Shown here: piece after piece, positions 1 to 64,000 of the stretch
How the letters are laid out: each line of letters starts with the position of its first letter
How positions within the stretch are numbered: position 1 is the first letter of the stretch
Source: Brachyspira pilosicoli P43/6/78
GTDB lineage: Bacteria > Spirochaetota > Brachyspiria > Brachyspirales > Brachyspiraceae
NCBI RefSeq assembly: GCF_000325665.1
Contig: NC_019908.1
Location: 1,116,001 to 1,180,000 of the forward strand
Direction: 5' to 3'
DNA: 64,000 nucleotides
Notes under the pieces: generated by a model
What the model was told of the DNA's origin: nothing
Seen by the model: only the letters and a program-made list of their open reading frames with translations
The model's database searches: none
Position numbers and translations under genes: made by a program

Positions 1-120
1 TGGAGAAGTGCCAAGTGCAGCTTTAATAGAAAAAGCTATACCTAAGGACATAATATAAAGCCCTATTAATAATATTATACATCTTTCAATAAAATGATTT
101 TTAAAAATTTCTCTCTTCAT
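1..120 (-). CDS. Partial YczE/YitT-like integral membrane protein (N-terminus only)
   Basis: The first 40 residues of a minus-strand protein that runs off the left edge. It starts MKREIFKNHF, followed by a hydrophobic helix (RCIILLIGLYIMSLGIAF) and then SIKAALGTSP. The 'G(I/V)A(F/L)..KA.LGTSP' pattern just after the first helix is typical of the YczE/YyaS/YitT group of multi-pass membrane proteins, whose transport role is not settled. The start lies 2 nt after the stop of the MarR-type regulator, with a GGGGAG ribosome site inside that gene's end, so the two are almost certainly co-transcribed and translationally coupled. The family call rests on 40 residues only. Confidence 0.6.
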   Translation of the reverse strand, partial: MKREIFKNHFIERCIILLIGLYIMSLGIAFSIKAALGTSP

Positions 121-122
121 AA

Positions 123-539
123 TTAAACTCCCCTAAGCGACTGACACATTTTCATTAACAGTTCTTTTAATTTTTCCTCATCTTCTTTTGATATTTCATT
201 AACAGCAATACTTTCTATATCTTCAAAAACTTTATCCATATAGTTTGAAGCTTCTACTCCTTTTTCTGTTAGAGAAACATAAAGAGAACGCCTATTACCA
301 TTATGCTGTTTCCTTACAATAAGCCCAGCATTTTCCATACCTAGTAATATGCTTCCTACAGTTGTCTGCTCTATTTCCAAATAATTGGCTATAGTTTTCT
401 GGTCTGCTTCTTTGAATTTAGATAAAAAGTATAATACTTTAGGCTGACCAGATGTAAGCCCTATTTTGTTTGCTTCCAGCATTACTCTTTTTGCAAACAT
501 AGAATTAGCTTTCATTAGTAAATAGTGTAGATTCTCCAA
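123..539 (-). CDS. MarR-family transcriptional regulator
   Basis: A 138-aa winged-helix regulator. The central part (GLTSGQPKVLYFLS, then ADQKTIANYLEIEQTTVGS, then RRSLYVSLTEKG) is the MarR DNA-binding core with the recognition helix and the beta-wing. I place the start at a TTG codon (539) because AAGGA lies 8 nt upstream; an in-frame upstream start at 635 would add 32 very hydrophobic residues unlike the family. The length fits MarR proteins (about 140-150 aa). It is coupled to the downstream membrane-protein gene, so it probably controls that gene and itself. The ligand is unknown. Confidence 0.88.
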   Translation of the reverse strand: MENLHYLLMKANSMFAKRVMLEANKIGLTSGQPKVLYFLSKFKEADQKTIANYLEIEQTTVGSILLGMENAGLIVRKQHNGNRRSLYVSLTEKGVEASNYMDKVFEDIESIAVNEISKEDEEKLKELLMKMCQSLRGV

Positions 540-748
540 TGTGAGTATCCTTATAATAAGTATTGTTATAATGAGATAGCTTATTATATACCTACTAAAA
601 AAAATGTCAAATGAATTATTATTACCTATAAGCATTATAAAAAACAGGATATTTTGATTTTGGATAGTAAAAAATTACATACAAACAAAAAAGACTACAA
701 ATATTTTGTAAAAATAATTTACTTTTTTACAAAAAACTGTAAAAAAAC

Positions 749-777
749 TTGACAAAAAATTAATAATATACTATACT
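749..777 (+). promoter_or_regulatory. Sigma-70-type promoter for the PepSY-like gene
   Basis: TTGACA at 749-754 and TATACT at 772-777 are separated by exactly 17 nt. This is a near-consensus housekeeping promoter, 38 nt upstream of the start codon at 815, and it is followed by a good AAGGAG ribosome site (803-808). It implies a strongly expressed monocistronic transcript ending at the hairpin at 1272. Confidence 0.8.
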
Positions 778-814
778 ATTATTATACTTAAATATAACCG
801 TTAAGGAGAATAAA

Positions 815-1249
815 ATGAAAAAACAAGTAAAACAAATTATTCTAATTGCTTCTATTATGATGCTCTCTATAGCTACAGTATTTGCTGCAGATATGCCTAT
901 ACAGGCTAATCAGCTTCCAAAAAAAGCACAAGATTTTGTATCAGCTAATTTCGCAAACGACCAAATAGTTTATGCTGAACAAGACAGAAACAGCTTTAAA
1001 GTGGAATTAGCTAGCGGAGTTGAAATAGACTTCGATAGAAATGGAGATTGGACTGATGTATCTGCTAAAATGCCTTTGCCTACAAAATTCATACCAACAA
1101 CTGTAATGAAAGCAGTAGAAACTAAATATCCTCAAGTTCCTGTTTTAGAAATAAGCAAAGAATATAATAGCTACAAATTAAAACTAGGAAACAATAGAGA
1201 AGTTTATGTAGATAATAGCGGTAAAATTGTAGGAGACAAATTAGATTAA
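815..1249 (+). CDS. Periplasmic PepSY-like domain protein
   Basis: A 144-aa exported protein. Residues 1-24 form a clear signal peptide (KKQVKQ, hydrophobic stretch, cleavage after VFA/A). The mature part holds two related segments, each with a 'P..AQ.FV..NF....IVYAE.....FKVEL..G.EIDFD..GDW' type pattern, ending in GNNREVYVDNSGKIVG. This resembles the PepSY-like (DUF2874) fold found in small periplasmic proteins of Bacteroidetes and spirochaetes. No catalytic residues are evident; an inhibitor or binding role is a guess. It is monocistronic, with its own near-consensus promoter and terminator. Confidence 0.7.
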   Translation: MKKQVKQIILIASIMMLSIATVFAADMPIQANQLPKKAQDFVSANFANDQIVYAEQDRNSFKVELASGVEIDFDRNGDWTDVSAKMPLPTKFIPTTVMKAVETKYPQVPVLEISKEYNSYKLKLGNNREVYVDNSGKIVGDKLD

Positions 1250-1271
1250 TAGAAAATAGAAATTAAACATT

Positions 1272-1307
1272 AAAAAGAGAGAGGTTTTTATGCTTCTCTC
1301 TTTTTTT
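1272..1307 (+). terminator. Rho-independent terminator of the PepSY-like gene
   Basis: AAAAAGAGAGA (1272-1282) pairs with TCTCTCTTTTT (1295-1305) across a short loop and runs into a T tract. It lies 23 nt after the stop codon. Confidence 0.75.
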
Positions 1308-1384
1308 ATTAAAATTTCAAAAATATTTTATTTTTTTTGTATATAATATATAATAAATCAAAAATACATATAAGGATAATATTC

Positions 1385-2113
1385 ATGAAACATTTAATAA
1401 TTTTAGCACTCTCTATTTTTATTATATCATGCGGAGGCAATACAGAAACAAATAATAAAACAGAGCCTGCAACACTTACTATAGACTTTAAGGCTATATT
1501 TGGTGATAAAGCAAATGATGATAATACTATAATGGAAAACTCATATTTAAAAGTTACAGGAAGTTATGGGGATATTGATGCTAAAGTAGATGCTGTTACA
1601 GGAGCTTCAACACCTACAGGAGCTACAAAATCTTGGGATTCATATAGATATCAAAATAAACAATTTGCTAACAATAAAATTGAAAGAGGATTAGGTTTCT
1701 TTGTATTATATGGGGTATCACCATCTAAAACATATAACTTTGACGGTATGACAGGAACTGGTATATCACAAAAAACTTTAGACGGCACTAATGGACCAAA
1801 AGTTACAGGAACAGGCGTTACAAAAGATGAAACTGGTGTTATCACTATCAGATATGCACATGCAGGAGGTCCTACTGTTTATCCTTGGGCTTATGAATTA
1901 AAATCAGACACTAATGGAATATTTAAAATTGGTTATGGTTTAGAAAACAACAAAATGAGTAAATTACAAATTTCTAATGATATTGATTTTGCAAATATAG
2001 AAATGGTTACAGATAAAGCAAAAGATGGAGTTGCTTATTGGCAAGGAGATTTACAAGGTACTTTTGAAAATGATACTCTTACATTAAAAGGTACTTTAAA
2101 AGAAGTTAAATAA
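1385..2113 (+). CDS. Putative lipoprotein of unknown function
   Basis: A 242-aa protein with a lipoprotein signal: MKHLIILALSIFIISC|GGN, lipobox IISC. I start at ATG 1385, which has AAGGA just upstream, rather than at an upstream in-frame codon at 1337. The body contains AVTGASTPTGATKSWD (about residues 68-83), which looks like the phosphoester-FMN attachment motif of FMN-binding domains, then aromatic/Gly-rich sequence such as RYAHAGGPTVYPWAYEL and a C-terminal beta-rich part. The FMN similarity is only a short motif and I would not assign a function from it. Its own terminator follows. Confidence 0.72.
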   Translation: MKHLIILALSIFIISCGGNTETNNKTEPATLTIDFKAIFGDKANDDNTIMENSYLKVTGSYGDIDAKVDAVTGASTPTGATKSWDSYRYQNKQFANNKIERGLGFFVLYGVSPSKTYNFDGMTGTGISQKTLDGTNGPKVTGTGVTKDETGVITIRYAHAGGPTVYPWAYELKSDTNGIFKIGYGLENNKMSKLQISNDIDFANIEMVTDKAKDGVAYWQGDLQGTFENDTLTLKGTLKEVK

Positions 2114-2126
2114 ATAAAATATTTAA

Positions 2127-2150
2127 TAGGGGATTTTTATCCCCTTTTTT
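2127..2150 (+). terminator. Rho-independent terminator after the lipoprotein gene
   Basis: GGGGAT (2129-2134) pairs with ATCCCC (2139-2144) over a TTTT loop, followed by six T residues. It sits 15 nt after the stop codon at 2113. Confidence 0.85.
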
Positions 2151-2206
2151 ATAATATATATATAAATATTTTTATCTCAAAATATTTTTCAATTTAATAC
2201 CTACTA

Positions 2207-2403
2207 ACCGCACGCTAAACTAAACAAGAAATATAAATTAATTTGAAATGCATTTCAATTATATTTATTAGTTTATTTAACGTGCGGTATTATAATATAA
2301 CAAGCTAATAAAATCTTGGGTGGGAATGCTTTTTTTTATTAGGCATTATCAAATATTAAAACAAATTTTTTTTATTAACGCAAAAAGGTTAAATAGGGCG
2401 GGG
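2207..2403 (+). repeat. Family B intergenic element, copy B1
   Basis: This fills most of the gap between the lipoprotein and nadK (2151-2551). An imperfect inverted repeat bounds an AT-rich core of 82 bp: ACCGCACGCTAAA (2207-2219) and TTTAACGTGCGGT (2276-2288). About 30 nt further on comes GGGTGGG (2318-2324), and 77 nt after the start of that box AGGGCGGGG (2395-2403). The same order and spacing recur at 60423 and 61884. The G-rich boxes are striking in such an AT-rich background. I know of no name for this element and I see no ORF in it. Confidence 0.7.
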
Positions 2404-2551
2404 ATTTAAAATATGTAAAAAACCTAGATGAATATAAAAAATAATATTTTGTGTCTACTAAATACATTATATATTTTTTATTTTACTTGATATATTGATA
2501 AAAGTTTTATATAATGTTTTCATTAAAAATATTTATTTTAAGAAAAGTAAG

Positions 2552-3424
2552 ATGAAAAAAGATAATAATATAGAAAAGAAGTTAATAGGTATTATAATAA
2601 ATAAAAGCAGAAATAATACTGATAGCATAGTAAAAAAATTAAAAAATATTATAAATAAATATAATGCAGAGGCAATATCTATAGATTATGATATATCATC
2701 TTATAATAATATAAATAAAGCAATAAAAACTTTAAAAAATGTGTCAATGCTTATATCCATAGGAGGCGACGGCACATTATTATCAGCATTAAAAATAGCT
2801 ATTAAATATAATATATCTGTTTTACCCATATATAACGGCACATTAGGTTTTATATCAGAAATTCCGCCAGAAGAAGCATATCTTATTATAGAAGAATATT
2901 TTAATAATAAAAAAACATTATACGAAATAGAGCCTAGAATACTTTTAGATATAGAAATAAAAACATCAAAAACTACAAAAAAATATTTAGCAATAAATGA
3001 ACTTGCATTATGCAAACTAGACGGAAGAACTTTATATATGGATATAAACATATCTGGAAAGAAAGTATCATCTATAATAGGAGACGGTGTTGTTGTAGCT
3101 ACTCCTACAGGTTCTACTGCTTATGCTTTGAGTGCAGGAGGTCCGATAATTGTTCCTACAATAGATGCTATGTCATTCGTACCAATAGCACCTCATTCTC
3201 TCACATTTAGACCGCTTGTTATACCTAAAGGAGACAGCGTAGAAATAAAGCTTTCTCAAAAATCAAAAAAGGGTATGGTAACAATAGACGGTTATGATAT
3301 ATATAAATTCGGAAAAACTGATACAGTAAAAGCTAGTATAAGCGATAAGAATTGCTATATATTTCAAAGTGCAAATAGACTATTTTATGATATACTTAGA
3401 AACAAACTTAACTGGGGCATATAA
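2552..3424 (+). CDS. nadK: NAD kinase
   Basis: Phosphorylates NAD+ to NADP+ in the cytoplasm. The diagnostic motifs are present: SIGGDGTLLSA (the GGDG catalytic/ATP motif), NGTLGFISE, then PTGSTAYALSAGGPI and IAPHSLTFRP. I prefer ATG 2552 (290 aa, normal family length) over an in-frame TTG at 2495, because the added 19 residues are not family-like. The ribosome site is weak either way. The stop is 2 nt before recN, an arrangement found in many bacteria where nadK precedes recN. Confidence 0.95.
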   Translation: MKKDNNIEKKLIGIIINKSRNNTDSIVKKLKNIINKYNAEAISIDYDISSYNNINKAIKTLKNVSMLISIGGDGTLLSALKIAIKYNISVLPIYNGTLGFISEIPPEEAYLIIEEYFNNKKTLYEIEPRILLDIEIKTSKTTKKYLAINELALCKLDGRTLYMDINISGKKVSSIIGDGVVVATPTGSTAYALSAGGPIIVPTIDAMSFVPIAPHSLTFRPLVIPKGDSVEIKLSQKSKKGMVTIDGYDIYKFGKTDTVKASISDKNCYIFQSANRLFYDILRNKLNWGI

Positions 3425-3426
3425 TA

Positions 3427-5154
3427 ATGCTTAAATATTTGGATATTAGAAATTTTGTATTAATAGATAAAGTAAAAATCAATTTTGAAAATGGATTTAA
3501 TGTTTTAACAGGTGAAACAGGTGCTGGAAAAAGTATTATAATAAGTGCATTGGAATTAATTACGGGAGAGAAAGGCTCTACAAGAATGGTTGGCTTAAAT
3601 GGAGACAGGTTAACTGTAATAGGCACTTTCTTTTTGCAATCATCATTAAATATAGTAAAAAATAAATTAAAAGAATGGAACATAGAAATAACAGGAAATG
3701 AGCTTAATATAAAAAGAGAAATTACAAAAGACGGTAAAAGCCGCTCTTTTATAAACAATATTGGTGTGCGTGTGGCAGAGTTAAAAGAGTTAGGAGATTT
3801 AATTGTAGATATACACGGACAGCATGAACATCAATCGCTTTTTAATGCGGCAAATCATATTAATTTTTATGATGCTTATTTAAATATTGAAGATAAGCTG
3901 CAAGTTTATAGAGAGCATTATAATAAACTTACAAAACTAATAAAACAATATAATGAAATATCACAAAATAAAAATACAATATTAAAAGAAAAATCTTTTT
4001 TAGAATATGCTATAGAAGAAATAGAAAAAGCAAACTTAAAATATAATGAAGATGAAGAGATAAAAAATGATATAGCAATGATGTCTAATGCAGAAAACAT
4101 AGCATCTGCCCTATCTATTATAAATAAAGATATATTTGGAAGCGAATCTGGTGCTTATTTAAAACTTACAAGAAGCATTAATACATTACAATCGATTTCT
4201 CAATATGATGATAGACTTTCAGATTTGGCATCACAGATAGAAGCTATATCATTAAACCTTGAAGATATAAAAACAGTATTTACTGAGATAAGAGCAAAAG
4301 CCAAATTCGACCCAGAAGAATTACAAGCTCTAAATGAAAGACTTTTCTTTATAAACACATTAAAAAAGAAATATGGAAACAATATAAAAGAAATTATTAA
4401 TTATGCAAAAGAGGCTAAAGAAAAATTAGACTCTCTTAATTTCTCTGAAGAAGATGTATTAAAATTAAAAGAAGAAATAGAAAACATAAGAACAAAAACA
4501 TCAATATTAGCAAAAGAGATTTCTGATATAAGAAAGTCCAAAAAAGATGTTTTTATAAATGCTATAGAAAAAGAAATGTGCGACTTGGGAATGACTTCTA
4601 CAAAATTTGATGTTGAGATTACATACGATGAAGATGATGAAGACGGCATACTCAATATAGACGGCACAAACTTAAAAGCAAACTCTAATGGCATAGACAA
4701 TATAGAGTTTATAATAGCACCAAATAAGCAGGCTATGTTTCAGCCTTTAAGAAAAATCGCTTCTGGAGGCGAAATATCAAGAATTATGCTTTCATTAAAA
4801 AGCGTGCTTTCTAGCGGAGATTACTGCGAGACTTGCGTGTTTGACGAAATAGATGTTGGGGTTGGCGGAAGGATTGCAGAAGTTATAGGAGAGAAAATTG
4901 CTGCATTATCCAAACAAAAACAAATATTAAGCATTACTCATTTAGCACAAATTGCAATATATGCCAATAATCATTTTAAAGTAATAAAAAATGAAAAAGA
5001 TGATGTAGTTACTTCAACAATAGAAGAGTTAAATGATTCTAATAAAGTAAATGAAATAGCAAGAATGATAACAGGCAAAGAAATAACAGATGCGAGCATA
5101 AAGCATGCCGAAGAATTGTTGGAACATGCCAAAAAATCATCAGACTTATTTTAA
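3427..5154 (+). CDS. recN: DNA repair protein RecN
   Basis: An SMC-like ATPase of double-strand-break repair, 575 aa. The N-terminus has the Walker A GETGAGKSII; a long coiled-coil region (about 150-390) contains the usual central turn; the C-terminus carries the ABC signature region (ASGGEISRIMLSLKS), Walker B (CVFDEIDVGVGG) and the H-loop LSITHLAQIA. Length and motif order match the family. It starts 2 nt after nadK, so it is co-transcribed. The 3' side is a family A repeat rather than a simple terminator. Confidence 0.95.
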   Translation: MLKYLDIRNFVLIDKVKINFENGFNVLTGETGAGKSIIISALELITGEKGSTRMVGLNGDRLTVIGTFFLQSSLNIVKNKLKEWNIEITGNELNIKREITKDGKSRSFINNIGVRVAELKELGDLIVDIHGQHEHQSLFNAANHINFYDAYLNIEDKLQVYREHYNKLTKLIKQYNEISQNKNTILKEKSFLEYAIEEIEKANLKYNEDEEIKNDIAMMSNAENIASALSIINKDIFGSESGAYLKLTRSINTLQSISQYDDRLSDLASQIEAISLNLEDIKTVFTEIRAKAKFDPEELQALNERLFFINTLKKKYGNNIKEIINYAKEAKEKLDSLNFSEEDVLKLKEEIENIRTKTSILAKEISDIRKSKKDVFINAIEKEMCDLGMTSTKFDVEITYDEDDEDGILNIDGTNLKANSNGIDNIEFIIAPNKQAMFQPLRKIASGGEISRIMLSLKSVLSSGDYCETCVFDEIDVGVGGRIAEVIGEKIAALSKQKQILSITHLAQIAIYANNHFKVIKNEKDDVVTSTIEELNDSNKVNEIARMITGKEITDASIKHAEELLEHAKKSSDLF

Positions 5155-5229
5155 TATACAGTGAAAATTTTTATATTTTAATTATTTGATGGGGCTAGTC
5201 TTCTCAAATACTAAAAAACTTATTAATTT

Positions 5230-5500
5230 TATTGTTCTTTTTCCCGCATTACGCGGTGCGGACTTCGTCAAAAGAACCAAAAAATGCAAATGTTTTAACT
5301 TCGTATGATTAGAACATATATTATAAATGCAGTGCCAATCCTGAATTTAAGTTAAAAATACAGTACTTTTACTTCTTTGGGTCACGCCTTACCTAAAGGT
5401 ACTTCCTACGGTCGCCGGCACTCCCTACGGTAGCAAAAGAAGTAGGGGTGCTACCCTACGGGCACGCTTCGCAGGGGGCAAAGCCCTGCAAATAATAAAA
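5230..5500 (+). repeat. Family A structured intergenic element, copy A1 (full length)
   Basis: It occupies the convergent gap between recN and the nitroreductase (5155-5552). Module P: GTTCTTTT (5234-5241) pairs with AAAAGAAC (5270-5277), enclosing a CCGC/GCGG hairpin (5244-5247 with 5253-5256) and the mini-hairpin GACTTCGTC. Module Q: TACTTCTTT (5370-5378) pairs with AAAGAAGTA (5436-5444); a GGGGTG linker and further GC-rich sequence follow, then GCAGGG/CCCTGC (5471-5476 with 5484-5489), ending AAATAAT. The same helices recur with changed but still paired bases at 29295, 39381 and 56131. No ORF is evident. Confidence 0.75.
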
Positions 5501-5552
5501 ATAAATAAAGTTAAAAATTTTTAGTATATACCTAAATAAGACTTATACAAAA

Positions 5553-6062
5553 TTAATAAGCCTCATAATGAATTTTGTTTGGTTCAAATCTATCAGGCAT
5601 AGCAACTTCGCCGTCAGGATAGCCCACAGCAACTATTCCAAGAGGTTTTATATGATCTGGTAAATTAAACAATTTGATAATATCATTCATTCTCTCTTCA
5701 CGAGGTGCAACACCAAGCCATACACTTCCTAAATCTTTTGCCTTACAAGCAAGCATTAAATTCTCTATTGCCGCAGAACAGTTTTGCTGCCAATAAAGTT
5801 GTCCAGATTCTTCAGATAAATCTCCGCATACAATAACAGCTAAAGTTGCAGTATATAGCATTTTAGCATAAGGGTGAACATCAGCTATTTTATCTAATGT
5901 CTCTCTTTTCTCTACAACTATAAACTCCCAGTTTCTTTTATTGTTTGCAGAAGGAGCATACATAGCAGCCTTTAATATATATTCTATCTTTTCTTTTTCA
6001 ACTGCCTTGTCTTTAATATATTTTCTTATACTTCTTCTTGTAAATAAAATATCTTCTTGCAT
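5553..6062 (-). CDS. Nitroreductase-family flavoprotein
   Basis: A 169-aa FMN-dependent oxidoreductase. The N-terminal RRSIRKY motif contacts the FMN phosphate, SANNKRNWEFIVV follows, and the C-terminal part has LGSVWLG and KPLGIVAVGYP. The start is ATG 6062, because GGGGGGA lies 6 nt upstream; an in-frame start at 6077 would lie upstream of that site. The substrate cannot be told from sequence. It is last in a minus-strand run with CbiB- and CobC-like genes, but is too short and too generic to be called BluB. Confidence 0.88.
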   Translation of the reverse strand: MQEDILFTRRSIRKYIKDKAVEKEKIEYILKAAMYAPSANNKRNWEFIVVEKRETLDKIADVHPYAKMLYTATLAVIVCGDLSEESGQLYWQQNCSAAIENLMLACKAKDLGSVWLGVAPREERMNDIIKLFNLPDHIKPLGIVAVGYPDGEVAMPDRFEPNKIHYEAY

Positions 6063-6100
6063 GAAAAATCCCCCCATATAAATAATAAAAAAATAATTTA

Positions 6101-7081
6101 TTAAAATATTATAATACCCAACAACATAAATAATAATTTTAAAACTATTAATACAAATAAAGCAATTATAGCTCCCATAATGAGTATTTTATTAGATGCC
6201 ACTATATAGCTAGAATCAAGTTTATTAATAGCATCTCCAACTAAAATTCTATCATAAATTTCAGAATCCTTAAAATATTCTCCTCCAAGCTCTATATCCA
6301 AAGCACCCGCAACAGCACATTCAAGCCTAGCCTTATTATCATTTCCATCTCTTTTAAAAACTCTAAAAGCCTTTTTTATATCATACCCCAAAAGAAAACT
6401 TCCTACAGCATATGATAAAAAGGCAAATATAGAAGGTATCATATTAATATAATAAGCAAAATTAATATTAAACATACCATATTTATCTTTCACTCTATTT
6501 TCATCAATAGCAATATTATTATCTGATGATATATCAGAAAGCATACACAAAACTTTATACATAAAACAAAGAGGCAATCCTCCTAAAAGAAAGAAAATAG
6601 AAGTATATATATAATCCTCTCCCACACTAATAGAAGAATATTCTATAGTCTTTTTAATAATATTTTCTCTATTAATATCATTAACATCTATATTAGTGTT
6701 TTCTTTTAGGGTTTCTTTTGCAGCATTTAAGTTTGTATATTTTATAGAAGAATATATTGAAGAACTAACTTCAAAAGGTTTTCTTATTCCTATTATAATA
6801 TATGCCGCTATAAGCTCTATTATAATTCCTAATAAAAAATGAATTTTATATAAAAAATAAAATAAAAAATAAGGCACAATAAAAGATATAGATAAAATTA
6901 TTAAAGAAATTACTATACCTAAAATAAGCTCTAATATTTCATTATTTTTATAAACTTTATCTTTCAATAAATATTGCAATTTTTCTATTGGAATTCTTAT
7001 ATACTGAAATATATCAATTTTAAACCTATATACAAAAATATTTAAAAGAAATGATATAGGAAGTATTAATAAAGTTTGCAT
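6101..7081 (-). CDS. CbiB/CobD-like adenosylcobinamide-phosphate synthase, divergent
   Basis: A 326-aa integral membrane protein with about five hydrophobic segments. The family-typical parts are recognisable although diverged: ENIIKKTIEYSSISVGEDYI corresponds to the 'R..IVxxTIENxSxxxxDGxIAP' region, and RDGNDNKARLECAVAGALD.ELGG to the 'RDGxxHxSPNxGxPExAMAGALGxxLGG' region. CbiB attaches aminopropanol phosphate to adenosylcobyric acid in the cobalamin pathway. The next gene upstream is a CobC-type phosphatase (19-nt gap), which supports the call. Divergence in the motifs leaves activity uncertain. Confidence 0.7.
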   Translation of the reverse strand: MQTLLILPISFLLNIFVYRFKIDIFQYIRIPIEKLQYLLKDKVYKNNEILELILGIVISLIILSISFIVPYFLFYFLYKIHFLLGIIIELIAAYIIIGIRKPFEVSSSIYSSIKYTNLNAAKETLKENTNIDVNDINRENIIKKTIEYSSISVGEDYIYTSIFFLLGGLPLCFMYKVLCMLSDISSDNNIAIDENRVKDKYGMFNINFAYYINMIPSIFAFLSYAVGSFLLGYDIKKAFRVFKRDGNDNKARLECAVAGALDIELGGEYFKDSEIYDRILVGDAINKLDSSYIVASNKILIMGAIIALFVLIVLKLLFMLLGIIIF

Positions 7082-7100
7082 AAAATCAATTTCCGTTATT

Positions 7101-7691
7101 TTATAATAGAATTTTATCTATTATTTTTAAATTGTTATTTTCTATAATTTCGGTAAGATATCCGCAACCATTAGGTAAAAGATAATCATAAAAAGGAAGT
7201 TTTTCTATGTTATATTTATCTAATATAGTCATAATTATACCGCCATGAGTAACTACTGCTGTATAAGTTAAATTATTTTTTTTCATATCTTCTATTATAG
7301 ATAAATATGCATTGTATACTCTGTTAAAAAATTTCTCAGATATCTCTCCATTAGGCACTTCACTTCTCCAAGATGTTTTCATAAACTCTTTAAAATAAGG
7401 ATTATCTTTCAAATCATTATGAGTCATACCCTCAAAATCTCCAAAAGCTCTCTCTCTTAAATCATTCATAATTTCAAAGTTCATATCATCAAAATATATC
7501 TTAGCCGTCTCAATACATCTTTTCATCGGGCTTGAATACAATTTCTCAAAAGGCTTATATTTATCTATATTACTTTTATTTTTTAATAAAGCATTTATTC
7601 CCTCTTCCCAAAGAGAAACATCAGTAGAACCAAGCCATTTTTGCTCTGCATTGTTTTTTGTTTGACCATGTCTTATAAATAAAATTTTCAT
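7101..7691 (-). CDS. Histidine phosphatase, probably alpha-ribazole phosphatase (CobC-like)
   Basis: A 196-aa phosphoglycerate-mutase-fold phosphatase. The catalytic phosphohistidine motif is at the N-terminus (FIRHGQTKNN), with SSPMKRCIETAKIY, the acid residue region LRERAFGDFEGM, and the second histidine in VVTHGGIIM. These features fit CobC/PhoE-type enzymes. The neighbour encoding a CbiB-like protein points to alpha-ribazole-5'-phosphate dephosphorylation in cobalamin assembly, but the family is broad and another phosphomonoester could be the substrate. It is 18 nt downstream of the patatin gene. Confidence 0.78.
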   Translation of the reverse strand: MKILFIRHGQTKNNAEQKWLGSTDVSLWEEGINALLKNKSNIDKYKPFEKLYSSPMKRCIETAKIYFDDMNFEIMNDLRERAFGDFEGMTHNDLKDNPYFKEFMKTSWRSEVPNGEISEKFFNRVYNAYLSIIEDMKKNNLTYTAVVTHGGIIMTILDKYNIEKLPFYDYLLPNGCGYLTEIIENNNLKIIDKILL

Positions 7692-7709
7692 ATACTACTC
7701 CATCTTTTA

Positions 7710-8600
7710 TTAATCATCTATTTTTAAATCATCTATAGCTCTATACAATTCGCTTTTTAATTTGCTTCTATCATTGCAGCTTTTTATATTATAATCTTTA
7801 ATTTTACTGCTCATATAATTAATTTCATCTTCCATACTCTTAAACTCAAATACAGCCTTCAATATCTCCATAGTATCAATATATCCTCTCTCTATTCTAT
7901 ACATCGCTCCATCTAAACTAAAATCTAATCCTCCATTAGTAAAAGTTCCTATATCTTCATTAGGCACTATCTCATAAACCTTGCAAGTTTCAGACTTCTC
8001 TACTATAGCATCTCTATACAAATTAACAACTATAATCTCATCACACCCATATTCATATAAAGGAGTAAGAGGTAAATTGTTTCCATTTAAAAACTCAACT
8101 CCCCCATCAATATAATTAACTCCATTAATTTTCTGCCTTCCAAATATTATCGGTATAGCACTAGTAGCCATCATTATCTCTTTTATCTCTTTTACACTCT
8201 TTCCATTGAGCTTAAAATATTCAACATCAATACTATCCAAATTAACTGCCGCAGCATATATTGGATACTCACAATTTGATACAACTTCTATATTCAAATA
8301 TTTATCTATAATCTCAAGCAACCCCTCTCTAGTAAATATTCCATTTGCTGATATGCTTTTATTTTTGCTGTCTATCTTTTTTTTAGATAATATTTTATCT
8401 TCTATTTCATTAGTCCAAATATGCTCAGCTATAGTATAATCATTCTGTGCCATTAAACATGCATTAAGCACTCCAACAGAAGCACCTGATATAGCCTTTA
8501 TCTGTTTATCAATATTATATTCTCTTAAAGCTTTCCATACACCTATCTCATAGCTTCCAAGTCCTCCTCCCCCTCCTAAAACTAATCCTAATTTATTCAT
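7710..8600 (-). CDS. Patatin-like phospholipase
   Basis: A 296-aa serine hydrolase of the patatin/RssA type. The oxyanion loop is the glycine-rich LVLGGGGGLGSYEIGVW at the N-terminus, the nucleophile elbow is SGASVGVLN (GxSxG, Ser within residues 40-45), and the catalytic Asp lies in IDGGVEFLNG. So the Ser-Asp dyad looks intact. No signal peptide is visible, suggesting a cytoplasmic or membrane-peripheral lipid acyl hydrolase. It sits 28 nt downstream of the unknown 494-aa gene and 18 nt before the phosphatase gene, in the same operon. Confidence 0.88.
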   Translation of the reverse strand: MNKLGLVLGGGGGLGSYEIGVWKALREYNIDKQIKAISGASVGVLNACLMAQNDYTIAEHIWTNEIEDKILSKKKIDSKNKSISANGIFTREGLLEIIDKYLNIEVVSNCEYPIYAAAVNLDSIDVEYFKLNGKSVKEIKEIMMATSAIPIIFGRQKINGVNYIDGGVEFLNGNNLPLTPLYEYGCDEIIVVNLYRDAIVEKSETCKVYEIVPNEDIGTFTNGGLDFSLDGAMYRIERGYIDTMEILKAVFEFKSMEDEINYMSSKIKDYNIKSCNDRSKLKSELYRAIDDLKIDD

Positions 8601-8628
8601 TATATGCTCTCCAAAAAAGTTACATACC

Positions 8629-10113
8629 TTATTTAATCTTACTTAAATAAAGTCCCCAAAAATCATTCAAAAAATCTAAATACTCTTTTTTATTATTATC
8701 TTTAGTTTTATCTATCTGCTTAGATATTTTATCTTGATATTTTTTTATTTTATCATACTGCTCTTTTAATCTATTTTTATATCTATACAATTCCTTATTA
8801 TTAGAATGTTCTTCAAAATATTTATTTAAATATTTTATAGACTTATCATAATCTCTTTTCATTAAATATATTTTTGCAATCTCTTTATAGTCTTTAGTTT
8901 TAGATACTTCTTTTATTAATATCTTATATATAGAATCTAGCTTTATATTTAAAATCTCTTCATTACTATCTTTTATTTTGTTACATTCTAATATAACTTT
9001 TAAATATTGTTTTGAAGAATAATACTTCTTTATTAATTCTAAACTATTTTCTAAACTTATAGCTTTAGTTTCTGTTTTTGTTGATATTATTTTTAATTCA
9101 TTCATTATTAAAACAATAAGCTCATAATTATTAATAGTTGTTTCATAATTGAAATTTGAAATATTCTTTCCATACTCTTTTATTAAATCAAATTTTATAT
9201 CTGTTATATTAGCTTCTATATTTGAAGAAGTAAGTTTCTCTAATATAGATGATACTACATAACTCTCTTCGCTATTTAATTTTTCTAATTTTTTTACAGC
9301 TCCAAGTATAGGAATAAATATTTGCGAAACATCATTATTAATATCAATTAAAGAAAATATTTTATCTATTAAATAAGGTTTCTCCATAAATTTAAGATAA
9401 AAATCTTTTAAACATGTACTTCCTTCTAAGTTTATATCAAAATCAAATAATATAGACTTAATCATAAAAATATTATCTTTAAATACTAAATTATCTTTTT
9501 TATTATTTGAAGTTATACTATGATACAAGTCATTAGATAAGCATATTAATCTCTCTATGTTATCCATCTCAATATATTTTAATCCATTATACTCCAATAT
9601 ATTTTTAGCCGCTTTAAACTCTAACAATTGAACTTTTTTTTCTATATTATCTATTCTGTTTGATTGCTCATCTATTTTATTTAGTAAAACATTAAATGAC
9701 TCTCTTACATTTTCGCATACTGCTATTAATTCTTCATCTACATCTTTTTCTATGTTATTGAGTTTATTATTTAAATATATTATTCCCTCATAAGTTATTT
9801 TATTTTGCCTTGCTAAAGTTTCTATCATCTTAATAGAAGCATTTTTTACTATAGAATAATTATAATCAATTTCGTATCTTATCTTTCTGTTTTGTCCTGT
9901 AATTGTATTTAATATATTTTTTATAAAACCTTGATTAGCAATAAATTGTGTTCTAGATTTAGAAGCACTCAATGATGATACAGCATCCATTGTAAGTTCT
10001 GTTAATTTAGCATAATTATTCTTATATTCTTCTACATTATTTTCTATATATTCTTCTATTATTTTTTTATCAGCTTCTTTTATTTTATTTTCATAGGGAA
10101 TAGTTAGGTTCAT
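8629..10113 (-). CDS. Unknown 494-aa helical/coiled-coil protein
   Basis: I do not recognise this protein with confidence. It is soluble, with no signal peptide or membrane segment. An N-terminal third contains GFIKNILNTITGQNRKIRYE followed by a helix ending KMIETLARQN, then a predicted coiled coil around IDEQSNRIDNIEKKVQLLE. The C-terminal 130 residues look TPR-like (SSKQYLKVILECNKIKDSN; KEIAKIYLMKRDYDKSIKYL) and end in charged coiled coil. It is the first gene of a minus-strand run with patatin, CobC-, CbiB- and nitroreductase genes, so a link with the phospholipase is possible but unproven. Confidence 0.6.
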   Translation of the reverse strand: MNLTIPYENKIKEADKKIIEEYIENNVEEYKNNYAKLTELTMDAVSSLSASKSRTQFIANQGFIKNILNTITGQNRKIRYEIDYNYSIVKNASIKMIETLARQNKITYEGIIYLNNKLNNIEKDVDEELIAVCENVRESFNVLLNKIDEQSNRIDNIEKKVQLLEFKAAKNILEYNGLKYIEMDNIERLICLSNDLYHSITSNNKKDNLVFKDNIFMIKSILFDFDINLEGSTCLKDFYLKFMEKPYLIDKIFSLIDINNDVSQIFIPILGAVKKLEKLNSEESYVVSSILEKLTSSNIEANITDIKFDLIKEYGKNISNFNYETTINNYELIVLIMNELKIISTKTETKAISLENSLELIKKYYSSKQYLKVILECNKIKDSNEEILNIKLDSIYKILIKEVSKTKDYKEIAKIYLMKRDYDKSIKYLNKYFEEHSNNKELYRYKNRLKEQYDKIKKYQDKISKQIDKTKDNNKKEYLDFLNDFWGLYLSKIK

Positions 10114-10290
10114 GCATACTCCTTAAAGTGCTTTTATTATACTATTTTTGTAGTTTTTTCACAATAAACTATAATATACATAATTTTAATAAATAGCATT
10201 ACAATACAATATATAATACTTATTCAGATTGCTTTTTTTTACAAAAATGTTAAAATCAAAGTAAACATAATATATGCGGGGTTGTAGTGT

Positions 10291-10944
10291 ATGAAAGAAC
10301 TACCATATTTAATCAATTTAATTAATGCATTGAAGGGCGAGATTTGTTATTCTTATATTAATAATGTTGTTGCTTTAGACAAAAAATATAAAGAGCTTGA
10401 AGAAGTTAAAGGACAAAAAATTATAGATGTATTAAGACATGGCGGATATATGCATTTTCAATTCTCACAAGATGCTATGCTTGTAGACTTGGGTTCTGGA
10501 GGCTCTTTTGTACTTACAGAAAACAACACTTATAAAAATGCAATAATCAAATTAGAAACTGATAATGGCAATTTCTTTGTTGTAGATGAGAGTAAAGATA
10601 AAGATGATGCTACACATATTATACCTATATGGAAAGATTATACTACAATGCCTCAAGTAGGTTATGACCCTCTCACTAAACAATTTAATTATAATTTATT
10701 TTGTCAATTACTTGCAGATAATGCCACAACTGTAGAAAAACTTATTAAAAACCCTCTCATAATAAGCGGTATAGGAGATACTTACGGAGATATGATATTA
10801 AAAAGGGCTTCTATTACTAAAAGAACTAAAACTACAGATATAAACAAAGCAAAAGCAAGAGAAATTTTTGACGCTATAAAACAAGTATTGAGAGAGGCCT
10901 CTGGAAATAGAGACGAAGAAGAAAGCGAAGATTCTGAAGATTAA
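10291..10944 (+). CDS. Fpg/Nei-like protein lacking catalytic residues
   Basis: 217 aa. The N-terminus MKELPYLINLINAL parallels the MPELPEVE start of formamidopyrimidine-DNA glycosylases; GQKIIDVLRHGGYMHFQF parallels the beta-strand with the conserved Lys; and VEKLIKNPLIISGIGDTYGD with LKRASI parallels the H2TH helix-two-turn-helix. However, the catalytic Pro2 is Lys, the Lys57-equivalent (RGKY) is Gly52, the H2TH Asn is Asp, and the C-terminal zinc finger is replaced by an acidic tail (EEESEDSED). So it is probably not an active glycosylase/lyase but may still bind DNA. It is transcribed on its own, upstream of ssb. Confidence 0.65.
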   Translation: MKELPYLINLINALKGEICYSYINNVVALDKKYKELEEVKGQKIIDVLRHGGYMHFQFSQDAMLVDLGSGGSFVLTENNTYKNAIIKLETDNGNFFVVDESKDKDDATHIIPIWKDYTTMPQVGYDPLTKQFNYNLFCQLLADNATTVEKLIKNPLIISGIGDTYGDMILKRASITKRTKTTDINKAKAREIFDAIKQVLREASGNRDEEESEDSED

Positions 10945-11047
10945 TATTATTTTTCTAAAAATTAACAAATATAAAAAATAAATTCAGGCATATTTTTTCA
11001 TAATTTTTGTTTAACTAATATTATAATAAAAATTAGGAGTAAAAATT

Positions 11048-11464
11048 ATGTCTGGAAATGCTAATATTATTGTTGTAGAAGGAAGACTAACAAGAGACCC
11101 TTCATATATAAAAACTAAAAACGGTAAATCTTTATGCAAATTCTCTATAGCAAACAATAGATATTATTATGTTAACGGAAGCTTGCAAAAGGAAGTTTAC
11201 TTTTTTGATTTAATAGCTTGGGGCTTTACTGCAGAAAAAATTGCTATTAACCTTCTTAAAGGAAGACATATATTAGTAAATGGAGAATTAAGACAAAACT
11301 CTTATATCGCTAAAGATGGAAGTAGAAAAAACTCTATTTATATACTTGCTTTAGAAGTAAAAAGTTTAGACAAAAAAACTATAGAAAAAAATAATTATTA
11401 TAACAATGCCAATAATCAAATTGTATCAGATGTTATTGAAGAGGGTTTGGAGCAAGTATTTTAG
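11048..11464 (+). CDS. ssb: Single-stranded DNA-binding protein
   Basis: 138 aa with one OB fold: NIIVVEGRLTRDPSYIKTKNG, then CKFSIANNRYYY, VYFFDLIAWG, AEKIAINLLKGRHILVNGEL and the C-terminal strand. These are the standard bacterial SSB positions. The tail is short and ends VIEEGLEQVF rather than the acidic DDDIPF tip that recruits partners, so this may be a second, specialised SSB. AGGAG precedes the start. The last 32 bp overlap the 3' end of the convergent tmk gene. Confidence 0.85.
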   Translation: MSGNANIIVVEGRLTRDPSYIKTKNGKSLCKFSIANNRYYYVNGSLQKEVYFFDLIAWGFTAEKIAINLLKGRHILVNGELRQNSYIAKDGSRKNSIYILALEVKSLDKKTIEKNNYYNNANNQIVSDVIEEGLEQVF

Positions 11465-12044
11465 ATTGTTTTAATATTTCAATGAGTTCTTTATTTATAT
11501 CATCTATAGACTTATCAGCATTTATATGATATATAAAAGGCTCATTAAAACTACTAAATATGCTATCTACTTTTTTTAGATATTCTTCATTTTCAAATCT
11601 GTCTATAAAGCCTCTTTTTTCCATAATTCTATTTAAAGATTTTTCTACAGGCAGATGAAAAATAAAAACTATATCTGGAATTAAAATAAAGCTCTCATGC
11701 ATATTTTTTATTTTTTCTATATCAATACCCTTAGCACCTTGATAGGCAATAGATGAATACATGTATCTATCAAGAACAACTGTTTTACCTTCTTCTAAAG
11801 ATGGTTTTATCATGAGTCTTATATGCTCTTTTCTATCATCTACAAAAAGCTCTAATTCTCTATCTAAATCCATATCTTTAGAAAGCATAGTGTCTCTTAA
11901 TTTAGCACCATAATATGCATTAGTAGGCTCAAATGTATATATTGTTTCTATGTTGTTTTTATTTAATGTTTCTGCTAATTTTTTTGCAATTGTAGACTTA
12001 CCGCTTCCGTCTATTCCTTCTATAACTATTAATTTACCTTTCAT
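11433..12044 (-). CDS. tmk: Thymidylate kinase
   Basis: Phosphorylates dTMP to dTDP. 203 aa with P-loop IEGIDGSGKSTIAKKL, the DRYMYSSIAYQG (DRX) motif that binds the nucleotide, and FIFHLPVEKSLNRI. The lid region reads RIMEKRGFIDRFE. Length is normal. It is 45 nt downstream of mraY and may be co-transcribed with it. Its 3' end overlaps ssb by 32 bp in convergent orientation, so the two transcripts can form an antisense duplex. Confidence 0.95.
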   Translation of the reverse strand: MKGKLIVIEGIDGSGKSTIAKKLAETLNKNNIETIYTFEPTNAYYGAKLRDTMLSKDMDLDRELELFVDDRKEHIRLMIKPSLEEGKTVVLDRYMYSSIAYQGAKGIDIEKIKNMHESFILIPDIVFIFHLPVEKSLNRIMEKRGFIDRFENEEYLKKVDSIFSSFNEPFIYHINADKSIDDINKELIEILKQSKILAPNPLQ

Positions 12045-12089
12045 AATCTTTCACATACCTACATAAATATATAAATTATCAAAAACATA

Positions 12090-13238
12090 TTATCTTATTT
12101 TTAGAGTTGCTATACCAATCAAAGCAGTTATTATACCTATTATATAAAATCTAAAAACAACTTGAGTTTCTTTCCAGCCGGATTTTTCAAAATGATGATG
12201 CAAGGGAGCCATTTTAAATACTCTTTTTTTGAATAGTTTATAAGAAAATACCTGCACAACAACACTAAAAGCCTCAGACACATAAACAGCTCCAACTATC
12301 ACAAGCAAAAGCTCATGCTTGATAAATAAAGCAATAATACCTAAAACCCCACCAAGAGATAAACTTCCAACATCTCCCATAAAAACCTGCGCAGGGTGAG
12401 CATTAAACCATAAAAATCCTAAACCAGCCCCAATCAAAGCCCCTACAAACACAGTAACCTCTCCAGCATCAGATATAAAAGGTATTTTTAAATAAGTTGC
12501 TATTAGAGAGTTACCAGATACATAAGAAAGCACCGCAAAAGCCATAGACATTATTATCAATAACCCAATAGCTAAACCGTCTAATCCGTCTGTAAGATTA
12601 ACAGCATTACTCATACTCACAACTACAAATATAGAAAAAGGTATATAAAGCATTTTTAAATCTATATACACATTACTAAAAAATGGTATAAATAAAGTAG
12701 ATGAAGGAACCTGTGCAACCTTCACAGCCTCTAAAACACTTATGCCCTTCTCCAAATCAAACTTCATTAAAAAAGTGGATTTATCAAAATAATATAAATA
12801 TATTCCTATTATTAAACCAACTATCACCTGAAACACAATTTTATATTTACCAGGAAGCCCCTTAGAGTTTTTGTATTTAATTTTAAGAAAATCATCTAAA
12901 AAGCCTGCTATAGCAAGTATAACTAAAGATATTGTAAGAAGTATAATTTTTATGTTATCCAATTTTCCCCATAATAATATACTTATTAATACGCTGCCTA
13001 CTATAAATATACCGCCCATTGTAGGTGTACCAGTTTTAACTAAATGAGTCTCTGGACCATCATCTCTTACAACCTGACCAAAATGAAGCCTCTTTAATTT
13101 TTCTATTATACTAGGAGCAAATACCAACACCAAAATCAATGCAGTAGCAACAGCCCCTGCAGTTCTAAAAGTAATATATCTAAAAACATTGAAACCAAAA
13201 AAACTCTCTCGAAGCGGATAAAAAATCTCATATAGCAT
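12090..13238 (-). CDS. mraY: Phospho-N-acetylmuramoyl-pentapeptide-transferase
   Basis: Forms lipid I by moving phospho-MurNAc-pentapeptide onto undecaprenyl phosphate at the inner face of the membrane. 382 aa with about ten membrane helices. The motifs are present: DDGPETHLVKTGTPTMGGI, the Asp pair in AIAGFLDDFLK, SNAVNLTDGLDGLA and the HHHFEKSGWKE loop. It lies outside the usual mur/fts cluster: its neighbours here are tmk and an SDR. Confidence 0.96.
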   Translation of the reverse strand: MLYEIFYPLRESFFGFNVFRYITFRTAGAVATALILVLVFAPSIIEKLKRLHFGQVVRDDGPETHLVKTGTPTMGGIFIVGSVLISILLWGKLDNIKIILLTISLVILAIAGFLDDFLKIKYKNSKGLPGKYKIVFQVIVGLIIGIYLYYFDKSTFLMKFDLEKGISVLEAVKVAQVPSSTLFIPFFSNVYIDLKMLYIPFSIFVVVSMSNAVNLTDGLDGLAIGLLIIMSMAFAVLSYVSGNSLIATYLKIPFISDAGEVTVFVGALIGAGLGFLWFNAHPAQVFMGDVGSLSLGGVLGIIALFIKHELLLVIVGAVYVSEAFSVVVQVFSYKLFKKRVFKMAPLHHHFEKSGWKETQVVFRFYIIGIITALIGIATLKIR

Positions 13239-13381
13239 AAAGTGATAGCCTTTAAATAAAAATATATTATTATAAATATAACTTTAACAAAAATGTAAAA
13301 TTAGTTAAAAATAAACTATTAAATAGTATTATAAATTTATTTTTTGTCAATAAAAATAATTATGTTAATATAAAAGTTTTA

Positions 13382-14182
13382 TTATCCTTTTTTCATCATA
13401 TCCTGATATAAACTATACATAGGAGAAGGAACACCAAAACCTCCAGAAACAGGCATAGTCTCTCCTGTAATGAAAGAAGACATATCACTAGCAAAAAATA
13501 ATACAGCATTTGCTATATCTTCTGTTGTAGCAGGTCTATTTAATGGCACATTCTTCAAAAAAGATGTTAAAAACTCTTTAGACATATTCTCCATAGCAGC
13601 ATCGGTTGCAACAAATCCAGGAAGCACAGCATTGCATCTTATATTGTCTCTAGCATATTGTACAGCTATGTTTTTAGTTAAAAAGTTAATAGCACTTTTT
13701 GATATACCATAAGCTAAACGAGATATATCTGGAAATAATCCTCCAACAGATGAAATATTAATTATACTTCCTCCACCATTTGCTTTCATATTTTTTACAG
13801 CAGCCTTACAAGGCAAATAAACACTTTTTATATTTTCATTTACAATTTTAAAAAATGTATCAGTATCTCCATTAACTAAATCTAAATCTTTACTAACATC
13901 AGTAGTGCCGAAATTATTAACGAGTATATCTATTTTGCTTTCTTTTTTTATAACATCTTCTACCATAGAAGTAAAAGTCTCTTCTTTTGTAGCATCAAAA
14001 TAAACAACATCTGCCTTACCGCCGTTTTTTATAATCTCATCAGCTATTTGTTTACCCGCATCAAGTCTTCTCACTGCCAAATAAACTTTAGCACCATTTT
14101 CTGCCAACTTCTTACTGCATTCCAAACCAATACCTCTAGTTGATGAAGTTACTAATGCTATTTTATTTTCTACTAGTTTCAT
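13382..14182 (-). CDS. Short-chain dehydrogenase/reductase (FabG-like)
   Basis: 266 aa with the classical SDR pattern: cofactor loop VTSSTRGIGLE (a TGxxxGIG variant), LVNNFGTTD for the NNAG motif, catalytic Ser in NISSVGGLF, and Tyr/Lys in AYGISKSAIN, then the PGFVAT segment. It most resembles 3-oxoacyl-ACP reductase-like or sugar/alcohol dehydrogenase SDRs, and substrate cannot be assigned. It is a lone gene 143 nt downstream in map order from mraY, with an AGGAG site before the start. Confidence 0.9.
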   Translation of the reverse strand: MKLVENKIALVTSSTRGIGLECSKKLAENGAKVYLAVRRLDAGKQIADEIIKNGGKADVVYFDATKEETFTSMVEDVIKKESKIDILVNNFGTTDVSKDLDLVNGDTDTFFKIVNENIKSVYLPCKAAVKNMKANGGGSIINISSVGGLFPDISRLAYGISKSAINFLTKNIAVQYARDNIRCNAVLPGFVATDAAMENMSKEFLTSFLKNVPLNRPATTEDIANAVLFFASDMSSFITGETMPVSGGFGVPSPMYSLYQDMMKKG

Positions 14183-14271
14183 ACTATACTCCTTTATTTC
14201 AAATCTATCAATTATAATATATACAATATTTTTTATAGGTCAATAACATAAATTAATAATATAATAATATA

Positions 14272-14299
14272 TTGTAAAAAAAGTTTTTTATGTTAAAAT
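14272..14299 (+). promoter_or_regulatory. Possible promoter of dnaN
   Basis: TTGTAA (14272-14277), 16 nt, then TAAAAT (14294-14299), about 50 nt before the dnaN start at 14351. In DNA this AT-rich, such matches arise by chance, so support is moderate. Confidence 0.4.
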
Positions 14300-14350
14300 A
14301 ATGCCTTATATAAAGTTTTATACAATATTTTTTATAATAAAGAGGAAGCG

Positions 14351-15478
14351 ATGAAATTTAGATGTTTAAAAAAAGATATAGTAAAATCTATTGGAGTTAC
14401 AGAAAATGTTGTTGAAGGAAAAGTAATATACAATATAGAAAGTAATGTGCTTTTTCATCTTGCAGGCAATATGCTTACATTAACTGCTACTGACGGTTCT
14501 GTTTGGGCAAGAAGCAGAATTATGCTTGATGATTATGAAGGCGAAGGCACTGTTGCTGTATATGCTAAAAAAATAAGCTCTATACTTAAAGAGATGCCTG
14601 ACGGTATGATTACTATAAATGTTGAAGAAAACGAAAAAATTAATATAGAATCTGAAAACGGTAAAACTAAACACTTAATCATTGGTATGAAAACTGATGA
14701 TTTCCCTTCTTATCCTGAAAGCAATGGAGATATTAACTATATAATGCTTCCTACAAAAGAATTGGTTACTATGATTAATAAAACAATATCTTCAATAGCT
14801 AAAGAGCCTTTTAAGCCTGCTTTAAGGGGTATATGCTTTGAAAAAACTGATTCTAAGTTTTTAGCAGTTGCTACAGACGGAAGAAGAATGGCTATTATAG
14901 AAAGAGAGTTTGAAGGCATTGATGCTGGTTCTTTCTCAATAATCATAGAGCCTAAAGTATTAAACGAGATACTAGTTACAGCTAATTATGATGAAGTTGA
15001 GCAGGTAAAAATGGGTGTTGATGGTCAGCAGGTATATTTCCAAGTTGGTAAATATGACTTTGTATCTAGCCTTATAGAAGGAAAATATCCTAATTTCAGA
15101 CAGGTTATACCTAAAGAGTTCGCTTATAGTTTTAGGGTAAACAAAAATGACTTACTCGATGCTATTAGAAGAGTAGTTCCTATGATTAATGATGTTCGCT
15201 CTAAGAGAATGATACTTACTGTTTCTGAAGAGTCTTTAAAAGTTAAAGGTATAAACCAAGAAATGGGAGAATCTTTAGAAGAAATAGACATTAAATATAC
15301 AGGTGAAGAGCATTCTGTTGCTTACAATTATACTTATATTCAAGATGTAATAAAACAAATAGATTCTGAAATAGTTACATTTATGGTTAATAAGGACTCA
15401 AGCCCTACTATAGTGAGAGAAATAGAGAGAGAAGATTACTATTTCATCATTATGCCTATGAGCATTGGCGAAGAGTAA
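14351..15478 (+). CDS. dnaN: DNA polymerase III beta subunit (sliding clamp)
   Basis: 375 aa, normal clamp length, with three repeated clamp domains. Recognisable segments are LKKDIVKSIGVTENVV, then KPALRGICFE..D..FLAVATDGRRMAIIE in the middle domain, and the C-terminal YYFIIMPMSI, which matches the family ending (..YVVMPM). The ring tethers the replicative polymerase and MutL/MutS-type partners to DNA. Unlike in many bacteria it is not beside dnaA or recF; recF is 39 kb away in this window. Confidence 0.95.
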   Translation: MKFRCLKKDIVKSIGVTENVVEGKVIYNIESNVLFHLAGNMLTLTATDGSVWARSRIMLDDYEGEGTVAVYAKKISSILKEMPDGMITINVEENEKINIESENGKTKHLIIGMKTDDFPSYPESNGDINYIMLPTKELVTMINKTISSIAKEPFKPALRGICFEKTDSKFLAVATDGRRMAIIEREFEGIDAGSFSIIIEPKVLNEILVTANYDEVEQVKMGVDGQQVYFQVGKYDFVSSLIEGKYPNFRQVIPKEFAYSFRVNKNDLLDAIRRVVPMINDVRSKRMILTVSEESLKVKGINQEMGESLEEIDIKYTGEEHSVAYNYTYIQDVIKQIDSEIVTFMVNKDSSPTIVREIEREDYYFIIMPMSIGEE

Positions 15479-15495
15479 TTTTTATCATAAATATT

Positions 15496-15540
15496 TTATT
15501 TAATAGTTTTGTAAAAATATATTATAAAACTATTAAATAA
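15496..15540. terminator. Long AT-rich inverted repeat after dnaN
   Basis: TTATTTAATAGTTTT (15496-15510) and AAAACTATTAAATAA (15526-15540) form a perfect 15-bp stem starting 17 nt after the dnaN stop. There is no T tract behind it, so it may protect the 3' end or be a weak terminator rather than a classical one. Confidence 0.5.
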
Positions 15541-15826
15541 CAGTAATTGTATATCTTTTATCTATATATAATTTTTTAAAAAGTAGTGATTAAATTAGAA
15601 AATAAAAATTTTTTAATGTTACTACAAAACATTTTTTACATTTAAAATAATTTTTTATAATACTTCTAGGTTAAATTTAAGAAAGTTTTTAAAAAAGTCT
15701 ACAAAAAAATGCTTTTTTTTTAAAAAAAAATCCAATAAATATGAATTTTCTATTTGACTTTTAAAATTTTTATATTAAAATACCATTAATAAAATTACAG
15801 ATATAGTTATTGGGATAACTACTATG

Positions 15827-15874
15827 ACTACACTACACTACACTACACTACACTACACTACACTACACTACACT
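15827..15874. repeat. Pentanucleotide tandem repeat (CACTA), about 9.6 units
   Basis: A perfect 5-bp repeat covering 48 bp, with eight complete CACTA units at 15831-15870 plus partial units on both sides. It lies between two candidate promoters, 213 bp upstream of the lipoprotein start codon. Repeats of this type change copy number by polymerase slippage; a non-coding position makes expression tuning more likely than ORF switching. Confidence 0.92.
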
Positions 15875-15913
15875 CTAATTCTATAACCAAAAACACATCA
15901 TCATTAAATTTTT

Positions 15914-15941
15914 TTGACAATTATCTTATTTTTTTCATAAA
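15914..15941 (+). promoter_or_regulatory. Candidate promoter of the lipoprotein/outer-membrane operon
   Basis: TTGACA (15914-15919), 16 nt, CATAAA (15936-15941). The -35 is perfect, the -10 is weaker (4 of 6). It would start transcription about 140 nt upstream of the gene, place the 14-bp hairpin in the leader, and put the CACTA repeat 40 nt upstream of the -35 box. Confidence 0.5.
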
Positions 15942-15965
15942 GATTTACAAACTTTCATTGCACAC

Positions 15966-16005
15966 GCAAAATGCAGCATTACACAAAAAACATGCTGCAT
16001 TTTGC
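15966..16005 (+). promoter_or_regulatory. 14-bp perfect hairpin in the leader
   Basis: GCAAAATGCAGCAT (15966-15979) and ATGCTGCATTTTGC (15992-16005) are perfect inverse complements over a 12-nt loop. There is no T run behind it. It could be an RNA leader structure affecting stability, or a repressor operator. It contains an ATGCAGCAT half-palindrome on each side. Confidence 0.6.
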
Positions 16006-16086
16006 ATTTTAAAAGCTATTCTACTGCTAGATATTATTATAACAATAATATTTAAATAAAGTAAAAAAATCAAGGAGAAAAGAAAA

Positions 16087-16875
16087 ATGAAAAACACTTT
16101 ATTAGCTCTAATGCTTGTATCATCATTATTCGTTATAAGCTGCGGAGCAGACGCAACAAAACCAACAGACGCTTACAAAAGCCAAAAAACAGAAATATCT
16201 TCAGGAACAAAAGAAGTCTACAATGTTAATACTTCTAGCGGTACTGTAGATGTTTCAACTTTTGCGTTACCAGGCGAGAAAGTAACAGAAATACTTGAAG
16301 TAAGTGGTGATGCTGGCGTAGATAAAGCAGCAGTTACTACAAAAAACTCAGACGGCGGCATATATCAATTTACTACTACTGCTACTAGTACTACTGGAAG
16401 CATTATATATAAATATACTAAAAGTGCAATAGCACCTATAAAAGAAATGACTCTTAATAATATCCAAGTAACTACTGGTAGTGGCGAAAGCACTGCAACT
16501 ATAAATGATACTACATTCCAATTCTTATTTGAAATAGTATCTGTAACTTATCAAGGAAGCGATATAACTACTGATATTAAAAGTATTAGTGGAAATACAA
16601 TAACATTTTATAACACAGCTTTAAGTGGAAATATAACAATAAAATATCAATATATGGACGTATATCAAATTTCAGAAAAACCAACTAAAGAAGGTGCTAT
16701 TGAAGCTGGTAATATAATAACATTAACTCAAAATGATGCTGGTAAAACTTATATATGTAAAGATATAAATATGAATACATATTACTATGGAATAGTACCT
16801 GCTGATGGAATAATACAATCAGCATCATTACCAGGTGCAACACAAAATAACAATTATCAATTATGGCTTTATTAA
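16087..16875 (+). CDS. Surface lipoprotein of unknown function
   Basis: 262 aa with a lipoprotein signal (MKNTLLALMLVSSLFVISC|GAD). The mature part is rich in Thr/Ser/Gly, beta-strand-like, and shows two similar stretches (SGTVDVSTFALPGEKVTEIL and later TTGSIIYKY / SGNITIKYQY), which hint at internal repeats. I do not recognise a family. AAGGAG precedes the start. It is 20 nt upstream of an outer-membrane-barrel gene, so the two products probably act together at the cell surface and share the repeat-containing leader. Confidence 0.75.
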   Translation: MKNTLLALMLVSSLFVISCGADATKPTDAYKSQKTEISSGTKEVYNVNTSSGTVDVSTFALPGEKVTEILEVSGDAGVDKAAVTTKNSDGGIYQFTTTATSTTGSIIYKYTKSAIAPIKEMTLNNIQVTTGSGESTATINDTTFQFLFEIVSVTYQGSDITTDIKSISGNTITFYNTALSGNITIKYQYMDVYQISEKPTKEGAIEAGNIITLTQNDAGKTYICKDINMNTYYYGIVPADGIIQSASLPGATQNNNYQLWLY

Positions 16876-16895
16876 TATAAAAACGGAGATTGAAA

Positions 16896-18380
16896 ATGAA
16901 AAAATTAATATTAATTCTTACTGCTTTATGCATAACTTTTGCATATTCTTTCGCACAAATTCCTACTGCTAATATGAATACTTTTATAGATAACTTGGAT
17001 AGTTCTGCTGTAAAAAGAGCTACTGCAGGTGAGTTTTCTACAGACAGCGATAAATTAAACGCTAAAGATGTATTCGACTTAAATAGAACAATATTCTCAG
17101 CTGGTTATGTACCTGGTTTTAACTCCAGTGATTCTACTGCTGTACAAGCATTCTTTGGTGTACCTATATTAAACAATGCTATGTATTTTGGTGTTGCTGG
17201 TGTTTATTCTATGAATGAAACAAGAGTTGACTATAACCCATATAGTGCTACACCATCTCAAAATGGAATTACTCTTGGTAAAGAAGTTACTACAGGTTCT
17301 ACTTTTGCTATTAGACCAGTATTCAAAATCAATGATATGGTATCTATTCATTATTTAATAGCAAGAGGAAACAGCAAACAAGTAAATGAAGGATATACAA
17401 GTTTTATTGATGATAAAAACTTATCAGCTATTACAAATACTACAGGCAACTCTCAATGGGTACATGAAGTAGCAGTAGGTTTAGTATTTGGTGAAATGAA
17501 ATTAAAAATACCTGTAAGATTAACTATAAACGATGCTGGAAACTCTTATTCAAAACAATATGGTTTAACAAAAACAGATGTTGCTAATCAATATTCTGAA
17601 GAAACACAAACAGGCTCTACAAATACAGGCAATAATACTATGAATCTTTCTATAGCTCCAGAGTTTTCTATGCCTTTAGTAGCTGGTCCTATGACTGGTT
17701 TAAACTTTGGTCTTACTTTAGGTTTTGATATATATGGTATGGGTCAAAAATCAGCTTATTACAGTACATACAAAAATACTCCTGTAAATGGTACTACTAC
17801 AGAAAGAAAACAAAGTGCAGTTACAAATCAAGAAGGCGTATTTAATATGAATGCTGATATTAATGCTTATCCTACTTTAGAATGGAGCTTAGCTGATAAC
17901 AGAGTAAGATTAATAATGGAACCAAAAGTTGGTTTAGCTATTAATGTTACAAATGCTGGTAATGTAAAAGTTGTAGAAAAAACAGAAATTACAGATCAAA
18001 CTACATTAGAAACTACTACTACTTCTGGAGCAAAAAGTTCATTAGTACAAATTATTCCTTATATCGAGCTTCCTATTGGTACTGCTTTCAAACCTGTTGA
18101 TTGGTTTGAGTTTAGAGCTGGTGTTAGCTATAGATTAGGATTTGCTATGACTACTGGTTCATATGAAGCATTAACTGGCGGAAAATATAAAACTTTCAAT
18201 TATAATAATGGCTTTGAATCTACAATGAACTTATATACTGGTATGGGCTTCATAGTTGGTGAAGATTTCTTTATTGACTTATACTTGGCTGCTCGTGCAG
18301 GTAATACTGCTACTACTACTCCATCACCAAGTTTATTGGGTATAGATTCTTGGGGAGCTCAGCTTTCTTATAGACTATAA
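16896..18380 (+). CDS. Predicted outer-membrane beta-barrel protein
   Basis: 494 aa. Start at ATG 16896, six nt after CGGAGA. Signal peptide MKKLILILTALCITFAYSFA|QIP. The mature sequence alternates polar and hydrophobic residues with Gly/aromatic-rich strands (NAMYFGVAGVYSMN, LNFGLTLGFDIYGMG, FEFRAGVSYRLGFAM, WGAQLSYRL), the pattern of an outer-membrane barrel with loops rich in Asn/Thr. Brachyspira has families of variable surface proteins, but I cannot assign this one to a named member. It is downstream of the lipoprotein gene and has its own terminator. Confidence 0.78.
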   Translation: MKKLILILTALCITFAYSFAQIPTANMNTFIDNLDSSAVKRATAGEFSTDSDKLNAKDVFDLNRTIFSAGYVPGFNSSDSTAVQAFFGVPILNNAMYFGVAGVYSMNETRVDYNPYSATPSQNGITLGKEVTTGSTFAIRPVFKINDMVSIHYLIARGNSKQVNEGYTSFIDDKNLSAITNTTGNSQWVHEVAVGLVFGEMKLKIPVRLTINDAGNSYSKQYGLTKTDVANQYSEETQTGSTNTGNNTMNLSIAPEFSMPLVAGPMTGLNFGLTLGFDIYGMGQKSAYYSTYKNTPVNGTTTERKQSAVTNQEGVFNMNADINAYPTLEWSLADNRVRLIMEPKVGLAINVTNAGNVKVVEKTEITDQTTLETTTTSGAKSSLVQIIPYIELPIGTAFKPVDWFEFRAGVSYRLGFAMTTGSYEALTGGKYKTFNYNNGFESTMNLYTGMGFIVGEDFFIDLYLAARAGNTATTTPSPSLLGIDSWGAQLSYRL

Positions 18381-18425
18381 GACATTATCTTTTTTCAATT
18401 TTTCTACTAAATAAATGTATTAAAA

Positions 18426-18462
18426 GGGATAGGTTTTTTAAAAACTTATCCCCCATTTTTTT
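18426..18462 (+). terminator. Terminator of the lipoprotein/barrel operon
   Basis: A stem of about 12 bp between GGGATAGGTTTT (from 18426) and the AAAACTTATCCC arm ending at 18452, with one G-T pair, followed by a run of T. It lies 45 nt after the barrel gene. Confidence 0.85.
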
Positions 18463-18526
18463 AACAAATATGCAATTTTTTCTAATATATTATATAATAT
18501 ACATATAATATTTTTTAGTTTTGTAA

Positions 18527-19369
18527 ATGAAGTTAATAAAGTTTTTAATTGTTATATATTTAATTATTACATCAATAGTGTATGCCCAAACCAATATACA
18601 GCCAGGGCTTTATATTAGAGGTGATTTAGATGGATACTTTTTTCCATATTTAGACGGAGGAGGACAGTTATCTCTATACTATAGATTTATTACAGATGTT
18701 TTTCCTGGTTATATATGGGAGGGTGTAAGAACAGATATTGGTATAAGCGACCATTTAGATGCTGAGAGAAATAAACTTAAAGTATATATAGACTCTTCTA
18801 TTTCAAAATATTTTAATATAAATGTAAGTGCTTCTTTAGTTAATTATTATACTGCAGGAAAAAGAGGTTTTGTTAACTTTGACAGTCCAAATATTGCAGT
18901 TGATACTAATGCCATAAATAAAGCATTAAAAACAGATAATATATCCTTTGAAGCTGAAGCAACTCCTACTTTTATAGTTCCTTTGTTTAATAATTTATTT
19001 GATGGTACAGGTTTAATAATACAAGCAGGTTTGACATTCAAATATGCATATATTAATAATGGAAAATATTATTTAGATTATGAACTTCTTCTTGTACGTG
19101 AACAAAATGATATATCTTATAAGCTTGACAGTATGATATTATTTGATTTGTATCCGCTTTCAGTAGGAATTAACTATATGTTAGCTTATATGAATAATAC
19201 AAAACAGCTTTGGCATTCTATAGGAGCATATGCTCATTTTGAATATGAGTTTTTAAATAGATTTTATACAGAAGTGAACTTAAAAATAGGTCAGTATATA
19301 TCACACCCTTCATATACAGGCAAGCTTTATCTTAATATGGATGCAGCATTAGTATTTAAAATTATTTAA
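18527..19369 (+). CDS. Predicted exported beta-barrel-like outer-membrane protein
   Basis: 280 aa. Signal peptide MKLIKFLIVIYLIITSIVYA|QTN. The rest is strand-like with many Tyr/Phe (LSLYYRFITDVFPGYIWEG; LIIQAGLTFKYAYI; YAHFEYEFLNRFYTEVNLKIG) and ends NMDAALVFKII. This fits a small porin-like or receptor-like barrel, but I do not recognise a family. The ribosome site is poor (TTTTGTAA before ATG), so translation may be low. A strong terminator separates it from the gene upstream, so it is probably transcribed on its own. Confidence 0.68.
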   Translation: MKLIKFLIVIYLIITSIVYAQTNIQPGLYIRGDLDGYFFPYLDGGGQLSLYYRFITDVFPGYIWEGVRTDIGISDHLDAERNKLKVYIDSSISKYFNINVSASLVNYYTAGKRGFVNFDSPNIAVDTNAINKALKTDNISFEAEATPTFIVPLFNNLFDGTGLIIQAGLTFKYAYINNGKYYLDYELLLVREQNDISYKLDSMILFDLYPLSVGINYMLAYMNNTKQLWHSIGAYAHFEYEFLNRFYTEVNLKIGQYISHPSYTGKLYLNMDAALVFKII

Positions 19370-19373
19370 TATT

Positions 19374-20426
19374 TTATCTTATTTGTCTTATAAGTTTACA
19401 AATAAGTTCAGCCTCACTTTTTTGCAATGTTGGATATATTGGGAAAGATATACTTTTTAAATATGCATTTTCAGTATTAGGAAAATCCTCATTAGGTAAG
19501 TTCAAATACTGATGCAAAGGCTTAAATACAGGTCTAGCCACTTCAACATTATGACGCTCAAACATCTTTATTACATCATAAATATTCATAGAACCATTAA
19601 GCATGCAAACATATCTATAATAAGAAGGACTTTCACTGTCATGTGTAGATAACTTTATTAAATTGCTTTCTAATATAGCACTGTCATAAAAAGAAGCAAT
19701 ATCAGCTCTCACCTCAACCATTCTCTCAAGATGTTTAAGCTCTTCCATACCTATAGAAGCCTGCAAATCTGTAGCACAATAATTGAATCTCTGAATAAAA
19801 TTATCTTTTTTATCATAATTGATAATATCTCTTATAGCGTCCATACCCTTTTTTTTGGTAAGTATCATTCCGCCAGCACCGCCGGAAGTAATCATTCTAG
19901 TAGCAGATAATGAAAAATAAGCATAATCTCCAAAACTTCCAAGCAAAGTATCTCTATATTTGCCTCCCAAACTATGTGAAGCATCTTCTATCACAGGAAC
20001 TTTAATATCTGCAAGCTCGTCTATTAAAGCACAATTACCAAACATATGTGAAACAATAATAGCCTTAGTTTTTTCATTAATAGCCTCTATAACATTATCC
20101 ATAGAAATTTGAAAACTGTCTTCATCTATATCTATTAATACAGGAGTAGCTTTAAGATTTGTAACAACCTGAAGAGGAGAACTATTTAAAAATGATGACA
20201 TAATTACCTCATCACCCTCTCCAACATTTAAATGTCTTAATATTAACTCTAAAGCACTAGTACCGCTATTTACAAATATAGCAGAAAAGCTTTTGCCGAA
20301 ATAACTAGCAAAAGTTCTTTCGAATTCATATATAATATCTCCAGTAGCAAGATTATCACTAATCATTACTCTTAAAGCAGATTCTAAATCTTTTTTTCTT
20401 ATAGTAGGTCTAGAATGGCGTATCAA
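19374..20426 (-). CDS. DegT/DnrJ/EryC1-type aminotransferase homologue without the PLP lysine
   Basis: 350 aa of the sugar-aminotransferase (DegT/StrS) fold: NSGTSALELILRHL (substrate/cofactor phosphate loop), GDEVIMSSF, EDASHSLGG (the Asp that binds the pyridine nitrogen), SFGDYAYFS, and the position that normally reads ATKN.(T/S)xGEGG. Here it is SATRMITSGGAGG, with Arg177 (codon AGA) where the Schiff-base Lys is expected. So transamination by the normal mechanism is not possible. It may be a dehydratase-like variant, a regulator or a structural paralogue. It is a single gene, convergent with the preceding barrel gene (4-bp gap). Confidence 0.82.
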   Translation of the reverse strand: MIRHSRPTIRKKDLESALRVMISDNLATGDIIYEFERTFASYFGKSFSAIFVNSGTSALELILRHLNVGEGDEVIMSSFLNSSPLQVVTNLKATPVLIDIDEDSFQISMDNVIEAINEKTKAIIVSHMFGNCALIDELADIKVPVIEDASHSLGGKYRDTLLGSFGDYAYFSLSATRMITSGGAGGMILTKKKGMDAIRDIINYDKKDNFIQRFNYCATDLQASIGMEELKHLERMVEVRADIASFYDSAILESNLIKLSTHDSESPSYYRYVCMLNGSMNIYDVIKMFERHNVEVARPVFKPLHQYLNLPNEDFPNTENAYLKSISFPIYPTLQKSEAELICKLIRQIR

Positions 20427-20530
20427 TTTTTGTTCCTCATATATATTTTTTATTTGGTATTATAATATATCAATTACAATAATTTTCAATACAGAATATA
20501 TTATAAATATACAATTTGTTATTTCTAAGG

Positions 20531-20558
20531 TTGTAAATATTAAAAATTATTATATAAT
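20531..20558 (+). promoter_or_regulatory. Probable promoter of greA
   Basis: TTGTAA (20531-20536), 16 nt, TATAAT (20553-20558), about 43 nt before the greA start. The -10 box is a perfect consensus. Confidence 0.6.
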
Positions 20559-20600
20559 AGAGTTTTATATACAATAAGTCTGTGAGGGGATATATTAATT

Positions 20601-21065
20601 ATGGGAAAACCTATAACTAAAGAAGGATATGACAAAGTAAAAGAAAAGCTATCAGAATTAAAAGCAGAATTTGATACTTTACCTGCTATAATAGCTGAAG
20701 CAAGAGAAAAAGGAGACTTGAAAGAAAATGCAGAATATCATGCTGCAAGAGAAAAACAAGGACTTCTTCAAGCACAAATCTCTAAATTAGAAAGTGATTT
20801 GGCAGTATGTGAAATAGTAGACCCATCAAAGATGAATAAAGACATTGTAACTTTTGGTAAAAGAGTAAAAGTTAAAGATAAAAACTCTAATGCAGTTTCT
20901 GAATATAGAATTGTAGGAGAGCTAGAAGCAGATATGTCTAAAAATGAGATTACTATAGTTACACCTATTGCTAGAGGACTTCTTACAAAAAAAGTTGGAG
21001 ATGTTGTTACTATAAAAGTGCCTGCTGGAGATAAGGTATTAGAAATATTAGAAATTAGTCTATAA
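20601..21065 (+). CDS. greA: Transcription elongation factor GreA
   Basis: 154 aa. It has the N-terminal coiled-coil finger that enters the RNA polymerase secondary channel (ITKEGYDKVKEKLSELKAEF, EAREKGDLKENAEYHAAREKQG with the acidic DL.ENAEY tip) and the C-terminal FKBP-like domain (GDVVTIKVPAGDKVLEILEI). It rescues backtracked polymerase by stimulating RNA cleavage. GAGGGG precedes the start. It is monocistronic, between its own promoter and terminator. Confidence 0.97.
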   Translation: MGKPITKEGYDKVKEKLSELKAEFDTLPAIIAEAREKGDLKENAEYHAAREKQGLLQAQISKLESDLAVCEIVDPSKMNKDIVTFGKRVKVKDKNSNAVSEYRIVGELEADMSKNEITIVTPIARGLLTKKVGDVVTIKVPAGDKVLEILEISL

Positions 21066-21088
21066 TAAATAATTTTTGAATATTTTAA

Positions 21089-21132
21089 TAAAGGCTTGAA
21101 TATAAATATTATTTTATACTCAAGCCTTTTTA
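21089..21132 (+). terminator. Terminator of greA
   Basis: AAAGGCTTGAATATAAA (from 21090) pairs with the arm TTTATACTCAAGCCTTT (to about 21129), apart from one mismatch, and runs into a T tract. Confidence 0.85.
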
Positions 21133-21209
21133 ATTATTTTTATATAAATATAAAAACAATCACACTTTTTTTGTTTTTCACTAAACAAATGTATTATTAA
21201 AGCATGTAA

Positions 21210-21857
21210 TTATTTCTTTGAAAAGCTATTCTCTTCACCCTTCAATATTCTTTTATAATTTGGTATATGTTTTATTATAATAAACACCGCAAGAAGTATT
21301 GTTATTGGAAATAAAGCTATATAATTAACATTAAAAAATATTCTGTATAAAAAATTAGCCTTAAAATATAAAAAACTAAGCACAATAGGAAAAGCCAAAG
21401 CACCAAAAGTAGAGCCAATAGCAACTGTTTTTCTTGAAGCAAATAAACCTATAAAGAAAAATATCATAGTGATAAGCAAACTAATAGGAGCAAGCATAAA
21501 CATAGAACCAGCACTAGTTGCAACTCCCTTGCCGCCTTTAAAGCCTAAAAATATAGAAAATACATGCCCAAGTATAGAAGCTACAGCACAAACAATTAAA
21601 ATATAGCTATGAGTTAAAATGATATCAGAAAGAATAAAACTAGGTATAATAACAGCAATCATTCCCTTACCTATATCGCAAATATAAGCAGCAATACCAG
21701 CCTTTTTACCGCAAACACGAAGCACATTACTTGCCCCTGGGTTACAGCTACCCTCTTTTCTCACATCATGACCATTAACTTTTCCTATTATAAATGAAAA
21801 CGGTATAGCACCAATTATATATGATACAACTACACTTATTAGAATTTTAATTATCAT
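21210..21857 (-). CDS. plsY: Acyl-phosphate:glycerol-3-phosphate acyltransferase PlsY
   Basis: 215 aa, five or so membrane helices. It transfers the acyl group from acyl phosphate (made by PlsX, also in this window) to glycerol-3-phosphate, the first step of phospholipid synthesis. The three cytoplasmic motifs are visible: GKVNGHDVRKEGS, NPGASNVLRVCG and GFKGGKGVATSAG. The C-terminus extends beyond the core by some 20 residues (NYKRILKGEENSFSKK). Its start overlaps the 3' end of der by 11 bp, so it is translationally coupled. Confidence 0.95.
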   Translation of the reverse strand: MIIKILISVVVSYIIGAIPFSFIIGKVNGHDVRKEGSCNPGASNVLRVCGKKAGIAAYICDIGKGMIAVIIPSFILSDIILTHSYILIVCAVASILGHVFSIFLGFKGGKGVATSAGSMFMLAPISLLITMIFFFIGLFASRKTVAIGSTFGALAFPIVLSFLYFKANFLYRIFFNVNYIALFPITILLAVFIIIKHIPNYKRILKGEENSFSKK

Positions 21858-23316
21858 ATTTCTTTCCTCTCTTTCTAAAGTTAAGTATAATAGGTGTTCC
21901 TCTAAAATCGAACATCTCTCTAAATCTATTTTCTAAATATCTTTTATAATGCGAATTTAATTTATGCGGGTGATTACAAAATACGGCAAAAGCAGGCGGA
22001 TTAACACCTGTTTGAGTAACATAGAAAATTTTAAATGGATTACCTCCAGCAGATATAGAATACTCCCTTGTAGCTCTCACCATAGTTTCAGTAAGTGCAT
22101 GAGTTTCAAATCTCTGAAGTCTTGTTTTTGCCACCCTGATGGCTAAAGATAATAGTTTCTCAGCATCATTTTTTCTCGTAGCACAAACCCTAGCATAAAA
22201 AGCATAATTAAGCACAGGAAAAGCAGACTTCATATAAGACTCATAATCATTCCAAGTAGTGCCCTTCTCTCTTATATCCCATTTATTAGCAGCAATTATT
22301 ATACCCTTTCTTCTCTCTATTATGAGGTTTGCTATAGTTTTATCTTGGTCTGTTAAACCTTCAAAAACATCAAGCATAAGTATGCACACATCAGAAGCTT
22401 CTATTGCTTTTATTGCTCTGTTTACACTGTAGTATTCAACATCTGTATTAACATTCTTCTTTTTTCTTATACCAGCAGTATCTACAAGACAAATATCATC
22501 ACCTTTAAAGTTAAATGTTTCATCTATAGAATCCCTAGTAGTGCCTGCAATATTTGATACAATGCTTCTGTCTTTTCCAATTAATGTATTTAATAAAGTA
22601 GATTTCCCAGCATTTGGTTTTCCTACTATAGCTATATTTATAATTTTCTTTTTTGCTATATATTCATCAAGTCTGTATTGCTTTTTGCTTTCTTTACTTG
22701 CATCTTCGTCATACTCTTCATCAAAATCATCTTCTTCAAATATCTCTTCATCATTAATAACAACATTATCTTCTTTATTATTTTCTTGAGTAGCCTCCCT
22801 CTCAGCTTCTAAATCAATTCCTATTCTTTCAAAAACTTCAAGTATTTTTTCTCTCAAATCATCAATACCATTATTATGTTCAGCACTTATAGCAACAATA
22901 TCTTTTATACCAAGAGAGTAAAATTCATTAATTAAATTGTTATGAGAATCAGAATCTATCTTATTTATAACAAGTATAATAGGTTTATTTAATTTTCTTA
23001 TAGTGTTAATAAAATGCCTATCATCTGGGTGAGTTTGATGAGCATCTACTACAAATAAAAGCAAGTGGGCCTCATCTGTAGCAGTATTTAATGCTTTTTC
23101 TCTTACCTTTTCATTTAATACATCTTCACTCATATCTAGAAGTCCGCCTGTATCAAACACATTAAAAGCTATATCATCAATATATGTTTTAGCTATGCTG
23201 ATATCTCTTGTAACTCCAGCTGTAGGATCAACTATTGATTTTCTTCTTCCTGCAAATCTATTAAAAAGAGTGGACTTACCTACATTAGGTCTGCCAAGTA
23301 TAGCAATATTCTTCAT
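21847..23316 (-). CDS. der: Ribosome-assembly GTPase Der (EngA)
   Basis: 489 aa with two GTPase domains. G1 motifs are GRPNVGKSTLFN and GKPNAGKSTLLN; G3 motifs DTGGL and DTAGI; G4 motifs NKID and NKWD. The two domains are joined by a very acidic linker (about residues 180-215, rich in E and D), as in other Der proteins but long. The C-terminal KH-like domain has NPPAFAVFCNHP. Der acts in 50S maturation. It is first in a two-gene unit with plsY. Confidence 0.97.
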   Translation of the reverse strand: MKNIAILGRPNVGKSTLFNRFAGRRKSIVDPTAGVTRDISIAKTYIDDIAFNVFDTGGLLDMSEDVLNEKVREKALNTATDEAHLLLFVVDAHQTHPDDRHFINTIRKLNKPIILVINKIDSDSHNNLINEFYSLGIKDIVAISAEHNNGIDDLREKILEVFERIGIDLEAEREATQENNKEDNVVINDEEIFEEDDFDEEYDEDASKESKKQYRLDEYIAKKKIINIAIVGKPNAGKSTLLNTLIGKDRSIVSNIAGTTRDSIDETFNFKGDDICLVDTAGIRKKKNVNTDVEYYSVNRAIKAIEASDVCILMLDVFEGLTDQDKTIANLIIERRKGIIIAANKWDIREKGTTWNDYESYMKSAFPVLNYAFYARVCATRKNDAEKLLSLAIRVAKTRLQRFETHALTETMVRATREYSISAGGNPFKIFYVTQTGVNPPAFAVFCNHPHKLNSHYKRYLENRFREMFDFRGTPIILNFRKRGKKYDN

Positions 23317-23439
23317 CTGTTTATAACCTTAAATCTTATACTATTTTTATAATAACATAAAATATAATATATTGCTATTATATTTTATTTTAATAAATAC
23401 ATAATCAATAAAATAATAAAAATATTATTATTTAATAAT

Positions 23440-23874
23440 TTATGAATTAGTAGCACCTTTTATTAATTTATAAAACCAAGTATCTTCAGAATTATTTAAA
23501 GGAAGAGTATATTTTGTGCCGTCATTATCTATAAAAATAATACTTTTTTTATTATAATTTATAGTCATATTATAATCATCTAAATTTAGATTTTTTACAG
23601 AATTAGTATTATTGATATCTTCTATATATTGTGCTTCAGTTATATTTGTTATATTCTGCTCGCCTATTCTATTTTCTATAACTCCGCTAATATATGTAAT
23701 ATTATTAAAACTATTTGTATCATCTCTTTTTACAAGTATAAAATTTACAGTATCATTAGTAATCTCATTTCCATTAGCATCTTCATTAAACATAAGTATA
23801 CTTACCTTATCGCTAACATATAAATTACAGCCTGTAATAAAAAATATACCAATTAGTAAAATAAACTTTTTCAT
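23440..23874 (-). CDS. Small lipoprotein of unknown function
   Basis: 144 aa. Signal MKKFILLIGIFFITGC|NLYV with lipobox ITGC. The mature part is rich in Asn, Asp and Thr (NEITNDTVNFILVKRDDTN; ITNITEAQYIEDINNTNS) and is probably beta-rich. No family is recognised. It stands alone between der and rpmF. I see no clear terminator. Confidence 0.7.
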   Translation of the reverse strand: MKKFILLIGIFFITGCNLYVSDKVSILMFNEDANGNEITNDTVNFILVKRDDTNSFNNITYISGVIENRIGEQNITNITEAQYIEDINNTNSVKNLNLDDYNMTINYNKKSIIFIDNDGTKYTLPLNNSEDTWFYKLIKGATNS

Positions 23875-24015
23875 AAACCATAATCCATAAAAAATATTAT
23901 AATAATATTAACATATTTTATATTTTTTAGAAATATAAACAATATCCTAAAACCACTAATACTATACTTAAATTAAAAATTAACACATAAGTATATAAGC
24001 AGCAATAATAAAAAC

Positions 24016-24044
24016 TTGACAAAAATAAGACATAATAGTAAAAT
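24016..24044 (+). promoter_or_regulatory. Promoter of the rpmF-plsX gene row
   Basis: TTGACA (24016-24021), 17 nt, TAAAAT (24039-24044), 53 nt before the rpmF start, which has AAGGAG. This is a strong match to the housekeeping consensus. Confidence 0.75.
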
Positions 24045-24097
24045 ATATATAGTATTGTAAGTTTGACAATTATATATAACTTTTAAGGAGAAATTAA

Positions 24098-24292
24098 ATG
24101 GCTGTACCTAAGCATAGAAAATCGAAATCAAAAAAGAGATCAAGACAAGCTGCTAACGATAAAAGATTTTTAGGTTCTTTATCAATCTGTCCTCAATGCG
24201 GAGCAGAAAGAATGCCTCACAGAGTTTGCCCTGAATGCGGCTTCTATAAAGATAGAGTAGTAAAAGCTAATAAAAATCAAAATGCTGGTTAA
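24098..24292 (+). CDS. rpmF: Ribosomal protein L32
   Basis: 64 aa. MAVPKHRKSKSKKRSRQAAN is the standard N-terminus. Two CxxC pairs (CPQCGAERMPHRVCPECGFY) form the zinc ribbon. It heads the row rpmF-plsX-FabH-like-rnfCDG, the common bacterial rpmF-plsX-fab arrangement. The gap to plsX is 19 nt. Confidence 0.98.
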   Translation: MAVPKHRKSKSKKRSRQAANDKRFLGSLSICPQCGAERMPHRVCPECGFYKDRVVKANKNQNAG

Positions 24293-24311
24293 TAAATAAT
24301 TAGGATTATCA

Positions 24312-25332
24312 ATGAATTTATCCATAGATGTTGCTAGCGGCGAAAAACCTCTAGACGAATTAGTTAATGGTGCAATTGGAGCATTGTCTTTAAATAAAGA
24401 TGTAAATTTAATATTAGTTGGTAATGAAAAAGATATTGTTAAATCTTTATCTTCATTAAAATATGATAAGAACCGCGTAGATATAAAACATAGCGATTCT
24501 ATTATAGAAATGACAGAAACTCCGGCTGTTGCAGTAAAACATAAAAAAAATGCTTCTGTATTAGTAGCAGCACGTTTGGTATCAGATAAAAAAGCGGAAG
24601 GTTTCTTTTCGCCTGGCAATACTGGAGCTACACTAGCTGCTGCACTCACAGAAATAGGTCGTTTAAAAGGTGTTATGCGTCCCCCTTTAGTATCTACACT
24701 CCCTAAAATAGGCGGTGAGTTTTGTATGATGGATATGGGGGCAAATGTTGATTGTACTCCAGATTATATGGCTCAATTTGCCGTTATGGGAAGAGTATTC
24801 GCTAAAAGATACATGAACATAAATAATCCAAGAGTTGCACTTCTAAATATAGGTGAAGAAGACAGCAAAGGAAATGCTACTGTAAAAAAATACTTTGAAA
24901 GATTAAGAAAAAATGAAAAAAGTAAATTTTATTGGTAATGTTGAACCTAACAGTATGCTAAAATCTGATGTTGCTGATGTTGTACTTGCTGATGGATTTG
25001 ATGGTAATATAGTGTTAAAAAGTATAGAAGGAAGTGCTAGTTTAATAGTAAATATGCTAAAATCTGAAATAAAGAAAAACCCTCTTAATATGATGGGGGC
25101 TGTTATGATGAAGTCTGTATTTAAAAACTTAAAAACACAGATGAGTTCTGATTCATATGGCTCTGCTATATTACTTGGATTAAACGGCGGTGCTTTTGTT
25201 GGACATGGTACTACTGGCGGCAATGGTGTTAAAAACGCTGTACTTAATATGTATAAATTCTTAGATGCCAAAATAAATGAGAAAATATCTAAAGAACTTT
25301 TAGATTCTGGTGTAAAAAGAAGAATTTTTTAA
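24312..25332 (+). pseudogene. plsX: Phosphate acyltransferase PlsX, reading frame broken by one extra base
   Basis: PlsX makes acyl phosphate from acyl-ACP for PlsY. The first part (24312-24938) encodes residues 1-200 with ATPAVAVKHKKNASVLVA, SPGNTGATLAA, RPPLVSTLP and LLNIGEEDSKGNA, then goes out of frame. The remainder (24913-25332) begins KKVNFIGNVEPN and has LADGFDGNIVLKS and GLNGGAFVGHG. Removing one A from either A6 run (24908-24913 or 24916-24921) joins them into a 339-aa protein of normal length. Nothing else is damaged. Because PlsY is present and needs PlsX, a sequence error or slippage is likelier than true loss. Confidence 0.9.
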
Positions 25333-25346
25333 AAGGGTTTTTATAT

Positions 25347-26201
25347 ATGGTATATATTAAATCTTGTAAAGCTACTTATAAAAATAAACAAACCTCTATG
25401 CCTGCATCTGAATTAGCTATGGAATCTATTAAAGATACCATAAAAGACATAGACCCATTATCCATAGATGCTATTATTTGTGCTACTGTTACTAAAGATT
25501 ATATTTATCCATCTACTGCTTGTATATTAGCAGGTAAAATTAATGCTTCAAATGCTTTTTGTTTTGATATAGAAAGTGATTTTACTGGTTTTATATCTGC
25601 TTTAAGACTTGCTTATGCTTTTGTAAAAAGTAATAGATATAAAAATATTTTAATAGTAGCAACTGAATCTTTTTATATTTGTGATGATACTAATAGATTT
25701 GATGACGCTTCTGTTTCTGCTATAGTTTCTAATGAAAAATCAAATATAGAAGTTTCTTTCATAGATTCTGTTACAGACGGCAGTGCTTTAGAAAATTGTT
25801 ACATTCCTATGGGCGGAACTGCTAAACCATACACTAAAGAAGGTGTTAATAACAAAGAACATTTTATCTCTATAAAAAATAATGAAATATTTGAAGATGA
25901 GGCAAAAAAAGCCGCTCTATACATAAAAGAAACTTTATCTAAAAATAACATAGAACCTAATTACTATATACCGTCATATTCTAGCAAAAATGCTTTTGAT
26001 GCTTTTGTTAATACTTTGAATGTTCCTAAAGACATTGTTTATACAAAAATGGAAAATGCTAACTCTTCATTGAGTGCTTCTTCTGGAGTTGCTCTTTCTA
26101 TGGCATTAGAAGACGGCAGTATAAAGAAAAATACTAAACTCGCTTTATGCAGTTATGGAAGCGGTTATACTAGAGCTGTTGCGGTATTAAATATTGATTA
26201 A
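25347..26201 (+). CDS. FabH/KAS III-like protein lacking the catalytic Cys and His
   Basis: 284 aa, shorter than active FabH (about 310-330). The fold signature is clear: ASELAMESIKDTI, IICATVTKDYIYPSTACILA, FDIESDFTGFISALRLAYAF, NILIVATESFY, and a C-terminal ENANSSLSASSGVALSMAL. But the nucleophile position in FD...ACSGF is Phe79, and the PHQAN histidine is Ser210 (YIPSYSSKN). So it should not condense acetyl-CoA with malonyl-ACP. It keeps the genomic slot of fabH next to plsX (14-nt gap), suggesting descent from it and perhaps a binding or scaffold role. Confidence 0.78.
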   Translation: MVYIKSCKATYKNKQTSMPASELAMESIKDTIKDIDPLSIDAIICATVTKDYIYPSTACILAGKINASNAFCFDIESDFTGFISALRLAYAFVKSNRYKNILIVATESFYICDDTNRFDDASVSAIVSNEKSNIEVSFIDSVTDGSALENCYIPMGGTAKPYTKEGVNNKEHFISIKNNEIFEDEAKKAALYIKETLSKNNIEPNYYIPSYSSKNAFDAFVNTLNVPKDIVYTKMENANSSLSASSGVALSMALEDGSIKKNTKLALCSYGSGYTRAVAVLNID

Positions 26202-26253
26202 ATATTATAAATATTAATTTTATATAAAAATGTAAAAAATAAGGACATATATT

Positions 26254-27561
26254 ATGAAGTTAGGTAAATTTCGTTTTGGGGGTGTACATCCTCATGATAG
26301 CAAAGATACTGCTCAAATAGCTTCTTCTACTATGACCCAAGCTCCTAAATCAGTTTTAATATCTATGGCACAGCATATCGGTGCACCTGCTAAAATGTTA
26401 AAGAACAAAGGAGATAAAGTTCAAAGAGGAGAAATGATTGGAGAGGCTAGCGGATATGTATCTGGAAATGTGTTTTCTTCTGTTAGCGGAACTATTGCTA
26501 ATATAGAAATTGCTCCGCCGCCTTTAGGAAGAGGGGCTAGTGCTTTTCTAATCAATTTAGATGCTGAAGCTAATAATGTTGATTTTACCCTAAATAATAA
26601 TTACATGACCTTATCTGCTGAAGAAATGTCTAAAAAAATTCAAAACGCTGGTATAGTTGGTATGGGAGGAGCTACCTTCCCTACTAATGTTAAAGTTGAT
26701 GGTGCTGCTAAGGGTAACTGCGATACTTTAATTATTAATGGCGTTGAATGTGAGCCTTATATTACTAGCGATTATAGACTTATGATGGAACATACTGAAG
26801 ATTTATTCAAAGGTATAGAAATCTTAAGAAAAATTATTCCTTCTGTAAAAAGAACTGTTATTGGTATAGAGGCTAATAAACCTTTGGCTATTGAAGAGAT
26901 GGGCAAAGTTGCTAAAAACTACAATGTTGAAGTAATGCCTTTAAGACTTCGTTATCCTCAGGGTGCTGAAAAAATGCTTATTGATGCTACTACTGGCAGA
27001 GTTGTACCTGTTGGTAAGCTTCCTATGGACGTTAATGTTTTGGTTGTAAATGTGGCTACTTTATATGCTATATATGAAGCTGTTGCTAAAGATAAACCAT
27101 TAATAGAGAGAATTGTTACTGTATCTGGTGATGCTATTAAAGAACATAAAAATATTTGGGTTCCGCTTGGTACTCCTATTTCGCATATAGTTAATGAGTG
27201 CGGCGGACTTATTTCTGATGATGTACTTGTTATAGCAGGCGGTCCTATGATGGGAGCTAGTGTTCCTAATTTGGAGCAATGTGTTAATAAAGGTACTAAC
27301 TCTTTATTATTCTTAGATAAAAATAAATTGCCTAAAGAAGTTGAATATCCTTGTATTAAATGCGGAAGATGTGCTAATGCATGCCCTCTTCATCTTTCTC
27401 CTACTGAAATAGCTCATACTGCTAAGGCTAAAATTAAAGACAGATTAAATGCTTTGGATATAGCTACTTGTTTTGAATGCGGATGTTGTTCTTACATATG
27501 TCCTTCCAAAATACCTTTGGTACAATGGATTAGATATGGTAAAGATTTGTTAAGGAGATAA
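26254..27561 (+). CDS. rnfC: Electron transport complex subunit RnfC
   Basis: 435 aa. Membrane-associated subunit that passes electrons from NADH or to ferredoxin in the Rnf ion-pumping complex. The N-terminal KLGKFRFGGVHPHDSKD is typical; GIVGMGGATFPTNVK is the nucleotide/FMN-binding Gly-rich loop; CEPYITSDYR follows. Two 4Fe-4S clusters are near the C-terminus: CIKCGRCANACPLHLSP and CFECGCCSYICPSKIPL. It starts 52 nt after the FabH-like gene and is 4 nt from rnfD. Confidence 0.95.
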   Translation: MKLGKFRFGGVHPHDSKDTAQIASSTMTQAPKSVLISMAQHIGAPAKMLKNKGDKVQRGEMIGEASGYVSGNVFSSVSGTIANIEIAPPPLGRGASAFLINLDAEANNVDFTLNNNYMTLSAEEMSKKIQNAGIVGMGGATFPTNVKVDGAAKGNCDTLIINGVECEPYITSDYRLMMEHTEDLFKGIEILRKIIPSVKRTVIGIEANKPLAIEEMGKVAKNYNVEVMPLRLRYPQGAEKMLIDATTGRVVPVGKLPMDVNVLVVNVATLYAIYEAVAKDKPLIERIVTVSGDAIKEHKNIWVPLGTPISHIVNECGGLISDDVLVIAGGPMMGASVPNLEQCVNKGTNSLLFLDKNKLPKEVEYPCIKCGRCANACPLHLSPTEIAHTAKAKIKDRLNALDIATCFECGCCSYICPSKIPLVQWIRYGKDLLRR

Positions 27562-27565
27562 GATA

Positions 27566-28657
27566 ATGAAGTTATACACTGAATCTTCTCCTCATATAAA
27601 AGATGGAGATACTACACAAAAAATCATGTTAAGAGTAATTATTGCTCTTTTACCTGCTATTATATATAGCGTAGTATTATTTGGTAATAGAGTAATTATA
27701 TTATATCTCGCTTCTATTATTACTTGTATTTTATCTAATATAATTGTTAGAAAGCTTAGAAAACAGCCTGTACTTCCTGATTATGCTTCTGTGGTTACTG
27801 CTTTACTTTTGGTAATGACTTTACCTTCTAGTGCTACTATTACAATGGTTGTTATTGGAGGAGTTGTTGCTATTGTTTTTGCTAAAGAAGTTTTTGGAGG
27901 TTTAGGTTCTAATATATTTAACCCTGCTTTGGTAGGTAGGGCTTTCTTACAGGTTGCTTTCCCTGCTCAAATGAGTACTTATAACCCTCCTATTAGGGTT
28001 CCTTTCTTGGATTTATTTATTACCGATTGGCATAGAACTATGAATGCTATTACTGGCGGTACTCAGGCAGTGGATATGATGACTGCTCTATCACAGGCTA
28101 CACCTTTAACTTTTATGAAGTTTACTTATAATAATAGTATTAGTACTTCTTTAATAGAACAAATTCAATTTGAAGCTCACTATTATATTCAAATGCTTTT
28201 AGGAAGCACTGGCGGAGCTATAGGTGAAACTTCTGTTATACTTCTTACAATAGGCGGAATATTCTTAATTGCTACTAAAACTATAGATTGGAGAATACCT
28301 TTAGGAATGTTTATATCTCTATTTACAGTAAGTTTGGTACTTTGTCTTGCTATGCCTGGTAAATTTGCTTCTCCTATATATCAAATATTTGCTGGCGGAT
28401 TTGTTTTAGGTGCTTTCTTTATGGCTACTGATATGGTTACTTGCCCTTCTAGTCATTTAGGGGCTTGGATATATGCTCTTTTAATAGGTGCTGTGCTTGC
28501 AATACTTAGAGCTTTTGGTTCTTCTCCGGAATATACTATGTATTCTATATTAATAGGAAACATGTTTATGCCTTTAATATCTATGTATACTCGTCCTAAA
28601 CCTTTTGGTAAGAAAGAGGCTATAAATATAGAAAAACAACAAGGAGCAAAACAATGA
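27566..28657 (+). CDS. rnfD: Electron transport complex subunit RnfD
   Basis: 363-aa integral membrane protein with about nine helices. The N-terminus (SSPHIKDGDTTQKIMLRVI) and GLGSNIFNPALVGRAFL are conserved in RnfD/NqrB. The covalent-flavin Thr lies in a motif reading LSQATPLTFMKF. Near the end FMATDMVTCP is also typical. The stop codon overlaps the start of rnfG by 4 bp, so the two are translationally coupled. Confidence 0.95.
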   Translation: MKLYTESSPHIKDGDTTQKIMLRVIIALLPAIIYSVVLFGNRVIILYLASIITCILSNIIVRKLRKQPVLPDYASVVTALLLVMTLPSSATITMVVIGGVVAIVFAKEVFGGLGSNIFNPALVGRAFLQVAFPAQMSTYNPPIRVPFLDLFITDWHRTMNAITGGTQAVDMMTALSQATPLTFMKFTYNNSISTSLIEQIQFEAHYYIQMLLGSTGGAIGETSVILLTIGGIFLIATKTIDWRIPLGMFISLFTVSLVLCLAMPGKFASPIYQIFAGGFVLGAFFMATDMVTCPSSHLGAWIYALLIGAVLAILRAFGSSPEYTMYSILIGNMFMPLISMYTRPKPFGKKEAINIEKQQGAKQ

Positions 28658-29226
28658 AAAAAGAAGTTACTTATAAAGCTGTAATATCTGTTACATTAAC
28701 TGCTCTAGTTGCTGGATTTTTATTATCATTCGTTTATTCTTCTTTTGAGAAAGATATTTTAGCTAACAATGAAAAAACTGTATTAAATGGAGTTAAGGCT
28801 GTTATACCTAATGCTGACAATATAGAAGGTCCTATTAGTGAAAATGCTACTTATCCATATTATATTGGTAAAAAGGCTGATGGTTCTGTAGCTGGTTATG
28901 CTATACTTTCTTCTGCAGGCGGATATAATGGTCAAAATAAAATATTAGTTGGTTTTAGTGATGATGCTACTACAATTACAGGAATAGTTGTTACTGAGCA
29001 GGCTGAAACTCCTGGACTTGGTGCTAAAATTGTAGAACCTAGCTTTAGAAATCAATTTACTAATAAAAGTTCTATTGTACCTCTTACTGTTGTAAAGGGT
29101 ATAAAACCAGAAGAGGCACTTGATGCTCAAATAGCTGCTATTAGTGGAGCTACTATATCAAGCACTTCTGTTGTAACAGCTGTTAATAGTGCTAATGAAC
29201 AGGCTGTTAATTTATTCTTGCAATAA
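28654..29226 (+). CDS. rnfG: Electron transport complex subunit RnfG
   Basis: 190 aa. One N-terminal membrane helix (VISVTLTALVAGFLLSFVYS) anchors a periplasmic FMN-binding domain. The flavin attachment motif is AAISGATISSTSVV near the C-terminus (SGATxSS/T, flavin on the Thr); QAETPGLGAKI is also conserved. It is the last gene of the row; a strong terminator follows, so rnfE, rnfA and rnfB are not in this operon. Confidence 0.94.
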   Translation: MKKEVTYKAVISVTLTALVAGFLLSFVYSSFEKDILANNEKTVLNGVKAVIPNADNIEGPISENATYPYYIGKKADGSVAGYAILSSAGGYNGQNKILVGFSDDATTITGIVVTEQAETPGLGAKIVEPSFRNQFTNKSSIVPLTVVKGIKPEEALDAQIAAISGATISSTSVVTAVNSANEQAVNLFLQ

Positions 29227-29252
29227 AATATAGTTTTAATAAATTATTAATA

Positions 29253-29283
29253 AGAGCCTCATTTTTATGAGGCTCTTTTTTTA
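29253..29283 (+). terminator. Terminator after rnfG
   Basis: AGAGCCTCAT (29253-29262) and ATGAGGCTCT (29267-29276) form a perfect 10-bp stem with a 4-nt loop, then a T run. Confidence 0.92.
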
Positions 29284-29294
29284 TATATATTATC

Positions 29295-29505
29295 AAGTTT
29301 TTCCTGCAGTTACACTCTATGAACTTAGTCAAAGAACCAAAAAGTGCGAATGTTTTAATTTTACACATTAGTAAATATAAATAAATAAATAAATATAAGA
29401 TATTTTTATCCATACATAAAAAGTATATTTCATTAAATACAGTTCTTTTGGTTCTTTTATACCAATAAAAGAACTGGGGGAGTGGGGGTAAAGCCCCCAC
29501 AAATA
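29295..29505 (+). repeat. Family A structured intergenic element, copy A2 (short form)
   Basis: It fills the gap between the rnfG terminator and the next lipoprotein gene. Module P is decayed (TTTTTCCTGC ... GTCAAAGAACC), so its outer helix is partly lost. Module Q is intact: AGTTCTTTT (29441-29449) pairs with AAAAGAACT (29467-29475), a GGGGGA linker follows, then GTGGGGG (29482-29488) pairs with CCCCCAC (29494-29500), ending AAATAAAA. The GC-rich insert seen in copies A1 and A4 is absent. Confidence 0.7.
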
Positions 29506-29623
29506 AAAAACTTAAAAATATTTTTTAATAAATTTAAAAATTTTTAGTACATACATAATAAATATTAATAATTAAAATATATCTGTATATTGACTAAAAA
29601 AATATATATCTTATATTATTTAT

Positions 29624-30211
29624 ATGAGTAATTTAATTAAATCTTTAACATTAATCACAGTATTGATATTGGCATCAAGCTGTAACAATTCATACAAACC
29701 AAATAACAGTGCAAATAATAATACAAACAACAACAATACAAATAATAATAACCCTACTACTAAAACTATGCATCTTAAAGTGAGAGTAAAGGGAGAGTCT
29801 AATAATAAGGCTTTCTTAAAATATGATAATATGTATGCTAAAGATATAGATTTTAGTATAAATAACAAAACTTATAGCTATACTGCCGATTTTAATAATG
29901 GTTATTATCTTTGCGTAGATAAGGCTGGAGTTTTGAGAGGAAACTATATAGATACTCAAAAATATATATTTGATAACAAAATAGAATTCGATTACAACTC
30001 AAAAGATACACAAAAAACATTAAATGGATATATATGGATTGGTTATGATTCGCATTTATTTTTTAGAAATAATATAACTATAAAAATACCTTTAAGCTCA
30101 TTTGATGAAACAAAGCATACAAATACAGCTTTAATTACTATAGCACCCTATCCTGATAATAGCTCATACACCTACACATTCGATGGGTTTGAATCAATAA
30201 ATAATTATTGA
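29624..30211 (+). CDS. Lipoprotein with Asn/Thr-rich linker
   Basis: 195 aa. Signal MSNLIKSLTLITVLILASSC|NNS, lipobox ASSC. Residues 24-48 are a low-complexity Asn/Thr linker, then a folded, beta-rich domain (HLKVRVKGESNNKAFLKYDN; YTADFNNGYYLCVDKAG; GYIWIGYDSHLFF). Function unknown. There is no good ribosome site (ATATGAG). Its 3' end overlaps that of the convergent ankyrin gene by 7 bp. Confidence 0.7.
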   Translation: MSNLIKSLTLITVLILASSCNNSYKPNNSANNNTNNNNTNNNNPTTKTMHLKVRVKGESNNKAFLKYDNMYAKDIDFSINNKTYSYTADFNNGYYLCVDKAGVLRGNYIDTQKYIFDNKIEFDYNSKDTQKTLNGYIWIGYDSHLFFRNNITIKIPLSSFDETKHTNTALITIAPYPDNSSYTYTFDGFESINNY

Positions 30212-32613
30212 TTGCCGTATTTAGCACCGCCTTTTATTAAATAATCTACTGTGTTGGTATATCCTTTTTCATTTGCTAAATCTAATGGAGTTTTTCCTTC
30301 ATTATTTTTTGTATTTATACTTAAAAATGTATTATATAAATAAAAGCTTATAGCATTATTATTTCCATAGCTTGCTGCAATATGAAGCACACTGTCGCCA
30401 TTAGAATTTTTAAAATTATATATAGAAGGGTATTTTTGTAATATTTTATTTATAAGAGCATAATCTCCAAAAGCAGAAGCATAAAATATTCCATTATATC
30501 CTTTTGAATCTTCAAGATATATATCAGCATTATTATCCATAAGCATAGAAACTATATTAATATTTCCTTTAAATATAGCATATTCTAAAGGGGTTGTTTT
30601 ATCAAATACCAATTCTCCGCTAAAATTAATACCTTTTTTAGAATAGTAATTAGTATAATTGTCTAATGTTTTATTTATATCAATTTTATTTGTATAGCTT
30701 AAAAGTATATTAAGAGCATTTGTTTTATCATAATGAATAGCATAAAGAAGTGGAGTAAAGCCTTCCGGATTTCTTGTATTAAGATCAACTGTATTAGAGA
30801 TAGCATTATGTATTAAAGCCGCGTCATCTTTATATATTGCATCAAAAAGAATTTTACTTTCTAATTGATGAGCATATTCATTATTTTCTTCTTCTTTTTT
30901 ATAATAAGAAGTATCATCATCAGGCATATTATCATACAAAAAATCTTCTACAATATTATTTGCTTGAATGACGTTTAAATTATTATTATTATTATTATTA
31001 TTATATGAATTCGTATCATAAATATTAGTTTCACCAAAATTACCCATTATATTTTCTATACTATCTCCATATAATAAGTCTGAAGCAGTTTTACCATCAT
31101 AATTTTTTATAGTATAATCAGCTCCCTTTAATAATAAAAATCTATAAGTATTACTATTATTGTTTTTTACAGCCAAATGCAAAGGAGTATCTCCATCAAC
31201 ATTTTGTATATTTATGTTAATAGGAGTTCTATTCATAAGTGCAATTAAAGCATTAGTGTTTCCAAGTGATGATGCATTATGTAAAGGGGTGTTGCCGTAT
31301 ATATCTACAACCCTATAAGAATTACTGCTATAATTTAAAATTGTATCAATAACTTCTGCACTTGAAAATCTAGCAGCATACATTAAAGCATTATCTCCTA
31401 AACTATCTTTTCTGTTTATATCCGCACCATAATATAAAAGTGTGTTTATTATATTAGTGTTATTTTTAAATATGGCATACTGTAAAGGGCTAACATCACC
31501 CAAATATACATTTCCAGTAAACTCTACCCTACTTTCATCAAAATAAACTTCATCAGCTGGTATATAAGAAGTTTCTATATTTATAATATTTGTATTATTA
31601 ACTCTATATTTAAGAAGTTCATTAACCATATCATATTTATCAAGGGCTATAGCATAAGTGAGAGGAGTTTCATAAGACATAATAATAGAGTTCATATTAA
31701 AGTTAGAATACATCATTATATCTCTTAATGCATTAGTATCTGAAGTTTGAATAACTCTTGCAATAAACATGTTTTCATTGTAAGTGTTTGTATTATTATC
31801 TTCTTTGTTTTCTAAGTCAATAGCAGAACTTCCTCCTGATAATATATATTCTGGAGTAACTCCATAATTATCACCTATATCTTTATTAGCACCAAGTTTA
31901 ATAAGAAGATTATACGCATCATTTTTTGCATAGTAAGCGGCATAATATAAAGCAGTACATCCGTTTGAATCTCTGTCATTAATATTCATATCAACATTTT
32001 TAATTAAGAAATTAATAGTATTCAAATTATTAAAAGCAGCAGCATAATGAAGTCCATTAAGATTACCGTTAGGAGTTTTATCATTAACTAATGTTTTATC
32101 TTTTTGAAGAAGCATTCTTATAATATTACCGTCTCCAAAACCGCATGCATATAAAAATGCAGAGTTTCCTTCATTATCTCTAGCTTTAACATTAGCTCCC
32201 TTGTCTATAAGCTGTTTAACTATCCTTGAATTGTTTTTAAATATAGCAAACATTAAAGGAGTAGCCCCTCCTATATTAACGCTATCTCCTTCATATTTAT
32301 TTATATCAGGATAAGCAGCAAAATCATCAGAAAGTCTGTATTCAATATTAACATCACTATATTCAAGAAGCACCCTCAAAGCTCTTTCATTGTTGCATTC
32401 AATAGCATATAAAAGCGGTGTTAATCCCATTTCATTTGTAGCAGAAAAATCTACCCTATATTTTAAAATCTCTCTCAAATCCCTTTCATTTTTCTTTTCT
32501 TTTATAGCCAAAAATAATTCGCTTTCTTTTTGATTTATAGCATATATATTTAAAGAGAAAACATAAAATATAGCTAATACAATGATTAAACTTCTTTTTA
32601 TTAAACAAACCAT
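30205..32613 (-). CDS. Exported ankyrin-repeat protein (large)
   Basis: 802 aa. I start at ATG 32613, which gives a clean signal peptide (KRSLIIVLAIFYVFSLNIYA|INQ) and has AGAGG upstream. The rest is a long run of ankyrin repeats: G.TPL.YAI....ERALRVLL, GATPLMFAIFKNNSRIVKQL, DGDTPLHLAVKNNNSNTYRF and many more, in three blocks separated by linkers. The Asn-rich linker at about 550 carries eight consecutive Asn. Ankyrin arrays bind proteins; the partner is unknown. It is last in a minus-strand row tyrS-lptD-ank-ank. Confidence 0.88.
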   Translation of the reverse strand: MVCLIKRSLIIVLAIFYVFSLNIYAINQKESELFLAIKEKKNERDLREILKYRVDFSATNEMGLTPLLYAIECNNERALRVLLEYSDVNIEYRLSDDFAAYPDINKYEGDSVNIGGATPLMFAIFKNNSRIVKQLIDKGANVKARDNEGNSAFLYACGFGDGNIIRMLLQKDKTLVNDKTPNGNLNGLHYAAAFNNLNTINFLIKNVDMNINDRDSNGCTALYYAAYYAKNDAYNLLIKLGANKDIGDNYGVTPEYILSGGSSAIDLENKEDNNTNTYNENMFIARVIQTSDTNALRDIMMYSNFNMNSIIMSYETPLTYAIALDKYDMVNELLKYRVNNTNIINIETSYIPADEVYFDESRVEFTGNVYLGDVSPLQYAIFKNNTNIINTLLYYGADINRKDSLGDNALMYAARFSSAEVIDTILNYSSNSYRVVDIYGNTPLHNASSLGNTNALIALMNRTPININIQNVDGDTPLHLAVKNNNSNTYRFLLLKGADYTIKNYDGKTASDLLYGDSIENIMGNFGETNIYDTNSYNNNNNNNNLNVIQANNIVEDFLYDNMPDDDTSYYKKEEENNEYAHQLESKILFDAIYKDDAALIHNAISNTVDLNTRNPEGFTPLLYAIHYDKTNALNILLSYTNKIDINKTLDNYTNYYSKKGINFSGELVFDKTTPLEYAIFKGNINIVSMLMDNNADIYLEDSKGYNGIFYASAFGDYALINKILQKYPSIYNFKNSNGDSVLHIAASYGNNNAISFYLYNTFLSINTKNNEGKTPLDLANEKGYTNTVDYLIKGGAKYGNQ
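30979..31003. repeat. Trinucleotide repeat (ATT)8 inside the ankyrin gene
   Basis: On the coding strand this is eight AAT codons (eight Asn). Because the unit is three bases, copy-number change only lengthens or shortens the linker and does not shift frame. Confidence 0.9.
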
Positions 32614-32700
32614 TAAATAAAACCTCTCGAGATTAGTTAATATTATAAACATTTATAATATTATATAGTAATAAATAATTATAACAATATATTATGATAA

Positions 32701-34056
32701 CTAATTATTAAAGAATATATCATCAGGCTTTAAGCCTTCATTATTAGCAATCTCTCTGTCAGCACCAAGCTCTATAAGTAAATTGTAAGCCTCAGCCTTG
32801 TTATTAGCAGCAGCATAATAAAGAGCAGTCCAACCATCATTATCCTTAGCATTAATATCAACATGAAGCCTTTTTACTAAATAACTAATTACTTTTATAT
32901 TATCATAAACAACAGCCATATGTAAAGCAGTAACATTTTTTTTAGTTTTGCTATTAATTAAATTCTCATTTTTATCTACTAAACTATTCATTATACGAAC
33001 ATTGCCAAAAGCAGCCGCATACAAAAAACTATTCCACCCCTCTTCATCATAAGTGTTAATATTAGCATTTTTTTTAATAAGCCTATTTACTATCCTACTG
33101 TCTCCATTGCTTTTAAATATTGCATAAAGTAAAGGAGTAGCACCGCCTATATAAACAGCCTCTCTGCTAAAATTATCTAATGCCGTATAATATCCGTTTG
33201 GAAGAGTTGCTTCTAAATTAATATTATCGCAGTCAAGTAAAACATCAACCGCTTTTATATTTTTATTTCTTATAGCAAAATGTAAAGCACTAAGTCCATA
33301 ACCATCTTCAGCATTAATATTAGCACCATTTTCTATACTCTTTTTCAACTTTTTTATATCATTATCTCTTATAGCCTCAAATAATTCCCTATCAATATCA
33401 CTTAATTCATTATACTTCATCATCACAAGCTCTCTAAGCCTAGTAGAAGGATACATACCATTATTGTCTGTAATCTGACTATTTGCCCCCAATTTTATAA
33501 GAAGCCTGTATGATTCAATGCTTTGAGAATTAGCAGCATGATAAAGAGCAGTCCAACCGTCAATGTCTCGAGAATTAATATCAATATTAAAATTAGTGCA
33601 TATATATTCTATAACCTCATAATTATTATGACTGCTTGCTATATGAAGTATATTAACTCTAAACTCTGTTTCACTATTAACTAAACTTGGAGATTTTTCT
33701 GATATCAATTTTAAAGTATCAATATCAGAAAAAGCAGCAGCATACATAATACTATTATAGTTTTTATCATCTTTATCTTTTAAATATGAAGTATCTATAT
33801 TATCTATAAATAATTTAATAATATCTTTTTTATCATTATAAATAGCATAAAGTAAAGGAGTAGCCCCCTCTAAATTGTTTTCATAATCTTTAGGAAGCCT
33901 TGATTTTAAGCTTTGTATATCATTTTCTAATACATATTTTATATAGTTAATATCATTATCTTCAATGGCATTAAATATTTTATTTACATAATTATCATAA
34001 GCATGCAAATTAGAAAATATTATAATAATAAATAAAATAAATATTTTTTTAATCAT
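32701..34056 (-). CDS. Exported ankyrin-repeat protein (small)
   Basis: 451 aa. Signal peptide MIKKIFILFIIIIFSNLHA|YDN. The mature protein is two sets of ankyrin repeats, each opening with an 'L.....I..AI.DND...K' unit and containing GATPLLYAI, GWTALYHAAN/GWTALYYAAANN and ELGAD/KLGAN. It looks like a shorter paralogue of the next gene. It starts 15 nt after lptD ends. No enzymatic domain is visible. A periplasmic or secreted protein-binding role is inferred from the signal peptide. Confidence 0.88.
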   Translation of the reverse strand: MIKKIFILFIIIIFSNLHAYDNYVNKIFNAIEDNDINYIKYVLENDIQSLKSRLPKDYENNLEGATPLLYAIYNDKKDIIKLFIDNIDTSYLKDKDDKNYNSIMYAAAFSDIDTLKLISEKSPSLVNSETEFRVNILHIASSHNNYEVIEYICTNFNIDINSRDIDGWTALYHAANSQSIESYRLLIKLGANSQITDNNGMYPSTRLRELVMMKYNELSDIDRELFEAIRDNDIKKLKKSIENGANINAEDGYGLSALHFAIRNKNIKAVDVLLDCDNINLEATLPNGYYTALDNFSREAVYIGGATPLLYAIFKSNGDSRIVNRLIKKNANINTYDEEGWNSFLYAAAFGNVRIMNSLVDKNENLINSKTKKNVTALHMAVVYDNIKVISYLVKRLHVDINAKDNDGWTALYYAAANNKAEAYNLLIELGADREIANNEGLKPDDIFFNN

Positions 34057-34071
34057 TTTAATACCCGTAAA

Positions 34072-36984
34072 TTAAAAAGTAGTAGTAGTTCTATTATCTC
34101 TCAAATCTGTAATAGTAGAGTTAAGGTCATATTCTCTTCTAGGCAAACCAGCACCAGGAAAATCTGTAAGAGTGAATTCAATCCAGAACTCTTTATTCCA
34201 ATAAGAACCTTTAACAGAACCGCTAGCAATATCTGAAGGAAGAGCAGAAGGCGATATAGAGAAAGTAGCTCTTAATTGCCAGCCGTCTAATTCATGCCAT
34301 ATACTAGTATTGATAGAACTTAATTTAAACAAACTGTCTATCCTTTTTTGAGAATCTCTAAAATTAAATGAATCAACAATATCCCAGAAAGGATTAACCC
34401 AAGTCTCATTTTCTCTTTCAGCATAAGACTTTATATATCTATAAGCTCTGTCATTTCTGCTTGTTGTAGAAAAACTAAAAGTAAATTGTTCTAATATTTT
34501 TAATTCAAACCCAAGTGAAAAAGCAGCAGAGTTATATTTATAATTAATAAAATCATGTTTATATGTTATATCAAAGAAAAATCTAAAATCATTTTTATAA
34601 CCATCAAAGAATTTCTTTTTATTATTTCTTACCAATATCCAATCTGTAAGATTATCTATAGGAATAGGTATGTGAATAAGAGTATTAATAGCATTTTGAG
34701 TGAAGTTTGTACCGAGTAGGTTTTTAGATAAATCATAAGAAATATATGAAGAATCATAATATAACCTAGTAGAACCGCCTACTTCAGTTGTTAAGAATCT
34801 ATTAGTGTTATGTATAAGTTCATAATTTTTAGTTTGGGCATTATATGTTGGTATGAGGTCATAACCTGTTCTAACAGTTCCTCTAATATCCCAGTTTAAA
34901 TTAGGTATAAAAAATATGCTGTAACCTGTACCGCCTACATTCAAACTCGTGTTAATACTATGACTGCTAAAATCACCATTTTGATTTTCATTAGTATATG
35001 AAGAGTCTTTTTGTTTAAATCTATATCCAATATTATATGATGTATCCCAGCTTACAGATGGCGAAAAATAATTATCAAGCTTGTATGGAAGTATTGAGTT
35101 CGGCAAAAATACAGAGAGATTCATACTGCTTGCTAAACCTAAATATGTATTATCTCTATCATAAATTAAGTCTTCAGATTTAGGATCAATACTTTTTTGA
35201 TAAGCATAATCAATATTAACATTAGGAGTAAATCTCATAAATAAATTGGTAAAACTTCTAGATAATCCACCGTTTAATTGTAAATTATTTCTTTCAGCTA
35301 ATTTCTCATTTAATTGTTCATTAAGTTTAGGGTTATTATAGAATGCTATACCTTCAGAAGTTTTATAATCTATTGTGTGAGAATAATTCATGCTAATATT
35401 ATAATTAATATTGAAATTAGGAAAATAATAAGAAGTCTCATCGCCAAAAATAGAACTATAACTAGCAGACAAAGATGGTAAAACTAATCTGCTTGGTTTA
35501 GGCATATAATAGTCAAAATTGGTATTATAATTTACAGATAAGTTTCTCACAGCAGTAAGATTCCATTCTGCACCAGCTCTTAAATTAACACCATATATAC
35601 TACTATTAACATATATAGAGTTTTCTATATAACTCTCTGGATATGAATCTCCTATATCACTTAAATTTCCAGTAATAGCAGTAAATAATGACAATATATC
35701 CAAAGCCCCTCTTTGGTTATAAAAATCAGACTTAAAATATAAATCACTATTTAAATTTAATTTACCAGTAAGATAAGCATTAATATTTTCTCCGCTATAT
35801 AATTGTATTGTATGGTCATACTGAAACTTGTATCTAGGTATAAATTTACCAGGCTTGCCGCCTGTAAAATAGTTTACATATCTAGTACCAAAACCAATAC
35901 TAGAAGATATATAAGAATCAAGCAAATAATATTGTCTTCCCAAAGCAAACATAGCATCTAAAGACAAATTATGATACTGGCTGGTATATCTAATTTCATC
36001 TCCAATAAGAAAACCTAGCTTTTGATATGCATCAAACCTTATTCTATGGCTAACACCATATAAATCAAAAGTCTTACTGTTTTGCATATAAACACCTTCC
36101 CTCAAACTTTGACCGAAAGTGCTTATAATACCAGTACCAACATTGTTTTGAATAAATAAAGGGAAATAGAATACAGGCTGTCTTCCAACCCTATATATAC
36201 TGTTAAATATTAATATCTTTTTTGTATCCCATAAATAAACTCTTGATGCTAAAAAGTCATGTGCTACTGGGGTGAGCCTAGAAAAACTTACACTGCTGTC
36301 ATTGGCAAAAAAATCCGGGTCATTAAATTTTATTATATTTCCTTGAAGAGTAAAACTTTGGAATTTTGTGTTACCATTATATAAAATACCCTTCTTATCA
36401 TCTTTATTGAGCATGAACCATTCGCCATTTAAAACGCTATCTCCAGATTCAACTTTCAAATTACCAGAAGCAAATATTTCACCCGTTTTCAAACTATATA
36501 CAACCCTATCTGCACTCATAATATTGTTGTATACTTTAAGCTGTACATTTCCGTATAGTGCTATTAATTCTTCCCCAGCTTCTTCTATCTTATATCTTTC
36601 AACATAATCAGCACTTTTAAACTCTATCTGTCCGCCGCCTGTATTGATGCTAGCACGTGCTACATTTTTTATATTATCTTCGCCTGTAATTTTTATAACA
36701 TCTACATTGACTTGCCTTTTGATAATTCTAGCTCTTAAACTAGCCTCATCATCATAAGGATAAATTTCTATGCCATAATTTCTTGCATATTCTGTTAATA
36801 CATAATATGGAGTAAAATTAACTATATTGATAAAAGAAACAGGATTTCTTTTAGCATCAAATTGATTTATTTGCATTAATACGTTTTCATTTGTTCTAAT
36901 ATTATTATTATCTTGATTATTATCTTGTGCATATAAGTATGCATTAAATATTATTAAAGATAATAGTAATATCAAGACTCGCAT
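34072..36984 (-). CDS. lptD: LptD/OstA-like outer-membrane assembly protein
   Basis: 970 aa. Signal peptide MRVLILLLSLIIFNAYLYA|QDN. Residues about 110-230 form an OstA/LptA-like beta-jellyroll (GNVQLKVYNNIMSADRVVYSL, GEIFASGNLKVESGDSVLNG). This is followed by a large LptD-like barrel region (YRVGRQPVFYFPLFIQ; many Tyr/Asn-rich strands to the C-terminus). LptD inserts lipo-oligosaccharide into the outer leaflet. It follows tyrS by 32 nt. Symbol assigned by domain order; sequence is divergent. Confidence 0.8.
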   Translation of the reverse strand: MRVLILLLSLIIFNAYLYAQDNNQDNNNIRTNENVLMQINQFDAKRNPVSFINIVNFTPYYVLTEYARNYGIEIYPYDDEASLRARIIKRQVNVDVIKITGEDNIKNVARASINTGGGQIEFKSADYVERYKIEEAGEELIALYGNVQLKVYNNIMSADRVVYSLKTGEIFASGNLKVESGDSVLNGEWFMLNKDDKKGILYNGNTKFQSFTLQGNIIKFNDPDFFANDSSVSFSRLTPVAHDFLASRVYLWDTKKILIFNSIYRVGRQPVFYFPLFIQNNVGTGIISTFGQSLREGVYMQNSKTFDLYGVSHRIRFDAYQKLGFLIGDEIRYTSQYHNLSLDAMFALGRQYYLLDSYISSSIGFGTRYVNYFTGGKPGKFIPRYKFQYDHTIQLYSGENINAYLTGKLNLNSDLYFKSDFYNQRGALDILSLFTAITGNLSDIGDSYPESYIENSIYVNSSIYGVNLRAGAEWNLTAVRNLSVNYNTNFDYYMPKPSRLVLPSLSASYSSIFGDETSYYFPNFNINYNISMNYSHTIDYKTSEGIAFYNNPKLNEQLNEKLAERNNLQLNGGLSRSFTNLFMRFTPNVNIDYAYQKSIDPKSEDLIYDRDNTYLGLASSMNLSVFLPNSILPYKLDNYFSPSVSWDTSYNIGYRFKQKDSSYTNENQNGDFSSHSINTSLNVGGTGYSIFFIPNLNWDIRGTVRTGYDLIPTYNAQTKNYELIHNTNRFLTTEVGGSTRLYYDSSYISYDLSKNLLGTNFTQNAINTLIHIPIPIDNLTDWILVRNNKKKFFDGYKNDFRFFFDITYKHDFINYKYNSAAFSLGFELKILEQFTFSFSTTSRNDRAYRYIKSYAERENETWVNPFWDIVDSFNFRDSQKRIDSLFKLSSINTSIWHELDGWQLRATFSISPSALPSDIASGSVKGSYWNKEFWIEFTLTDFPGAGLPRREYDLNSTITDLRDNRTTTTF

Positions 36985-37016
36985 TATTGCCTCTTAAAAA
37001 TCACGTTTATCTTTTT

Positions 37017-38213
37017 TTAAGAAAATTTTATTTTAAAGAAATTACGTTTTCCTACTTTTAGTATACCCTCTTTATTTATATTAGAGTTTATATCCGTAAT
37101 CTTTTCATTATCTAAAGTAACACTGCCTTGAGAAATCAATCTTTTCAAATTAGATTTACTTTCATTTTTCATGCATACAGATAAAATATTTAAAATATTA
37201 TCATCTTTACCAACAACAATCTCTTCTATTTCATCAGGTACACCTTTAGAGCTAAATATTCTCTTAAACTCCTCTTCAGCATTATTAGCATCATCTTCTG
37301 TATGATATAATTTTACTATTTCTTTAGCAAGAATAGACTTAATGTTTCTAGGGTTATCGCCTTCTTCCATAGCCTTTTTATAATTTCTTATATCATTCAT
37401 AGGTATATCTGTAACTAATTCCATATATTTAAGAATTAAACCATCAGGTATACTCATTGCTTTACCATACATATCTTTAGGACTGTCATAAACACCTATA
37501 TAATTGCCTAAAGATTTACTCATCTTCTCAACACCATCTAAACCTTCAAGCAAAGGCACTGTTAAAACTGCCTGAGGAGATAGACCATATTCTTTCATTA
37601 GGGTTCTTCCAACAAGTAAGTTAAACTTCTGGTCATTACCTCCAAGCTCAACATCGCATTCTAAAGAAACAGAATCATAACCCTGTGCTAATGGATATAA
37701 AAACTCCATTATACTTATAGGCTGACCATTTTTATATCTTTTAGAAAAATCATCTCTCTCTATCATTTGTGCTACTGTGTATCTTGAAGTAAGCCCAAGC
37801 ACATCAGCAAAACTCATCTTACCAAGCCATTTAGAGTTAAACTCAACTATAGTTTTTTCAGGGTCCAAAATTTTAAAAACTTGCTGTTTATAAGTTTCAG
37901 CATTTCTCAATACATCTTCTTCACTTAATCTAGGACGTGTTTTTGTTTTACCAGATGGGTCTCCTATTCTTCCTGTAAAATCTCCTATAAGAAATATCAC
38001 TTTATGTCCAAGTAATTGAAAATGTCTCATCTTCCTTAAAAGTACAGTGTGTCCTAAGTGTATATCTGGAGCTGTTGGGTCAAAACCTGCTTTTACTGTT
38101 AATTTTTTTCCGCTTTTTAGTTTTTCTTTTATCTCTTCCAAGCCTATTATTTCGCTTGCTCCTCTTGTAATTAATTCTATAGATTCTTCTAAAGTGTATT
38201 GTTTCTCTTCCAT
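37017..38213 (-). CDS. tyrS: Tyrosyl-tRNA synthetase
   Basis: 398 aa (start ATG 38213, AAGGG upstream). Class I signatures: HLGHT (HIGH equivalent, after FDPTAPDI) and [11 protein letters not shown]. Tyr-binding region [21 protein letters not shown]. The C-terminal S4 RNA-binding domain is [17 protein letters not shown]. This is the TyrRS subtype with a short linker and S4 (TyrZ-like). First gene of the lptD/ankyrin row. Confidence 0.96.
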
Positions 38214-38347
38214 ACTTATATCAACCCTTATAAAATTTAAAATATATGAATCTATAATAATGTAAATTTTAATTAAAGTCAATTATTTAAAAAAATCTAA
38301 AATATATTATAATAATAATAAATCAAAAAAACATGAGGATAAGATAA

Positions 38348-38680
38348 ATGGAAAATCAAGTTAATAGCGTAAATGTAGAAACTGCAGTTCAATTAATAAA
38401 AACAAATAAAGACTTACAACTATTAGATATTAGAGGTCCATATGAGGTAAAAGCTACTGGATTTATAGAAGGAAGCATGCTTTTAGACCCTAGCGACCGC
38501 CAAATTATAGAGACAATTGAAAACTTAGACAGAGACAAAGAATATTTATTATATTGCGCAAGCGGAGGACGTTCTTTTGCTGTATCGCAATATATGCTAA
38601 AAAAAGGATTCAAGCATTTAAATAACCTTATGAATGCTGGATATATGGAACTATCTATTGCTTTAGAAAATAGTAAATAA
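38348..38680 (+). CDS. Rhodanese-like sulfurtransferase domain protein
   Basis: A single rhodanese domain, 110 aa: LLDIRGPYEVKATGFIEGS, then the active-site loop YCASGGRS (Cys nucleophile), and the C-terminal helix LKKGFKHLNNLMNAGYMEL. Cytoplasmic. It could carry persulfide sulfur; the acceptor is unknown. AGGA precedes the start. Divergent from tyrS and 87 nt upstream of rpmE. Confidence 0.9.
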   Translation: MENQVNSVNVETAVQLIKTNKDLQLLDIRGPYEVKATGFIEGSMLLDPSDRQIIETIENLDRDKEYLLYCASGGRSFAVSQYMLKKGFKHLNNLMNAGYMELSIALENSK

Positions 38681-38767
38681 TTTAATTTACACTATTGCAA
38701 TAAACTTTAACTTATAATATAATAATTCAGATAGTTTAGAATAATTTAATTTTTTGGAGATAAATCA

Positions 38768-38987
38768 ATGAAAAAAAATATACATCCAGAATACTATGAA
38801 ACTGATGTAAATTGTGCTTGCGGTGCTAATTTTAAAATACATTCAGTTCAAAAAAACTTTACACGTTGACATTTGTCATAATTGTCACCCTTTCTTTACT
38901 GGTAAACAAAAAATATTAGATACTGCTGGTAGAGTTGATAAATTCAAAAAACGTTATGGCTTAAAAAAAATAATATTTAATCAATAA
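38768..38987 (+). pseudogene. rpmE: Ribosomal protein L31, reading frame broken by one extra A
   Basis: A GGAG site precedes ATG 38768. The frame reads [20 protein letters not shown] then meets a stop 36 codons in. Dropping one A from the A7 run at 38850-38856 restores the protein through [15 protein letters not shown] and [14 protein letters not shown], 72 aa, with the four zinc Cys of a C+ L31. As sequenced it would give only a truncated peptide. L31 loss is tolerated by some bacteria, but this looks like the same single-base insertion problem seen in plsX and ftsK. Confidence 0.88.
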
Positions 38988-39002
38988 ATATAAAAAATAT
39001 TT

Positions 39003-39048
39003 AAGTCTATAAAGTATTATATCTGTATTATATACTTTGTAGACTTTA
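39003..39048 (+). terminator. Terminator after rpmE
   Basis: AAGTCTATAAAGTAT (39003-39017) pairs with ATACTTTGTAGACTT (through 39047) with one T-G pair; a T-rich stretch follows. Confidence 0.75.
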
Positions 39049-39068
39049 TTTATTGATAAAGGCAGTTT

Positions 39069-39285
39069 ATGGACAGCGACGGCGTTTACAAAAGAGTAAA
39101 TATCAACAAAGTAATATCTCAAATATTAAAAACCAACCCTAACATAACAGAAGCCAAAGCAAACGAATTAGCATACAAAATGATAAAAGAACTTAACAAA
39201 GAAAGTTTCTTCTATGGTAGCTGATTTTGAAAACGGCGAAGGCGACTTTATGGCTTGTTATTTCGAATCTATAGAAAAGCAATAA
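39069..39285 (+). pseudogene. Small protein of unknown function, reading frame broken by one extra A
   Basis: ATG 39069. The first frame gives MDSDGVYKRVNINKVISQ and goes on to a TGA at 39222. Removing one A from GAAAG (39202-39204) continues into VSSMVADFENGEGDF and ACYFESIEKQ, ending at TAA 39285 (71 aa). The N-terminal part with DGVYKRVNINKV and a helix is faintly like an ATP-cone, but too short to be sure. No function is assigned. Confidence 0.55.
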
Positions 39286-39380
39286 ATCCATTAAGATATA
39301 ATAAAATAAAAAGTATAAATATTTCAGTGTTATTCAGAATATATATTGTATTTTTGATTATAATTAAATACTATCTCACT

Positions 39381-39575
39381 CAAATGCAGTCTTTTTGCTT
39401 CTTTTGGTCACAAAAAGAACTGGGGGTGTGGTGGGCAAAGCCACCACAAATAATAAATTTTAAAATTTAATTTTAGCATGTATTTAAACAGCTATATTTT
39501 GTAATGTAAGTTTTTATTTTATTCAACTTTTTCCCGCCTTCGCGGTGCGGACTTCGTCAAAGTTGCAAAAAGTGC
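39381..39575 (+). repeat. Family A structured intergenic element, copy A3 (modules in reverse order)
   Basis: It lies in the convergent gap (39286-39682) before mutL. Module Q comes first: CTTTTTG (39391-39397) with CAAAAAG (39411-39417), GGGGG linker, then GTGGTGG (39428-39434) with CCACCAC (39441-39447), ending AAATAAT. Module P follows: CAACTTT (39524-39530) with AAAGTTG (39559-39565), enclosing CCGC/GCGG and GACTTCGTC. In module P the outer helix differs completely from copy A1 but remains paired. Confidence 0.72.
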
Positions 39576-39682
39576 AAGTTAAGAGAATAATACTAACTAT
39601 ATTTTACATGAGTAATATTAAACTAAAAACAATATAAATATTCATTAATTCGCTTTTAAAATATATATAATAACTGAATCAT

Positions 39683-41497
39683 CTAAAGTAATTTTTTATC
39701 GAGATAATCTTTTGAAAGTCTTAAAACAAATGGTCTTCCATGCGGGCAATTAGTTAATATATTTTCTTCTTCAAGCAAATCAAGTAATGTTTGCATATCA
39801 TTAAGAGAAAGTTTATCCCCTGCCTTTGGTGAATATTTACAAGATATTGTGCTGCATGTATGTTTTATTAATTTTTCTAAACTATTATTACTCTCTTTGG
39901 AAATATATATATCCAAAATATCTTTAATAATTTTATCTATCTTTTGATTCTTTGGTATATATATTGGAACTTCATCTATTATAATACTATTTTTTGAATT
40001 AGATTCAAACTTTATACCTATAGATTCTATTTGTTCTTTTGAAGAATTTAATATATCTATTTCATAATCTCTATATTCTATTTCACAAGGTATAAGCAGT
40101 TTCTCATATTCTAATTTACCGCTCATTAAAGTCTTGTATATTCTCTCGTAATTAAGCCTCTCATATGCTGCATGTTGGTCTATAATATACATTTCATTTC
40201 CTCTTTCGGCTATGATATATGAAGAGAAAACCTGCCCTACTGCTTTTACATACTCACCAAACTCTATATTATTTTTTTGAGGCTCTAAGTTATTATTATT
40301 TATATCATCTCTATTAAGCACATTATCATAAGAAACATTAGAAACTAATTCATTATTATTAAATACAGTATGAGAATAATTATTTTCTGTGTGATTAAAA
40401 TTATTAGCAGAATTACTAGCAGTGATATTATTACTTTGTATTGGAAATGTTGGAGTGATGTCTTTATCAATATCTACTTCAATATTAACAGAAGAGAAAT
40501 TATTTACGCTATTAATATTATTGTATATGGCATTATAAATTATACCAGAAATATCTCTTTCATTTTTTATTCTAACTTCCTTTTTACTTGGATGCACATT
40601 AACATCAACTTTATTTGTATCCACATTAATATATAAAAAGAAAAACGGATATCTCTCTTTTGGTATTGAGTTAGAATAGGCATTTTTTATAGCATAGGCA
40701 ATAACTCTATTTTCTATTGGTCTATTATTTAAAAATATAAAATTATTCTTCCTCATAGACTGACTTATTTTAGAATTGGAAAAAAGCCCATATATATTTA
40801 TATCATTTTTCTCTATATTTAATTCTATTAAATTTGAAAAAATGTTACTGTCATTCAAATAATTTTCAATTCTATCTTTTAAATTATCAACTTTCAAATA
40901 ACTATTTACAAGCTTACCGTTATTATATAGCTTCATAGTGATATTAGGCTGAACCAAAGCCTCCATATCAAATACTTCTTTAACTAAATAAAACTCTCTT
41001 GATATATGCTTTAAAAACTTGTATCTTGCAGGTATATTAAAAAAAAGATTTTTAGCAGTAATCTTAGTACCATTAACAGAAGCATAAGGCTTATGTTCTA
41101 ATATTTTTCCAGCCTCAACAACAATTTTTCCGCCAGTTTTTTCATCAATACTCTTTGAAACTATTTCTAAATTGGTAACATCTCCTATAGAAGCCAATGC
41201 CTCCCCTCTAAAACCTAGAGTGTATATATTATCCAAATCTTCTATAGAATAAATTTTACTAGTAGCATGATGAGTAATAGCTAATGGAAGCTCCTCAAAA
41301 GCTATACCACTTCCATTATCTTCTACTATCATAGTTTTTATTCCAGCCTCTTCAACACTCACTTCTATATTATCAGCTCCGCTATCAACAGCATTTTCAA
41401 GAAGCTCTTTAAGCATTGATGCAGGTCTCTCTATTATCTCTCCGGCAGCTATACGATTTGCTACAGATTTTGGAAGCTTCATTATACTTTTTTTCAT
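39683..41497 (-). CDS. mutL: DNA mismatch repair protein MutL
   Basis: 604 aa. N-terminal GHKL ATPase: ELLENAVDSGAD (motif I), VEDNGSGI (II), GFRGEALASI (III). Then the S5-like transducer (NRPIENRVIAYAIKNAYSN; VDVNVHPSKKEVR). An Asn-rich linker joins the C-terminal dimer domain, which carries the endonuclease motif DQHAAYERLNYE (DQHAxxExxxxE) and CPHGRPFVL. So this is an endonuclease-type MutL as in bacteria without MutH. No mutS in the window. Confidence 0.96.
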   Translation of the reverse strand: MKKSIMKLPKSVANRIAAGEIIERPASMLKELLENAVDSGADNIEVSVEEAGIKTMIVEDNGSGIAFEELPLAITHHATSKIYSIEDLDNIYTLGFRGEALASIGDVTNLEIVSKSIDEKTGGKIVVEAGKILEHKPYASVNGTKITAKNLFFNIPARYKFLKHISREFYLVKEVFDMEALVQPNITMKLYNNGKLVNSYLKVDNLKDRIENYLNDSNIFSNLIELNIEKNDINIYGLFSNSKISQSMRKNNFIFLNNRPIENRVIAYAIKNAYSNSIPKERYPFFFLYINVDTNKVDVNVHPSKKEVRIKNERDISGIIYNAIYNNINSVNNFSSVNIEVDIDKDITPTFPIQSNNITASNSANNFNHTENNYSHTVFNNNELVSNVSYDNVLNRDDINNNNLEPQKNNIEFGEYVKAVGQVFSSYIIAERGNEMYIIDQHAAYERLNYERIYKTLMSGKLEYEKLLIPCEIEYRDYEIDILNSSKEQIESIGIKFESNSKNSIIIDEVPIYIPKNQKIDKIIKDILDIYISKESNNSLEKLIKHTCSTISCKYSPKAGDKLSLNDMQTLLDLLEEENILTNCPHGRPFVLRLSKDYLDKKLL

Positions 41498-41612
41498 TGT
41501 TGCATTATATTATATTTCTAATAAAAAATAAAATTTTTTAATTATTATAATACTAATAATTGAATATTTTTTTAATATATATTATGATAAAAAAATATCA
41601 TTGGTTTAATTT

Positions 41613-41831
41613 ATGAAAAAACTTTTATTTATAGCAATATTATCTATTATAGTTATCTTCTCTCAAGAAGAATGTAAAGGCCCAGATGGAGACTCCAAGC
41701 CTACACCATTTAGACATGACAAAAGTTTTATAAAATACAGCTATAATATTACAATAGAAGATTTTCTTTTTTGTTCATTAGTATTTTTTTCTATAGTTAT
41801 TCCATCTTTTATTATCATAAATAAAAAATAA
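41613..41831 (+). CDS. Small exported or membrane protein, unknown
   Basis: 72 aa: MKKLLFIAILSIIVIFSQEE at the start looks like a signal peptide or helix, then a charged middle (CKGPDGDSKPTPFRHDK), then a second hydrophobic helix (DFLFCSLVFFSIVIPSFIII). No homologue is recognised and there is no clear ribosome site, so it may not be expressed. Confidence 0.4.
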   Translation: MKKLLFIAILSIIVIFSQEECKGPDGDSKPTPFRHDKSFIKYSYNITIEDFLFCSLVFFSIVIPSFIIINKK

Positions 41832-41928
41832 TTATAGTTTTATTATAATAATACATTAATTTTGTATAATACATATTCCGATAATATAGAAGTATGTTAA
41901 ATAATATTTAGTAATATTAGGAGTTTTT

Positions 41929-42078
41929 ATGTATAAAAAAATATTATTATTACTAACTCTAATATTATTTAGTTTTATTGTTTCTTGCAATGACAAAGAT
42001 AATAAAGAAGCCAATATAAACAACAGATTGCAAGACGATGAATATATAACTAAAATAGTAGAAAGCAATTCAAAATAA
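41929..42078 (+). CDS. Very small putative lipoprotein
   Basis: 49 aa with a TAGGAG ribosome site before ATG 41929. Signal MYKKILLLLTLILFSFIVSC|NDK, lipobox IVSC, followed by a short polar tail of 29 residues ending ITKIVESNSK. Small lipoproteins of this kind are common in spirochaetes. Function unknown. Confidence 0.55.
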   Translation: MYKKILLLLTLILFSFIVSCNDKDNKEANINNRLQDDEYITKIVESNSK

Positions 42079-42101
42079 GTTTTTTATATAAACTTTGTAT
42101 T

Positions 42102-42136
42102 AAAAAAGCCCGCCTACCAACTGTAAACGAGCCTTA
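42102..42136 (-). terminator. Terminator of ftsK (minus strand)
   Basis: On the minus strand, AAGGCTCG pairs with CGGGCTTT (with two G-T pairs) and runs into T residues. It directly follows the ftsK stop at 42145. Confidence 0.6.
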
Positions 42137-42144
42137 AAATTTTA

Positions 42145-45100
42145 TTATCTGTCATCTAATGTAATTAGCACTTCTCTTGGCTTAGAGCCGTTTTCAGGCC
42201 CTACAATACCCTGACGCTCCATAATCTCTACTATTCTAGCAGCACGGTTATAACCTATTTTTAAACGTCTTTGTAAGAATGATGCACTAGCCTTGCCTGT
42301 TCTAGCAACAAGTTCAACAGCATCTTCCCAAAGCTCTTCGTCTAATATATCCTCTTCATCAGTGTTTTTGTCATCATCGCTTCCCTCTAATGCCGCAATC
42401 AAGCTCTCATCAAACATAGGAGACATCTCTCCAGATAAATAATCAACCACCTTCTTAACTTCATTATCAGAAACAAAAGCACCCTGAACCCTCTCAGGCA
42501 TCTGGCTTCCAGAAGAACAGAATAAAGCATCTCCCTTACCCAATAACTGCTCGGCACCAGACATATCTATTATAATACGTGAGTTTGTTTTGTTAGGTAC
42601 TTGGAATGCAATTCTAGTAGGTAAATTAGCCTTTATAACACCAGTAACAACATCTGCAGAAGGTCTTTGTGTGGCAATTATTAAGTGTATACCAACAGCC
42701 CTACTCATACCAGCCAAACGTGATATTAAATCCTCAACCTCTTTTGATGCAACAACCATCAAATTGTGAAGCTCATCTATCACTAAAACTATATATGGGA
42801 ACAACTCTAAAGGCTCTCCGTTAAACTCTGTCTCTCCCTCTTTAAGAAGCTGTTTTACTTTTTCGTTGTAAGTCTTAACATTTCTAACGAAGAATCTCTC
42901 CATTCTTTCGTATCTTTTCTCCATTATGTCTACAATATATCTCAACACTATAGTAGCCTTCTTCTCATCAGAAACAACAGGAGACATTAAATGCGGTATG
43001 CCGTTATATATAGAAAGCTCAACTCTCTTTTTATCTACAAATATAAACTTAAGCTCATCAGGTCTAAACTTGTAATAAAAGCGAAAGTATTATTGTAGAT
43101 AAACAAACACTTTTACCAGAACCAGTAGTACCAGCAACAAGCAAGTGAGGAGCTTCAGACATATCTGATACAACATTGTTTCCATATATTCCTTTTCCAA
43201 GTACAAATGGTATATCAAGCTTTGATTGTCTGAAATCGCTGCTTTCTAATACATCTCTTAAAAATACAGCATTTCTCACTTTGTTTGGTATCTCTATACC
43301 TATAACAGAGCGACCTGGTATTGGTGCTATTATTCTCACACTCTCTGAAGCAAGTGCTAAAGCAATATTGTCCGTTAAGTTTGATATTTTTGACACTCTA
43401 GTACCTGCCGCTAATTCAAGCTCATATCTTGTAATAACAGGTCCTCTTGATACTCCTGTAACTTTAGCTTCTATATTAAAATCAAGCAATGTATTTTCTA
43501 ATTGTATTGCTGTTTGTTTTATAGATTCAAGCATTGCATTATCATTTACAGGAATTGATCTATTAAGCAAATCAAATGGAGGAGCTTTATAATGTTTATC
43601 TACATACTTGCTGTCAAAGTTTGATTGTATTAAGTCAAAATCATTTTTATGATTTTTATATAGTATTGGCTTTTGAGGCTCCTTTAATGTGTTTACTTTT
43701 TTTTCTGATTCTATATTTATAAAACCGCTATTAGTTTCATTATCATTTTTTATATCTTCTATAGAGTTTAATTTTTCAGCATATTTCTGAAGTTCTTTTT
43801 CAACATCATATTCTTCTTCATTATTGCTTGTATTATCATAATATTTAGAATCATTTGAAAAATTATGAAGCTCTCTCAAATCATCTTTTATTTTTACATC
43901 TTCTATATCATTATAAGATTTATCAACATTGTAAAGCTCTTCTTCGTCCAAATCAAAACAATTTAATATACTATCATCATCAATAATATTATTGTTATTG
44001 TAATTTGGTATATGGTCTTCTCTTCTATAAGCTCTCTTTGAAGCATAACCCATAGGAAACTCAAAGTGACTGCTCTTATTAGTTGTTGTTTCTGAATAAT
44101 TTAACTGTTCTTTGTTATTGCTTCCTCTTTTTATTTTGCCATGCTCTCTGTCATACATTTCTTTTAATTGTTTATTTTCATTAGCAACTCTTCTTAGTTT
44201 ATCTAATATATTTTCTTTATTATCAGTTTTAAAAGAGCTATTAGTTTTATATAAGGCATCAGTATCATTAAAATCATCAATAGGCTGATTTATAGTATTT
44301 TCTTTTTTTAGAGTTTTTTCTTTATACTCTTTATATAATTTATCTAAATCTTCAATATATTCTATTTTGTTATTTTCTATTTTCTCATCATTATTATTTA
44401 ACTCTTTAAACTTTCTCTCTCTGTTTTTATATATATTTTCAAGTATCACACTCTCATCATAATCGCTATTTATACTATTTTTAGCTCTCAAAAAATTTTC
44501 TGTTGTATCATAATAATTAATATTACCTTCGTAAGCAGCCTTTTTAAAATCTGACTTTTTGGCTCTATTAATGCTAAAATCCCAATCAATATTTTCTATT
44601 GCCTCATGAACATTTTTATTATATTCATCATCATATTGTTTTAATTCATTATATTGATTGAAAGCATCTTCTTTTTTTTTTATATCAGTTTTTATATTAT
44701 TTCCAAATGCAGCCTCAAATAAAGAATTGCCCATATCCTCTTCTCTATCTTCTATTGCATTAACATTAATCCTTCCATAATTATCTCTTTTCAAATTATT
44801 TAAACTCTCAACCATATAATCTAATTCTTTATTCTTAGCATCATCAAAATCATTTCTCTTATTAAAAAAGTCGTCCATTAGATTATCATTTATATTTTCA
44901 TTTTTATTATATTTTCTCTCAGATGAATTATAATGATTGAAAGATATTTTTTCTATAAATGGAGTATTGCTAAACTCAAAATCAGATACTTCTTTTTTAC
45001 TAAATATAGGCAAGTAATCCATAGAAGAACTTTTTTTATTATTTTCTTTTTTATAATTTTTTTCATTTCCTTCTTCTTTCATTTCATCTCTTTTCATTTC

Positions 45101-45736
45101 TTCTTTTTTAGTTTTTATAGTATCAGATATTTTTCTCTCAACATCTTTTAAATCTATTTTTTTTACCATATCTTTGCAATAATTAACTAAATCAAGCAGT
45201 GAAACTTTAGCAAATACTATTATAGTAATAAGAAGTATAGCAGAAGTTATTATTACAGCACCAATATTTCCAAATAATGAAGCAAGAGAGCCTCCTATAA
45301 CCTCTCCCATCATTCCGCCTTTATAATAAAAAGCCTTATCTCCAAGTAATATATCAAGAAGTATGCTAGACAACATCATCACAAATGATAAAAGAAGAGC
45401 AAACATCAAAATATTTTTAACAGAATTTTTTAATATAATATTTACTCCAGCATATATAAAAAATGCAGGTATTACAAAAGAAGAAACACCAAAAGCAGAA
45501 AATGAATACTCAGCAATATAAGCACCAAACTTACCAAGTAAATTATTTGTTGCAAGAGAAGTATTCATCTCTCCTATATTAGCACTCAAATATGATAAAA
45601 TTAATATACCAGCAAAAAGTATGCATAAAAAACCAATAATATCATATATAGGGTTTCTATTTTTATCATCATATGATTGATAAACATTTTTACTCTCAGC
45701 TCTTTTTTGTATGTTTAATTTTCTTTTAGTAAACAT
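42145..45736 (-). pseudogene. ftsK: DNA translocase FtsK/SpoIIIE, reading frame broken by one extra base
   Basis: Restored length 1196 aa. About residues 30-190: four membrane helices. Residues about 200-720: long Asn/Asp/Glu/Lys-rich linker. Then the motor: YELELAAGTRVSKISNL, Walker A VAGTTGSGKSVCL, Walker B IVLVIDELHNLM, RPSADVVTGVIKANLPTRIAF, and a C-terminal winged-helix gamma domain that reads KOPS-type sites (SASFLQRRLKIGYNRAARI). The frame breaks just after Walker A: the region 43071-43080 carries one extra A/T pair, and removing it joins SLLYKFRPDELK. FtsK is normally essential for division. Confidence 0.9.
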
Positions 45737-45756
45737 TATAAAAACTCCAGCTATTT

Positions 45757-46554
45757 TTAAGCATTAATAAAATATATATACACAGCTAAACCAACTATTA
45801 TGCAGTAAAAACTAAAGTAATAAAGCTTTCCTTTTTTGAGAAAAGACATTAAAAACTTTAAAGCAATAACTCCAAATATAAAAGAAGTAAGAAGACCAAC
45901 TATCACATAAGTAACATTAAAGTCTGTTAAATCCTTTAAAGAAAGAAGCAAAGCACCAAATATAGCAGGCAAAGATATTAAAAAAGAAAATCTTCCTGCA
46001 AAATCTCTATTAAGCCCCAAAAATAAAGCAGCACTTATAGTCATACCAGACCTTGATATTCCAGGGAAAACTGCTATAGCCTGAGCAAAACCAATCAATA
46101 AAGCATTATAATATGTTGTTGTAAGAGCATCTTTATTAATTCCTCTATCAGCTTTTTTTGTAAGAAGAAGTATAGAACCAGTTATAATAAGATTAAGCCC
46201 TACTCTCTTTGTATCAATATTGCTTAAATATTCCTCTAAAAACAAACCCACTATAGCAACAGGTATTGAAGCTATAATTACCATAAGCCCAACCCTGAAA
46301 CCTTCGCTATTTTTGCTTGAATATTTAATATCTTTTAATCCAGAAAAGAAACCAACTATTGCATTAATAATATCCTTACGAAATACCAAACAAGTGGCTA
46401 AAAATGTACCAAAATGAAGTGCTATTTCAAAAGATAATATGTTTTCTGTATTAAACTGAAGGAAATATTCTGCTATTCTCAAATGACCTGAACTAGATAC
46501 TGGCAAAAATTCAGTAACTGCTTGAATAAATCCTAATATAATTGCTTTTACCAT
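45757..46554 (-). CDS. uppP: Undecaprenyl-diphosphatase
   Basis: 265 aa, about seven membrane helices. It recycles the peptidoglycan carrier by removing one phosphate from undecaprenyl diphosphate. Motifs: ILGFIQAVTEFLPVSSSGHL (with the catalytic Glu) and PGISRSGMTISAALFLGLNR. The start is ATG 46554, with AGGGG upstream; an in-frame codon at 46632 would add 26 unlikely residues. It is 20 nt downstream of ftsK's start in map order and separately transcribed or distal to it. Confidence 0.95.
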   Translation of the reverse strand: MVKAIILGFIQAVTEFLPVSSSGHLRIAEYFLQFNTENILSFEIALHFGTFLATCLVFRKDIINAIVGFFSGLKDIKYSSKNSEGFRVGLMVIIASIPVAIVGLFLEEYLSNIDTKRVGLNLIITGSILLLTKKADRGINKDALTTTYYNALLIGFAQAIAVFPGISRSGMTISAALFLGLNRDFAGRFSFLISLPAIFGALLLSLKDLTDFNVTYVIVGLLTSFIFGVIALKFLMSFLKKGKLYYFSFYCIIVGLAVYIYFINA

Positions 46555-46808
46555 TAAAAAACTACCCCTATTCTTTATAAATTGTTTACATAATACTGTT
46601 ATAATTCTCGGATAGTTTAAAAAAAACAACACAAAAAAATTATGTAAACTCTAATTAATATTTTTATAGAGCAACTTTTTAATATGAATCTACTACATTT
46701 CAAACAAAAAAATAGGTATTTTCATGCAATATACAACTTATATATTGTTTTTTTAAAGATTAAAAATTCATATAATATAAAATATTCTATTATAAAAGGA
46801 CTTTATAT

Positions 46809-47174
46809 ATGGAAAATGAAATCTTATTATATAATTTAGGTTACAACATAAGATTACTTAGAAAAAGCAAAAAAATGACTATAGACGCCCTAGCAGAACA
46901 TGCAGGGGTATCAAGTAAATATTTGCAAGGCATAGAAGTTGGTAATAGAAATATATCAGTAAAAAGATTAAATAAAATAGCAAGAGCCTTAGAAACAACT
47001 CCAGAAAGTCTATTAACTATAAAAAGCAGCAACCTAGAAAATAGAGATGATAAACTTCTAAACACTTATGAAAAATTAAAAAAAGTTGAATCAAATAAAT
47101 TAGATATCATATCCAATTTAATAGACGATATAAATAAATTATCAAGTTCAGAAAACAATAAAAAAAGACCTTAA
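46809..47174 (+). CDS. XRE-family helix-turn-helix regulator
   Basis: 121 aa. Cro/C1-type HTH at residues 10-67: NIRLLRKSKKMTIDALAEHA, GVSSKYLQGIEVGNRNISV, LNKIARALETTPESLL. A Lys/Asn-rich helical tail follows. Its target is unknown. It is divergent from uppP and separated from the TPR gene by a shared terminator. Confidence 0.88.
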   Translation: MENEILLYNLGYNIRLLRKSKKMTIDALAEHAGVSSKYLQGIEVGNRNISVKRLNKIARALETTPESLLTIKSSNLENRDDKLLNTYEKLKKVESNKLDIISNLIDDINKLSSSENNKKRP

Positions 47175-47202
47175 ACAAAAATTAATTTGCTCAAGGTCTT
47201 TT
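47163..47202. terminator. Bidirectional terminator between the XRE gene and the TPR gene
   Basis: AAAAGACCTT (47163-47172) pairs with AAGGTCTTTT (47193-47202), a perfect 10-bp stem with A on one side and T on the other, between two converging genes. Confidence 0.8.
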
Positions 47203-47222
47203 ATTTATTAAAAGTTATTAAC

Positions 47223-48263
47223 TTAATTAATAGCTAATAATGTTTCTTGTAAAGCAGCCATATAATCTTTAGCTCTTGAAACATTTGGATTATCTGGATA
47301 AGTATTAACAAATGTATCTAAAGCTTTATAAGAATCAGAATATCTTCCAACTTTGAAGTATGATAATCCAATATAAAGCAAAGCTTCAGCATCAAGAGTA
47401 TAAACATTATTTAATCTTACTCTATTAAAATAATCTACAGCACTATTATAATTTTTCTCATTATAATAAGACTCACCAATTTTAAATAAAGCCTCTTCCT
47501 GATATTTTGTTCTAGGGAAAAGAGTAGCTATTTTATTATAATACATTCTAGCTTTAACATAATTCTTTTGAACATACATTCTATGAGCTATAGCAGGTAC
47601 TTGAATAAGATAAGTTCTTGAAACCTCATTATAATAAATGCTAGTATTATAATATTTTAAGAAATCTTCATATATTTCAAAAGCTCTGTCATATTCATTC
47701 ATAGCAAAATAAACTCTAGCTCTTCCCAAAACTGCTAACTCACCATCTGACCTTAAAAAATAACTTAAAGCTTCACCATATTTTTTCTCAAAGAACAACT
47801 GATATCCATATTGCATATTTATAGTAGAAGCTAAAGATTTATCAGCAGGTTTTAAATTATTTTGTAATTTAGCAATGATATATTGGTCAGCACTGTTTTG
47901 TAATCTTGCTATATCTGCATAAGCTATTATAGCATCAAGCTGATAAGCTTCAAAACCCACACCGTCTATTATTTCAGATAAACGATTTTTAGCTAAATTA
48001 TAATTTTTCATTTTCTTTAATGAATCAGCTACAATAAAATAAGATTCTGCTACATTGCTTACAGGTTTTGACCTGCTGTCTATAGACAAATATTCATTTA
48101 AATTATTGATAGCTTCATTATAATTTTCTAATTCATAATATCTTTTTCCTTTCTGGAAATATCTTTCAGGAGAAGACAAGGTAGAAACTTTAGTAATAAA
48201 AACACCTATCAATATAGCTACAACTGTAATAACAGAAGCTAAAACTGCTGCATAAGTTTTCAT
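47223..48263 (-). CDS. Membrane-anchored TPR protein
   Basis: 346 aa. One N-terminal membrane helix (ASVITVVAILIGVFITKV) and then TPR-like repeats through the C-terminus: YFQKGKRYYELENYNEAINNLNEYL, YFLRSDGELAVLGRARVYF, RTKYQEEALFKIGESYYNEKNYNSAVDYFNRV, DAEALLYIGLSYFKVGRYSDSYKAL. The last part resembles outer-membrane assembly lipoprotein BamD or YbgF-type TPRs but lacks a lipobox. A periplasmic scaffold is the best guess. It lies 14 nt after the next gene. Confidence 0.82.
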   Translation of the reverse strand: MKTYAAVLASVITVVAILIGVFITKVSTLSSPERYFQKGKRYYELENYNEAINNLNEYLSIDSRSKPVSNVAESYFIVADSLKKMKNYNLAKNRLSEIIDGVGFEAYQLDAIIAYADIARLQNSADQYIIAKLQNNLKPADKSLASTINMQYGYQLFFEKKYGEALSYFLRSDGELAVLGRARVYFAMNEYDRAFEIYEDFLKYYNTSIYYNEVSRTYLIQVPAIAHRMYVQKNYVKARMYYNKIATLFPRTKYQEEALFKIGESYYNEKNYNSAVDYFNRVRLNNVYTLDAEALLYIGLSYFKVGRYSDSYKALDTFVNTYPDNPNVSRAKDYMAALQETLLAIN

Positions 48264-48277
48264 AATCTCTCCTTTTA

Positions 48278-49555
48278 TTATAAATCACTTAAAACTTGAT
48301 TAATCCAGAAATTAACTTCATTAGGATTAATAGATTTTATTTTTTTCAATGTATCTAAAGCATTCTTTTTTCTTCCAGCACTCTTATAGGATTTACCAAG
48401 AAGTAAATTAATATCATAATATAAAGCACTATCAACTTTTTTTCTTGATATAGGCTCTAAAATTTTAATTGCTCCGGCATAATTATTAGCCTTAAACTGA
48501 GCCAAAGCCCTCTGATATTCAGAACTATATCTTTGATATTCAGTTGGAGTCTTTTTAGTGTTATCTTTTTTTATCTCAACATTAACAATATTCTCATTCT
48601 TATCATTTGTAAAACTAGTAACCTTTAATTCATTTGTAACGTTTTCAACCATACGGCTTTGATTTGTAAAGTCATTAGTAACAAAATCATTAGTATTAAT
48701 TTCATTAGTCAATGAATCATTAGTAGGATTAATTATATATATTTTAGTAGTGTTATAGTAATTAGTATAATTATTAGTCAAGTTATAATAATTAGTATAA
48801 TTGTAATAATTTGTACTGAAAACTATTCCTCTATTTGAGTCTATTCTATTAGTAGTGTAATAGAGATCAACATAATTTGTAGGAGGCAATATAGTATAAT
48901 TTGTATCAAATAAATTAGTATTCGGATAATAACTTAAAAAATCATTACTACTTACTATGTTTGTAAGCATATCATTTGTAAAGTAAGTATTATTAGTATT
49001 AAGGTCATTAGTTATAATATCATTTGTAATAATATTATTAGTAATGATTTCATTAGTATTTATTTCATTATTGATATTAGTCATATCATTTTTAAATGGG
49101 TCATAATATTCAAACTGCATCAAATCCATATTTTCTGTAGCAGTGTAGAAATTAATATTATCTATATATGATATTACAGCATAATAATATTTATCATATT
49201 TAGGTAAATTATCATAGATAGTATATGTAGTAGAAGCGTTAGTTGCTTTTGTTGAAGCTACCACTTTTGCATTAGTAAGCACTGTTTTACTTAAAATAGG
49301 GTCTTCACTTCTATAAACATAATACATCAAATTCGGATGATAAATACCAACCCAACTTACTTCCACTTTATTTTCTTCTATATGTTTAATATTAAGTTTA
49401 GTTACAAGTCTTCTAGAGTTAGGCAAATCATTATAATTTTCTATACTAATTCTATCAGAAGAGGTCTGAGCAATCAAACTAGTGTATAAGTATGCAAAAG
49501 CTACTAATACTAAAGTTAATAATAGATATAATTTATTGTTTTTTAATCTTTTCAT
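48278..49555 (-). CDS. Exported protein with Thr-Asn-rich low-complexity region and C-terminal TPR
   Basis: 425 aa. Signal peptide or anchor at the N-terminus (KLYLLLTLVLVAFAYLYTSLIA). Residues about 45-135 look like a fibronectin III-type beta domain (NKVEVSWVGIYHPNLMYYVYRSEDP; YYAVISYID). Residues about 155-320 are low-complexity repeats of T/N/D/I/Y (NEINTNEIITNN, ITNDLNTNNTYFTND, NYTNYYNLTNNYTNYYN). The last 90 residues are TPR-like (YQRALAQFKANNYAGAIKIL). It precedes the TPR gene in one unit. No function assigned. Confidence 0.75.
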   Translation of the reverse strand: MKRLKNNKLYLLLTLVLVAFAYLYTSLIAQTSSDRISIENYNDLPNSRRLVTKLNIKHIEENKVEVSWVGIYHPNLMYYVYRSEDPILSKTVLTNAKVVASTKATNASTTYTIYDNLPKYDKYYYAVISYIDNINFYTATENMDLMQFEYYDPFKNDMTNINNEINTNEIITNNIITNDIITNDLNTNNTYFTNDMLTNIVSSNDFLSYYPNTNLFDTNYTILPPTNYVDLYYTTNRIDSNRGIVFSTNYYNYTNYYNLTNNYTNYYNTTKIYIINPTNDSLTNEINTNDFVTNDFTNQSRMVENVTNELKVTSFTNDKNENIVNVEIKKDNTKKTPTEYQRYSSEYQRALAQFKANNYAGAIKILEPISRKKVDSALYYDINLLLGKSYKSAGRKKNALDTLKKIKSINPNEVNFWINQVLSDL

Positions 49556-49640
49556 CTTATTATCCTCTTTGTACTATTATAATAGTCGGATGCATATATT
49601 ATAAATTTTACACTATGCTATAAAAAAATAAATAAAAACT

Positions 49641-50498
49641 TTATATTTTTTCCATAATCATAGCAATTAAAAAGCCAAAACACATAGATAAAACTGTTGC
49701 AGTAAGCATTCCCAAACTTAAAGTAGTAATATTAGGCCATAAACTTAAAAAAGATACAACTATTATACCAAGTACAAAACCAAATAATATAGATTTATGT
49801 TTTTGTATAACAATAGTAACAAGTTTAGATATAGTAAAAATTCCTATAGCAACCCCAAGACCTAAAAACATTAATGGATATACATTAGCAAAATTTTTAG
49901 TAAGAGTAGATACAAGATTAGATACATTCTCATACTCACCCAATATTAATAAAAGCAAAGAACCAGATATACCAGGTATCACCATAGCAACAGCCGCAGC
50001 TATACCGCAGAAAAATAATTTAATTCCATAAAATATAGAAAAATCTCCAGTATAAGTAGTCTCTCCAGCAGGCTTATTAATATCGAAGTAAACAAATATT
50101 GCCATTATAAAAGCACCTATAAAAAAAGATATAAATACTTTAAAATCAAATTTATCTATAGTCTTAGTAACAAACGGAAAAGAACCAAGTATAAGCCCTA
50201 CAAAAAATATTTTAGTAGGTATAGGGTAATATTGAAATAAATAATTAATAATATTTAAAAAAAGTACTATAGAAACTCCAGCACCCAAAAAAACAGGTAC
50301 TAATATTTTTAAGCTCTCCCCTACCTCTTTCCATTTTAATTTAATAATAGCAGTAGGCAAAGTAGATATAGCATAAGTAAGATTTTCGTATATTCCAAGT
50401 ACAAACGCTATAGTACCGCCAGAAACACCAGGTATAGCATTTGCCACACCTATAGCCATACCCTTAATAAGGTAAGATATATAATTTCTTATGTTCAT
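49641..50498 (-). CDS. DUF368 membrane protein, probable undecaprenyl-phosphate translocase
   Basis: 285 aa, about eight membrane helices. DUF368 hallmark at the N-terminus: KGMAIGVANAIPGVSGGTIAFVLG, and a second similar half: AAAVAMVIPGISGSLLLLILGEYENV, two inverted 'PGxSGG/S' elements. Members of this family (PopT) have been reported to carry undecaprenyl phosphate back across the membrane; from family knowledge I infer that role. UppP and MraY, which act on the same carrier, are in the window. Monocistronic. Confidence 0.8.
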   Translation of the reverse strand: MNIRNYISYLIKGMAIGVANAIPGVSGGTIAFVLGIYENLTYAISTLPTAIIKLKWKEVGESLKILVPVFLGAGVSIVLFLNIINYLFQYYPIPTKIFFVGLILGSFPFVTKTIDKFDFKVFISFFIGAFIMAIFVYFDINKPAGETTYTGDFSIFYGIKLFFCGIAAAVAMVIPGISGSLLLLILGEYENVSNLVSTLTKNFANVYPLMFLGLGVAIGIFTISKLVTIVIQKHKSILFGFVLGIIVVSFLSLWPNITTLSLGMLTATVLSMCFGFLIAMIMEKI

Positions 50499-50557
50499 TT
50501 TATTCTCTTTGTTTAGATTTTTTTATGATTTATTTTTTATTAAAGTGCTTAAATAAA

Positions 50558-50588
50558 ATAAGCCATGCATCAAAACACATGGCTTTAA
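50558..50588 (-). terminator. Terminator of ridA (minus strand)
   Basis: AAGCCATG (50560-50567) pairs with CATGGCTT (50578-50585) on the strand that ends ridA, with T-rich sequence beyond. The stop codon at 50598 is 12 nt away. Confidence 0.75.
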
Positions 50589-50597
50589 TAGTCAAAA

Positions 50598-50981
50598 TCA
50601 CTCTACAACAGCTATAATTTCAACTTCTACTAAAGCATCTTTAGGTAAAGCTTTAACAGCTACTGTACTTCTTGCAGGAGGGTTTTCTGTGAAATATTTA
50701 GCATATACTTCATTGAAAGCAGCAAAATTAGCCATATCGCTTAAGAAACAAGTAGTTTTAATAACATTAGCAAAAGTTAAGTTTTCAGATTCTAATAAAC
50801 CTTTAATATTTTCCATTACTCTTTCTGTCTGTGCTTGAATATTGTTTTCAGCCATAGCACCGCTAACAGGGTCTAGAGGTATCTGACCTGAAGCAAATAT
50901 AAAATTTCCGCTTTTAACAGCTTGAGAATAAGGACCTATAGCTTGTGGTGCTTTGTGAGTTTTTATTATTTTTTTCTCCAT
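50598..50981 (-). CDS. ridA: RidA family reactive enamine/imine deaminase
   Basis: 127 aa, full length. Signature QIPLDPVSGAM, the catalytic Arg in PPARSTVAVKALPKDALVEVE and the start KAPQAIGPYSQAVKSGNFIFASGQI. It hydrolyses 2-aminoacrylate and related imines released by PLP enzymes. AAGGAG site precedes the start. Its terminator is downstream; the tRNA-Gln promoter lies divergently on the other side. Confidence 0.94.
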   Translation of the reverse strand: MEKKIIKTHKAPQAIGPYSQAVKSGNFIFASGQIPLDPVSGAMAENNIQAQTERVMENIKGLLESENLTFANVIKTTCFLSDMANFAAFNEVYAKYFTENPPARSTVAVKALPKDALVEVEIIAVVE

Positions 50982-51137
50982 AAAAGATTCTCCTTTTTTA
51001 TATTATTTAATTTAATCACCATTTTATTGAAAGAATTATAATAATTTTTTACAAAATATCAAGCAAATAATATAAAACTTTATACTATTTTATATAATAA
51101 AATATAAAATATATTTATTAATTAACAATAAAGCCTC

Positions 51138-51165
51138 TTGACAATTTTTTATTATGTAGTATAAT
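51138..51165 (+). promoter_or_regulatory. Promoter of the tRNA-Gln gene
   Basis: TTGACA (51138-51143), 16 nt, TATAAT (51160-51165): perfect boxes at both positions. The tRNA starts 39 nt later. It may also drive prs, since no terminator is seen between them. Confidence 0.85.
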
Positions 51166-51204
51166 TCGGTACTCATAAGCTTTTAGAAATAAAAAAATCA
51201 ATAC

Positions 51205-51276
51205 TGGGGTGTCGTCAAGCGGTAAGACAAGTGGTTTTGGTCCATTTATTCGGGGGTTCGAATCCTCCCACCCCAA
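51205..51276 (+). tRNA. tRNA-Gln (anticodon UUG)
   Basis: 72 nt cloverleaf. Acceptor stem TGGGGTG pairs with CACCCCA; D arm GTCAAGCGGTAAGAC; anticodon stem AGTGG/CCATT holding loop TTTTGGT, anticodon TTG; T arm GGGGGTTCGAATCCTCC. Discriminator A; the CCA end is not encoded. It reads CAA (and CAG by wobble). Confidence 0.96.
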
Positions 51277-51300
51277 CTTTTCTTTAATGTGGTTGTAATT

Positions 51301-52254
51301 ATGGGTATAGAAGAAGAAATATTAGTTTTAAGCGGTACAGCTAACCCTCAGCTTGCTAAAGATGTTGTTGATAATTTAGGCATTAAATTGGGCAATATGC
51401 AAATACGCAAATTCGCTGATGGTGAAACCTTCGTACAAATAGAAGAAACTGCTAGAAATAAAGATACATACATAATTCAGCCTACAGGAAGACCTTCCAG
51501 CAATGAAAGTTGGATGGAATTATTCTGTGTAATAGATGCTTTAAAAAGAGCTAGTGCTAAAAGAATTACTGCTGTTATACCATATTACGGATATTCTAGA
51601 CAAGATAGAAAAAATGAACCTAGAGTGCCTATAACTGCTAAATTAGTAGCTAACCTCTTGCAAGCTTCTGGCGTTCACAGAGTTTTAGCTCTTGATTTGC
51701 ACGCAGCTCAAATACAAGGCTTTTTTGATATACCTGTTGATCATATGCTTTCTAAAAATGTTTTCTTAGAAAAAATAAGAAAGGATATAGATATATCAAA
51801 TGCTATGGTTGTTTCACCTGATATAGGCGGTGTAGGAAGAGCTAGATTTATAGCAAAAACTCTTAATCTCGATATTGCTATTATAGATAAAAGAAGAGAC
51901 AGAGCAAATGAATGCGAGGTTATGAATGTTATTGGTAATGTAGAAGGTAAAGATGCTATCATTATAGATGATATTATTGATACCGGCGGAACATTACTTA
52001 AAGGTATTGCAGCTCTTAAAAAAGCAGGTATGAGAAAAATATATATATTTATAACTCATGCAGTATGTTCTGGTGATGCTTACGAGAGAATCAATGCTAG
52101 TGAAGTAGAAAAACTTTATATTACTGATAGCTTAAAAGTAATGACTGACAGATTAGGCAGTAAAATAGAAGTGCTCTCTGTTGCTCCTGTTATTGCTAAT
52201 GCTATTAAATATATACATTTAGAACGTTCTATAAGCGTTTTATTTGATCAGTAA
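51301..52254 (+). CDS. prs: Ribose-phosphate pyrophosphokinase
   Basis: Makes PRPP from ribose-5-phosphate and ATP. 317 aa (start ATG 51301; a GTG at 51289 is the alternative). Motifs: LVLSGTANPQLAKDV, FADGETFVQIEE, PYYGYSRQDRK, the metal-binding DLHAAQIQGFFDIPVD, PRPP loop DIIDTGGTLLKGI. Length is normal. It follows the tRNA gene by 24 nt and is followed by rplY. Confidence 0.96.
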   Translation: MGIEEEILVLSGTANPQLAKDVVDNLGIKLGNMQIRKFADGETFVQIEETARNKDTYIIQPTGRPSSNESWMELFCVIDALKRASAKRITAVIPYYGYSRQDRKNEPRVPITAKLVANLLQASGVHRVLALDLHAAQIQGFFDIPVDHMLSKNVFLEKIRKDIDISNAMVVSPDIGGVGRARFIAKTLNLDIAIIDKRRDRANECEVMNVIGNVEGKDAIIIDDIIDTGGTLLKGIAALKKAGMRKIYIFITHAVCSGDAYERINASEVEKLYITDSLKVMTDRLGSKIEVLSVAPVIANAIKYIHLERSISVLFDQ

Positions 52255-52280
52255 AACATTATTTTTTGAAGGAAACTAAA

Positions 52281-52877
52281 ATGAGTGAAAATTACACTAT
52301 TAAAGCTTTACAAAGAGATACTACTAAAAAAAGCGTTGGTCATAAACTAATTAATGACGGATATGCTTTAGCTACTCTTTACGGAAGAGGCAAAGAATAT
52401 GCTATTGCTGTAGAATTAAAAGAATTCGTAAAAATATTCTCTTTAGCTGGACAGCATGATATTATTACTTTAGATATACAAAACGATCAAAAAAGAGAAG
52501 TTCTAGTTAAAGACTATCAATTAGATGGTATCAAAAGAACTATCAGACATATAGATTTCTATGAAATAGATAGAAACAAAAAAATCAAAACTTTCGTACC
52601 TATTCGTATTGAAGGAATACCTGAAGGTGTTCGTTTGGGCGGCGGTACATTAGAACAAGTTGAATATGAATTACCTATAAAAGCTTTCCCTGGTTCTATA
52701 CCTAGAGAAATTACTGTTGATGTTACAGAACTTAAAGTTGGAAGCAGCTTACACATAAGTGATATTAAATTCCCAGAAGGTGTAGACCCTGTAGGTGACG
52801 GTTCTAAAGCTGTTGTTACTGTTGTTACTACACAAGATGAAGATACTCCTAACAAAGGTGCTGCTGCTGAAGCATAA
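52281..52877 (+). CDS. rplY: Ribosomal protein L25 (general stress protein Ctc type)
   Basis: 198 aa. N-terminal 5S rRNA-binding L25 domain (IKALQRDTTKKSVGHKLINDGYALATLYGRGKEY), then the C-terminal beta domain of the long CTC form (VPIRIEGIPEGVRLGGGTLEQVEYELPIKAFPGSIP). Start ATG 52281, preceded by GAAGGA. The order prs-rplY-pth is the common bacterial arrangement. Confidence 0.94.
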   Translation: MSENYTIKALQRDTTKKSVGHKLINDGYALATLYGRGKEYAIAVELKEFVKIFSLAGQHDIITLDIQNDQKREVLVKDYQLDGIKRTIRHIDFYEIDRNKKIKTFVPIRIEGIPEGVRLGGGTLEQVEYELPIKAFPGSIPREITVDVTELKVGSSLHISDIKFPEGVDPVGDGSKAVVTVVTTQDEDTPNKGAAAEA

Positions 52878-52905
52878 TAATAAAATTACAGGATAATCTT
52901 ATTTT

Positions 52906-53505
52906 ATGATGAAATTAGTTATGGGACTTGGCAATCCTGGTAATGAATATCAAAATCATAGACATAATGTCGGTTATATGATACTCGATAAGGTTGCCAA
53001 GAAACTTAATGTAGAATTAGATATTAAAAAAAAGAAAACTGTATTTGGTAAGGCTAAATATGGTAAAATTGAATATCTTCTCCTCAAACCGCAAACTTTT
53101 ATGAATCTTTCTGGTGAGGCTGCTTTATATATGGCTAGCTTCATGAAAATCGCAGTTGATGATATTATTGTTATATATGATGATATGAATATTCCTGTAG
53201 GCGAGTTCAAACTTGTAATCGCTAAAAATGATGCTGATGATAATGACAATGAAGAAAAAGAAGGTCCTATAAAACATAATGGTATCAAAAGCATAGAAGA
53301 GTCATTAAAAAGCAATAATTTTACTAGAGTTGGTATTGGTATAGGTGCACCTGCTGAAGGTCAAGAAATAGCTGATTTCGTCTTATCCCCTTTCACAAAA
53401 GATGAAAGAAAAAAAATAAAAGATATAACTGATGATGTAGTTGATGCTATATGTAAGGTTTTATTTGAATCTAATAATAAAACATCTAAAAAGAAGTATC
53501 TATGA
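52906..53505 (+). CDS. pth: Peptidyl-tRNA hydrolase, first of two tandem copies (acidic insertion)
   Basis: 199 aa. Releases peptides from stalled peptidyl-tRNA. Catalytic positions are present: Asn in GLGNPG, His20 in HRHNVG, Asn in TFMNLSG, Asp in YDDMNIPVG, Asn in KHNGIKS. The Gly-rich loop that is normally GGSAGGHNG is replaced by about 15 residues rich in Asp/Glu/Asn (KNDADDNDNEEKEGPIK). This is the substrate-contact region, so specificity or activity may differ. Stop codon overlaps the second copy by 4 bp. Confidence 0.92.
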   Translation: MMKLVMGLGNPGNEYQNHRHNVGYMILDKVAKKLNVELDIKKKKTVFGKAKYGKIEYLLLKPQTFMNLSGEAALYMASFMKIAVDDIIVIYDDMNIPVGEFKLVIAKNDADDNDNEEKEGPIKHNGIKSIEESLKSNNFTRVGIGIGAPAEGQEIADFVLSPFTKDERKKIKDITDDVVDAICKVLFESNNKTSKKKYL

Positions 53506-54098
53506 CAAAATTAGTAATTGGGCTTGGTAATCCGGGCGAAGAATATAAAAATCATAGGCATAATATAGGTTTTATTATTATTGACAAATTAGCACAAAAC
53601 CTATCTCTCAAATTCGACAATAACAAAAAAAAATCATTATTTACAAGAGCAAAACTTAATAACACAGATTTTATACTATTAAAACCTCAAACTTTTATGA
53701 ATCTCTCTGGAGAATCTGCCATTTATATATCAAAATTTTTCAATATAAAACCAGAAGATATAATAGTAATATATGATGATATGGATATACCGTTTGGAAT
53801 TTTTAAGATAAAAAAAGGCGGAAGTTCTGGCGGGCATAATGGAATAAAAAGTTTAATAGCACAATTACAAACTGATGATTTTATAAGACTTAGAGTTGGA
53901 ATAGGAAGACCAAGTTTTGGAAAAAAGGTTAATGATTATGTTCTATCTTCTTTTAGTAAAAGTGAGAGAGAAAATATAGATAATGATTTGGGTGAAAATG
54001 TAATAGAGGCTATAAAAACTATATTATTTGAATCATACACTATAGCACAAAACAAATATAATAAAAGAATAAATAATAAGGACACAAACAATGATTAA
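53502..54098 (+). CDS. pth: Peptidyl-tRNA hydrolase, second tandem copy (canonical)
   Basis: 198 aa. The same fold with an intact loop: KKGGSSGGHNGIKSLI. His20 (HRHNIG), Asp (YDDMDIPFG) and the three Asn are all conserved. It overlaps the first copy by 4 bp (ATGA) and is thus translationally coupled. It is the better candidate for the essential housekeeping enzyme; the first copy looks like the diverged one. Confidence 0.95.
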   Translation: MTKLVIGLGNPGEEYKNHRHNIGFIIIDKLAQNLSLKFDNNKKKSLFTRAKLNNTDFILLKPQTFMNLSGESAIYISKFFNIKPEDIIVIYDDMDIPFGIFKIKKGGSSGGHNGIKSLIAQLQTDDFIRLRVGIGRPSFGKKVNDYVLSSFSKSERENIDNDLGENVIEAIKTILFESYTIAQNKYNKRINNKDTNND

Positions 54099-54378
54099 AA
54101 TTGTAGCCAAAAACTATATAAAAAAAGATAAAAAAGATGATTTTTTAAAATTGGCTAAAGAATTAATAATAGAAAGCAGAAAAGAAGATGGATGTATAGC
54201 TTATGATATTTATGAAAGCATAGACGGATTATGTTTAACTTTTATAGAAGAATGGAAAGATGAAGAAGCTATAAAGTCTCATAACAGCAGCAATCATTTT
54301 ATAACTATAGTTCCTAAATTAGCTGAGTTTCTTGACGGCGAAATGGATGTAACATTATACAAAAAAATAAATATATAA
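54091..54378 (+). CDS. Antibiotic-biosynthesis monooxygenase (ABM) domain protein
   Basis: 95 aa, a dimeric ferredoxin-like ABM fold: IVAKNYIKKDKKDDFLKLAKELI, SRKEDGCIAYDIYESIDG, TFIEEWKDEEAIKSHNSSNHF. It fits YgiN/quinol monooxygenase-like small proteins. The substrate is unknown. It overlaps the second pth by 8 bp and is probably in the same operon. Confidence 0.85.
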   Translation: MIKIVAKNYIKKDKKDDFLKLAKELIIESRKEDGCIAYDIYESIDGLCLTFIEEWKDEEAIKSHNSSNHFITIVPKLAEFLDGEMDVTLYKKINI

Positions 54379-54449
54379 AAATAATTAAATATATTAAAAC
54401 TTTTATAATTATAGTGTATAATCATTAATTATTATATTTAAGGATATTT

Positions 54450-55517
54450 ATGATACTCAAAGAACTAACGTTACGTTCTTTTAGAAATTATAATGAAAAT
54501 ACATTCGAATTTTCAAAGCATATTAATATACTATATGGAATAAACGGTTGTGGAAAAACTAATATACTAGAAGCTATATATATTCTTGGAAATGGAATAT
54601 CATTTAGAACTCGTTTAGACAGAGAATTAATAAAATATGGAAATGATAATTATTTTTTAAGAGGAATATTCAAAGAAGATGATTTGAATTATGACACTAA
54701 TATAGAAATAGTATATCAAAAAAAAACAAAAAAAGTATTTATAAACAAAAAAGAAATTACCTCAAGAAAAAATTTAATAGGCAAAATACTTTATGTTATA
54801 TTTCTTCCTAATGACACTGATATGGTAACATCAGAGCCTAAACTTAGAAGAGATTATTTTAATATGCTAATATCAAGCATTTCAAATGAATATCTTTTAT
54901 CACTCATAAAATACAACAAACTTCTAAAAATGAGAAATATTTATCTGACAACAAGTCCAAATGATGCTCATATTTATAATGAAGATATAGCAAAATTATC
55001 TTTATATATTGCTAATGAAAATAAAAAATATTCTATGCTTTTAGAAGAAAAGATGAATGAAATATACAGAACTATTTTTCAAAATGATAACCCATACAAA
55101 ATAAAATATTTATCTACAATAGAAGATATAGCAAATGAAAATGAATATATAAAAAAATTAGAAAGTACAATAAAAGAGCAGATAAAAATGCGTACTACAT
55201 ATTTTGGTATACATAGAGCCGAGTATCAATTCTTTTATAAGGATTCTCTATCAAGAAAATTTTCTTCTCAAGGTGAAAAAAGAATGCTTACTCTTATAAT
55301 GAAACTGGCAAGTGAAAAAATATTATATGAATACAGAAAAAAATCCCCAATACTATTAATAGATGATGCTATGCTTGAACTTGATAACATTAAAAGAGAA
55401 AGTATTTTAGAATATATAAAAACATTAGGTCAAGTATTTATTACAGTTACTGAAAAAGAAAAGTTATCAAAATTTGAAGAGAGTAGAGTTTTTGATATTG
55501 TTAATATAAAAAATTAA
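54450..55517 (+). CDS. recF: DNA replication/repair protein RecF
   Basis: 355 aa. N-terminal LKELTLRSFRNYNENTFEF, Walker A YGINGCGKTNILEAIYILG, mid motif RRDYFNMLIS, signature FSSQGEKRMLTLIMKLA, and Walker B PILLIDDAMLELD. Loads RecA at gaps with RecO/RecR. It is separated from dnaN and from any dnaA/gyrB genes. Monocistronic by spacing. Confidence 0.95.
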   Translation: MILKELTLRSFRNYNENTFEFSKHINILYGINGCGKTNILEAIYILGNGISFRTRLDRELIKYGNDNYFLRGIFKEDDLNYDTNIEIVYQKKTKKVFINKKEITSRKNLIGKILYVIFLPNDTDMVTSEPKLRRDYFNMLISSISNEYLLSLIKYNKLLKMRNIYLTTSPNDAHIYNEDIAKLSLYIANENKKYSMLLEEKMNEIYRTIFQNDNPYKIKYLSTIEDIANENEYIKKLESTIKEQIKMRTTYFGIHRAEYQFFYKDSLSRKFSSQGEKRMLTLIMKLASEKILYEYRKKSPILLIDDAMLELDNIKRESILEYIKTLGQVFITVTEKEKLSKFEESRVFDIVNIKN

Positions 55518-55598
55518 ATTTTTAATAAACTTCTTTACATTATAATTGTTTATGTTAAACTTATTACAAATAATCAATAAAAAACGGAGTGTTATATT

Positions 55599-56063
55599 AT
55601 GGGATTATTCTCTAAAAAAATTCAAATAAAAGCACCTATTAATGGAAAATTAATTGATATTACAGAAGTAAAAGATGAAGCCTTTTCAAGCAAAGCACTT
55701 GGAGATGGAATGGCAATTATACCTTCTGAAGGTAAAGTATATGCTCCTGTAGATGGTGAAGTTATTACTATGATAGATACAAACCATGCTATAGGTTTAT
55801 TAGCTGGAGGAGTTGAAATATTAATACATATAGGAATGGATACTGTAAGACTTGGCGGAAAATATTTTAAAGCTCATGTTAAAGAAGGAGATAAAGTAAA
55901 AGCAGGTACTTTACTTATAGAATTTGAAAAGGAAGAAGTTGAAAAAGAATATGATATAACATCTCCTATAATAATTTCAAATTACAGCGAATTAAAATCA
56001 CTTACAAAAACAGACCCAAGAGAAGTAAATACAACTGAAATTATAATGACAGCTGTAAAATAA
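55599..56063 (+). CDS. crr: PTS glucose-type EIIA domain protein
   Basis: 154 aa single-domain EIIA(Glc): APINGKLIDITEVKDEAFS, GDGMAIIPSEGKVYAPVDG, the phosphorylated His in LIHIGMDTVRLGGKYF, and the C-terminal VKAGTLLIEF. It accepts phosphate from HPr and passes it to an EIIB. No EIIB/EIIC genes sit next to it, so it must serve unlinked partners or act as a regulator. AACGGAG site precedes ATG 55599. Own terminator. Confidence 0.92.
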   Translation: MGLFSKKIQIKAPINGKLIDITEVKDEAFSSKALGDGMAIIPSEGKVYAPVDGEVITMIDTNHAIGLLAGGVEILIHIGMDTVRLGGKYFKAHVKEGDKVKAGTLLIEFEKEEVEKEYDITSPIIISNYSELKSLTKTDPREVNTTEIIMTAVK

Positions 56064-56083
56064 TTTTTTGAAAAATGAATTTA

Positions 56084-56112
56084 TGAAGGGGCTTTTAAAA
56101 GCCCCTTTTATT
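56084..56112 (+). terminator. Terminator of crr
   Basis: The palindrome AAGGGGCTTTT/AAAAGCCCCTT (56086-56107) followed by TT and T-rich DNA, 20 nt after the stop. Confidence 0.85.
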
Positions 56113-56130
56113 ATATATTTTTTTTAATTA

Positions 56131-56455
56131 TTGCGGTGGCTAGCCCCCCCCCCCTGCGAAGCGTGCCCTTAGGGTACGCACCCCCACTTCTTTTGCGACT
56201 GAAGGAAGTGCCGGCGACCAAAGGGAGTCCTTCAGGGCGACCGTAGGAAGTACCTTTAGGTAAGGCGTGACCCAAAGAAGCAAAAAGGCTGCATTTAATG
56301 AAGTATAGCTTTTGATGTATATACAGAATATAGACATTATTTTATATATCCCAAAATATAAAGCTAAAACATTTGCACTTTCGCGAAGCGTATCTGAAGG
56401 ATATAAGGTTCTTTGACGAAGTACGCACCGCGTAAGGCGGGAAAAAGAACAATAA
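56131..56455 (-). repeat. Family A structured intergenic element, copy A4 (inverted, full length)
   Basis: It fills the convergent gap between crr and the ntrC-type gene, in minus orientation. Module P: GTTCTTT (56408-56414) and AAAGAAC (56444-56450), around CCGC/GCGG. Module Q outer helix: CTTCTTT (56187-56193) and AAAGAAG (56274-56280). The inner GC-rich insert is nearly the same as in copy A1 (TTACCTAAAGGTACTTCC). The end that carries hairpin II is disrupted by an 11-C run (56144-56154). Confidence 0.72.
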
Positions 56456-56495
56456 ATTTTTTATATTTTTTATTATATGTTGGAACTAGATACAA

Positions 56496-57836
56496 TTAAT
56501 CAACATTATAATCTTTAAGCTTTCTGTAAAGTGTTGCTCGCTCTATACCTAAAATCTTTGCTACTTGTGCTTTATTAAAATTGTTTTTGCTTAAAAGATG
56601 ATTTATATATTTTTTCTCAAGCTCTTCTAATGTCATCTCTTTATCTATAATAAAATCATCTGTGCTAGATGTTAAAACCCAATTAGGAATATTGCTTTCA
56701 TCTATCTTGCCATCTTTAGACATCACAACCATAGTCTCTACAGTGTTTCTAAGCTCACGTACATTACCTTCCCATTGTAGTGAAGATAATAGTTTATATA
56801 CTTTTTTATCTACATTAGTAATCTCTATATTATGAACCTGAGAAAACTCTTTAATAAAATTATCTATAAGTAAAGGTATATCCTCTCTTCTTTCTCTAAG
56901 AGGAGGCATTTCTATTTTTATAACATTAAGCCTATAATATAAATCCTCTCTAAACCTACCCTCTTTTATTTCTTCAGATAATTTTTTATTTGTAGCAGCA
57001 ATCACCCTAATATCAACACTAATAGGAGTATTAGAACCTACCCTCTCTATCACTCTCTCTTCAAGTACTCTCAAAAGCTTTACCTGAACAACCTGATTAA
57101 TCTCACCTATCTCATCTAAAAATATAGTACCTTTATTGGCAGCCTCAAACCTACCTATTTTTTTATCTATTGCACCAGTAAAAGAACCCTTCTCATGACC
57201 AAATAATTCACTCTCCAAAACACCCTCAGAAAGTGCAGCACAGTTCACAGTAATATAGGGCTGTTTGGCTCTGTCTGATATTTGATGAATAGCATTAGCA
57301 ACTAATTCTTTACCAGTTCCGCTTTCGCCTTCTATAAGTACAGTAGCTTTTGTTCTTGCCACCTGTTTTATTGCTTCATATACTTTAAGCATCTTACTGC
57401 TATGACCTATCATTCCATAAAAACTTTCATGATAGTCAACTCTTTTTTCTAATGTTTCATTTGTCTTTTTTATGTTTTTATTTTCTAATGCCCTTGCTAT
57501 AATAAGAAGCATTTTGTCTATGTTAAAAGGTTTAGTCATAAAATCATAAGCACCAAGACGCATCATATCAACAGCTGTTTCTATATTGCCATGCCCTGTG
57601 AGTATTATAACGGGTATATGTTTATCAAACTCTAATATGTCATGCAAAAACTCTTCTCCAGTCTTTTCAGGCATTTTTAAGTCTGTAATAACTAAATCAA
57701 TTCCGCCTTTATAAACTGTTTCTATTCCCTTCTCTCCATTCTCCGCAGTAACTACTTCATAGCCCTCATACTCTAAAGACTTCTTTATACCGTCTCTTAT
57801 GTTTTTCTCATCGTCTATAACTAATATCTTAGGCAT
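56496..57836 (-). CDS. Sigma-54-dependent response regulator (NtrC/AtoC type)
   Basis: 446 aa. Receiver domain with phospho-Asp in VITDLKMPEKTG; AAA+ domain with Walker A GESGTGKELVANAIH, the sigma-54 contact loop reading GSFTGA (usual GAFTGA), FLDEIGEI (Walker B) and R fingers; C-terminal Fis-type HTH (NKAQVAKILGIERATLYRKLKDY). It activates sigma-54 promoters when phosphorylated. Start 3 nt after the kinase stop, so one operon. The GSFTGA variant is unusual but known in some activators. Confidence 0.95.
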   Translation of the reverse strand: MPKILVIDDEKNIRDGIKKSLEYEGYEVVTAENGEKGIETVYKGGIDLVITDLKMPEKTGEEFLHDILEFDKHIPVIILTGHGNIETAVDMMRLGAYDFMTKPFNIDKMLLIIARALENKNIKKTNETLEKRVDYHESFYGMIGHSSKMLKVYEAIKQVARTKATVLIEGESGTGKELVANAIHQISDRAKQPYITVNCAALSEGVLESELFGHEKGSFTGAIDKKIGRFEAANKGTIFLDEIGEINQVVQVKLLRVLEERVIERVGSNTPISVDIRVIAATNKKLSEEIKEGRFREDLYYRLNVIKIEMPPLRERREDIPLLIDNFIKEFSQVHNIEITNVDKKVYKLLSSLQWEGNVRELRNTVETMVVMSKDGKIDESNIPNWVLTSSTDDFIIDKEMTLEELEKKYINHLLSKNNFNKAQVAKILGIERATLYRKLKDYNVD

Positions 57837-57839
57837 AAA

Positions 57840-59030
57840 TTAAAAATCACTCTCCAAAAATTTTTGATTCTCAAGCATCAAAGGAAGTTTAATAATAGCC
57901 TCGCTTCCAAAACCATATTTGCTCTCTATATTAAAACTTCCATTATGTGCCTCTATTATTCGTATAACATTCGTAAGTCCCAAGCCTGTGCCGTTTCTTT
58001 TGGTTGTAAAATATGGCTCAAATATCTTTGATAATTCTTCCTCTTTTATACCAATGCCTGTATCTTTAATTGATATTAAAGCATAATTATCTAATAATTT
58101 TAACTTTATTGATATATTATTCTCATCTGATTTATTATGTTTTTTCTTTTCTATAATAGAATCTATTGAGTTTTGTATTATGTTAATTAAACATTGTTTT
58201 ATATATTTCTCATCTATTTTTAAAATTAAATTTTCTATATCAAATTTTATATCTATTTTTATATTATTATTTTCTATTTCATATTTCAAAAAATCAACAG
58301 TAGAAAGTATCAAAGAGTTTATATTAATATCTTCCAAATTAAGAACTAATTTACGAACAGAAAATAAAAACGAATTAATGGTATCTTCAAGCCTGCTAAT
58401 CTCTTCTTTAATAATATTACAATAATCTCTAAACTCATTATAACACTGGCAATCATTGTCCATATTTTTTTTAATAATTTTTTCTATCAACTGCACATAT
58501 ATAGAAATAGAGCCTAGAGGATTTTTTATTTCATGAGCAACCCCAGCTGCAAGCGTTGTAAAAGATGCCAACTGTTCAGCACGTTTAAGCTTCTGAGCAC
58601 TTTCATAGCTTTTTGTAATATCAAATATTTTTATTAAAGTTCCTATAATGATTCCAGAATCTCCAAGTGGCAAAATATCTATTTGAAGCATTCTGTCATT
58701 TTTATCATCTTTTATAATTTTCGTATCTGTATTATTTGCTTCTAATAGTTCTAATATTAATCTTCCTATATTGGTGTTATTTATACATTTTGAAATTGCT
58801 TTATCTTCAGAGTTTCTTGGTATAGATAACAAAAAACATGCTTTTTTATTTATACCTTGAATTATACCGTTGATATCTATTGCTATTATGCCTTCTTCTA
58901 AATTCTCTATTATTATATTTTGAGAATTTGAAAGCAAAGCTAATCTTTCAATTATTCTTTTTTTTTCTATATCCGAAACTTTATCGAAGTTTTTTATTAT
59001 CTTATCAAAAAATTGATTTCTTCTATTCAT
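57840..59030 (-). CDS. Sensor histidine kinase (NtrB-like, PAS domain, soluble)
   Basis: 396 aa from ATG 59030 (an ATG 24 nt upstream, at 59054, is less likely because it overlaps the promoter). PAS domain around residues 35-140 (IENLEEGIIAIDINGIIQGIN), then HisKA with the phospho-acceptor His in AAGVAHEIKNPLGSIS, and HATPase_c with N box INIIQNSIDSI, G1 IKDTGIGIKE, G2 GTGLGL. No membrane helices, so it senses a cytoplasmic signal. Pairs with the response regulator 3 nt away. Confidence 0.92.
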   Translation of the reverse strand: MNRRNQFFDKIIKNFDKVSDIEKKRIIERLALLSNSQNIIIENLEEGIIAIDINGIIQGINKKACFLLSIPRNSEDKAISKCINNTNIGRLILELLEANNTDTKIIKDDKNDRMLQIDILPLGDSGIIIGTLIKIFDITKSYESAQKLKRAEQLASFTTLAAGVAHEIKNPLGSISIYVQLIEKIIKKNMDNDCQCYNEFRDYCNIIKEEISRLEDTINSFLFSVRKLVLNLEDININSLILSTVDFLKYEIENNNIKIDIKFDIENLILKIDEKYIKQCLINIIQNSIDSIIEKKKHNKSDENNISIKLKLLDNYALISIKDTGIGIKEEELSKIFEPYFTTKRNGTGLGLTNVIRIIEAHNGSFNIESKYGFGSEAIIKLPLMLENQKFLESDF

Positions 59031-59036
59031 TCTAAA

Positions 59037-59064
59037 AGTATAATAAAAAAACAAAAAACTTCAA
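59037..59064 (-). promoter_or_regulatory. Promoter of the kinase operon, probably leaderless
   Basis: On the minus strand TTGAAG (59059-59064) and TATACT (59037-59042) are 16 nt apart, and only 6 nt separate the -10 box from ATG 59030. Transcription should start at or next to the ATG, and no Shine-Dalgarno sequence is present. Confidence 0.6.
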
Positions 59065-59182
59065 TACTAATATTTAATTAGAATATTACTTTTTGCCACT
59101 TGACTATAAACAAAAAGTTTATTATTATATAATAAGTATTATTAATAGAAGAAGCGGATTTTACGAGGAGTATAAAAAATAT

Positions 59183-59716
59183 ATGATTAGAAAATTAGTA
59201 ATTTACGGAGACGATAGATTAAAAGAGAAATCATCTTACGTAGAAAATGTAGATGAAGAGATTTTAACTTTAATAGATGATATGTTTGAAACTATGTATA
59301 AGGCTAATGGGGTTGGACTTGCTGCTGTACAGGTGGGTGTATTAAAAAGAGTAATAGTAATATCTGTACCTGATTTTGATGATGAAACTAAACCTGATTT
59401 TAAGTTGGCTTTAATTAACCCTGAAATAATTTGGCATGGAGAAGATACTGAAATATTAGAAGAAGGCTGTTTATCTTTTCCTAAAATAAGCGATGAGGTT
59501 GCAAGATACAAAGAAATAAAAGTAAAATATATAGACACAGAAAATAAAGAACAAATATTAGATGCTAAAGATTATATAGCTAAAGTTCTTCAGCATGAAA
59601 TAGACCATACTAATGGAATTACTTTTATAGATAGGCTTGAATCATATCAAAAAAGAAGATTAAAAAAAGATTTAAAAGAGCTTAGAAACACTCATAAAAA
59701 AACTGTTTCTGCATAA
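59183..59716 (+). CDS. def: Peptide deformylase
   Basis: 177 aa from ATG 59183, with GAGGAG upstream; a further upstream in-frame start at 59093 adds 30 residues not typical of the family. Motif 1 GVGLAAVQVG, motif 2 EGCLSFP (metal Cys), motif 3 QHEIDHTNG (HExxH metal and Glu). Removes the formyl group from nascent proteins. Followed by gph after 8 nt; the usual partner fmt is not here. Confidence 0.95.
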   Translation: MIRKLVIYGDDRLKEKSSYVENVDEEILTLIDDMFETMYKANGVGLAAVQVGVLKRVIVISVPDFDDETKPDFKLALINPEIIWHGEDTEILEEGCLSFPKISDEVARYKEIKVKYIDTENKEQILDAKDYIAKVLQHEIDHTNGITFIDRLESYQKRRLKKDLKELRNTHKKTVSA

Positions 59717-59724
59717 AATATGTT

Positions 59725-60405
59725 ATGATAAAAAATATAATATTTGATTTAGACGGCACTTTGATAGATTCCATTCCAGATATAAATGCCAGTGTAAACA
59801 AAACTTTGGAACATATAAAATTTCCAAGTTTAGATATAGAATACACAAAAAAATATGTTGGCAATGGTGCTAGGCTTTTAATAAATAGAGTATTAAATCA
59901 TTTTGCTGATAAATATGACAAAGAATATTTAGAAAGTATTGAAAATGATGTGTATAATTTTTATATTGATTATTATAGTAAACACTCTACAGACAATACA
60001 AAGCTTTATGACAATGTATTAGAAACGCTTACATCACTTTATAAACTCAATATTAATATGTTTATAATATCAAATAAGCCAAACGAGATAACAATTACAA
60101 CAGCAAAAAAACTAAATATATTTAATTATTTTAAAGCTGTTATAGGCGATGGAATCTATCCTTATAGAAAGCCAGATGTAAACATTTGGTATAACTTAAA
60201 AAAAGATTATAGCCTAATAGAAGAAGAAACTATTATGGTGGGAGATGGTGTTCCAGATTATGAGTTTGCCAAAAACGCCAATATCAAAGCACTAATTGCC
60301 TTATACGGCATTACAGACAAACAAACATTACTAAATTTAAAAAATGATTGTTATATAAACAGTTTCAAAGAAGTAGAAGATTTTGTATTAGCTTACAACA
60401 AGTAA
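59725..60405 (+). CDS. HAD hydrolase, phosphoglycolate phosphatase-like
   Basis: 226 aa. HAD motif I FDLDGTLIDS, motif II ISNKPNE, motif III K in PYRKPDVNI, and IMVGDGVPDYEFAKNA (motif IV). Cap domain of the Gph/PGP type. It probably dephosphorylates 2-phosphoglycolate or another small phosphate ester; substrate not resolvable from sequence. Begins 8 nt after def, so co-transcribed with it. Confidence 0.85.
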   Translation: MIKNIIFDLDGTLIDSIPDINASVNKTLEHIKFPSLDIEYTKKYVGNGARLLINRVLNHFADKYDKEYLESIENDVYNFYIDYYSKHSTDNTKLYDNVLETLTSLYKLNINMFIISNKPNEITITTAKKLNIFNYFKAVIGDGIYPYRKPDVNIWYNLKKDYSLIEEETIMVGDGVPDYEFAKNANIKALIALYGITDKQTLLNLKNDCYINSFKEVEDFVLAYNK

Positions 60406-60422
60406 AATTTTCTATACTTTCT

Positions 60423-60619
60423 ACCGCACAGTCAATTAAGCAAAATATTTTATTCTATTTATAAAACAATTTTAATTATATTTTTAATCAAGCTCAACGT
60501 GCGAAGTGAAAACCTAAAAAACTAATAATAACTAGGGCGGGTGTGCTTATTTTAAGAAAACAATAAAACTAATGAAATTCATATTATTAGTTTTAAGCAA
60601 TAAATCTTATAGGGCGGGG
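60423..60619 (+). repeat. Family B intergenic element, copy B2
   Basis: ACCGCACA at 60423 and CGTGCG at about 60499 bound a core of about 82 bp; GGGCGGG follows at 60535-60541 and AGGGCGGGG at 60611-60619. Order and spacing match B1 and B4. It is immediately followed by a terminator stem, and both are shared with the 62 kb copy. Confidence 0.68.
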
Positions 60620-60637
60620 TACGTAAATAATTTTAAA

Positions 60638-60673
60638 AAAGAGAGACTCTTGAGTATACAAAAGCCTCTCTTT
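60638..60673 (-). terminator. Terminator of the flavoprotein gene (minus strand)
   Basis: AAAGAGAG (60638-60645) pairs with CTCTCTTT (60666-60673) just past the stop of the minus-strand gene at 60680. On that strand it ends in T-rich sequence. It is almost the same as the one at 62098. Confidence 0.75.
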
Positions 60674-60679
60674 AATTTT

Positions 60680-61237
60680 TTATAATATAGATTTTCCCAT
60701 TTCAAATGCTTTATTTAATAATTCTTTTTTATCTTTAATATCCCCAACATTAAACACTCCTCCAGCTATCAAATACCCTAAATCTTTCCATCCAAGATAA
60801 TTTAGTAAGTAATGATAATATTCTATAACAGGTTTAGAATTATTTTCATCATTTCCCTCTGCTGCCATAAGCATAAAACACTCTTTATACGGAGTCTTAT
60901 AATTTGGGTCTATTTCTGTAACAGCAAATAATCTGTCTATAGCTATTTTTAACTGAGCAGAAAAAGCCCAATAATACATAGGTGAAGCTAAAACGAGTAT
61001 ATCTGCTTCTTTATAATATGGGTATATTTTTAACATATCGTCTTTTTGAGAACAAGGGCTATCTGGATTTTTACCTCCTCTCAAACAGCCCTTACAGCAA
61101 TGTATATCCATTCTGTCTAAATCAAATCTAATTACATCATTTCCATTAAGTTTCGCACCTTTTGTAAATTCTTCTATTAAAGAAAAAGTGTTGCCGTTTA
61201 ATCTTGGGCTGCCATTTAAAATTAATATTTTTTTCAT
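60680..61237 (-). CDS. Flavodoxin-fold NAD(P)H-dependent oxidoreductase
   Basis: 185 aa of the iron-sulfur flavoprotein/NADPH-FMN reductase group: ILNGSPRLNGNTFSLIEEF (FMN phosphate loop) and VLASPMYYWAFSAQLKIAIDR. A Cys-rich stretch (HCCKGCLRGGKNPDSPCSQ) resembles the compact cysteine motif of iron-sulfur flavoproteins. Divergent from an HxlR regulator (121-bp gap), a common pairing in which HxlR controls the reductase in response to electrophiles or oxidation. Substrate unknown. Confidence 0.85.
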   Translation of the reverse strand: MKKILILNGSPRLNGNTFSLIEEFTKGAKLNGNDVIRFDLDRMDIHCCKGCLRGGKNPDSPCSQKDDMLKIYPYYKEADILVLASPMYYWAFSAQLKIAIDRLFAVTEIDPNYKTPYKECFMLMAAEGNDENNSKPVIEYYHYLLNYLGWKDLGYLIAGGVFNVGDIKDKKELLNKAFEMGKSIL

Positions 61238-61358
61238 TTTTTGCTCCTATCTATCAAATTACTATTGATATTATAATTATAGTATTATATATTATTATAA
61301 TCAAGTACTAACAAAAATGTTATATACTAACTAAAAGTAAAGTATAAGGATATATTTT

Positions 61359-61691
61359 ATGAAAAAAGATAATTTAAAAGAAAAATATATGGAAGATACA
61401 GGATTCGCTTATACAATGTCTTTAATATCTGGTAAATATAAAATGATAATACTATATATATTATCAGAATTAAAAATTGTAAGATATAATGAATTAAAAA
61501 GAATAATATCAAGCATATCTCATAAAACGTTAAGTGTAACTTTAAAAGAATTAGAAAAAGATGATTTAATCAGCAGAAAAGAATATCCTCAAATACCTCC
61601 TAAAGTAGAATATAGCTTATCAAAAAGAGGCAAATCTTTAATACCAATATTAGATGCCATATGTGTTTGGGGCGAGAAAAACAGAAAATGA
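61359..61691 (+). CDS. HxlR-family transcriptional regulator
   Basis: 110 aa winged helix: TMSLISGKYKMIILYILSEL, RYNELKRIISSISHKTLSVTLKELEKDDLI, PPKVEYSLSKRGKSL. The N-terminal Cys that redox-sensing HxlR proteins such as HypR use is absent (GFAYTMSLI). AAGGATA precedes ATG 61359. Probably autoregulates and controls the divergent flavoprotein gene. Two TACTAAC elements lie in the shared intergenic region. Confidence 0.9.
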   Translation: MKKDNLKEKYMEDTGFAYTMSLISGKYKMIILYILSELKIVRYNELKRIISSISHKTLSVTLKELEKDDLISRKEYPQIPPKVEYSLSKRGKSLIPILDAICVWGEKNRK

Positions 61692-62154
61692 TATTATTAA
61701 AATTTTGTACAAATAAAGTTTAAAATAAAATAAATAAAAGTTGTTGTGTTTTAAAATTTAATTTACATACCCCTCCCTATAGATTTTCTGCATTCACTCT
61801 AATTTTTGCGTCATTTTTCTTTTTTGCTTTAAATTCTAATTTCTGCCCCCACCCAAGATTTTTTTAAATTTGATGCGTTATCTGCCGCACGGTAGGCTAA
61901 GTAACAATATTTAATCGTATTAAAAAAAGAATTTTAACTAAGTTTATAAATAAGCTCAGCGTGCGGAATTAAAACTTAAAAAAATAATAATAACTAGGGC
62001 GGGTGTGCTTCTTTTAAAACAATAAAATTAATGAAAGTTAGATTTTGCAGTTGAAAACAAAAAACTTATAGGGCGGGGTGCGTAAATAATTTTAAAAAAA
62101 GAGAGACTCTTGACTATTCAAAAGGCTCTCTTTAATTTATTAGTTTATAATATA
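61692..62154. repeat. Intergenic region with family B element in double-arm form (B3 and B4)
   Basis: This 460-bp gap holds two B arms on opposite strands around one core. Left arm, inverted: CCCCTCCCT (61770-61778) and CCCACCC (61848-61854). Core: CCGCACG (61885-61891) to CGTGCGG (61960-61966). Right arm: GGGCGGG (61997-62003) and AGGGCGGGG (62070-62078). The box-to-box distance is about 76 bp on the left and 73 bp on the right. A terminator stem follows at 62098. I see no ORF. Confidence 0.7.
62098..62133 (-). terminator. Terminator of oppA (minus strand)
   Basis: AAAGAGAG (62098-62105) pairs with CTCTCTTT (62126-62133), 22 nt past the oppA stop. Nearly identical to the terminator at 60638. 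Confidence 0.75.
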
Positions 62155-63768
62155 TTATTTTTCAGTGTTGTCATAATAAGCATAGAAAAACTTATGTTTG
62201 CCAAGCACATCATACTGAACGTCTTTTAAATTATCATTTACCAATAAAGGCAATGTGTAATAATATAAAGGAATGATAGGCATATCTTCCATAAATAATT
62301 CTTCTGCCTTATGAAGCAAAGGCATTCTTATAGTATTGTCATCTGTAGCAGAAGCATTAGCTAATAATCTATCATATATAGCACTATTATAACTTTCCAC
62401 ATTTTGTAGGACTGTAACTTAAAAACAATACCTAAAAAAGTACATAGGGTCATCATAATCTCCAATCCAACCATTTCTTGCTATAACATAAGTTCTGCTA
62501 TAGCGTGATGATTGAAATACTGCCCACTCTTCACTTACTATAGTAGTATCTATTCCTAAATTATTTTTCCACATCTGCTGAATAGCTTCAAATATAGATG
62601 TATGCTCACCTGGATTAGTTTTAAACTCAAGTACAGGGAAATTTTCTCCGTTTGGATAGCCTGCTTCAGCTAATAATTTTTTAGCCTCTTCTATATTTTT
62701 TTGATAATCTTCAGCCTTTAAACTAAAACTATCTTGTCCATTTTCTCTAAACTTTCCAGTAACATCAGATATTTGAGGCGGTACAACAGCAGCAGCAGGA
62801 GTTTGCCCTCCTCTTGTAACTTGAGATACTATATAATTTCTGTCAATAGCCAAAGCTAATGCTCTTCTTACTCTCTTATCTTTTAATGTTTCATTAGTAA
62901 TATTTAAACTATAATAATACAAACCAAGATAAGGTTCTATTTTTAAATATCCTTCTTCTTTTAATGTATCCATATCTTGAGTAGGTACTCTATCAGAGAA
63001 ATATATAGAACCGTCTTTTATACCAGCAACAACAGAAGTAGGATTATCCATCAATATAAAAATTAATTTCTTTGGAACTATAATAGAACGATTCCAATAA
63101 TTAGTATTAACTTCCATTACTATTTTACTGTCTATCTCTCTTTCAGTCATTTTAAAAGGACCATTTCCAATATAAGTATCAGCACTCATAGTCCAAGTAT
63201 CAGGATTAGCTTCTATAATATCTTTTCTTAATGGGAAATATACAGGATAAGCCATAAGCTGGTCAAAATATGGAGTAGGAGCTTCCAAAGTAACCTCTAA
63301 AGTATTATCATCAATAGCCTTAACACCTAAAGATTCAACAGGCATCTCACCAGCAGTAATCTTTTTAGCATTTTTTAAAGGCTCCATTTGATAACTATAA
63401 TTAGCAGCAGTTTTAGGGTCAGCAGCCCTTCTCCAGCTATATACAAAATCATCAGCTACAACAGGCTTACCATCAGACCACTTAGCATTGCTTCTAATAT
63501 GAAACACATATTTAGTGCCATTCTCACTAATATCCCAACTCTCAGCAACACCACCTACAATTTTACCCTCTTTATCTTTCTGTGCTAAACCCTCAAAAGC
63601 ATGTATTATATACATACTTCCGTCTATTGCAGAGTTCAATGTTGGGTCTATACTTTGAGGCTCTGGCCCAACATTCAAGCGTAAAACTCCTTCTTCGAAT
63701 TTATTTCCGCCTCCGCAAGATGCAAACAAAAACAAAGAAGAAATAAATAATAATAACTTAATCTTCAT
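62155..63768 (-). pseudogene. oppA: Oligopeptide-binding protein OppA, reading frame broken
   Basis: A periplasmic peptide-binding lipoprotein (SBP family 5). ATG 63768; signal MKIKLLLFISSLFLFASC|GGG; LRLNVGPEPQSIDPTLN, VFHIRSNAKWSDGKPVVADDFVYSW and AEEWAVF-type sequence follow. The frame meets TAA after GDYDDPMYFFRYCF, then resumes in the same frame as ESYNSAIYDRLL and IIPLYYY. Removing one base from each of A6 (62434-62439), A5 (62421-62425) and T4 (62402-62405) gives a normal joining segment, FLGIVLSYSPTNVESYNS. Restored length 536 aa. Transport genes oppBCDF are not in the window. Confidence 0.88.
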
Positions 63769-63872
63769 AATAATAAAAAGACTCCTATATTTTTTATGTT
63801 TGATGATTTTATAATGATTTATAGTAAATATCAATATTTTTTCATATCAATTTATCTAGTATTTAATTGAGT

Positions 63873-63947
63873 GAAAAATAATTATATGAAAAATAATTAT
63901 ATGAAAAATAATTATATGAAAAATAATTATATGAAAAATAATTATAT
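63873..63947. repeat. 15-bp tandem repeat, five perfect copies
   Basis: The unit GAAAAATAATTATAT occurs five times without error, 105-180 bp upstream of the oppA start codon. Fifteen base pairs is a multiple of three. In forward frame it reads MKNNY repeated, but there is no ribosome site and I do not call it a gene. Confidence 0.92.
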
Positions 63948-63969
63948 AGTTATTTTTTTTACCTATTAA

Positions 63970-64000
63970 CCGCACGGTAAGAAAATTAAGAAACAAAAAA
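63970..64000 (+). repeat. Start of a further family B element, cut by the window edge
   Basis: ACCGCACGGTAAG, preceded by CCTATTAA as in copy B1 (CCTACTAA), 50 bp from the tandem repeat. Only the left boundary is visible. Confidence 0.55.

Follow-up and report, generated by a model that had tools for sequence, protein, structure and literature searches.

Four copies of a two-module repeat, whose modules are called P and Q here, occur in a 64,000-nucleotide stretch of the chromosome of the gut spirochaete Brachyspira pilosicoli P43/6/78 (genome G000, positions 1116001-1180000 of C1; hereafter "the window"). Since the arms of their stems differ from copy to copy and nevertheless remain complementary, the question arises as to whether the repeat is a structured RNA preserved by selection on base pairing or a DNA element in which the arms are kept matched by some other means. 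The analysis presented below suggests that it is probably a non-coding, non-autonomous, MITE-like mosaic mobile repeat specific to Brachyspira, and not a conserved regulatory RNA.

Organization, abundance, and distribution of the P/Q repeat

The four copies (A1 to A4) were all identified by direct reading of the window, with both modules and the stems quoted in the original prediction. Three corrections apply: A4 lies on the minus strand, A3 has the order Q-P, and A2 has lost its outer P stem, in that AAGTTTTT, the 5' arm, fails to pair with AAAGAACC, a point which the original prediction had passed over. In A1 (plus strand), the P hairpin (5234-5277) carries the GTTC allele and a loop cassette of the alpha type (5252-5269), and is followed by an AT-rich core (5292-5355), module Q (5356-5493), and an end motif, TTAAAAATTTTTAGTATATA (5511-5530). 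Module Q of this copy consists of hairpin I (5370-5444), which includes two beta-type cassettes (5401-5414 and 5420-5433), and hairpin II (5471-5489), with a gamma cassette at 5452-5474; an additional palindrome resembling hairpin II lies to the left of P (5185-5208), and a hairpin II is present at the matched place in the sister genomes G013 and G016. A2 (plus strand) shows a P module with a decayed outer stem (29295-29351), a cassette-free Q module (29435-29504; hairpin I 29441-29475, hairpin II 29482-29500), and the end motif TTAAAAATTTTTAGTACATA (29534-29553). In A3 (plus strand), Q (39382-39451; hairpin II 39428-39447) is separated by a linker (39452-39521) carrying a second end-type motif (39477-39505) from P (39522-39579), which has the CAAC allele and an alpha cassette in its loop. 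In A4 (minus strand), Q (56140-56296) includes a gamma cassette (56154-56176), and three beta-type cassettes lie in its hairpin I (56187-56280); the AT-rich core (56297-56381) is separated by another gamma cassette (56382-56406) from the P hairpin (56408-56450), which is of the GTTC type.

Covariance models, derived from 17 sequences of P and 15 of Q, were used to scan the genome. Many further copies exist: at least 107 of P and at least 120 of Q were detected in this chromosome, which has a length of 2,555,556 bp and a G+C content of 27.9% (PMC3587939), and these counts are lower bounds, since scoring was limited to 150 candidates and the models missed long variants. Further copies that the models missed were found around other sites of the gamma marker ACGCTTCGC. 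Another form of the repeat, longer and strongly conserved, escaped the Q model: in it, P is opened (CCCGCGTACGAGCTGTACCACCTTGCC) and two gamma cassettes lie about 108 nt apart in opposite orientations; four copies of it (L362, L028, L363, and L364) are located at positions 1004500-1004750, 1634650-1634900, 1808600-1808800, and 2052200-2052400 of the chromosome, respectively.

The modules form arrays having the same orientation throughout, with 42-123 nt between P and the next Q (177 nt in one case) and 12-148 nt between Q and the next P (256 nt in one case). Read as its reverse complement, Q resembles P, which makes the P-core-Q unit itself an inverted pair. The G+C content of the modules amounts to 46%, as compared with 28% in the window, and similar cassettes occur at three or more distinct positions across P and Q. 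Only one of the 140 clusters overlaps an ORF (>110 aa), and the others are intergenic: convergent gene neighbors were found at 63 clusters and divergent ones at 16 (p = 9e-8). An outward-facing, promoter-like TTGACA-N17-TATATA sequence lies 3' of Q in 25 cases and ahead of P in 8; it may correspond to the end of the element rather than to a promoter. A role as an intrinsic terminator (a GC stem followed by a T-run) was rejected, since at A2 and A4, the two sites scanned, the terminator-like stem is separate from the element and stands between it and the upstream gene. The orientation of the repeats shows no clear flip of the kind expected in the case of a replication-linked bias.

The scan of Brachyspira genomes proposed with the original prediction detected Q in 23 of the 26 genomes, the closest relatives carrying about 150 copies; no match was found in the other three (G001, G003, and G019). 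Among 149 Spirochaetota genomes, matches were confined to Brachyspira, and three genomes of the same family belonging to other genera had none. A scan of 84,980 genomes with an exact pattern gave 119 Brachyspira matches among the 120 listed; a Domibacillus match was surrounded by no P/Q sequence, and a phage origin was discarded because neither of two viral matches to the Q pattern was accompanied by P/Q sequence. The original prediction knew of no named Brachyspira element of this kind, and it was right in this respect: no mention of the repeat was found in the searchable Brachyspira genome papers. The P/Q repeat is an undescribed, genus-specific family occurring in most Brachyspira species, and it could be used in strain typing.

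Cassette turnover and transposon-like carriers in sister species

Ten modules were matched between genomes by their flanking sequences, and nine of them differ by cassettes, in most cases because a cassette of 20-45 nt has been gained or lost exactly within a hairpin. At the sites at positions 2529063, 2272340, 15196, 1155382, and 1155522, these exact differences occur between flanks which are 96-100% identical. The cleanest case is that at 2529063 (flanks 100% and 97% identical): two differences, a loop cassette that ends in CTTCCTTCGGTCG and the presence or absence of TACCCTACGGGCACGCTTCGCAG at hairpin II, distinguish otherwise identical Q modules. In A3, the flanks, linker, and core are nearly identical to those of G016, and the main differences are a 22-nt gamma cassette present in hairpin II of Q in G016 and the alpha cassette present in the P loop of the window genome. 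The P loop is cassette-free in both G012 and G016, which suggests a gain in the window genome; this is the only site at which gain and loss were polarized, on the basis of these three genomes and without an outgroup tree. A different kind of change was observed at positions 388275 and 2456616, where both arms of the stem were replaced together with the loop, which is the pattern expected if the whole hairpin of another repeat was copied.

Whole elements also come and go. They are absent from the matched site in G013 (15196 and 1522451) and in G016 (2391926), and contig C2 of G016 has an additional element of the P/Q type at a place that is empty in the window (32590-32697, chromosomal positions 1148590-1148697), so that presence and absence run both ways. 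In the intergenic regions of A1, A2, and A4, the sister species carry other copies, which are often inverted; these differences in orientation and content are not explained by simple insertion, and they count against the mobile-repeat reading.

In Brachyspira hampsonii 30446, Brachyspira innocens ATCC 29796, Brachyspira sp. G79, and metagenome bins, the double hairpin of Q was found inside elements of about 204-375 bp. These carriers start with AGACTTGTTTCAAAACT and finish with its reverse complement, which gives 17-bp terminal inverted repeats. When up to three mismatches per end were allowed, 21 pairs of such ends were found 204-375 bp apart, and no larger pair was found within 4 kb in the loci fetched, nor was any autonomous element bearing such ends seen, which counts against the mobile-repeat reading. 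Identical 3-bp flanks, mostly AAT/ATT, are present in 16 of 19 carriers (0 of 20000 shuffles). Two B. hampsonii copies located on different scaffolds (L226 and L232) differ by two bases and by one exact 20-nt loop insert. Judged from sequence data, these sister species show the marks by which a transposed MITE is recognized, namely terminal inverted repeats, a 3-bp duplication, and copies that are nearly identical although their loci are unrelated; the ANT-like 3-bp duplication is, we presume, reminiscent of the IS5/ISL2 group. In B. pilosicoli, where perfect inverted repeats and a target duplication were not demonstrated, ends of the sister type are rare or decayed, a minority of the copies show imperfect TATATAC...TTGTCAA ends instead, and the empty matched sites in the sister genomes are too diverged for any duplication to be read around the copies.

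Several candidates for the mobilizing enzyme were rejected. The RAYT domain (Y1_Tnp, PF01797) was detected in none of the 26 Brachyspira genomes, although the positive controls were detected; a reverse transcriptase (RVT_1) was present in seven of the 26, two of which lack the repeat; and a DDE_Tnp_1 transposase was present in four and absent from B. pilosicoli P43/6/78. The distribution of neither of the last two follows that of the repeat. An ORF with a reverse-transcriptase domain (544-aa frame) lies at positions 44828-45409 of the B. pilosicoli chromosome.

Pairing in the stems and its possible causes

In agreement with the original prediction, paired changes across copies far exceed those in shuffled and slid controls. 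In the outer stem of P, 94.0% of the cells are paired, as against 78.7% after shuffling (0/500) and at most 68.8% after sliding, and two-sided changes occur in 92 cells instead of 48.9 in the shuffled alignments; in Q, the corresponding values are 93.3% versus 85.1% in the control and 107 cells versus 38.2. The two modules do not carry the same weight. The outer stem of P shows essentially two haplotypes: 36 copies have GTTC/GAACC, 38 have CAAC/GTTGC or GTTTT, and five are mixed. Its covariation therefore corresponds to few independent compensatory events, whereas hairpin II of Q, where five of the six pairs show two-sided changes, is multi-allelic and provides stronger evidence of pairing. 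The arms of hairpin I are almost invariant, and selection on pairing is thus also possible. A k-mer comparison of the upstream flanks of the two P alleles gave only a slight difference, and an attC-like integron site was rejected because the AAC/GTT outer bases are present in one allele only. The claim that such covariation implies selection on pairing holds in part: pairing is indeed maintained across copies, but the conclusion was too simple, given that arms and loop can be replaced as one block.

The original prediction had left the choice between a structured RNA and a DNA hairpin, and it is the latter which fits the data better. That the repeats might be 3' UTR or small-RNA hairpins, selected as RNA for the stabilization or processing of mRNA ends, for instance, is suggested by the excess of paired changes, by their location at the 3' ends of genes, and by the UNCG type of many loops on the plus strand of the element (CCTTCGG, CCTACGG). 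However, a TNCG loop on the plus strand is a GNA loop on the minus strand, and loop type cannot separate RNA from DNA. Selection on RNA from either strand should favor one of the two mismatches G-T and A-C over the other, yet G-T (29) is no commoner than A-C (35) among the 3,490 cells of four alignments, some of the mismatches in hairpin II being perhaps alignment errors, and the absence of any wobble excess points to pairing at the DNA level or to copying of whole hairpins. The single-strand RNA folding of A1 is not unusual (z -1.6 and -1.4), and Rfam gave no match for the elements, its only match in the window being a tRNA. Taken with the terminator-like stems preceding the element at A2 and A4, the variation of loop content and orientation between sister species at one and the same site, and the MITE context in these species, these data make a structured RNA improbable, and the stems are better accounted for by pairing at the DNA level or by an exchange of entire hairpins. 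Could the matched arms be a mutational artefact, due to the hairpin mispairing with itself during replication and correcting one arm on the other, without any selection or mobility? The paired changes are indeed of the transversion type (GC to CG, TA to AT) with few intermediates, but this process would leave the copy number, the MITE ends, the 3-bp duplications, and the exact cassettes unexplained, and as it is weakened by the MITE evidence, we regard it as highly improbable.

Other explanations turn on the location and mobility of the copies. DNA hairpins of the REP/BIME type, serving for the binding of gyrase, IHF, or the nucleoid or for the relief of supercoiling between convergent genes, would likewise be extragenic, present in more than 100 copies, and enriched between convergent genes; such a function is nonetheless very improbable, as close species differ in the copies that they carry, Q is without a match in three Brachyspira genomes, and the RAYT gene is lacking throughout the genus sample. 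A further explanation, which is a variant of the mobile-repeat reading and compatible with a MITE carrier, is that the cassettes are independent mobile units inserting precisely into the loops instead of being exchanged. The exact presence or absence of 20-24 nt in near-identical copies and the recurrence of similar cassettes at several positions of P and Q are consistent with this idea, but no target duplication was seen around the cassettes, and every ACGCTTCGC site read out falls inside P/Q elements, which means that exchange among copies suffices; independent insertion is therefore unlikely. It is conceivable, albeit doubtful, that the GC-rich cassettes of about 20-24 nt form a distinct class of bacterial mobile DNA, entering and leaving the loops of carrier hairpins precisely and moving between MITE backbones under the guidance of conserved carrier arms.

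Proposed mechanism and comparison with known systems

According to the mobile MITE-like reading, the working parts of the element would be its AT-rich ends and one or two GC-rich DNA hairpins. The complete transposon form, with the Q hairpins in the middle of the element, is present in the sequences of B. hampsonii and B. innocens, where, at least in this lineage, whole elements may have been moved by a transposase acting in trans; in B. pilosicoli, this hairpin module is found on other AT-rich ends and has multiplied into head-to-tail P-Q arrays between convergent genes, where insertion does little harm. Within the hairpins, cassettes that are rich in GC and about 20-45 nt long appear or disappear as exact units, and they do so at fixed positions in the loops and at the stem bases. 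We suggest that the short common arms (TTCTTT/AAAGAA) may serve as homology, and that a hairpin which becomes single-stranded during replication or repair might be copied afresh from a different repeat, either by template switching or through gene conversion. Loop cassettes, and sometimes arms and loop together, would be swapped in this way, and the arms would stay matched without any stepwise compensatory mutation.

Like MITEs, the P/Q repeat is short, non-coding, AT-rich, and present in high copy number, and in B. hampsonii and B. innocens it has the 17-bp terminal inverted repeats and 3-bp duplication; it differs from them in its nested GC-rich hairpins, the loops of which vary by exact cassettes, and in the imperfect inverted repeats of B. 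pilosicoli. The pneumococcal BOX element, with its boxA-boxB(n)-boxC structure, is also a modular intergenic hairpin repeat with an excess of convergent genes and no clear transposase of its own (PMC3049150), but the likeness is one of architecture only; boxB varies in tandem number at one place, whereas P/Q takes different cassettes in several loops and stem bases. REP/BIME/REPIN sequences associated with RAYT (TnpA-REP) share with it the extragenic palindromes in more than 100 copies and the paired inverted units, although the P/Q loops are longer and modular and no RAYT gene accompanies them. The neisserial NIME/Correia elements, from a different organism, are likewise mosaics, in which repeated units are arrayed between genes together with inverted repeats (described in PMC3049150). 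We know of no cassette-loop structure in NIME/Correia elements.

Exact turnover of loop cassettes is better known from the GC clusters of yeast mitochondria than from bacteria. These clusters (GC42, for example) are small palindromes, rich in GC, that lie within an AT-rich genome; relatives differ in their presence, and their units are merged and shuffled (PMC4478555); they are mitochondrial, however, and neither a cassette-taking host hairpin with conserved arms nor a MITE carrier is described for them in the part of this source that was available. A 20-nt loop cassette which is exactly present or absent in near-identical copies provides a clean natural assay of palindrome rewriting in a bacterial chromosome. 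In addition, covariation across repeat copies can arise from the copying of whole hairpins, which constitutes a trap for searches based on RNA structure.

Other repeats were observed in the window. A second family, with a GGGCGGGG segment and a hairpin starting with AGAGAGACTCTTG, occurs at 2227-2346, 60444-60689, and 61906-62149; its copy near 61.9 kb contains a CCGCACGG...CGTGCGG palindrome which is also found in the long P variants at chromosomal positions 1004500 and 1808600. Units of 51-71 nt are repeated within two large ORFs at 30446-33862, which, from their appearance, we take to be ankyrin-like repeat proteins. Lastly, tandem repeats of ACTAC (5 nt) and of TAATTATATGAAAAA (15 nt) at 15827-15879 and 63864-63947, respectively, are possible length-variable sites.
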